Of a stretch of DNA of 21,125 nucleotides, positions 1 to 21,125 are shown piece by piece. Under the pieces are notes generated by a model, which was not told the DNA's origin, made no database searches, and saw nothing but the letters and a program-made list of their open reading frames with translations. Origin of the DNA: a virus; the IMG/VR virus record IMGVR_UViG_3300044971_001465, positions 1 through 21,125 of that record; one strand, written 5' to 3'. A program made the position numbers and the translations under genes. How positions within the stretch are numbered: the first letter of the stretch is position 1; every line of letters begins with the position of its first letter.

Positions 1-705
1 AAGTGTCTGAGTGTTCGTTGTTCCAACCACCGCACCTGTTGCACCGTGTGCTTCTGTTGCGCCTGTGTGAGTTGTAAGGTCTGATGCTGAAGCCTTGTTT
101 CCAAGATCAGTAGTAAGACCTGAAATCTTAGACTGTGCAATTGCTGCAGCAGAATTAATGTCTGCATCTACAATTGTGTCATTAGCAATCATTGTTGATG
201 TAACTGTTCCTGAGTCAGCCTGTGTTACGGCTGTTCCAGAAATTTTGCTAGCAGCAATCGCTGCAGATGCGTTGATGTCTGCATCAACAATAGTTCCATT
301 TTCAATCATTGTGCTAGTTACTGTGCCTGAATCACCAGTAGTAATTACAGTACCTGATACGTTAGGAAGTGTAATTGTACGGTCTGCTGTAGGATCGGTT
401 ACTGCAAGAGTTGTCTCATATGCATCGGCTGTTGCGCCTTCAAATACGATACTTTCTCCAAATACGCCAACTGCCTGTGGTGCAGCCCACTCAATGCCAT
501 TTGTTGCGCTTGAGTTTGCAGTAAGGATATATCCATTTGTTCCTGCTGCTAAACGAGTAACTGCATCGTCTGCGCTACCTACAATTAAATCACCCTTAGC
601 GTCTACAACGCCTGCTGTGATTACGTTCTTTCCATTAACGGTCGCAGTTGATCCTTCAACTACCAGTCCCGCTTTTAATCTAAAGTCTTTTGTTACTGTT
701 GCCAT
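1..705 (-). CDS. Tail fibre protein, C-terminus beyond window edge
   Basis: The minus frame is open from the ATG at 703-705 to the window edge (235 codons), preceded by a good ribosome site (AAGGAGAT). The N-terminus begins MATVTKDFRLKAGL. Around residues 105-122 is the fibre motif TADRTITLPNVSGTV. Two near-identical 39-residue repeats follow (starting about residues 125 and 164), each with DSGTVTSTMI, TIVDADIN, AAIA and SKISG. This composition (Thr/Ser/Ala-rich, no Cys, beta-repeat) is typical of long trimeric tail fibres in marine and freshwater phages, which contact the host surface. It is probably co-transcribed with the gene at 721-1167, 15 bp upstream. The C-terminal receptor-binding part is not in the window. 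Confidence 0.85.
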   Translation of the reverse strand, partial: MATVTKDFRLKAGLVVEGSTATVNGKNVITAGVVDAKGDLIVGSADDAVTRLAAGTNGYILTANSSATNGIEWAAPQAVGVFGESIVFEGATADAYETTLAVTDPTADRTITLPNVSGTVITTGDSGTVTSTMIENGTIVDADINASAAIAASKISGTAVTQADSGTVTSTMIANDTIVDADINSAAAIAQSKISGLTTDLGNKASASDLTTHTGATEAHGATGAVVGTTNTQTL

Positions 706-720
706 CTTATATCTCCTTGG

Positions 721-1167
721 TTAGGCCTTTAATCCCATACGCATGTAGCGTAGAGTTATAGGTGTAATTCCCCCTACTGGAACAACAGTTAGTGAAACTG
801 TGTCTCCAGCCCTTGAAACAGAGATGGTGCCAATATTCCCATCGTTGTCAATTGTTGCATACTGAGTAACGTTAACATCTGTACCGTCAATCAGAATACT
901 AAGTTCTGTAGAGAAGTACTTGTTAGCACCACCTGCTACATATTTAATGGAAACCATATATTTCATTGATCGCCATTCACTTGCGGTAAAGTTATCAAAA
1001 ACCGTTGAGTTTTCAATTCCATTAATTGTTGACTCATTATTGCCATCTGATCCAAGATCGGTAGACCTAGCAGAAGTACTATCAATTAAGTCTACATAGT
1101 TTTCCTGAGTTGGTCTATCACCTGTTTGAAACAGGGCCTTTACGTTGGTGGTTGATATCTTTGCCAT
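721..1167 (-). CDS. Virion/tail structural protein, 148 aa
   Basis: The gene encodes a small beta-rich protein. Its N-terminus (TTNVKALFQTGDRPTQENYVD) resembles the short N-terminal module of many phage tail fibre genes. The middle (FTASEWRSMKYMVSIKY, then ILIDGTDVNVTQYATI) resembles a tail-associated family I know from T4-like marine phages. There is no signal peptide or membrane segment. A TGCTATAAT box ends 6 bp upstream of the ATG and no ribosome site is visible, so translation from a leaderless mRNA is likely. It sits within the minus-strand tail block, just upstream of the partial fibre. The function is inferred from context and sequence style only. Confidence 0.75.
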   Translation of the reverse strand: MAKISTTNVKALFQTGDRPTQENYVDLIDSTSARSTDLGSDGNNESTINGIENSTVFDNFTASEWRSMKYMVSIKYVAGGANKYFSTELSILIDGTDVNVTQYATIDNDGNIGTISVSRAGDTVSLTVVPVGGITPITLRYMRMGLKA

Positions 1168-1173
1168 ACCGCT

Positions 1174-1182
1174 ATTATAGCA
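1174..1182 (-). promoter_or_regulatory. Extended -10 promoter, leaderless
   Basis: On the minus strand this reads TGCTATAAT. The hexamer ends 6 bp before the ATG of the 721-1167 gene, so the first transcribed base should be at or next to the A of the ATG. No convincing -35 is visible. Confidence 0.65.
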
Positions 1183-1239
1183 TTATGTTAAAGAATATAA
1201 TTACTGATCTGTGGAGTTTTATGATTAAAACAGATAAAA

Positions 1240-2043
1240 CTATGAACCTTTAAAATTATTGATTATCTCTTTTAAGGTTATAAAGTCTTCTCTGGTTAAC
1301 CCATTAAGTTTTTCATAAAATTCAAAATCTCCAGTAACGCCATCAACTTTACCCCTCACCTTATTGTCTGTAACAATAGTTATATTGTTTGTTGTTTTTG
1401 ATCCTAAAGATATGCTTCCACCAGTTGAATATAGGTATGTTCCATTTGGCTCATCAAATGGGGTATCTCCAATATAAGAAGAACTGTTAATTCCAAGGTT
1501 AGAGTAACCCGAATCACCTTCTGTTAAATCATTTGCCAACACAATGTCTGCTGAAGAATTTTCTCCATTTGTTTTATTTTGCACAACGACTTGTGTATAT
1601 GAATCAATTTCTCCACAGAAATTTGCAAGAATATTTACATCCTTAAAACTTAATGCCCTTCCAGTTCTGAATAATCCATTCTCTACTGGAATTTTTGATT
1701 CTGGCCACCCAGATGCAACCAATGTTCTAACTCCATCTTGAGATAAAACCTTTAAGTGTCCGTGTACCCATTGAACATCTTGATTTGAATTAATAAAAAG
1801 ACTTTGGTCAACACTTATATATCCACGGCCATCTGTTTTTATATATCCAGGTTTGTTTAGTCTAGCATTACTAATTGCATGTAAGTTTTCCCCAAACTCC
1901 TGTATTTTTTCACCAATATCTGATTCAACTAAAAGTTTTTTTGCATGAGGAATTTCTGTTTCATTTATTTTATTTACTTTTAAATCAACTATTGTTGGGC
2001 CAAATAGTGTTTTATTAGATAAATCTACTTCATTTTCTGTCAT
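1240..2043 (-). CDS. Tail fibre-like structural protein, 267 aa
   Basis: The protein is beta-rich with no Cys cluster except one central Cys. The centre (YTQVVVQNKTNGENSSADIVLAND, here split as YTQVVVQNK and SSADIVLAND) and the following SNLGINSSSYIG resemble a domain common in marine phage tail fibre proteins. The C-terminus (about 230-267) is charged and possibly helical, as in short trimerisation or chaperone-like ends. The start is fixed by a TGATATAAT box ending 6 bp before the ATG, with no Shine-Dalgarno. It lies between tail genes on the same strand. The role (fibre or fibre tip) is inferred. Confidence 0.7.
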   Translation of the reverse strand: MTENEVDLSNKTLFGPTIVDLKVNKINETEIPHAKKLLVESDIGEKIQEFGENLHAISNARLNKPGYIKTDGRGYISVDQSLFINSNQDVQWVHGHLKVLSQDGVRTLVASGWPESKIPVENGLFRTGRALSFKDVNILANFCGEIDSYTQVVVQNKTNGENSSADIVLANDLTEGDSGYSNLGINSSSYIGDTPFDEPNGTYLYSTGGSISLGSKTTNNITIVTDNKVRGKVDGVTGDFEFYEKLNGLTREDFITLKEIINNFKGS

Positions 2044-2049
2044 ATTAAA

Positions 2050-2058
2050 ATTATATCA
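2050..2058 (-). promoter_or_regulatory. Extended -10 promoter, leaderless
   Basis: On the minus strand this reads TGATATAAT, 6 bp before the ATG of the 1240-2043 gene, which has no ribosome site. Confidence 0.65.
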
Positions 2059-2059
2059 T

Positions 2060-2281
2060 CTATAAAATATAGTTATTAATTCCAATAACTTGAAGCCCAA
2101 TTCCAGGAATACTGGAGTATGCGCTTGGTATTCCAATATTTGTAAGTTTTATTCTAAAAGGAAGAACTTCATTTATTTTGGTTAACCTTGCAGAGTATAA
2201 AACATTTGTTTTTGGATAATCTATTGTTGATACTGATCTTACTTTATTGCTAGAACTATTTGTTATTACAACTGAAGCCAT
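2060..2281 (-). CDS. Small tail-associated protein, 73 aa
   Basis: The protein begins MASVVITNSSSNKVRSVST. This opening is similar to that of small structural proteins found beside tail fibres in T4-like marine phages. The remainder is hydrophobic/beta (LPFRIKLTNIGIPSAY) without a clear membrane helix. The start codon overlaps the stop of the upstream gene by one base (TAATG), so the two are translationally coupled. It is shorter than the homologues I recall, so it may be a trimmed version. The function is unknown. Confidence 0.65.
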   Translation of the reverse strand: MASVVITNSSSNKVRSVSTIDYPKTNVLYSARLTKINEVLPFRIKLTNIGIPSAYSSIPGIGLQVIGINNYIL

Positions 2282-2691
2282 TATGACTCACTATTGGTTA
2301 CATCTTCAATAATGTTCATTGTTCCTCTGGCTACCGTCCAAACACGACTTTCATCACTTAACTCAATATCAAATATATCGCCAGTCTCTAGTATGGTTGA
2401 TTGTATTGATGTTAATGAAACTGTAAATTCACCAGCAACGTCTCCTGCTGCTGGGGCTGGTGCTAAACTAGTAACTAATTCTGCATTATCTGTAAAATCA
2501 CCAGGCTTTGTATTTGGGCGTTTAATTTCCATGTCAATTGTCCAATCTGGAATAACCAGTGGATCTTTATTATCATCTGTAACATATACTTTAAAAGCGG
2601 CTGTATCGCCTCTTACAACGGTCCAAACCACATTTGGCGGAGTTGATCCAATTGAATAAGAACTGAGTGCTTGATCTCTAAATGTAGCCAT
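2281..2691 (-). CDS. Baseplate/tail 'RGDTA' protein, 136 aa (paralogue)
   Basis: The N-terminus contains PPNVVWTVVRGDTAAFKVYV. It matches NIQWTVVRGDTATLLVEF in the gene at 9513-9911 and YYRGDTAEFVI in the gene at 8316-8669. The fold pattern (RGDTA strand, then DWTIDMEIKR, then a beta-rich end with TVARGTMNI) is like the immunoglobulin-like N-terminal domain of BppU-type baseplate upper proteins. That assignment is by motif style, not by search. A TGGTATAAT box lies 9 bp upstream of the ATG, giving an almost leaderless mRNA. The next gene starts within its stop codon. Confidence 0.75.
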   Translation of the reverse strand: MATFRDQALSSYSIGSTPPNVVWTVVRGDTAAFKVYVTDDNKDPLVIPDWTIDMEIKRPNTKPGDFTDNAELVTSLAPAPAAGDVAGEFTVSLTSIQSTILETGDIFDIELSDESRVWTVARGTMNIIEDVTNSES

Positions 2692-2700
2692 AAGAATATC

Positions 2701-2709
2701 ATTATACCA
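2701..2709 (-). promoter_or_regulatory. Extended -10 promoter, near-leaderless
   Basis: On the minus strand this reads TGGTATAAT, 9 bp before the ATG of the RGDTA gene at 2281-2691. It is back to back with the lysozyme promoter. Confidence 0.6.
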
Positions 2710-2777
2710 CTAACTAACCAACTGTTTAAAAATATTTTTAATTTTATTACTAAAAGTTGACTTAATTGCCAAATTCA

Positions 2778-2786
2778 TGTTATAAT
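2778..2786 (+). promoter_or_regulatory. Extended -10 promoter of the lysozyme gene
   Basis: TGTTATAAT is an exact TATAAT hexamer with the TGN extension. The predicted start of transcription is near 2793, just before a hairpin and 44 bp before the ATG at 2837. Confidence 0.65.
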
Positions 2787-2794
2787 TAATATAT

Positions 2795-2810
2795 GCTACC
2801 TGTTGGTAGC
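2795..2810 (+). other. 5'-leader hairpin of lysozyme mRNA
   Basis: GCTACC-TGTT-GGTAGC is a perfect 6-bp stem with a 4-base loop, placed 2-3 bases from the predicted 5' end of the mRNA. It may stabilise the transcript or set its translation. It is followed by the AGGAGG ribosome site at 2822-2827. Confidence 0.55.
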
Positions 2811-2836
2811 ATTTGTTCTCTAGGAGGTATTTTACA

Positions 2837-3385
2837 ATGAGAGAAGCAAACGTTTGGTTAGGGGTTTTGGTTTTGGTTATTTGTAGTACCGTTTTTTCGG
2901 CTACTGCAAATGCAACAAACGAAAACAACTTACTAAGTAAAAACTCTATAGAAGTCTCTGCCACCCCCAAGGTGGCATTTTTGGTTTCTAAAGAGAAAAA
3001 ATTACAAAAATATGAAAATGCCCACAATTTGACTGATGGGCAACTAGTTGATATGTTAAAGACTGTAGGTTTTAAGGGAAAGGCTTTAAGGTCTGCTTGT
3101 GCTATTGCCAAGGCAGAATCTAATGGTCGTCCACTGGCTTTCAACGGTAACGTAAAAACTGGAGATAGTTCTTATGGTGTGTTTCAAATAAATATGCTTG
3201 GAGAACTAGGGTCAGATCGTAGAGAAAAATTTGAACTGGATTCAAACGCTGAGTTGTTAAACCCAGTAGTAAATGCAGAGATTGCTCTTCACATGACTAA
3301 GGGTGGAGCAGATTGGTCTTCATGGAGTTCCTTGAATGGAAAAAGGTATCAGGAATGGTACAACAAATATCCATGTAAGCAATAA
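2837..3385 (+). CDS. Secreted lysozyme-like / lytic transglycosylase (SLT-type)
   Basis: The protein has 182 residues from the ATG at 2837. I chose this over an upstream in-frame TTG because AGGAGG lies 9 bp before it. Residues 1-26 are a signal peptide: a hydrophobic core LGVLVLVIC ending in an ATANA cleavage-like site. The catalytic region has AIAKAESNGRP with the likely acid Glu94, followed by SSYGVFQIN (112-119), the standard Glu...S-x-G-x-x-Q pattern of goose-type/SLT lysozyme folds that cut peptidoglycan glycan strands. It is a single gene facing against the surrounding tail genes, with its own promoter, leader hairpin and terminator. It could be an endolysin exported by Sec, or an independently expressed 'moron' cell-wall enzyme. 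A paired holin is not adjacent. Confidence 0.85.
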   Translation: MREANVWLGVLVLVICSTVFSATANATNENNLLSKNSIEVSATPKVAFLVSKEKKLQKYENAHNLTDGQLVDMLKTVGFKGKALRSACAIAKAESNGRPLAFNGNVKTGDSSYGVFQINMLGELGSDRREKFELDSNAELLNPVVNAEIALHMTKGGADWSSWSSLNGKRYQEWYNKYPCKQ

Positions 3386-3399
3386 ATATTAAAGTAAGG

Positions 3400-3436
3400 A
3401 TACCCCATCATTTATTTGGTGGGGTATTTTTTATTC
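3400..3436 (+). terminator. Rho-independent terminator after lysozyme gene
   Basis: ATACCCCA (3400-3407) pairs with TGGGGTAT (3420-3427) across a 12-base loop and is followed directly by a T run. It lies 15 bp after the stop. On the other strand the stem lies just beyond the end of the 3431-4135 gene and may also slow that transcript. Confidence 0.9.
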
Positions 3437-4135
3437 GTATTTCTTTTCTTTTCTAAACTTATTACGATACATATTTGAAAAAGATGTTCTATATGGAACA
3501 GCCTTAATATTTTTAAAATTTTCCTTTAAACCGCTAGTCATTTTCCAGTTCTCTCTTTTAAATGGAAGAATTTGAGCGATAGGGGTTCCAGCAGGAATTA
3601 GTCCTTCAAAATTAACATCATTAATAACAAATGGAAAGTTTACTGGCACATGATATTCATCAGTATCAACAACACCTTCAAGTATTGTAAAAATGGATTC
3701 TCTATGTGGAAGATTTTTTATAAAAATAGAATATCCTTTTGGTGTCTTTATTCCCCATGGGTTTATCCATTTTGGAAACATTAAACCATTTTGTGCTGGA
3801 TGAAGTTCTGCTTGTTCAACTGGATGAAAATCTATTTGATTTGTTTTTGGCCAAGAGTAGTGTTGATACTGTTTTCCATTTTCATCTTTATCTAAAGAAA
3901 TATAAACATCAGAGAAACTTGTTATAACATAGCCAGCGGTTATAGCATCAAATACTGGTAAACATTTTTTTATTGTCATTGGAAGAATTCCTTCACTAGT
4001 AGGAACCTTGTTTTCTGATGCATATGGATTAGTTTTTTTATACCAATCTGGAATAAAATTTTTTGCTGGTTGCGGATAAAATATATCTGGAACGCCAACA
4101 ATATCTATAAAAATAATATTATTTTTTTTAATCAT
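3431..4135 (-). CDS. WYKK/PFKR-family protein, 234 aa (paralogue 1)
   Basis: I recognise a phage family of about 235 residues without known function; it may correspond to DUF6065, which I cannot confirm. Shared motifs in order are IPDWYKK near the N-terminus, IKKCLPVFDAITAGY, WGIKTPKGYS, LPHRES, GVVDTDEY, and GLIPAGTPIAQILPFKR followed by a Trp three residues later. The conserved His-Arg, Asp-Thr-Asp and Gly-Thr-Pro-Ile blocks in a beta-rich protein suggest a jelly-roll or cupin-like fold, possibly an enzyme; this is inference. It overlaps the next paralogue by 8 bp, so the pair is co-translated. No signal peptide or membrane helix is visible. Confidence 0.8.
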   Translation of the reverse strand: MIKKNNIIFIDIVGVPDIFYPQPAKNFIPDWYKKTNPYASENKVPTSEGILPMTIKKCLPVFDAITAGYVITSFSDVYISLDKDENGKQYQHYSWPKTNQIDFHPVEQAELHPAQNGLMFPKWINPWGIKTPKGYSIFIKNLPHRESIFTILEGVVDTDEYHVPVNFPFVINDVNFEGLIPAGTPIAQILPFKRENWKMTSGLKENFKNIKAVPYRTSFSNMYRNKFRKEKKYE

Positions 4136-4835
4136 ATTGTTTTTCTTTCCAAAATAACCTTTTATATCTATCTAAAAATAAAGAAGATAGAGATTGCTCC
4201 TTTTTGTTAAATGTATTTAGCATTTTTTCATTACCAAACTCCATTTTCCAAGAATCTCTTTTAAATGGTATTATTTGTGCAATTGGAGTTCCTTGTGGAA
4301 TAACCCCCTTAAATTTTTTATCTTTCATTATAAAAGGAAACGTTAATTGCATTGGATACTGATCCGTATCAACAACTCCTGGAAGTATTTCAAAAACATT
4401 ATCCCTATGCATTGGTGGAATAAACAAACAAGAATATCCATTTGGTGTACTTACTGACCATGGTATTTGCCATCTTGGAAAGTTATTTTTCTTATTAGCC
4501 TCTGGATGTTTTTCTGCTTGCAAAAATAAATGACTGTCTACTCCTGGTCCTGAAGGCCAAATAAAAACTTGTTCCTTATTGCTATTTATATCAACATATA
4601 TATCTACATCAGATACTGCTATATACCCAAATGTGATAGCATCAAATACTGGTAAACATTTTTTTATTGTTGTATTTAATAATAAACTTTTATCAAATTC
4701 TAAACTTGGTCCAGTATTTTCTTTTGTAAATTCTTTTGTTTTTTTATACCACTCAGGTATATGGTTTTTTGATGGTTCTGGTGAATTTAAAATTGATTCG
4801 TCAAATAAACTTGTAAATGTTATTATTTGTTTCAT
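4128..4835 (-). CDS. WYKK/PFKR-family protein, 235 aa (paralogue 2)
   Basis: This is a tandem paralogue of the gene at 3431. Motifs are IPEWYKK (26-32), IKKCLPVFDAITFGY (57-71), STPNGYS (129-135), MHRD (142-145), GVVDTDQ (153-159) and GVIPQGTPIAQIIPFKR (177-193) with Trp196. The ribosome site is an unusual GGGGG 5 bp before the ATG, also seen before the genes at 10055 and 12953. It lies downstream of tail genes on the same strand. The end GVIP-GTPIAQ is loosely reminiscent of the dUTPase/dCTP-deaminase G-x-I-A-Q turn, but the rest does not match those enzymes. The function is unknown. Confidence 0.8.
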   Translation of the reverse strand: MKQIITFTSLFDESILNSPEPSKNHIPEWYKKTKEFTKENTGPSLEFDKSLLLNTTIKKCLPVFDAITFGYIAVSDVDIYVDINSNKEQVFIWPSGPGVDSHLFLQAEKHPEANKKNNFPRWQIPWSVSTPNGYSCLFIPPMHRDNVFEILPGVVDTDQYPMQLTFPFIMKDKKFKGVIPQGTPIAQIIPFKRDSWKMEFGNEKMLNTFNKKEQSLSSLFLDRYKRLFWKEKQYD

Positions 4836-4857
4836 TTTCTACCCCCAAGTTTAAACC

Positions 4858-5112
4858 CTATTCTGGTCTTGTAAATCCTGGCTCTGGCTCTGTATCATCT
4901 GTTATGATTACTTCATCATTAGGAATTTGCTCAACTGGTTCAGGTGCTATAAAGTTTTCACCATCAAACGACCATGTTAAATCTAATAAAGTTTCATCTA
5001 AATCATATTCAATACATGTTTTTCCAGTTAAACCTTCTGCTATTTCAATTGACTCTGCAATTATTAAATTAATAATTGTATTGTCGGAGTCTATCACTGC
5101 AAAATTTTTCAT
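4858..5112 (-). CDS. Small acidic tail-associated protein, 84 aa
   Basis: It begins MKNFAVIDSDNTIINLIIAES and continues GLTGKTCIEYD, then WSFDGENFIAPEP, and ends in a Pro/Glu-rich tail. This layout matches short proteins encoded next to tail fibre genes in T4-like marine phages, where an N-terminal beta strand pair precedes a W-x-x-D-G-x-x-F hairpin. It is strongly acidic. The ribosome site AGGAAAAG lies upstream. It starts 9 bp after the glycine-rich fibre gene and is probably co-transcribed with it. It may be a fibre assembly or tip protein; this is not proven. Confidence 0.7.
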   Translation of the reverse strand: MKNFAVIDSDNTIINLIIAESIEIAEGLTGKTCIEYDLDETLLDLTWSFDGENFIAPEPVEQIPNDEVIITDDTEPEPGFTRPE

Positions 5113-5121
5113 ATACTTTTC

Positions 5122-6450
5122 CTATCTAACATAAACTAACACACGACCAGCGCCACCTGATGCGCCACCGCCACCTGATGAGTTTGCAGCACCATTCTGT
5201 GCGCCACCACCGCCACCACCACCGCCACCGCCGTTACCAGATGCTCCGCTTCCAGATCCACCAGCAGATGGGCTAGACCCAGAGTTTGCATAGAATGCTC
5301 TTCCTCCTACACCACCACCTCCACCATATGGAGATCCTCCACCGCCACCGCCACCGCCGTAGCGTTCAGTAAATGATCCTTGAGCAGAGTTTCCTCCACC
5401 GCCACCGCCACCACCAGAACCACCAAATGTGTGTGATGATACTCCTGGGGCTGAAGATGTTATTGCTGTTCTTGCTGTTCCAGTTCCTCCGCCGTTACCG
5501 TTAGAGGATGAGCCTGAGTTTCCTCCACCTGCTCCACTTGAACCTGCTGAAGATACTTCAAAAGTTACGTTTCCTGATATATTTCCACCGCCTCCGCCTG
5601 TTGCTCCAGAGTTAGCGGTTGCTAGTGTTGAAAAACTTGTTGCTCCGCCTGCGCCACCGATTGTAACTGCAAATGTTTGTCCTGGTGTAACGGCATAATC
5701 TTTAAATATAAAGCCACCGCCAGATCCTCCGCCCGTTCCTCCAGTTGGAGTTCCTCCTCCAGCGCCGTTACCTCCTGCGCCGTTACCAACTACTGCAATT
5801 TGCTGTTTTCCTGATGGCACTGTATATGTTCCACTTGATGTAAAAGTTTGTGAAAGTTCATAGGCTGGAAGTACGGCAGTTATTGAATTTGATGCTGTTG
5901 ATTCTGCAGAGTTAACCGCAACTCCATTAGCACGAACTGTAAATGTATATGATGTTCCACCAGTTAATCCTGTAATTGTAAGTGGGCTAGACGATCCAGA
6001 TGCTGTAAGGTTTCCAGGTGTAGAAGTAGCAGTAAAGTTAATTGGTGTTCTACCACCTGCTCCTGGAGTAAACGAAACAACTCCTGATGTGTTGCCACTA
6101 AGTGTTGCTGAAACACCTGTTGGAACTGATGGAAGAAGTGTCATAAGAGTAGAAGAACTTGGATTTATTGTTGAAGATCCTGTTGAATTTGTTGCTGTAA
6201 CATTAAATACATAACTAGTATTATTGGATATACCGCTACTTTCCATATTAAGTGGACTGGATGCTCCAGATACTGTAAAGTTTCCAGGATCTGATGTAAC
6301 TGTATATCCCGTTGCTGTTCCACCTATAGTTGAAGCGGTAAAACTTACAACTCCAGTGCTTGAAACGCTGTCAATTGTTGGAGGATTAGGAATATCTGCA
6401 ATTGGAGTTGTATACTGCACTTTACTTAAAGATGCTTTTGATACTGTCAT
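5122..6450 (-). CDS. Fn3 plus polyglycine-rich tail fibre/adhesin, 442 aa
   Basis: Two fibronectin type III domains are visible. One lies about 21-105 (starts NPPTIDSVS, has GYTVTSDPG and SYVFNVTATN). The other lies about 107-193 (starts PSVPTGVSATL, has PINFTATSTPG and TSYTFTVRAN). From about 200 on the protein is dominated by glycine (runs of up to nine Gly) with YTVPSGKQQIAVVGNGAGG at the junction. Such GGXGG-rich ends occur in receptor-binding adhesins (T-even gp38-like) and actinophage minor tail proteins, where Gly strands can pack as polyglycine-II helices. This is likely the host-contact part of the tail. The gly-rich gene is GC-richer than its surroundings, which follows from glycine codons. 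Confidence 0.85.
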   Translation of the reverse strand: MTVSKASLSKVQYTTPIADIPNPPTIDSVSSTGVVSFTASTIGGTATGYTVTSDPGNFTVSGASSPLNMESSGISNNTSYVFNVTATNSTGSSTINPSSSTLMTLLPSVPTGVSATLSGNTSGVVSFTPGAGGRTPINFTATSTPGNLTASGSSSPLTITGLTGGTSYTFTVRANGVAVNSAESTASNSITAVLPAYELSQTFTSSGTYTVPSGKQQIAVVGNGAGGNGAGGGTPTGGTGGGSGGGFIFKDYAVTPGQTFAVTIGGAGGATSFSTLATANSGATGGGGGNISGNVTFEVSSAGSSGAGGGNSGSSSNGNGGGTGTARTAITSSAPGVSSHTFGGSGGGGGGGGNSAQGSFTERYGGGGGGGGSPYGGGGGVGGRAFYANSGSSPSAGGSGSGASGNGGGGGGGGGGAQNGAANSSGGGGASGGAGRVLVYVR

Positions 6451-6452
6451 GA

Positions 6453-6791
6453 TTAAGAAATCTCGCTTCCGTATGCTGAAAATGATAGAGTTGCGCTTGA
6501 TGCGATAACGCGAATTCTATCTCCTGCTGCAAGTGTTACTCCAATAGTTAAAACCACGGTGTCTGCTGCTGCTACTGTTGTTCCATGAACTAAGAAATGT
6601 TTTGCTACTGCATTTGAACCAGCATCGGCAGATGGTTGTACCGCAATTCTAAAAGTTGCAGAAGTTGCTGCTTGGTTGCATACTGCAATGCTTGACACAA
6701 CTGTTGCTGTTGAACTTGGAACAGTATAAAGAGTTGTTTCGGTGCTTCCTGCGGGATTACTTTGTCCTAAAATTTTATATGCTGTTGGCAT
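6453..6791 (-). CDS. Virion protein, 112 aa (YKILGQSNP family)
   Basis: The protein begins MPTAYKILGQSNPAGSTETTLYTVPSSTATVVSSIAVCNQ and contains TFRIAVQPSADAG and VTLAAGDRIRV (segments shown separately in the protein). I know this pattern as a small beta-sandwich structural protein common in marine T4-like phages, usually beside tail fibre genes. It ends 2 bp before the start of the Fn3/polyglycine fibre gene, so it is in the same operon. It may form a collar or fibre-attachment ring; the exact role is unknown. Confidence 0.75.
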   Translation of the reverse strand: MPTAYKILGQSNPAGSTETTLYTVPSSTATVVSSIAVCNQAATSATFRIAVQPSADAGSNAVAKHFLVHGTTVAAADTVVLTIGVTLAAGDRIRVIASSATLSFSAYGSEIS

Positions 6792-6794
6792 TTT

Positions 6795-7226
6795 TTATCC
6801 TCCCATCATTAAAAAGACTTGGGTCATAACATCTGGGGATGTTTCCCATGTAGATATTGTACCATTGCTTTTTAAATATTTATCTGTTTGTCCGACTGGA
6901 GAAGGCAAAACTGTTGTCCAAACACCGTCAATGTAAAGTTGTAATTCATTAACTGTATTGCCAGATCCGTCTTGTCTTATTATGCACATTGATCCTGCTA
7001 CTGGAGATGTTATTGAAGAATCTCTTGCTGCAGGATTAAGATAATTATTGATACCCTTTTTTGCAACAAGGTGATCTAAAATTGTTACTGTTGATAGATG
7101 TGTGTGTGGTCCAGCCCATTCAAAAGTTCCTGTTGTATCTGTTTTTCCAGATAACTCATACCAGGTATCGTCTGCTGCGTTATAAATATACCCTGGCTTA
7201 CCATCGTAATTAAATGATGTTGGCAT
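6795..7226 (-). CDS. Tail structural protein, 143 aa
   Basis: The N-terminus (YDGKPGYIYNAADDTWYELSG) has the form of a short fibre attachment module. The centre has GPHTHLSTVTILDHL and the end has SPVGQTDKYLKSNGTISTWE, a motif often found in fibre proteins just before C-terminal trimer regions. The first codon overlaps the preceding gene's stop (TAATG), so translation is coupled. No enzymatic motif is seen. Confidence 0.7.
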   Translation of the reverse strand: MPTSFNYDGKPGYIYNAADDTWYELSGKTDTTGTFEWAGPHTHLSTVTILDHLVAKKGINNYLNPAARDSSITSPVAGSMCIIRQDGSGNTVNELQLYIDGVWTTVLPSPVGQTDKYLKSNGTISTWETSPDVMTQVFLMMGG

Positions 7227-7705
7227 TAAACTACCTGATCAAAACTACTAGTGTCAGAATTATAAACATACATCTCTAACGGACTTGATCCTTTTTTAAT
7301 CCAAATAACTCCATTTGCAAGTCCAGTTGTTGGTTCTGCTACTGTATAAATAGAAGTTGCTGATAGATATCCTACTGGAGCAGCAGCATCTTTATCTACC
7401 CAAATATATCCGTTTGGAATGGTTGCAGAAAATGCTGTAAAGTTTGCTGCAACAGGTGCAGAGTTTTGTGCTGAAGATATATTTCTTGCTACTAACTCCA
7501 AAGCAACTTGATCATCTATTTGCTCTTGTAAATCATTTATTGTATAAGCAATTGATGGATTTAATAATTCTGCTGTATCGGTTTCTGCGGTATCAAAATC
7601 ATATGAGCCATAATGGTATGCCTTTAAAGCATCCTGAATATTAGCATCGTCAATCAATGCTGGAATTTTAGTTGGTACTAAGTTTCCTATGTTTTCTACA
7701 GCCAT
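7226..7705 (-). CDS. Tail structural protein, 159 aa
   Basis: The protein starts MAVENIGNLVPTKIPALIDDANIQDAL, giving a helical N-terminal region (LNPSIAYTINDLQEQIDDQVA) that may form a coiled coil at about 45-75. Beta-rich sequence follows with YIWVDKDAA and NGVIWIKKGSS, repeats of an I-W-x-x-K/D strand typical of fibre shafts. A GAGGTGAG ribosome site and a TGGTATAAT box 20 bp from the ATG suggest it heads a transcription unit. The role in the tail is inferred from its neighbours. Confidence 0.7.
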   Translation of the reverse strand: MAVENIGNLVPTKIPALIDDANIQDALKAYHYGSYDFDTAETDTAELLNPSIAYTINDLQEQIDDQVALELVARNISSAQNSAPVAANFTAFSATIPNGYIWVDKDAAAPVGYLSATSIYTVAEPTTGLANGVIWIKKGSSPLEMYVYNSDTSSFDQVV

Positions 7706-7725
7706 TGGGTCTCACCTCTTTTAAG

Positions 7726-7734
7726 ATTATACCA
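7726..7734 (-). promoter_or_regulatory. Extended -10 promoter
   Basis: On the minus strand this reads TGGTATAAT, 20 bp before the ATG of the 7226-7705 gene. Here the short leader does contain a ribosome site (GAGGTGAG). Confidence 0.6.
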
Positions 7735-7740
7735 TTTTTA

Positions 7741-8316
7741 TCAAACTATAGAGATAAATAGGTGTACTGTCTTACTTCCAGTAAGTGCTGACCAACTACC
7801 ACCGCTATATTGAACTGCGTCAAAGTTTATTACTAAGTTTGTTCCAGCCCCTGCTAAAGCAGGAATTTCCATTGATGAAGCAATTGGGTTTGCTCCTTCA
7901 ATTTGAAATTGAACGTTAAAGTTTGAAGCGGTAAGTGGTGAACCACTAACGGTTACTATGTTTGATATTGGAATAGTTATTGACCCTGCTCCAGATGTAA
8001 AAGAAACTGTTTCTACAGCAGAATATATTGCTGGATTGACTTTTAAAACTTGGGTCCAAGTATTTCCACCTGGTTGAGATACGTATTGATACAGATATCC
8101 ATAGTTTGCTCCAGGTGCAACATTTATGTACATGTCGTTTAATATAAGAGTTTGACCAAGCAACACACCGCTTGATGTTTGTGGATTTGGTTCTCCAGAG
8201 CCTACAATAAATTTTGTTCCACGAGTTCCTTGTGGACCAATATCTACTAAGACGTCAATAGTTTGCGGTGGACCCAACACAACAACATCTTCAGTATTTA
8301 ATAATACGTCTACCAT
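7741..8316 (-). CDS. Tail fibre protein with short collagen-like tract, 191 aa
   Basis: The protein starts MVDVLLNTEDVVVLGPPQTIDVLVDIGPQGTRGTKFIVGSGEPNP (viewed in parts). The motif GPQGTRGTKF is a very short collagen-like piece, common at the joint between an N-terminal attachment strand and the shaft of phage fibres. A beta-rich C-terminus (ASSMEIPALAGAG, VHLFISIV) follows. Its ATG overlaps the stop of the RGDTA gene at 8316 (TAATG), so the two are coupled. This pairs an RGDTA baseplate-like protein with a fibre. Confidence 0.7.
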   Translation of the reverse strand: MVDVLLNTEDVVVLGPPQTIDVLVDIGPQGTRGTKFIVGSGEPNPQTSSGVLLGQTLILNDMYINVAPGANYGYLYQYVSQPGGNTWTQVLKVNPAIYSAVETVSFTSGAGSITIPISNIVTVSGSPLTASNFNVQFQIEGANPIASSMEIPALAGAGTNLVINFDAVQYSGGSWSALTGSKTVHLFISIV

Positions 8317-8669
8317 TATGATTCATCTGCTCCAGTAATATCATTTGTTACTGTAATTGTTCCTGTTAAAATTGTATAAATTTCACTTGGACCATTGTCT
8401 ATTTGTACATCGTATACATATGTTCCAGCAGCAAGGTCTCTTCCAACCCCTGGTAAAATTGTGCAGGTTACGGTATCTGTAACTCCAGAAACAACTGCCT
8501 GCGCTTCGTAAGACTGTGTTGGGTTTGGACCTCTTGTATTAGCAATAAAAAAATCTGCTGAAAAACCTGTTAAATCAAATGCTGATCCATTTGCTGTTTT
8601 TGGGCGTATTACAAATTCAGCGGTATCACCACGATAGTAATTAAAATTATATGAGCCTGGAAATGCCAT
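8316..8669 (-). CDS. Baseplate/tail 'RGDTA' protein, 117 aa (paralogue)
   Basis: The N-terminal YNFNYYRGDTAEFVIRPK is followed by GSAFDLTGFSADFFIA and a beta-rich end with GTITVTNDITG. The pattern (RGDTA, then F-D-L-T-G-F-S) is the usual signature of the BppU-like N-terminal domain used to attach baseplate upper proteins; this is family knowledge, not a search result. The gene has a strong AGGAGG site 5 bp before ATG, and a TGGTATAAT box 15 bp away. It is coupled to the following fibre gene. Confidence 0.75.
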   Translation of the reverse strand: MAFPGSYNFNYYRGDTAEFVIRPKTANGSAFDLTGFSADFFIANTRGPNPTQSYEAQAVVSGVTDTVTCTILPGVGRDLAAGTYVYDVQIDNGPSEIYTILTGTITVTNDITGADES

Positions 8670-8684
8670 TAGTCCTCCTGCTTA

Positions 8685-8693
8685 ATTATACCA
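8685..8693 (-). promoter_or_regulatory. Extended -10 promoter
   Basis: On the minus strand this reads TGGTATAAT, 15 bp before the ATG of the 8316-8669 gene. The predicted leader starts right at the AGGAGG ribosome site. Confidence 0.6.
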
Positions 8694-9410
8694 TTAAGAA
8701 ACTGATATATATATACCTTTAAGTATAACAGTACCTTCATTGTCTGATCTGATTTGTGGTATACCACCAAAAATCCTAGCAGATCTATTTTTTATAAACA
8801 TGGTTTGATAAAAGGAAAGGTCATATGAATATTGATATTTTAGATTTCCAAGATATCCAGTAACTGAGTTTTCATCATCTATTGAAAATGTTCTAATCCA
8901 TAGTTCTGTATTATTATTATAGGTTTCTATCTCTAGGTCATACCTAATATTAACTATTGCTCCTTCTTGAAATGCTTTAAAATTAATTCTTTTTGCAACT
9001 TGATTTAATAATGGCACAGACTTCTTTGGAAGATACTTCTCAATACTTTGTTCTTGATCTATATCTAGGAATATTGATACCCAACCATCATCTCCTCTTT
9101 CTGGACCAATCTTTGTTTTATTTTCATTTTTATTTTTATAATATGCCCATCCTGGATACTGTCCAGATGCGCTGTCATAGCCTTCTGAGCCCTTCCCTGG
9201 CTCCCCACGCTCTCCTTTAGGACCTTCTGGTCCTTGTTTACCAGGATCTCCCTTGTCTCCCTTTAAACCACGTTCTCCCTGTGGTCCTTGCGGTCCTATA
9301 TCTCCCTTTTCCCCTTGCATTCCAGGAACGGGTATGTACTCTACTGATTTTTCTTCTTGAACAGTTTCTGAATATTTTTTCTTTTTAGGAAAGTCCATGC
9401 TTTTAGCCAT
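8694..9410 (-). CDS. Collagen-like tail fibre protein, 238 aa
   Basis: Residues 1-29 are a Lys/Glu-rich leader without signal peptide. Residues 30-71 are 14 unbroken Gly-X-Y triplets (GMQ, GEK, GDI, GPQ, GPQ, GER and so on), which form a collagen triple helix and so imply a trimer. After about residue 75 a beta-rich head begins (YPGWAYYKNK, DDGWVSIFLDID), ending in ILKGIYISVS. Phage proteins of this layout are fibres with a collagen shaft and a globular tip. It has no clear own -10 box, so it is probably read from upstream. Confidence 0.85.
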   Translation of the reverse strand: MAKSMDFPKKKKYSETVQEEKSVEYIPVPGMQGEKGDIGPQGPQGERGLKGDKGDPGKQGPEGPKGERGEPGKGSEGYDSASGQYPGWAYYKNKNENKTKIGPERGDDGWVSIFLDIDQEQSIEKYLPKKSVPLLNQVAKRINFKAFQEGAIVNIRYDLEIETYNNNTELWIRTFSIDDENSVTGYLGNLKYQYSYDLSFYQTMFIKNRSARIFGGIPQIRSDNEGTVILKGIYISVS

Positions 9411-9423
9411 GACTAACCCTAGA

Positions 9424-9513
9424 CTACTTTATTTTTGTTTTAAATATTTTTTTACCAATTTTAATAACTGGTGGTATAAAAGGTGTTGGTGTTGAAACCT
9501 TAATAACTGTCAT
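9424..9513 (-). CDS. Tiny basic tail-block protein, 29 aa
   Basis: The sequence starts MTVIKVSTPTPFIPP and ends in a Lys-rich tail (IGKKIFKTKIK). The ATG overlaps the stop of the upstream RGDTA gene (TAATG), the same arrangement as at 2281, 7226 and 8316, which argues for real translation. A proline-rich middle and basic end suggest a binding peptide, but no function is known. It sits 13 bp before the collagen-like fibre gene. Confidence 0.55.
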   Translation of the reverse strand: MTVIKVSTPTPFIPPVIKIGKKIFKTKIK

Positions 9514-9911
9514 TATAGCCCTGGGGTTATATCACTAAGAACGCAGATAGTTCCAAGCACTGGAGTCCAAACCATATCTGCATCTGCTCCACTTCCACCC
9601 TCTATCGTTACCTGTAGATCAAATTTTAACTCTGCAGCAACTTGTTTATAGGCTGTGCCCCAGTTTGAAGTAACTGATGCTGGTGCTGTGATTGTTGCTG
9701 TGTGTCCGTTTACTTCTACGGATAGGTCGTCTAGAAGATCTCCAACTGGATCATATGCTGTTGCCGTATACGTCCAATCGCTTGTATCAAACCCTGTGAT
9801 TTCATCATCTTCTAAGAATTCTACAAGAAGTGTTGCTGTGTCTCCACGGACTACTGTCCATTGAATGTTGGCTGGTGTAGCACCAAATTTTTCTATTATA
9901 GGAGCGCACAT
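9513..9911 (-). CDS. Baseplate/tail 'RGDTA' protein, 132 aa (paralogue)
   Basis: The N-terminal ATPANIQWTVVRGDTATLLVEF is clearly related to the protein at 2281-2691 and more loosely to that at 8316-8669. A strand GFDTSDWTYTATAYDP and a C-terminal MVWTPVLGTICVLSDITPG follow, with the same overall spacing as its paralogues. It is likely an immunoglobulin-like baseplate or fibre-adaptor protein. The ATG follows a TGGTATAAT box by 8 bp with no ribosome site, so the mRNA is nearly leaderless. It is the first gene of the tail block in transcription order inside this window. Confidence 0.75.
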   Translation of the reverse strand: MCAPIIEKFGATPANIQWTVVRGDTATLLVEFLEDDEITGFDTSDWTYTATAYDPVGDLLDDLSVEVNGHTATITAPASVTSNWGTAYKQVAAELKFDLQVTIEGGSGADADMVWTPVLGTICVLSDITPGL

Positions 9912-9919
9912 AATAATTG

Positions 9920-9928
9920 ATTATACCA
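9920..9928 (-). promoter_or_regulatory. Extended -10 promoter, near-leaderless
   Basis: On the minus strand this reads TGGTATAAT, 8 bp before the ATG of the 9513-9911 gene. A second box lies upstream at 9995-10003. Confidence 0.6.
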
Positions 9929-9929
9929 T

Positions 9930-9988
9930 TAAATAAAAGGCTGAACACCTAGACGCAGTGGGGTGGGGGTAGAATCTAGGTGCCAGCA
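9930..9988 (-). ncRNA. Possible short structured RNA / attenuator before tail block
   Basis: On the minus strand a TGTTATAAT box (9995-10003) predicts a start near 9988. The transcript would contain CACCTAGA (9975-9982) pairing with TCTAGGTG (9946-9953) around a 21-base C-rich loop, followed by a U-rich stretch (CCTTTTATTT, near 9933-9942). Hairpin plus U run looks like a terminator, so this promoter may give a roughly 60-nt RNA or an attenuated leader of the tail genes. The second promoter at 9920 lies just beyond it. Confidence 0.4.
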
Positions 9989-9994
9989 CTTAAG

Positions 9995-10003
9995 ATTATA
10001 ACA
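9995..10003 (-). promoter_or_regulatory. Extended -10 promoter of possible short RNA
   Basis: On the minus strand this reads TGTTATAAT, the same class as the tail-gene promoters, but followed by a hairpin and U run rather than directly by a gene. Confidence 0.45.
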
Positions 10004-10054
10004 TTATGTTAAAATATATTATTTTGTATGATAGAATATTTGATAGGGGGCTAT

Positions 10055-10768
10055 ATGAAAGAAATTATTTTTTATCCTAGATCACAATATATTAAAAGTA
10101 TAATTGATCCTCCAATTCCTATTGATGTTCCAGACTGGTATAAGAAAATTCCAATTTATCAAAAAACAAATTTTGCTCCCGACAATAAACTTTTTGTTAA
10201 TAATGGAGAAGTAAATTATTCAGTAAAGTCATGTATGCCATTTTTAGACTCTTTTACTTCGGGCTATTCTTTTAATTTATGGTGTGACATACAAATAAGA
10301 AAAGATGAATTTTCTGGAGAGTCCATTGCTTCTTGGGGAACCACGGATACAGAACTAACTCCAGTACAGGCAAGACCAGATCCTGGAACACCAGTATTTG
10401 ATGGATTTGATAAAATGCTTTTTACTTGGGTTTCTCATTGGGGTATAAAGACTCCAAAAGGATATAGTTGTCTTTTTACCCATCCACTGAATAGAACAGA
10501 TCTTCCATTCATTACAAGTAGCGGAATTATGGATACTGACGAATGGGGAATTTGGGGGAATCAGCCATTTTCCCTTAAAAAAGATTTTGAGGGTGTTATT
10601 CCTGCTGGAACACCAATTATTCAAGTTATACCATTTAAGAGAGATGACTGGAAATCAAATATAGATGATTCATTAACTGAATGGGCAAATATAGAAAATA
10701 TAAAAAGTAGAAGTAAGTTTAGAGGATACTATAAAAATAAATATTGGAAAAGAAAAAAATACCAATAA
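10055..10768 (+). CDS. WYKK/PFKR-family protein, 237 aa (paralogue 3)
   Basis: This is a third member of the family at 3431-4835, on the opposite strand. Motifs in order are VPDWYKK, SVKSCMPFLDSFTSGY, WGIKTPKGYS, HPLNRTD, SGIMDTDEWG, and GVIPAGTPIIQVIPFKR with the following Trp. I start it at 10055 rather than an upstream in-frame ATG at 10028, because AGGGGG lies 5 bp before 10055 and the homologues begin here. The G-rich ribosome site lies in the loop of a small hairpin (ATAG-GGGG-CTAT). A TGATAGAAT extended -10 at 10029-10037 would start the mRNA about 11 bp before the ATG. The gene stands alone between AT-rich spacers. The function is unknown. Confidence 0.8.
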   Translation: MKEIIFYPRSQYIKSIIDPPIPIDVPDWYKKIPIYQKTNFAPDNKLFVNNGEVNYSVKSCMPFLDSFTSGYSFNLWCDIQIRKDEFSGESIASWGTTDTELTPVQARPDPGTPVFDGFDKMLFTWVSHWGIKTPKGYSCLFTHPLNRTDLPFITSSGIMDTDEWGIWGNQPFSLKKDFEGVIPAGTPIIQVIPFKRDDWKSNIDDSLTEWANIENIKSRSKFRGYYKNKYWKRKKYQ

Positions 10769-10945
10769 AAATAACAAAAAGTTATAAAGTCCAGAGTATT
10801 AAAAATTGTTGCTAAATTGTTATATATATTTTTTTAAAAAGTGTAAAAACCAGGGTATTGATAGTGTATACTTAAAATATATAAAGAAAAGAATAACTAG
10901 CAAGTAAAGTATTTAAAATATCTTTTATATATAATATATAGTAAA
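10769..10945 (+). other. AT-rich convergent spacer
   Basis: There is no gene. The spacer is very AT-rich, including a TATATATATTTTTTT stretch near 10820. Two imperfect copies of AAA-(x)-CCAG(A/G)GTATT (around 10788 and 10849) are the only repeat I see. The T run could end the 10055 transcript, but no stable stem precedes it. Confidence 0.4.
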
Positions 10946-11161
10946 TTATTTCTTAGAATGATCTTTAAAGTGTTCCAGCAAAAGGTCAAATAATTTGTCA
11001 GTTTTTTCCTCTAGGCGATTAACGGAGTCTTTGAGACTTGATCCTGAATTCGGCTTAAGTTCGTTTAAATAATGTTTTACGAGCCAACGAATTCCACCAG
11101 CAACAATAGTTGTAATGGTAAGAAGTGTTAAGGTTAATGCTGCCCAATCTTGTGGTGACAT
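10946..11161 (-). CDS. Holin-like small membrane protein, 71 aa
   Basis: Residues about 5-28 form one transmembrane helix (WAALTLTLLTITTIVAGGI). This is followed by a basic stretch (RWLVKHYLNE), then KPNSGSSLKDSVNRLEEKTDKL and a charged helical end. The (K/R)PN-G-SSLKD-x-V-x-R-L-E motif is common in actinophage membrane proteins encoded near lysis or tail genes. One membrane helix with a charged cytoplasmic coiled coil fits a class III-like holin or a lysis regulator, but this is inference. A TGATATAAT box ends 7 bp before the ATG and no ribosome site is seen, so the mRNA should be leaderless. Confidence 0.7.
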   Translation of the reverse strand: MSPQDWAALTLTLLTITTIVAGGIRWLVKHYLNELKPNSGSSLKDSVNRLEEKTDKLFDLLLEHFKDHSKK

Positions 11162-11168
11162 AAGGTTT

Positions 11169-11177
11169 ATTATATCA
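11169..11177 (-). promoter_or_regulatory. Extended -10 promoter, leaderless
   Basis: On the minus strand this reads TGATATAAT, 7 bp before the ATG of the holin-like gene. It is the same class as the tail promoters. Confidence 0.65.
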
Positions 11178-11198
11178 TTATTTGAGATTAATTTTAAA

Positions 11199-11273
11199 TT
11201 TCGGCGGGATTTAAGTTAAGCCGAAAATAGAGATACCAAACCACAGTATGACATAACACTAATGCTACGCATT
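11199..11273. promoter_or_regulatory. Inverted repeats in divergent spacer
   Basis: TTTCGGC (11199-11205) pairs with GCCGAAA (11220-11226) across 14 bases. Further right AATGC-TAC-GCATT (11261-11273) is a perfect 13-bp palindrome, 32 bp before the -35 of the nuclease gene. They may be regulator sites for the divergent pair; no known consensus is recognised. Confidence 0.35.
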
Positions 11274-11304
11274 TAATAATGTCAATAGGATGTAATATCT
11301 ATGT

Positions 11305-11333
11305 TTGCTTATAATCCCGATATGAGTTATAAT
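11305..11333 (+). promoter_or_regulatory. Sigma70-type promoter, leaderless GTG
   Basis: TTGCTT (11305-11310), a 17-bp spacer and TATAAT (11328-11333). The -10 box ends 5 bp before the GTG at 11339, so the transcript should begin on or within a base of the start codon. Confidence 0.7.
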
Positions 11334-11338
11334 GAAGT

Positions 11339-11935
11339 GTGATAGATACAATCAAAAATATTCTTATTGAAGGTTTGACAGAAAAATTAAAGATACATCA
11401 CAGTGTCTATAGACTTCCGTGCACAAGTGAATTTCTAGAAGAATTAATTTCTAACACCTTTACAGAAGCAGGGTATATAAACGATTGGCAGCCCAATAGA
11501 AGCCATAGCGTTAGTGTAGACATGTCATTGGAGTCAGGCGAAAGTTTCTCTGTCAAATCAGGCGTATATGCAAATAACACACTAACCTTTTCAGGATCCA
11601 GACTAGGCAAGCATGATGGTTTGGATAATATGATATCTAGCGTAGTGTCTAATAGTGCTGATTACTATGTGTGTCTTGCAAAGTCAGACCAGGATTGGTC
11701 TTGTGTACCGTCGCAAAATGAGAAAAAGATATATTATCTATTTGTATTTGATGCCCAAACCTTGATATACGATAACGGACTATGGAATAAGGTTCAAACC
11801 AAGTCTGGAGGATATAATTATGTTATGGAGTCTATAGGTATGTCTGCTAGAATTAATACCTCTATGTCTTCTCAGTTATGGACTAGCATAAATGAATCTC
11901 TTATTGGTTCCCCGACAAAATTGGAAATATTATGA
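11339..11935 (+). CDS. Putative PD-(D/E)XK restriction-enzyme-like nuclease, 198 aa
   Basis: The region WQPNRSHSVSVDMSLESGE followed by SFSVKSGVY resembles the active site of type II restriction enzymes: Asp61, then Ser71-Val72-Lys73 as the (D/E/S)-x-K part, with a candidate N-terminal helix Glu at residue 43. Next comes LTFSGSRLGKHDG, a motif I associate with R-S-H...S-x-K-S-G...S-G-S-R restriction nucleases. A core strand YYLFVFDAQ follows. No methyltransferase gene is adjacent, so a self-protecting restriction system is not complete here; it may attack host or rival DNA or act in recombination. The GTG start is supported by a promoter giving a leaderless mRNA. It overlaps the next gene by 4 bp. 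Confidence 0.55.
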   Translation: MIDTIKNILIEGLTEKLKIHHSVYRLPCTSEFLEELISNTFTEAGYINDWQPNRSHSVSVDMSLESGESFSVKSGVYANNTLTFSGSRLGKHDGLDNMISSVVSNSADYYVCLAKSDQDWSCVPSQNEKKIYYLFVFDAQTLIYDNGLWNKVQTKSGGYNYVMESIGMSARINTSMSSQLWTSINESLIGSPTKLEIL

Positions 11936-12129
11936 GTGATAAGGTTCGTCCTTGGGATATGATAAATGGCTCTCCTAGAGTATCTGCAGAGTTAGTTAAA
12001 GAGAGATTAGATATTTGTCATACCTGCCCTGCTTTCAAACCACTTACGCAGACATGTAAGAAATGTGGATGTTTTATGAAAATGAAGACACAGTTGGAAA
12101 AGGCTTATTGCCCTTTAGGTAAGTGGTAA
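11932..12129 (+). CDS. Cys-cluster (zinc-ribbon-like) protein, 65 aa
   Basis: Cysteines at 29, 32, 42, 45, 47 and 60 form CHTCPAF, TCKKCGC and AYCPLGKW blocks. This is a common small phage protein with a probable zinc or Fe-S site. The ATG overlaps the nuclease stop (ATGA), so the two are co-translated and may work together. Homologues in marine phages are annotated only as hypothetical, and often end CPLGKW. Its role is unknown. Confidence 0.75.
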   Translation: MSDKVRPWDMINGSPRVSAELVKERLDICHTCPAFKPLTQTCKKCGCFMKMKTQLEKAYCPLGKW

Positions 12130-12137
12130 GGTATACT
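12108..12137 (+). promoter_or_regulatory. Sigma70-type promoter inside the end of the Cys-cluster gene
   Basis: TTGCCC (12108-12113), an 18-bp spacer and TATACT (12132-12137). The predicted start is at 12144, exactly an in-frame ATG of the next gene. Confidence 0.45.
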
Positions 12138-12158
12138 CTTTATATGGGTGAAAAAAAT

Positions 12159-12899
12159 ATGAATAAAAAACCAATAACTATATATTGGTCTCCATATACA
12201 TCTATTGATCTTGACGGTTCCGACTGGTCTTTTTTATATCCAAAACCTAAAATTTTATTTTCAGATTTATTAGAAAATAAGTCAAAACAAGCAGATAATA
12301 AAACTTACTTGTCATGCCCTGCAGTTGCAAATAAATTTAAAAAAATGTTTACTTTTTATAGCCCAATGAGTTGTTCTTACAAATATGATTTTTTAAGCAA
12401 TCCTAAAACATTAGAGCAATTAACGGATAATTATATATCTGTCAATCCTCCAAGACAGCCAGCAATATCTAATGGTCCAAGTCTTGAGTTTTCGCTAAAG
12501 TACATAATGTTTGCAGACTCTCCAGTTAATGCATACTTTACACCCCCGATGTTTCACGAACCAAGATACATGAAATATGGATCAGTTATTCCAGGAGAGT
12601 TTGACATTGGAAATTGGTTTAGGCCATACAACTTTGAACTTCAGACATGGAGTCAAAGTGGAGAGATTCACATACAGGAAAATGAACCATTGTTTTATGC
12701 AGAAATAAAAACAGATAGGCCTATCATTTTAAAGCAATTTGAGTTGTCTAATAGGTTAGTTGGTTATGCAAAAGCAACGGTTGGAACAACAGAGTTGTTT
12801 GGAAGAGGACAAAGCCTTGCTTCAAGATATAGCAAGTTTAGGAATATTGGAATGCGTGAAAAAATATTAACAGAGATAAAGAAAAATTTAATTGATTAA
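12159..12899 (+). CDS. Phage protein distantly related to the WYKK/PFKR family, 246 aa
   Basis: The N-terminus is ITIYWSPYTSIDLDGSDW, followed by KTYLSCPAVANKFKKMF and YSPMSCSYKYDF. The C-terminal half has NAYFTPPMFHEPRYM, GEFDIGNWFRPYNFE, IHIQENEPLFYAEIKTDRP and ILKQFEL. It lacks the exact WYKK and PFKR motifs but keeps the order: early aromatic motif, G-x-F/I-D...W-x-R/K, then a 'P-L/I' turn. T4-like marine phages carry similar proteins. The start could be 12144 (leaderless ATG) or 12159 (ATG with GGGTGA 8-13 bp upstream); I favour 12159 because the family begins there, but 12144 is plausible. The function is unknown. Confidence 0.7.
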   Translation: MNKKPITIYWSPYTSIDLDGSDWSFLYPKPKILFSDLLENKSKQADNKTYLSCPAVANKFKKMFTFYSPMSCSYKYDFLSNPKTLEQLTDNYISVNPPRQPAISNGPSLEFSLKYIMFADSPVNAYFTPPMFHEPRYMKYGSVIPGEFDIGNWFRPYNFELQTWSQSGEIHIQENEPLFYAEIKTDRPIILKQFELSNRLVGYAKATVGTTELFGRGQSLASRYSKFRNIGMREKILTEIKKNLID

Positions 12900-12952
12900 G
12901 AATTATAGATATTAAAATACTGTATACTGGAATATCTTGAGATGGGGGAAAT

Positions 12953-13363
12953 ATGTTATTTCACAAACACTTACTAATTAATGCCAAAGTTCAAAATCCA
13001 ATGAATAGTGAAGATAAGGCAATAGACTTTCTTCAACGATTGGTTGAGCGCATTAATATGAAAATTATTAAAGGACCTTTTGCTTCATATGTTGACAAAC
13101 CAGGCAATCGTGGCTTGACGGCTATTGTAATGATTGAGACTAGCCATATAGCATTTCATATATGGGATGAACAGGATCCAGGGTTAGTACAGTTTGATTT
13201 GTATACCTGCGGAGAGTTGAACTTGCCAGAAGTGATTTCTGTAATCCGTGAAGATTTTGATATCGTGTCTATGGACTATAATTTGTTTGACAGAGAAAAT
13301 GGGTTCGTCTTAGAGCAGAGTGGATCATACCCTGACAAATATGACATGCTTGTAGAAATCTGA
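12953..13363 (+). CDS. speD: S-adenosylmethionine decarboxylase proenzyme-like protein, 136 aa
   Basis: AdoMet decarboxylase makes the aminopropyl donor for spermidine synthesis and forms its pyruvoyl cofactor by self-cleavage. The family core is visible: GNRGLTAIVMIETSHIAFHIW, with Ser64 (self-cleavage serine), His69 and, in FDLYTCGE, Cys86, which correspond to Ser63, His68 and Cys83 of the Thermotoga enzyme. Length fits the small bacterial/archaeal class. The residue before the serine is Thr, not the usual Glu, a variant (IETSH) I associate with marine phage copies. The ribosome site is GGGGG, 5 bp before ATG. It stands alone, without a spermidine synthase gene, so the host pathway would be needed. 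Confidence 0.85.
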   Translation: MLFHKHLLINAKVQNPMNSEDKAIDFLQRLVERINMKIIKGPFASYVDKPGNRGLTAIVMIETSHIAFHIWDEQDPGLVQFDLYTCGELNLPEVISVIREDFDIVSMDYNLFDRENGFVLEQSGSYPDKYDMLVEI

Positions 13364-13366
13364 AAA

Positions 13367-13394
13367 ATTTTGTAAAAACCACTTTTCACAAAAT
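13367..13394 (+). terminator. Weak stem-loop after speD
   Basis: ATTTTGT (13367-13373) pairs with ACAAAAT (13388-13394) around a 14-base loop, starting 4 bp after the speD stop. It is AT-rich and has no clean T run, so it is only a possible terminator. Confidence 0.3.
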
Positions 13395-13443
13395 CTGAAT
13401 ATTTTGTTGAGATGTACGATATGTAATTTGAAAAATAAAAACA

Positions 13444-13479
13444 TAAAAAAATAGTGAGCACACACATTGGCATGCCCAC
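13444..13479 (-). terminator. Terminator of the minus-strand small-gene operon
   Basis: On the minus strand GTGGGCA (13473-13479) pairs with TGCTCAC (13454-13460), with one G-U pair, and is followed by TATTTTTTT. It lies 8 bp after the stop at 13488. Confidence 0.8.
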
Positions 13480-13487
13480 TAGGTTAG

Positions 13488-13574
13488 TTATTCTTCGTAG
13501 TGATCTCGTGGATAGTTCTCTATAGTCCCACCGTTAGCGAGCCACTCTCTACGCTTTTCTATTTCAGGATACAT
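13488..13574 (-). CDS. Tiny charged protein, 28 aa
   Basis: The sequence begins MYPEIEKRREWLANGG and ends YPRDHYEE. The ribosome site AGGGGAC is 6 bp before the ATG, and the gene overlaps the upstream gene by 11 bp. The terminator follows at once, which supports it as the last gene of the operon. It is a charged, probably helical peptide; the function is unknown. Confidence 0.55.
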   Translation of the reverse strand: MYPEIEKRREWLANGGTIENYPRDHYEE

Positions 13575-13743
13575 TTGTCCCCTGTAGATAACCATCAATG
13601 CCAATGAGGTCGCATGTAACCTTAACACGCTGATTTGTTTTGAGTGATGAGCGATAGAGTCTAATAAACTCCAACACCTCTTGCTTAGTCATCAGGTTAA
13701 TATCTCTGGTGTTACCTTGCATACTAGTAATTGTTACCTTCAT
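13564..13743 (-). CDS. Small protein, 59 aa, paralogue of the 15801 gene
   Basis: It begins MKVTITSMQGNTRDINLM and contains KQEVLEFIRLY and RVKVTCDLIGIDGYLQG. It aligns along its length with the gene at 15801-15986 (SVKVACDTLGIRGTLRG), so the phage keeps two diverged copies on opposite strands, each under a Crp-like site. The ATG overlaps the preceding stop (ATGA). A beta-beta-alpha-beta pattern is likely. I do not recognise a function. Confidence 0.7.
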   Translation of the reverse strand: MKVTITSMQGNTRDINLMTKQEVLEFIRLYRSSLKTNQRVKVTCDLIGIDGYLQGTNVS

Positions 13744-13907
13744 GCTTTCACCTCTACCTTAGATATGTTAGCAGAGAACTTAACTTTTTTAGCGACATCG
13801 CTAGCGTTTAACTCTGCGATTAGTTTATCTACATCTTTAATGCTAGTAGATGTGTTACCGATTGAGAGTAGATTGCTACCCTGCCAAATTGCGTATGTGA
13901 TAGTCAT
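13740..13907 (-). CDS. Small protein, 55 aa
   Basis: It begins MTITYAIWQGSNLLSIGNTS and continues SIKDVDKLIAELNA, ending KVKFSANISKVEVKA. Both ends overlap neighbouring genes (TAATG at the start, ATGA at the end), a strong sign of a coupled operon. The alternation of beta strands and one helix resembles its neighbour at 13564, but no family is recognised. Confidence 0.7.
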   Translation of the reverse strand: MTITYAIWQGSNLLSIGNTSTSIKDVDKLIAELNASDVAKKVKFSANISKVEVKA

Positions 13908-14122
13908 TAGTTAGACTCCTTCATGTTAGACATAACCCAACGACTTTCGTTAGGTGATAGGTAGCGATGAGACACTACACCTTGCTTAGTAGCAAGTAAT
14001 TCTAGGTATGCCTTTCGGCTAATGTAGTTTCCTACGGTATTGCGAAAGACCATAGGGCTTCCTGTATTAGATGAAGCCATAGCGTGGCTAGGCTCTAGTG
14101 TTATTGTATTTAGTGTAGTCAT
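13907..14122 (-). CDS. Small protein, 71 aa, first gene of minus-strand operon
   Basis: It begins MTTLNTITLEPSHAMASS and has TVGNYISRKAYLELLATKQG and HRYLSPNESRWVM. The GAAAGG ribosome site lies 10-15 bp before the ATG. The middle may be a short helical DNA- or protein-binding segment, which is speculation. A leader of about 110 bp runs from the promoter at 14241-14269, containing a hairpin. Confidence 0.65.
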   Translation of the reverse strand: MTTLNTITLEPSHAMASSNTGSPMVFRNTVGNYISRKAYLELLATKQGVVSHRYLSPNESRWVMSNMKESN

Positions 14123-14142
14123 TTTAACTACCTTTCTTTTAA

Positions 14143-14158
14143 TGCGATAACCTTGTGT
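14143..14158 (-). other. Leader hairpin of minus-strand operon
   Basis: GATAAC and GTTATC form a 6-bp stem with a 4- to 5-base loop, about 20-35 bp upstream of the 14122 start codon. It may tune translation. Confidence 0.4.
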
Positions 14159-14240
14159 TATCTTTTCCTTGACCTAGGTTATTTGCTCTATTGCTAGAGG
14201 CTCACTAGGATTTGTCTTACTATTTAATTGTTATAGGAGT

Positions 14241-14269
14241 ATCCTATCATAGATACCCTGAAAAGTCAA
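14241..14269 (-). promoter_or_regulatory. Promoter of the minus-strand small-gene operon
   Basis: On the minus strand: TTGACT (14264-14269), 17-bp spacer, TAGGAT (14241-14246); predicted start near 14234. The Crp-like site at 14291-14306 is centred about 64.5 bp upstream. Confidence 0.75.
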
Positions 14270-14290
14270 GACGACACGCTGTCTTTTCTA

Positions 14291-14306
14291 TGTGATTTAG
14301 GTCACT
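14291..14306. promoter_or_regulatory. Crp/GlxR-like site 1
   Basis: TGTGATTTAGGTCACT: 9 of 10 matches to TGTGA-N6-TCACA, with central TA as in the GlxR form. Centred about -64.5 from the 14241-14269 promoter. Confidence 0.6.
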
Positions 14307-14356
14307 TATTCGCTACGCTCATCCGAACATCTGTTCGTCTTATTTGGTAGGCTCAT
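14306..14356 (-). CDS. Possible 16-aa leader peptide or part of small RNA
   Basis: ATG at 14354-14356 gives MSLPNKTNRCSDERSE. It lies between the second minus promoter (predicted start near 14385) and the Crp-like site 1. The RNA has a perfect 5-bp stem CGAAC/GTTCG at 14324-14337. The ribosome site is weak (AAGG). It may be a leader peptide, a small RNA, or nothing. Confidence 0.25.
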   Translation of the reverse strand: MSLPNKTNRCSDERSE

Positions 14357-14391
14357 TAACCTTATCTATCTCTATTTATTTGTATAAAGGA

Positions 14392-14420
14392 ATACTATCA
14401 CACTACCCCCCAAAAGTCAA
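14392..14420 (-). promoter_or_regulatory. Second minus-strand promoter
   Basis: On the minus strand: TTGACT (14415-14420), 17-bp spacer, TAGTAT (14392-14397). The start would be near 14385, and Crp-like site 2 is again centred about 64.5 bp upstream, the same geometry as the first promoter. Confidence 0.7.
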
Positions 14421-14441
14421 GTCCTAGCACGGCGTGTCGCA

Positions 14442-14457
14442 TGTGATTTAGACCACA
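14442..14457. promoter_or_regulatory. Crp/GlxR-like site 2
   Basis: TGTGATTTAGACCACA: 9 of 10 matches, central TA. Centred about -64.5 from the 14392-14420 promoter. Confidence 0.6.
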
Positions 14458-14484
14458 GGATAAATAGGGCAAATCGGACATTGG

Positions 14485-14513
14485 GGCGCCCCGTTCGGGC
14501 GTGTCGTCCACAG
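14485..14513 (+). repeat. 29-bp repeat, copy 1 (hairpin plus DnaA-like box)
   Basis: Identical over 29 bp to 16724-16752. It contains the hairpin CGCCC-CGTTC-GGGCG (14487-14501) and then TGTCGTCCACAG. A shorter relative is at 15200-15222. Confidence 0.85.
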
Positions 14514-14524
14514 GGTTATGCACA
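14504..14524 (+). promoter_or_regulatory. Paired DnaA-box-like sites
   Basis: TCGTCCACA (14504-14512) and TTATGCACA (14516-14524), 12 bp apart in the same direction; each is close to the DnaA boxes TTGTCCACA and TTATNCACA. The pair recurs at 16743-16763. Confidence 0.5.
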
Positions 14525-14532
14525 GGTAAAAA

Positions 14533-14548
14533 TGTGGGCTATCTCACA
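14533..14548. promoter_or_regulatory. Crp/GlxR-like site 3
   Basis: TGTGGGCTATCTCACA: 9 of 10 matches with central TA. Centred about -84.5 from the plus-strand promoter at 14589-14618. Confidence 0.6.
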
Positions 14549-14577
14549 GTGGCTTATGTACGGAATGTCCGTTTTGT

Positions 14578-14601
14578 GGTACCAAAAATGTCAGTGGTAC
14601 C
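14578..14601. promoter_or_regulatory. Paired GGTACC operator candidate
   Basis: GGTACC at 14578-14583 and 14596-14601 (TGGTACC as direct repeats 18 bp apart) bracket the -35 box. This is a likely regulator site. Confidence 0.45.
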
Positions 14602-14618
14602 TGTTATACTTCTAGTAT
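14589..14618 (+). promoter_or_regulatory. Promoter of the 14661-15187 operon
   Basis: AAAATGTCAG with TGTCAG at 14589-14594 as -35, an 18-bp spacer and TAGTAT at 14613-14618. The same TGTCAG-N18 layout occurs at 15748 and 16825. An alternative -10, TATACT, is at 14605. Confidence 0.65.
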
Positions 14619-14660
14619 AAAGAAAGTCAGAAAAGGTTTCTGAACTAGAAAGGAGTCAAA

Positions 14661-14840
14661 ATGACTCAAACAATTATCCAAGTGTGTAAAACACACGTTC
14701 CTAATAAGTCTGCTATCTCAGACGTTAATGATACACAATTCACTTTCTGTGAAGAGTGTGAAAATAACATTGAGCGTTGGTATAACGATACCGACCCTGA
14801 GCGTCTACCAATGTGGACATCTTGGCAGGTGTCTAAATGA
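14661..14840 (+). CDS. Small zinc-finger-like protein, 59 aa
   Basis: Possible metal ligands are C9-x2-H12 and C30-x2-C33 (TFCEECENNIERW). The end PERLPMWTSWQVS resembles small actinophage proteins that I know only as hypothetical. The ribosome site AAAGGAG is 6 bp before ATG. First gene of the rightward early operon; the stop overlaps the next start by 4 bp. Confidence 0.75.
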   Translation: MTQTIIQVCKTHVPNKSAISDVNDTQFTFCEECENNIERWYNDTDPERLPMWTSWQVSK

Positions 14841-14947
14841 TAGACTTTGTTAAACAATTAGAATTAGAAAACTATCTCTCAGATGAAGAGATAGACCCTC
14901 TAGCCAAAAGGTTAGATGAACTTATCCTGAAAGGGGAATATAAATAA
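14837..14947 (+). CDS. Tiny helical protein, 36 aa
   Basis: It begins MIDFVKQLELENYLSDEE and continues IDPLAKRLDELIL, an acidic amphipathic helical protein. Translation is coupled on both sides (ATGA at the start and TAATG at the end), which is the main support. The function is unknown. Confidence 0.7.
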   Translation: MIDFVKQLELENYLSDEEIDPLAKRLDELILKGEYK

Positions 14948-15093
14948 TGAATGACTTTGAAATTAAAAATAATCTGTTAAATGAAATTAAAGAATTAACA
15001 GAAAATAATTATCCTAAAATGTGGGGCAGTGCTTCTGCGCTTCTTACAATTGAACAATTAGAAATAATTAAATCAGTAATGAAAGGTGAATAA
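14947..15093 (+). CDS. Tiny helical protein, 48 aa
   Basis: It begins MNDFEIKNNLLNEIKELTEN, then KMWGSASALLTIEQLEIIKS. Two helices flank a turn, resembling small phage regulators, but no family is recognised. It overlaps the preceding stop by one base; the next ATG follows 4 bp after its stop. Confidence 0.65.
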   Translation: MNDFEIKNNLLNEIKELTENNYPKMWGSASALLTIEQLEIIKSVMKGE

Positions 15094-15097
15094 CAAA

Positions 15098-15187
15098 ATG
15101 GATTTATCTTTTTTTACTGATGGTCGTGCACTTTTGTTTTTAACAATTGCAACTTCATTTTATTATTTTGTTTTAGATAATAATTAG
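15098..15187 (+). CDS. Tiny single-pass membrane peptide, 29 aa
   Basis: The core RALLFLTIATSFYYFVL (about residues 10-26) is one hydrophobic helix with short polar ends. It is the last gene of this operon. Tiny membrane peptides also occur at 18816 and, longer, at 16532. It could act on a host membrane enzyme; unknown. Confidence 0.5.
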   Translation: MDLSFFTDGRALLFLTIATSFYYFVLDNN

Positions 15188-15199
15188 TTGCAAAAAAAA

Positions 15200-15222
15200 G
15201 GCGCCCGCAGTCGGGCGTGTCG
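15200..15222 (+). repeat. Diverged copy of the hairpin repeat
   Basis: GGCGCCC-GCAG-TCGGGCG then TGTCG. A stem with an A8 tract on its left side makes it a terminator-like signal in the minus direction. It marks the boundary after the 14661-15187 operon. Confidence 0.6.
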
Positions 15223-15239
15223 CTTTGCTTTACGTACGA

Positions 15240-15255
15240 TGTGGTTAAGATCACA
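15240..15255. promoter_or_regulatory. Crp/GlxR-like site 4
   Basis: TGTGGTTAAGATCACA: 9 of 10 matches. It is in tandem with site 5, centres 23 bp apart (about two helix turns). Confidence 0.55.
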
Positions 15256-15262
15256 GAAATTT

Positions 15263-15278
15263 TGTGGGGTAAATCACA
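15263..15278. promoter_or_regulatory. Crp/GlxR-like site 5
   Basis: TGTGGGGTAAATCACA: 9 of 10 matches with central TA. It is about 90 bp before the predicted start for the 15385 operon. Confidence 0.6.
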
Positions 15279-15325
15279 TCGCTGAGCGTCTCAGTATTTG
15301 GATTTACTGGCTAGTAAGTTGTAAA

Positions 15326-15357
15326 TGTCTGCTAAATCTGTTAAACTTACATAGTAA
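15326..15357 (+). promoter_or_regulatory. Probable promoter of the 15385-15708 pair
   Basis: AAATGTCTG (TGTCTG at 15326-15331) matches the AAAATGTCAG class; possible -10 boxes are CATAGT (18-bp spacer) or TAGTAA (15352-15357, 20-bp spacer). It is weaker than the others. Confidence 0.4.
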
Positions 15358-15384
15358 GAAAATAAAGAAAGGAAGTGGCTAACA

Positions 15385-15582
15385 ATGGCTAACTTATACA
15401 AAATAGAAGATTTACTAATTGGTAAAACTTATCGCTCAAAATCTTTAACAGGAGAAATCGTATCTGCTGAAAAAGATAATCGTTCAGTATGGTATGGAGA
15501 TAATACCGAAAGTTATTTGGTAGAAGTTAATTCTATCTACCGCAACAAATGGCGAACTGTTGCCGTAAAGGTAGGTGAATAA
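15385..15582 (+). CDS. Small 'YKxGxTY-S' beta protein, 65 aa
   Basis: The sequence YKIEDLLIGKTYRSKSLTGEIV then a beta-rich end resembles the proteins at 19023 (YKVGDTYTSQKSKATGTI) and 19798 (YQLGDLFTTSKTGITGRI). All are 56-65 residues and probably small SH3-like barrels. They are common in actinophages, of unknown role. An AAAGGAAG site precedes the ATG. Confidence 0.7.
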   Translation: MANLYKIEDLLIGKTYRSKSLTGEIVSAEKDNRSVWYGDNTESYLVEVNSIYRNKWRTVAVKVGE

Positions 15583-15585
15583 CTA

Positions 15586-15708
15586 ATGGGATACATAGAA
15601 ATCTTTCGCCTTGATGAACAAGGTGCTGGTTGGGTAGATCTCTCAGAGGCTACCGATAGCGAACTCTTGACCTTAGAGTTAGGGTTATTTCAGGAAGGGG
15701 CTTTGTGA
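15586..15708 (+). CDS. Small acidic protein, 40 aa
   Basis: It begins MGYIEIFRLDEQGAGWVDLS and ends LELGLFQEGAL. It starts 3 bp after the preceding stop. A perfect Crp-like site overlaps its stop codon, so termination and the next promoter region touch. The function is unknown. Confidence 0.6.
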   Translation: MGYIEIFRLDEQGAGWVDLSEATDSELLTLELGLFQEGAL

Positions 15709-15719
15709 GGCAACTCACA
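15704..15719. promoter_or_regulatory. Crp/GlxR-like site 6 (perfect)
   Basis: TGTGAGGCAACTCACA matches TGTGA-N6-TCACA at all ten positions and is centred about -72.5 from the 15748-15777 promoter. Confidence 0.65.
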
Positions 15720-15747
15720 CTCCCACACCCCCTATAAATACAAAAAA

Positions 15748-15777
15748 TGTCAGTAGCCTATGGTAGGCTAGGATTAT
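15748..15777 (+). promoter_or_regulatory. Promoter of the 15801-16678 operon, with operator in spacer
   Basis: TGTCAG (15748-15753), an 18-bp spacer and GATTAT (15772-15777). The spacer is almost filled by a 17-bp palindrome TAGCCTA-TGG-TAGGCTA (15754-15770). Confidence 0.65.
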
Positions 15778-15800
15778 AAACAAAACGAAAGGAAGTCAAA

Positions 15801-15986
15801 ATGACTTACACTGTAAAACTAGAAACCTTTAGCGGTGAGGTAAAATCTATCGCTCTCCCTAGCAAGGGTGCTGTTGCTCAATTCATCTCTACTTACCCTG
15901 AGAAATTGCCTGTTGGTATTTCTGTAAAGGTTGCTTGCGATACTTTAGGTATTCGTGGCACACTAAGAGGAAAGGCATTAGCATAA
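15801..15986 (+). CDS. Small protein, 61 aa, paralogue of the 13564 gene
   Basis: It begins MTYTVKLETFSGEVKSIAL and has KGAVAQFISTY then SVKVACDTLGIRGTLRG, closely matching the minus-strand protein at 13564-13743. AAAGGAAG is 7-8 bp before the ATG. It heads a coupled operon of five genes. The function is unknown; the fold is probably alpha/beta. Confidence 0.75.
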   Translation: MTYTVKLETFSGEVKSIALPSKGAVAQFISTYPEKLPVGISVKVACDTLGIRGTLRGKALA

Positions 15987-16135
15987 TGATAAACTCTGTA
16001 ATGGCTTTTGATTGTGATGAGTGTAATGGGCAAGGGCTTATCTTTTGGGGTAATGACCTTGACTACAATGTGGAAAAGTGCGAGTGTAATGATTTCGCAC
16101 TAGGTAATTTATTTTCTAGCGGAGAGGCTAACTAA
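15986..16135 (+). CDS. CxxCxGxG zinc-finger-like protein, 49 aa
   Basis: The start MINSVMAFDCDECNGQGLIF has a CxxCxGxG motif as in the DnaJ zinc-binding repeats; DYNVEKCEC supplies two further Cys. It resembles the protein at 16999, where the first Cys is His. The start at 15986 overlaps the previous stop (TAATG), which rules out longer in-frame starts. It may bind zinc and a protein or nucleic acid. Confidence 0.75.
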   Translation: MINSVMAFDCDECNGQGLIFWGNDLDYNVEKCECNDFALGNLFSSGEAN

Positions 16136-16344
16136 TGATAACACTAAAACACTCAATAAATCTCGTAACCGAAATTGATGAAAACAAAATGCCTGACCAC
16201 TTACTTAGTGGCTTGTTAAACTTATCAGAACTCCAAATGGAAATGCTATTGCGTGAAACCTTTATCAGAGGCTTAAACGACCTTGGCGTATTTGAAAAGT
16301 TAAATGAAAATAATTCTTATGCTATTGTAAAGGTGGCAGAGTAA
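16135..16344 (+). CDS. Small helical protein, 69 aa
   Basis: It begins MITLKHSINLVTEIDENKMP and continues HLLSGLLNLSELQMEMLL, ending ENNSYAIVKVAE. Helical centre; one-base overlaps (TAATG) at both ends place it in a tightly coupled operon. No known family. Confidence 0.7.
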   Translation: MITLKHSINLVTEIDENKMPDHLLSGLLNLSELQMEMLLRETFIRGLNDLGVFEKLNENNSYAIVKVAE

Positions 16345-16532
16345 TGATGACCAGAAAAGACTATGTGTCTACTGCTGAAATTCTTTCTGCTTATGCAAAC
16401 GAAATTCCTCAAACAACTTTTGAAGATTTAGTCGCTGATTTTGCTGAGATGTTTTTAGCAGATAACTCTCGCTTCTCATTAGATAAATTTGAAGAGGCTT
16501 GCTATAAGCAACTAGAAGAGGAGTTAGACTAA
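16344..16532 (+). CDS. Small conserved phage protein, 62 aa (F..DN.RF...F..AC family)
   Basis: TRKDYVSTAEILSAYANE is followed by FADFAEMFLAD-like sequence (LVADFAEMFLADNSRFSLDKF) and FEEACYK. This helix pair with D-F-A-x-M-F-x-x-D-N-x-R-F is widespread in actinophages and plasmids, of unknown role. Two ATGs at 16344 and 16347 are possible; the first overlaps the upstream stop. Confidence 0.75.
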   Translation: MMTRKDYVSTAEILSAYANEIPQTTFEDLVADFAEMFLADNSRFSLDKFEEACYKQLEEELD

Positions 16533-16678
16533 TGCTGACCGAACTTGATCTAATTGCAATTATTATTGCGCTAGGTGGTGCAGGTGTTGTTATTTATTAT
16601 TCAATAAAACAAAACATTGCATTGCAAAAAGAAGTTAGACGTTTGCAACTTGCATTGCGTGATGAACGTAAAAAATAA
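16532..16678 (+). CDS. Small membrane protein with helical tail, 48 aa
   Basis: Residues about 6-24 (DLIAIIIALGGAGVVIYY) form a membrane helix and the rest is a basic coiled-coil tail (KEVRRLQLALRDERKK). It overlaps the preceding stop by one base and is the last gene of the operon. It could be a membrane-anchored interaction peptide; unknown. Confidence 0.65.
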   Translation: MLTELDLIAIIIALGGAGVVIYYSIKQNIALQKEVRRLQLALRDERKK

Positions 16679-16689
16679 ATAAATAAATT

Positions 16690-16713
16690 CCTGAGCAAGA
16701 ATAAAAACTGCTC
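16690..16713 (+). repeat. 3'-end element copy 1
   Basis: CCTGAGCA, 11 bases, TGCTC; GAGCA pairs with TGCTC. It lies 12 bp after the stop at 16678. Three related copies follow later. Confidence 0.6.
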
Positions 16714-16723
16714 CCAAAATTTT

Positions 16724-16752
16724 GGCGCCCCGTTCGGGCGTGTCGTCCACAG
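16724..16752 (+). repeat. 29-bp repeat, copy 2 (hairpin plus DnaA-like box)
   Basis: Identical to 14485-14513. Here the adjoining DnaA box is the exact TTATCCACA. Confidence 0.85.
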
Positions 16753-16763
16753 AGTTATCCACA
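16743..16763 (+). promoter_or_regulatory. Paired DnaA-box-like sites
   Basis: TCGTCCACA (16743-16751) and the exact consensus TTATCCACA (16755-16763), same spacing and direction as at 14504-14524. Confidence 0.6.
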
Positions 16764-16770
16764 ATTAAGA

Positions 16771-16786
16771 TGTGATTAAAAACACA
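16771..16786. promoter_or_regulatory. Crp/GlxR-like site 7
   Basis: TGTGATTAAAAACACA: 9 of 10 matches. Centred about -82.5 from the 16825-16854 promoter. Confidence 0.5.
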
Positions 16787-16824
16787 CCCAGATTACCCCA
16801 GAATTGCCATGTCTAATTGGAAAA

Positions 16825-16854
16825 TGTCAGTTTAATCTGATAGGGTTGTATTAT
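16825..16854 (+). promoter_or_regulatory. Promoter of the 16877-18006 operon
   Basis: AAAATGTCAG (TGTCAG at 16825-16830), an 18-bp spacer and TATTAT (16849-16854). Same class as 14589 and 15748. Confidence 0.65.
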
Positions 16855-16876
16855 TAACAACACGAAAGGAAAACTA

Positions 16877-16999
16877 ATGAAAGATTACTTTGATGAGTTT
16901 TATGATGACTACTACTCTAAGGAAATGCCACTAAGCGGAGATGCTTGCTACTGCAAGACTATGATGCTATGCTCAGTTTGTGCGAAGGGATATAACTAA
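16877..16999 (+). CDS. Small acidic Cys-cluster protein, 40 aa
   Basis: An acidic, Tyr-rich start (MKDYFDEFYDDYYSKEM) is followed by ACYCKTMMLCSVCAKG, four Cys as CxC and CxxC that could bind zinc. GAAAGGA is upstream. The stop overlaps the next start (TAATG). Unknown function. Confidence 0.7.
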   Translation: MKDYFDEFYDDYYSKEMPLSGDACYCKTMMLCSVCAKGYN

Positions 17000-17184
17000 T
17001 GGGAAAGTTTAAGGATACCCTAATGGGAATACTTGCTCATGATGCGTGTTATGGAGCAGGTTGGCAATTTACAGGAAATGCTATAGACTATGATGTATGG
17101 GCTTGTGAGTGTAATCCTTACAACATACCTGCTGATGAAATACAGGAATACCACCAATTATTCAAAACTAAGGAGAACGCATAA
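16999..17184 (+). CDS. Small protein, 61 aa, paralogue of the 15986 gene
   Basis: LAHDACYGAGWQFTGNAIDY and DVWACECN align with CDECNGQGLIFWGNDLDYNV and EKCECN of the 15986 protein. The first metal ligand is His instead of Cys (HxxCxGxG). A helical acidic tail follows. Coupled by one-base overlaps on both sides. Confidence 0.7.
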   Translation: MGKFKDTLMGILAHDACYGAGWQFTGNAIDYDVWACECNPYNIPADEIQEYHQLFKTKENA

Positions 17185-17399
17185 TGGAATACCTATACTC
17201 AGTAACTTGCACCTATGATGGTGATAAGTCCCCTCATTGGATTGGACGCTACGATAATGCACTTGACGCAGTAAGTGAGTTTAATAAGTTTGTGGACTAT
17301 GGATTGGCTAGCGAATACTCAACAGTTAATCTATCAGAGCCTAATGGCAAAATGCACACTAAGGTATTTTATGCTAACGGAACAGTAGGAGGTAAGTAA
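17184..17399 (+). CDS. Conserved small actinophage protein, 71 aa
   Basis: YSVTCTYDGDKSPHWIGRYD, then AVSEFNKFVDYGLASEYSTV and NLSEPNGKMHTKVFY. I recognise the motif run PHWIGRYD...F-x-D-x-G-x-A-S-x-Y-S-T-V-N-L-x-x-P-N-G-K-M from many actinophages, all without function. One-base overlap with the preceding gene. Confidence 0.8.
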   Translation: MEYLYSVTCTYDGDKSPHWIGRYDNALDAVSEFNKFVDYGLASEYSTVNLSEPNGKMHTKVFYANGTVGGK

Positions 17400-17696
17400 A
17401 TGGGAAGCGTAACTGCACTAGGAATTAAAGATTCCGTATTAGACTTAGAAACTCAGATTCTTTATCACTTGCGTGGTAATCACTATCCACCAGTACCCGC
17501 AGAAATGGTTGCACCTTGCATTGAGGCTATTGACGCTTTCTATGATGAGGACTATGGTCGTATGATTGAAATGCCTATGGTAGGAGATTTTCAGATTCTC
17601 TATAAAGGTATGACTCACGCACCTGCTCGTGCTATTGTTGAGCAACACCACTTGGATACTTTTATTGACCCAGTAGGTGAGGATTTTTATGAGTAA
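17400..17696 (+). CDS. Conserved small actinophage protein, 98 aa
   Basis: ILYHLRGNHYPPVPAEMVAP, CIEAIDAFYDEDYGRMIEMP and then PARAIVEQHHLDTFID. The blocks H-L-x-x-N-H-Y-P-P-V-P and A-x-A-I-V-E-Q-H-H-L-x-x-F-I are widely shared among actinophages. The histidine pair in EQHHL could bind metal, but this is a guess. Starts immediately after the preceding stop. Confidence 0.8.
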   Translation: MGSVTALGIKDSVLDLETQILYHLRGNHYPPVPAEMVAPCIEAIDAFYDEDYGRMIEMPMVGDFQILYKGMTHAPARAIVEQHHLDTFIDPVGEDFYE

Positions 17697-17781
17697 AACA
17701 CTTCAAGAGTTATTAGATGAAGCAACACCTGCTTTAGAAACCGTGCTATGGCAAATACTAGATGAGATTGAGGATAAATAA
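17689..17781 (+). CDS. Tiny acidic helical protein, 30 aa
   Basis: It begins MSKTLQELLDEATPALETVL and ends in EIEDK. It overlaps the previous gene by 8 bp and its stop abuts the next ATG, so it is part of the coupled operon. The function is unknown. Confidence 0.6.
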   Translation: MSKTLQELLDEATPALETVLWQILDEIEDK

Positions 17782-18006
17782 ATGGCTGCTACAATAATGA
17801 ACATGGAATATGTTAAGGTAGATGTTTTAACTTCAGGTCAATTAGAAGTAGATGATCTAATTCAAGTTGGCGATGAAGTTGTATCTATTGTAGAAATTGT
17901 TTCGTTAGCCGATGGATACACTCTTGAAATCATAAATGATTTTGGTGAAAGAGAAGTTATTGAAGTTGGAGAATACCAGCAATTTGATTTAATGATGCTG
18001 CAATAA
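17782..18006 (+). CDS. Small acidic beta protein, 74 aa
   Basis: VDVLTSGQLEVDDLIQVGDE is followed by VVSIVEIVSLADGYTLEII and NDFGEREVIEV. The pattern (L-x-x-G-D-x-V/I and F-G-E) is seen in small actinophage proteins with an SH3-like fold. Last gene of the 16877 operon. Unknown function. Confidence 0.7.
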   Translation: MAATIMNMEYVKVDVLTSGQLEVDDLIQVGDEVVSIVEIVSLADGYTLEIINDFGEREVIEVGEYQQFDLMMLQ

Positions 18007-18010
18007 AAAG

Positions 18011-18025
18011 CAGGGCGGCCCCCTG
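18011..18025 (+). terminator. GC stem-loop at operon end
   Basis: CAGGG (18011-18015) and CCCTG (18021-18025) flank five bases, 4 bp after the stop at 18006. There is no T run, and the stem abuts Crp-like site 8. Terminator function is uncertain. Confidence 0.4.
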
Positions 18026-18039
18026 TGACCTTGCTCACA
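18024..18039. promoter_or_regulatory. Crp/GlxR-like site 8 (perfect)
   Basis: TGTGACCTTGCTCACA matches all ten positions; centred about -58.5 from the promoter at 18055-18083. Confidence 0.65.
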
Positions 18040-18054
18040 TTCAATTAAGAAGAC

Positions 18055-18083
18055 TTGATATTTTTCCTGATTTACGCTAGAAT
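18055..18083 (+). promoter_or_regulatory. Sigma70-type promoter, leaderless ATG
   Basis: TTGATA (18055-18060), 17-bp spacer, TAGAAT (18078-18083). The -10 box ends 6 bp before the ATG at 18090, predicting a start on the A of the ATG. Confidence 0.75.
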
Positions 18084-18089
18084 TATTGT

Positions 18090-18809
18090 ATGCCACTACT
18101 TAGAAGTAAAGATAGGAAAGTTACAAATGCCGTTAGCCCCAATGGAAAAACACCAACAATTGCAAACACCTTCGGTCTCCCTGCTGGAAAGTCTTATTCC
18201 TGCCCTGGAGCGACTAGCGTATGCGAGAGTGTTTGTTATGCTGGCAAACTGGAAAAAGTATTCCCAACAGTAAAAAAGAATTTATTACACAACTGGGAAT
18301 TACTTAAAGACGCAGATAGCGACACAATGGTTTCTCTACTATCAGAAATGATAGATGAGTTTATTGTTGATTGTGAAAAGCGCAATGCACAAAAGTTATT
18401 CCGTATCCACTGGGACGGAGATTTCTTTAATGATACTTATACCAATGCGTGGAAGACAGTTATCTTAAATAACCCTAGCATTCAATTCTGGGTATACACG
18501 AGAGTTAAGTCTGCTGCTCTCATCCTTAATGGTATAGATAATCTTTCTTTATACTATTCAACAGATAGTGAGAATGTAAAGATTGGCGTAGATCTAAAAA
18601 TTAACAATGGTATTCGCTTAGCATACCTTGCCAAAAATTTTGCGGTAGGTCAAGCAGACATGAAAACAATGATAGGTAAGGTAGGGGCTAAGTGTCCTGA
18701 GAATAAAAAGGCTATCCCACTTATTAGCAAAGAAGGCTCTGCTTGCGTTTCTTGCTCACTTTGTGTATACTCAAAAGCAGACATAGTATTCTCTAGTAGC
18801 AAGAAGTGA
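18090..18809 (+). CDS. GP88-like phage protein with two Cys clusters, 239 aa
   Basis: The N-terminal region has SYSCPGATSVCESVCYAGKL: Cys38, 45 and 49 followed by Tyr-Ala, the hallmark of mycobacteriophage gene product 88 and of DUF5131/gp37-like proteins. RIHWDGDFFNDTYTNAWKTV and IQFWVYTRV follow, then a C-terminal cluster with Cys202, 219, 222 and 225 (ACVSCSLCVY). These paired clusters suggest an Fe-S or zinc enzyme; a TIM-barrel-like, radical-SAM-like fold has been suggested by pattern but is not proven here. The start at 18090 is supported by a leaderless promoter. Confidence in family is moderate. Confidence 0.75.
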   Translation: MPLLRSKDRKVTNAVSPNGKTPTIANTFGLPAGKSYSCPGATSVCESVCYAGKLEKVFPTVKKNLLHNWELLKDADSDTMVSLLSEMIDEFIVDCEKRNAQKLFRIHWDGDFFNDTYTNAWKTVILNNPSIQFWVYTRVKSAALILNGIDNLSLYYSTDSENVKIGVDLKINNGIRLAYLAKNFAVGQADMKTMIGKVGAKCPENKKAIPLISKEGSACVSCSLCVYSKADIVFSSSKK

Positions 18810-18815
18810 GGAGTT

Positions 18816-18881
18816 ATGGAGTTAGTAGTATTAACTATCCTATTTATCATAATCCTATCAGCAGGGCTAGGTCATAAGTAA
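18816..18881 (+). CDS. Tiny membrane peptide, 21 aa
   Basis: MELVVLTILFIIILSAGLG is almost entirely one hydrophobic helix. GAGGAG is 5 bp upstream, so translation is likely. It follows GP88 by 6 bp and may be co-transcribed. The function is unknown; such peptides often act on a membrane partner. Confidence 0.5.
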   Translation: MELVVLTILFIIILSAGLGHK

Positions 18882-18906
18882 TGTCCGTTATGTCCGATTT
18901 ATCCCA

Positions 18907-18922
18907 TGTGATGTATCTCACA
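18907..18922. promoter_or_regulatory. Crp/GlxR-like site 9 (perfect)
   Basis: TGTGATGTATCTCACA, full match with central TA, centred about -92.5 from the promoter at 18973-19000. Confidence 0.65.
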
Positions 18923-18972
18923 CAAATAATAATCTCAAAATGTGAGAAATACTAGAAATCAACTTGTATTTC

Positions 18973-19000
18973 TTGTCCAAAAATGTTAGACTTGTAGTAT
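18973..19000 (+). promoter_or_regulatory. Promoter of the 19023 gene
   Basis: TTGTCC (18973-18978), 16-bp spacer, TAGTAT (18995-19000). An inverted repeat TCTCA-AAATG-TGAGA at 18933-18947 lies upstream, between the Crp-like site and the promoter. Confidence 0.55.
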
Positions 19001-19022
19001 CAACCAAACGAAAGGAAACACA

Positions 19023-19193
19023 ATGTCCGTATCAAACGCAACATACAAAGTAGGAGATACCTACACAAGCCAAAAGTCAAAGGCAACAGGAACTATCCAA
19101 GAAATTATCCCACAGGCTAATGGAAATGTTCGTGTTAAGTTAGATGTTAATGGCTCAACTCGCTGGACTACTTGGACAGCAAAGTCAGAGTAA
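19023..19193 (+). CDS. Small 'YKVGDTYTS' beta protein, 56 aa
   Basis: ATYKVGDTYTSQKSKATGTI, then VRVKLDVNGSTRWTTW. This is the clearest member of the small SH3-like family also at 15385 and 19798; similar sequences (V-G-D-x-x-T-x-x-K-S-G-x-T-G) are common in actinophages. GAAAGGA lies before the ATG. Single-gene unit with its own promoter. Confidence 0.75.
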   Translation: MSVSNATYKVGDTYTSQKSKATGTIQEIIPQANGNVRVKLDVNGSTRWTTWTAKSE

Positions 19194-19239
19194 TTTAGCA
19201 AACGCTAAAAAGTCCTGAGCATGACTACTAAAACTGCTC
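19194..19239 (+). repeat. 3'-end element copy 2, with hairpin
   Basis: TTTAGC-AAAC-GCTAAA (19194-19209), then CCTGAGCA (19214-19221), 13 bases, TGCTC (19235-19239). It begins just after the stop at 19193. Confidence 0.6.
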
Positions 19240-19282
19240 ACCATAACCCCCATCAAACCCACCTAAAGAAAAGAGAAAACAA

Positions 19283-19705
19283 ATGGCAAGAGGAAAAGCA
19301 ATTAGCGTAAAGATACCTACGCAAAAAGTAATCACAGCACTAGAAACAAGATTAGCCAAACTAGAGGCTGATTACACAAAGCAAGATGAAAACGAAGCAA
19401 AGTTCCAAAAGAAAGTAGATGCTTGGAAAAAAGAAATTGGGAAGTGGGCTATCGGTCAATTCTCAAAGGCTGAAAACCTACGCACCAACTATCGTTCTTG
19501 GAACAAAACTCTCAATGTTGATTTTGATTTAACAGTAAATGAGGGAGATTTCCCTGCTGAACCTGTAAAGGATTTTGAGCAAATCCATCAACACACTTAT
19601 CGTGAGCAAAAAGAGGAAATGGAAAATGCTATCCGTATCCTTAAAATGACGGAGGAGGAAGTAGTTAATACTTCTACCTACAACGCAGTAGCCCGTTATC
19701 TCTAA
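19283..19705 (+). CDS. Conserved coiled-coil protein, 140 aa
   Basis: The N-terminal half is a charged coiled coil (KVITALETRLAKLEADYTKQ and then EAKFQKKVDAWKKEIGKW). The end has a helical segment REQKEEMENAIRILKM and a Tyr-Leu-rich tail. Similar actinophage proteins are called hypothetical. AAAGAGAAAACAA lies just before the ATG. It may be a structural or DNA-associated adaptor; unknown. Confidence 0.75.
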   Translation: MARGKAISVKIPTQKVITALETRLAKLEADYTKQDENEAKFQKKVDAWKKEIGKWAIGQFSKAENLRTNYRSWNKTLNVDFDLTVNEGDFPAEPVKDFEQIHQHTYREQKEEMENAIRILKMTEEEVVNTSTYNAVARYL

Positions 19706-19717
19706 TTAGATAAAGAT

Positions 19718-19740
19718 GGGGGAGGGTATTTGACTCCCCC
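19718..19740 (+). terminator. GC-rich stem-loop overlapping next promoter
   Basis: GGGGGAG (19718-19724) and CTCCCCC (19734-19740) form a 7-bp stem with a 9-base loop, 12 bp after the stop at 19705. No T run follows, and the right arm overlaps the -35 and spacer of the next promoter. Confidence 0.55.
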
Positions 19741-19758
19741 GTCAAAATCTAGTAAAAT
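19730..19758 (+). promoter_or_regulatory. Promoter of the 19798 gene
   Basis: TTGACT (19730-19735), 17-bp spacer, TAAAAT (19753-19758). It is the only rightward cassette promoter without a Crp-like site. Confidence 0.65.
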
Positions 19759-19797
19759 TAAATAATACAAACCACCATAACAAGAAAAGGAAATAAA

Positions 19798-19968
19798 ATG
19801 ACTCTACACGGATACACATACCAACTAGGTGATTTATTCACCACAAGCAAAACAGGCATAACAGGTAGAATTGTAAAGTTCTCACCTATCAACTCAAAAC
19901 TAACTCGTATCTCTTTACAGTTAGCAAATGGGCAACGCCGTTTAGCAATGGTATCAACAACTAAATAA
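19798..19968 (+). CDS. Small 'YQLGDLFTTSK' beta protein, 56 aa
   Basis: YTYQLGDLFTTSKTGITGRI and ISLQLANGQRRLAMV place it with the 15385 and 19023 proteins. AAAAGGA lies 7 bp before the ATG. It is a single-gene unit between its own promoter and 3'-end element. Unknown role. Confidence 0.75.
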   Translation: MTLHGYTYQLGDLFTTSKTGITGRIVKFSPINSKLTRISLQLANGQRRLAMVSTTK

Positions 19969-20022
19969 TTTTCATCTCTGCGCTCCACGCTACTTGTAGC
20001 AAGTGTTCCCTGAGATGATCAT

Positions 20023-20046
20023 CCTGAGTATGATGTTAAACTGCTC
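20023..20046 (+). repeat. 3'-end element copy 3
   Basis: CCTGAGTA, 11 bases, TGCTC. GAGTA still pairs with TGCTC through a G-U pair. Palindromes such as GATGATCATC lie just upstream. Confidence 0.55.
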
Positions 20047-20057
20047 TATTTTTAATT

Positions 20058-20084
20058 GCCCCGCAAAAACGGGGCGCCTTTTGT
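20058..20084 (+). terminator. Rho-independent terminator after the 19798 gene
   Basis: GCCCCG (20058-20063) and CGGGGC (20070-20075) flank six bases and are followed by GCCTTTT. It abuts Crp-like site 10. Confidence 0.75.
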
Positions 20085-20097
20085 GATGTAAATCACA
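20082..20097. promoter_or_regulatory. Crp/GlxR-like site 10 (perfect)
   Basis: TGTGATGTAAATCACA, full match with central TA; centred about -75.5 from the 20130-20158 promoter. Confidence 0.65.
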
Positions 20098-20129
20098 TCT
20101 CACTATATGAGACTAATTAAGAAATAGAT

Positions 20130-20158
20130 TTGCATTTCCTGAATCATCCTGATATTAT
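20130..20158 (+). promoter_or_regulatory. Promoter of the 20195 gene
   Basis: TTGCAT (20130-20135), 17-bp spacer, TATTAT (20153-20158). Confidence 0.65.
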
Positions 20159-20194
20159 TATATTAATAACAAAACAACAGGAAGAGGCCCCACA

Positions 20195-20674
20195 ATGTCA
20201 ACCAACATTAATGACGCAGTAACAATTGATAAGGTAACAGTACCTTACAATCCACATCTACTAGTAACATATAAAGCAGTCGCAGGAACATATGCTGCTC
20301 CTGAAGAGGCAACATATTTAACATCCAAGGTGACTGACCTTGAATGGGACCTACACAATGCACGGTCTCGTGAAGAAGCGCTACGTAATCTGCAGGGCAC
20401 AATCAGTACTCTTGAAGACCAAATTGTAGAATGGTTTGACCCTAACTATTCTAAAGAAGAAGTTCTTGTAGCAATCTGTGAGCACTTTGGTATTAATCCA
20501 GTTAAGGAAATTGAAGTAGAAGGTACCATATCATTCAGCGGAACAATCAGTGTTCCAATGTCAGACCTTGCAGACTTTGATTTAAGCAATGTAACTATTG
20601 ACGCTGATTTAAATTCATATGACTACGACGCAGACCTGCGTGTAGACGAAGTGTCATTAGAAGAGCAATACTAA
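20195..20674 (+). CDS. Conserved actinophage protein, 159 aa
   Basis: The region TYLTSKVTDLEWDLHNARSR is a likely coiled coil. Then come ISTLEDQIVEWF and EEVLVAICEHFGINPVKEIE, then beta strands with EGTISFSGTISVP. The 'CEHF-I...K-E-V/I-E-V-x-G-T-I-S-F-S-G' layout occurs in actinophage early genes with no known function. GGAAGAGG precedes the ATG. The acidic tail is rich in Asp. Confidence 0.8.
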   Translation: MSTNINDAVTIDKVTVPYNPHLLVTYKAVAGTYAAPEEATYLTSKVTDLEWDLHNARSREEALRNLQGTISTLEDQIVEWFDPNYSKEEVLVAICEHFGINPVKEIEVEGTISFSGTISVPMSDLADFDLSNVTIDADLNSYDYDADLRVDEVSLEEQY

Positions 20675-20675
20675 A

Positions 20676-20716
20676 TTTGATAGGGGGCTATCAAAACTGG
20701 CTACGGTACAGCCAGT
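20676..20716 (+). other. Tandem hairpins after the 20195 gene
   Basis: TTTGATAG-GGGG-CTATCAAA (8-bp stem, 20676-20695) is followed with no gap by ACTGGCT-ACGGTAC-AGCCAGT (7-bp stem, 20696-20716). They precede 3'-end element copy 4. Confidence 0.7.
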
Positions 20717-20737
20717 ATAAATAAGTGGCCAAAGGGA

Positions 20738-20764
20738 CCTGAGCATTGTCCACGTAAACGGCTC
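20738..20764 (+). repeat. 3'-end element copy 4
   Basis: CCTGAGCA (20738-20745), then GCTC (20761-20764) preceded by TAAACG and followed by ACTTTTTT. GAGC pairs with GCTC. The T run suggests termination. Confidence 0.6.
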
Positions 20765-20793
20765 ACTTTTTTCTGCAAGAAAATCCCGCCCCC

Positions 20794-20809
20794 CGTGATC
20801 TATATCACA
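20794..20809. promoter_or_regulatory. Crp/GlxR-like site 11
   Basis: CGTGATCTATATCACA: 9 of 10 matches with central TA; centred about -84.5 from the 20851-20879 promoter. Confidence 0.6.
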
Positions 20810-20850
20810 CCAGGAAAATGTCCGATTTGTCCAATGTTTAAGAAGATGAA

Positions 20851-20879
20851 TTGACATTCCCCAAAATTTTTGCTATGCT
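20851..20879 (+). promoter_or_regulatory. Strong sigma70-type promoter
   Basis: TTGACA (20851-20856), 17-bp spacer, TATGCT (20874-20879). The -35 is the exact consensus. It drives the DUF932-like gene. Confidence 0.8.
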
Positions 20880-20911
20880 TAATTAAACAATCTACAGAAA
20901 GAAGAAAACTC

Positions 20912-21125
20912 ATGGCACATGACCTAGAAGAACAAAACGGAAAAACATCTTTTGCATCTTTCCGTGAACCTGCATGGCATGGATTGGGTACTGTCTTTAC
21001 AGAAGAAAAAACAACATCAGAAATGCTAGAAGCAGCAAATCTAAATGGTTGGAATGTTCGTCTTGAAGATATGCCTATCCCATCACACTTAACAAGCGAC
21101 AAGGAATACCAATATGTTGTTCGCA
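20912..21125 (+). CDS. DUF932 / TIGR03299-like phage protein, N-terminal part
   Basis: Only 71 codons are in the window. SFASFREPAWHGLGTVFTEE and TSEMLEAANLNGWNVRLEDM are the standard start of the phage/plasmid DUF932 family, in which W-H-G-L-G is nearly invariant. Members are usually 300-400 residues and of unknown biochemical role. GAAAGAAG is upstream. The C-terminus lies beyond the edge. Confidence 0.9.
   Translation, partial: MAHDLEEQNGKTSFASFREPAWHGLGTVFTEEKTTSEMLEAANLNGWNVRLEDMPIPSHLTSDKEYQYVVR

Follow-up and report, generated by a model that had tools for sequence, protein, structure and literature searches.

Four copies of a short RNA element in this viral DNA are, judged from the covariation in both of their crossing helices, H-type pseudoknots. 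The element lies behind a stop codon and ahead of an RNA 3' end or processing site predicted from sequence, and it is probably a 3'-terminal barrier that protects mRNA against 3'->5' exonucleases, however the 3' end arises. The window, i.e. the whole analyzed stretch of 21,125 nucleotides, had been predicted to contain four repeats at 16690-16713, 19214-19239, 20023-20046 and 20738-20764. All four are exact, lie on the + strand and occur far above chance. The window has two matches to the strict pattern CCTGAGCA-N8..20-TGCTC, where 100 dinucleotide shuffles predict 0; the four-copy pattern matched four times on the forward strand, never on the reverse strand and never as a reversed-pattern control. 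A relaxed descriptor of the full fold, applied to both strands of the window, returned only these four as convincing matches. The pseudoknots listed here were located from the sequence and the descriptor scan.

16687..16713, + strand: pseudoknot, copy 1. S1, 16687-16689 (ATT) with 16700-16702 (AAT); L1, CC at 16690-16691; S2, 16692-16697 (TGAGCA) with 16709-16713 (TGCTC), outermost pair absent; L3, 16703-16708 (AAAAAC).
19194-19209: hairpin TTTAGC-AAAC-GCTAAA ahead of copy 2.
19211..19240, + strand: pseudoknot, copy 2. S1, 19211-19213 (AGT) with 19224-19226 (ACT); L1, CC at 19214-19215; S2, 19216-19221 (TGAGCA) with 19235-19240 (TGCTCA); L3, 19227-19234.
20020..20046, + strand: pseudoknot, copy 3. 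S1, 20020-20022 (CAT) with 20033-20035 (ATG); L1, CC at 20023-20024; S2, 20025-20030 (TGAGTA) with 20042-20046 (TGCTC), one U-G pair, outermost pair absent; L3, 20036-20041.
20057..20076, + strand: intrinsic terminator hairpin TGCCCCGCAAAAACGGGGCG followed by CCTTTTG, 10 nt 3' of copy 3.
20735..20765, + strand: pseudoknot variant, copy 4. S1, 20735-20737 (GGA) with 20749-20751 (TCC); L1, CC at 20738-20739; L2, 3 nt; S2, 20740-20745 (TGAGCA) with 20760-20765 (GGCTCA), A.G at the inner end; L3, 20752-20759. CTTTTTT follows directly 3'.

The three bases directly 5' of CCTGAGCA pair with three bases of what had been taken for a hairpin loop. This second helix had gone unnoticed in the original prediction, and because the S1 triplets pair across the "stem" in all four copies, each of them is assigned to the H-type class. 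The consensus is NNN-CC-UGAGYA-WG-N'N'N'-nnAAAC-URCUCA, with a size of about 28 nt (about 27-31 nt in the window). S1 consists of 3 bp of free sequence, formed by the triplet 5' of the invariant CC and a triplet within the S2 loop, while S2 has 5-6 bp, UGAGYA/URCUCA or a compensated form of it. By topology, the CC would cross S2 and the nnAAAC strand would cross S1. The earlier view of a conserved RNA element with compensatory change at gene 3' ends thus holds, but the simple GAGCA/TGCTC hairpin gives way to a pseudoknot. The details noted before are correct as well: the U-G pair of copy 3, the retained GAGC/GCTC of copy 4 (with A.G where the other copies have A-U), the AAAC in 4/4 copies, and the additional hairpins ahead of copies 2 and 4.

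The support for the fold comes from a larger collection of matches. At least three Watson-Crick pairs in S1 are present in 93 of 142 matches, compared with about 6 in re-mated controls, and this holds in one register only; S1 pairing had played no part in selecting the 142 matches. All S1 pairs vary on both sides, and the covariation runs through all four Watson-Crick pairs. Over the whole structure pairing reaches 92%, as opposed to 25-40% when the partner is slid. A collection search for S2 found compensated patterns in at least 120, 100 and 25 stretches, compared with 11 for the matching mismatch pattern. Further copies and covariation, two of the things that the original prediction hinged on, were therefore both found. 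As plain hairpins the window copies are weak, at -3.1 to -5.8 kcal/mol, and shuffled sequence folds at least as well as two of the four; a plain hairpin was rejected on these energies together with the strong S1 covariation. The near-invariant positions are the CC, the U and A closing S2, the G of L2 and the AAAC, partly because they were searched for.

In two independent sets of copies the gap between the stop codon and S1 peaks at 5-9 nt, with almost no gaps below 5 nt. Within the window the gaps are 8 nt for copy 1 (stop codon 16676-16678), 17 nt for copy 2 (19191-19193), 51 nt for copy 3 (19966-19968) and 60 nt for copy 4 (20672-20674). Several of these gene ends carry the element in relatives also: that of copy 1 in L024 and L006, and the orthologous ends of copy 2 in L074, L006, L087 and L043. 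The variant of copy 4 is common to L028 and L091, and its ortholog in L007 reads CCTGAGCATGATTTAAAAAGGCTC. The genes 5' of the element are unrelated and have no common function or protein family, and a gene-specific regulator was rejected on this ground.

Recoding pseudoknots usually stand 5-9 nt behind the codon on which they act. The same gap with its sharp lower edge could therefore suggest that the pseudoknot, at the ribosome entry, alters how ribosomes terminate, read through or re-initiate at the stop codon. This seems very improbable, since a fold that needs only to clear the ribosome should show this spacing too. Moreover, an internal UGA comes into frame at a gap of 7 nt and the two sets, with 11 and 9 cases, show no avoidance of this gap, three of the window copies have gaps of 17-60 nt, and the upstream proteins are unrelated. 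The open frame of a programmed recoding signal (read-through or frameshift) was not found, and the frame counts speak against such a signal. One chromosomal micro-gene has its stop codon within the element, so that the terminating ribosome would open the element there; read-through of the micro-gene's UGA is unsupported, with downstream frames that terminate at differing places.

On its 3' side the element adjoins several kinds of 3'-end signal. A TTTT within 12 nt follows 67 of 243 and 63 of 202 copies in the two sets (about 30%), against backgrounds of 13.6 and 12.6. A tRNA starts 3-13 nt 3' of the element in 14 and 12 cases, the expectation for the first set being 1.5 within 150 nt. At eight loci a hammerhead ribozyme has its inferred cleavage site 5-13 nt 3' of the element. 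The DUF2800 RNA (RF02960) or GP20-b RNA (RF03003) lies just 3' at three loci, at a distance of about 1-2 nt (L154, L175) or about 16 nt (L202); both are separate motifs, whose Rfam models start behind the pseudoknot. When the search started from the DUF2800 RNA, six other matches (five above the cut-off) showed a degenerate GAGCA...GCTC directly 5' only in L283 and L287, and none directly 5' in L284, L285, L286 and L288. The original suggestion of a role in RNA stability, processing or termination fits this context of U-tracts, tRNAs and ribozyme cut sites.

These data bear on whether the element is chiefly a transcription terminator, with the pseudoknot acting as terminator hairpin and RNA polymerase stopping at the following U-tract. 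The T-rich tract directly behind about 30% of the copies is well over background, and before the scaffold gene of Staphylococcus phages an ordinary terminator hairpin in 80alpha and phi11 takes the slot where phiETA has the pseudoknot and a U-tract. However, about two thirds of the copies have no U-tract, copy 3 is followed after 10 nt by a separate terminator, tRNAs and hammerheads stand behind other copies, and orthologous slots hold hairpins without a U-tract. We regard this explanation as unlikely for the element as a whole, although the copies with a U-tract, about a third, may be terminators. The earlier statement that this is not a standard terminator holds for most cases: an intrinsic (Rho-independent) terminator shares the 3' position, but the element has a weak 5-6-bp stem, an 11-13-nt loop within a pseudoknot, a U-tract in a minority only and plain-hairpin energies of -3 to -6 kcal/mol.

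About 22% of the copies are followed by a gene start with a Shine-Dalgarno sequence within 45 nt. The preQ1-I riboswitch belongs to the same topology class and has an A-rich third loop. A small aptamer of the preQ1 kind that controls the downstream gene is nevertheless extremely improbable: the fixed distance runs to the upstream stop codon and not to the downstream start, tRNAs and ribozymes also occur downstream, and the Rfam searches of the window gave no preQ1 match. The sole riboswitch match in the window region, SAM_alpha, falls short of its cut-off (E = 0.16) and lies largely over upstream sequence.

At orthologous gene ends strong hairpins take the slot of the pseudoknot. The example in the window lies behind the 140-aa gene at 19283-19705, and 15 relatives have the pseudoknot in the same slot:

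19715..19743, + strand: strong hairpin GATGGGGGAG...CTCCCCCGTC without U-tract, -19 kcal/mol.

No pseudoknot was present at 20 viral hammerhead loci that share one stem II pattern; mostly a hairpin or a tRNA-like end occupies the place where it would sit. Before the scaffold gene of 80alpha, phi11, TP901-1, O1205 and A118 there is no clear copy, and terminators or other structures are found there.

Taken together, the covarying fold, the stop-codon spacing, the 3'-end signals behind it and the replacement by hairpins point to a plug that probably guards the tail ends of viral mRNAs. The pseudoknot would fold just past the terminating ribosome, and a 3' end would arise shortly after it, through termination at a U-tract, through RNase P acting at a tRNA that follows or through a hammerhead ribozyme; within an operon, endonuclease cutting and trimming could make the end instead. 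With few unpaired nucleotides behind it, the pseudoknot would block 3'->5' exonucleases and the mRNA of the upstream gene would live longer. The element would in this way be a general module for 3' ends of phage mRNAs. We infer RNA 3' ends at these sites in vivo, and exonuclease blocking as the selected function. S2 is weak as a plain hairpin, and strong blocking would therefore need tertiary stability.

The invariant CC and AAAC could alternatively mean recognition by a protein. The element would then be a site for a factor, such as a ribonuclease with its cut immediately 3' of the element, or a host or phage RNA-binding protein. The near-invariant bases do exceed the needs of pairing (partly because they were searched for), and size and spacing are strict, but groove contacts inside the pseudoknot could equally explain these bases. 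In addition, the hosts belong to many phyla with differing ribonuclease sets, so that only a nearly universal factor would do, and the exchange with plain hairpins argues for a mechanical role. We consider a factor site rather doubtful and prefer the exonuclease barrier.

Precedents for 3' protective structures exist (PMC5927463, PMC4423207). The malE-malF, puf and cellulosome intergenic stem-loops sit, like the element, behind a gene and often without a U-tract, between differently expressed genes, and a 3'->5' exonuclease block has been proposed for them (PMC5927463, PMC4423207). In contrast to these plain hairpins with no fixed sequence, the element is a 28-nt pseudoknot of conserved sequence, which keeps a fixed distance to the stop codon and recurs in the phages of many hosts. 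The similarity to the luteovirus-type frameshifting pseudoknots, compact H-type folds of about 28 nt, lies in the size, the two-nucleotide first loop and the A-rich third loop; the element differs by an S1 of 3 bp, an S2 of 5-6 bp and a position after stop codons without a recoding signature. The xrRNAs of eukaryotic RNA viruses stop 5'->3' enzymes. They too are compact pseudoknots proposed as exonuclease stops, whereas the element would halt 3'->5' enzymes in DNA phages; homology is not claimed. Another phage RNA motif downstream of a gene is the Mu-gpT-DE downstream-element RNA of Rfam, whose name refers to one phage gene only; the Rfam searches gave no match to the element described here.

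Rfam 15 gave no match in the window at the gathering score and nothing relevant in the window region with E up to 5, nor anything relevant at 7 loci of annotated phages and plasmids. A mir-154 match at 17130-17207 (- strand) was rejected as below the cut-off and inside genes. No description of the element was found in the open-access literature; an earlier description elsewhere is possible. The original prediction had proposed an element specific to one phage group. This is not the case: tailed phages of many hosts carry it, as do one microvirus and bacterial contigs from many phyla, and the phage hosts range over cyanobacteria, actinobacteria, Firmicutes and proteobacteria. Phages phi673 (Corynebacterium glutamicum ATCC 13032), Page (Bacillus megaterium) and Labelle (Mycobacterium smegmatis mc2 155) are annotated examples. 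In E. coli genomes the canonical query had no match, and the GGGC query had one weak plasmid match inside a gene.

A 28-nt fold with covariation in both helices thus recurs over the phages of diverse hosts, yet is missing from Rfam 15. Where a viral genome has no other annotation, the fold can serve as a marker from which probable mRNA 3' ends are read. It further suggests that phages share one answer to the exonucleases of their hosts, and it ties phage hammerhead ribozymes and tRNAs to mRNA 3'-end formation. We tentatively propose, while thinking it somewhat less likely than not to be right in full, a dedicated mRNA "end cap" of conserved sequence that bacterial viruses, both tailed phages and a microvirus, share with some bacterial genes. 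As a standard part it would be joined to whichever device makes the 3' end, be it a U-tract, a hammerhead ribozyme, RNase P at a tRNA or perhaps DUF2800 RNA, and the fixed stop-codon distance would couple it to the terminating ribosome. If this is true, the cap would be the first common 3'-side exonuclease-resistant RNA of bacteria. The main prediction places RNA 3' ends a few nucleotides 3' of the element, which as a short portable part is also a candidate mRNA stabilizer. A type III toxin-antitoxin RNA repeat (ToxI-like) looks unlikely, as the copies are mostly single and stand behind unrelated genes; close pairs are rare (L171, L026 and L054).

The original prediction described a repeated GAGCA...TGCTC hairpin element behind transcription units. 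Its four copies are borne out, every one on the + strand:

Copy 1: 16687-16713, + strand; S1 pairs ATT/AAT; starts 8 nt after the stop codon
Copy 2: 19211-19240, + strand; S1 pairs AGT/ACT; starts 17 nt after the stop codon
Copy 3: 20020-20046, + strand; S1 pairs CAT/ATG; starts 51 nt after the stop codon; intrinsic terminator downstream
Copy 4: 20735-20765, + strand; S1 pairs GGA/TCC; starts 60 nt after the stop codon; T6 run downstream

The four upstream genes are small and all different. The predicted GAGCA/TGCTC stem is real, but it makes up just half of the structure. In all four copies the triplet 5' of CC pairs with a triplet 2-3 nt after TGAGYA, and this second helix (S1) crosses the first (S2) to give an H-type pseudoknot of about 28 nt. 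No match to the strict pattern is expected in shuffled window sequence, and a relaxed two-helix descriptor run on both strands of the window found convincing sites only at the four copies.

The pseudoknot is conserved, with the consensus 5'-NNN CC UNNNYA WG N'N'N' nn AAAC URN'N'N'A-3': S1 has 3 bp, loop L1 is CC, S2 has 5-6 bp (most commonly UGAGYA/UGCUCA), L2 is mostly AG, UG or CG and L3 mostly nnAAAC. Although S1 played no part in selecting matches in the first scan, 93 of the 142 distinct viral and window matches listed have at least three Watson-Crick S1 pairs in the exact register, versus about 6 after upstream and loop parts were randomly re-mated; comparable enrichment was not seen in neighbouring registers of these matches. 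In 78 sequences, double-sided changes occur at all three S1 pairs (118 such cells versus 43 when shuffled), and whole-structure pairing falls from 92.5% to 25-40% once the 3' partners are slid. Phage sequences are interrelated, so these counts are not numbers of independent events. A second alignment, hand-picked mainly by paired S1, is illustrative only.

Exact-pattern searches exaggerate the sequence conservation of the parts they fix, and the apparent invariance of S2 is only a consequence of its being fixed in the pattern used. A sequence-free scan, which gave 0-1 matches with permuted loop endings, recovered the S2 variants TGGGCA/TGCCCA, TGGACA/TGTCCA, TAGACA/TGTCTA, TAGGCA/TGCCTA, TGGGCG/CGCCCG and TAAGTA/TGCTTA. 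The cleanest test of S2 covariation is provided by scans of the whole collection. Compensated helices were found in at least 120 stretches (GGGC/GCCC), 100 (AGAC/GTCT) and 25 (GACC/GGTC), versus only 11 for the single-mismatch GAGC/GCCC. S1 has two or three pairs in 110/115, 80/81 and 15/19 members of the new compensated sets.

Among the matches listed, the element is common both in viruses (IMG/VR) and on GTDB contigs, and 111 of the 119 bacterial-contig matches listed have two or three S1 pairs. The contigs, some of which may be prophages, carry labels that include Lactobacillus, Clostridia, Saccharibacteria, Aminicenantes, Bacteroidetes, cyanobacteria, Chloroflexi, Actinobacteria and Proteobacteria. 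Copies also occur in annotated phages, among them Staphylococcus phiETA and 80, Lactobacillus Lj771, Bacillus poppyseed (Page group), Anoxybacillus A403, crAss-like cr7_1, Mycobacterium Labelle, Arthrobacter Molivia, Corynebacterium phi673, Moorella MTATph1, Nostoc NMeng1, Synechococcus S-H35, Paracoccus ParMal1 and the ssDNA microvirus UA08Rod_4626. The E. coli genomes searched yielded no clear copy.

The element is positioned after stop codons. By simple, mechanical calling of ORFs of at least 40 aa, 43% of copies lie within 30 nt after a same-strand stop, compared with 7% when positions are drawn at random and 10% when the opposite strand is taken. In the first set, gaps of 5, 6, 7, 8 and 9 nt occur in 22, 18, 11, 10 and 13 cases, and the minimum is sharp, with cases below 5 nt nearly absent; a second, independent set repeated this pattern, with a 5-nt gap in 21 cases. 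Since a terminating ribosome has its mRNA entry approximately 5 nt past the stop codon, the fold seems to sit at the shortest distance from the stop at which the ribosome would leave it closed. A recoding signal is unlikely, because spacings that bring the element's own UGA into frame are not avoided. The upstream proteins share no common function (DUF932, minor head proteins, ribonucleotide reductase, Hsp20, ArdA, HipA). For about 22% of copies a gene starts no more than 45 nt downstream, and many copies are therefore intercistronic; several Firmicute phages carry the element in the gap that separates a minor head or portal gene from the scaffold gene.

The element is also coupled to 3'-end signals. 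Three unrelated devices capable of making RNA 3' ends closely follow it: T-runs, tRNAs and hammerhead ribozymes. TTTT occurs within 12 nt downstream in 67 of 243 copies (background 13.6) and in 63 of 202 (background 12.6). The main alternative, that the element is itself a transcription terminator, agrees with this U-tract subset and disagrees with the remaining copies. tRNAs of many isotypes begin 3-13 nt behind the element in 14 cases of the first set, where 1.5 were expected within 150 nt, and in 12 of the second. Hammerheads, judged by eye to be type III by layout, have inferred cleavage sites 5-13 nt downstream at eight loci of the searched collections (L005, L009, L136, L192, L218, L224, L295, L530). 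A role proposed for prophage hammerheads is to divide long transcripts into mRNAs the length of an operon or a gene (PMC3088659). On the - strand of L136, a Polynucleobacter MAG, two tandem pseudoknot-plus-hammerhead units flank a short ORF of about 50 codons, a layout that looks like a way to excise the mRNA of one gene and leave its 3' end protected.

At L154 and L175 the DUF2800 RNA (RF02960) starts about 1-2 nt behind the pseudoknot, and L178 and L208 have similar sequence below the Rfam cut-off; the 5' end of this RNA may be where processing or self-cleavage occurs.

Hairpins can replace the pseudoknot. It is present in 16 of 19 relatives of the DUF932 gene, many of the 16 followed by tRNA-Asp; in L097 the slot before the tRNA holds GGGCCCC-GAAA-GGGGCCC instead, and in L046 a similar GAAA-loop hairpin. 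Likewise, a 140-aa gene is followed by the pseudoknot in 15 of 18 cases, and in the window and L020 by a strong hairpin without a U-tract. Where viral hammerhead loci lack the pseudoknot (20 loci, L248-L267), a hairpin or tRNA-like 3' end mostly precedes the cut site, one stable hairpin being GGGGGGCTTCGGCCCCCC. This exchange implies that what is conserved is the presence of a stable structure immediately ahead of the 3' end, and that the pseudoknot is one standard means of supplying it. A second conserved gene-3'-end element of about 60 nt (GAAACAGGGGCAGTTTAGGAGAGTATCTAGCCCAATGTCGTAAGTAAGAACTCTCC and variants) was seen at L108, L043, L070 and L045.

From the sequence we infer that RNA 3' ends lie at the element in vivo. 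There it would block 3'->5' exonucleases and so stabilise the upstream message; precedents for protective 3' structures are malE-malF, puf and those in PMC5927463 and PMC4423207. Recognition by a factor is possible, and would agree with the invariant CC and AAAC.

A conserved micro-gene was observed on bacterial contigs of Aminicenantes, Deltaproteobacteria, KSB1 and Actinomycetes (L126, L127, L130, L135, L140, L142, L149, L153, L166, L167, L180, L182, L185, L190, L195, L227, L237; also L161, L165, L239). It comprises a Shine-Dalgarno sequence and a roughly 20-codon ORF (MKRFxxPRxAHCxEGCxxxS or similar), which mostly ends at the UGA within the pseudoknot; its neighbours are unrelated genes, and in many cases an intrinsic terminator follows.

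In the window, a 50-bp repeat with 88% identity and DnaA-box-like TTATCCACA / TTATGCACA occupies 14480-14529 and 16719-16768, the second unit directly behind copy 1; in L006 and L024, too, the pseudoknot has similar sequence after it. CRP-like palindromes (TGTGATnTAnATCACA) occur at about 14290, 14441, 18906, 20082 and 20795, in several intergenic regions near promoter-like sequences, and some of them lie behind copies 3 and 4.
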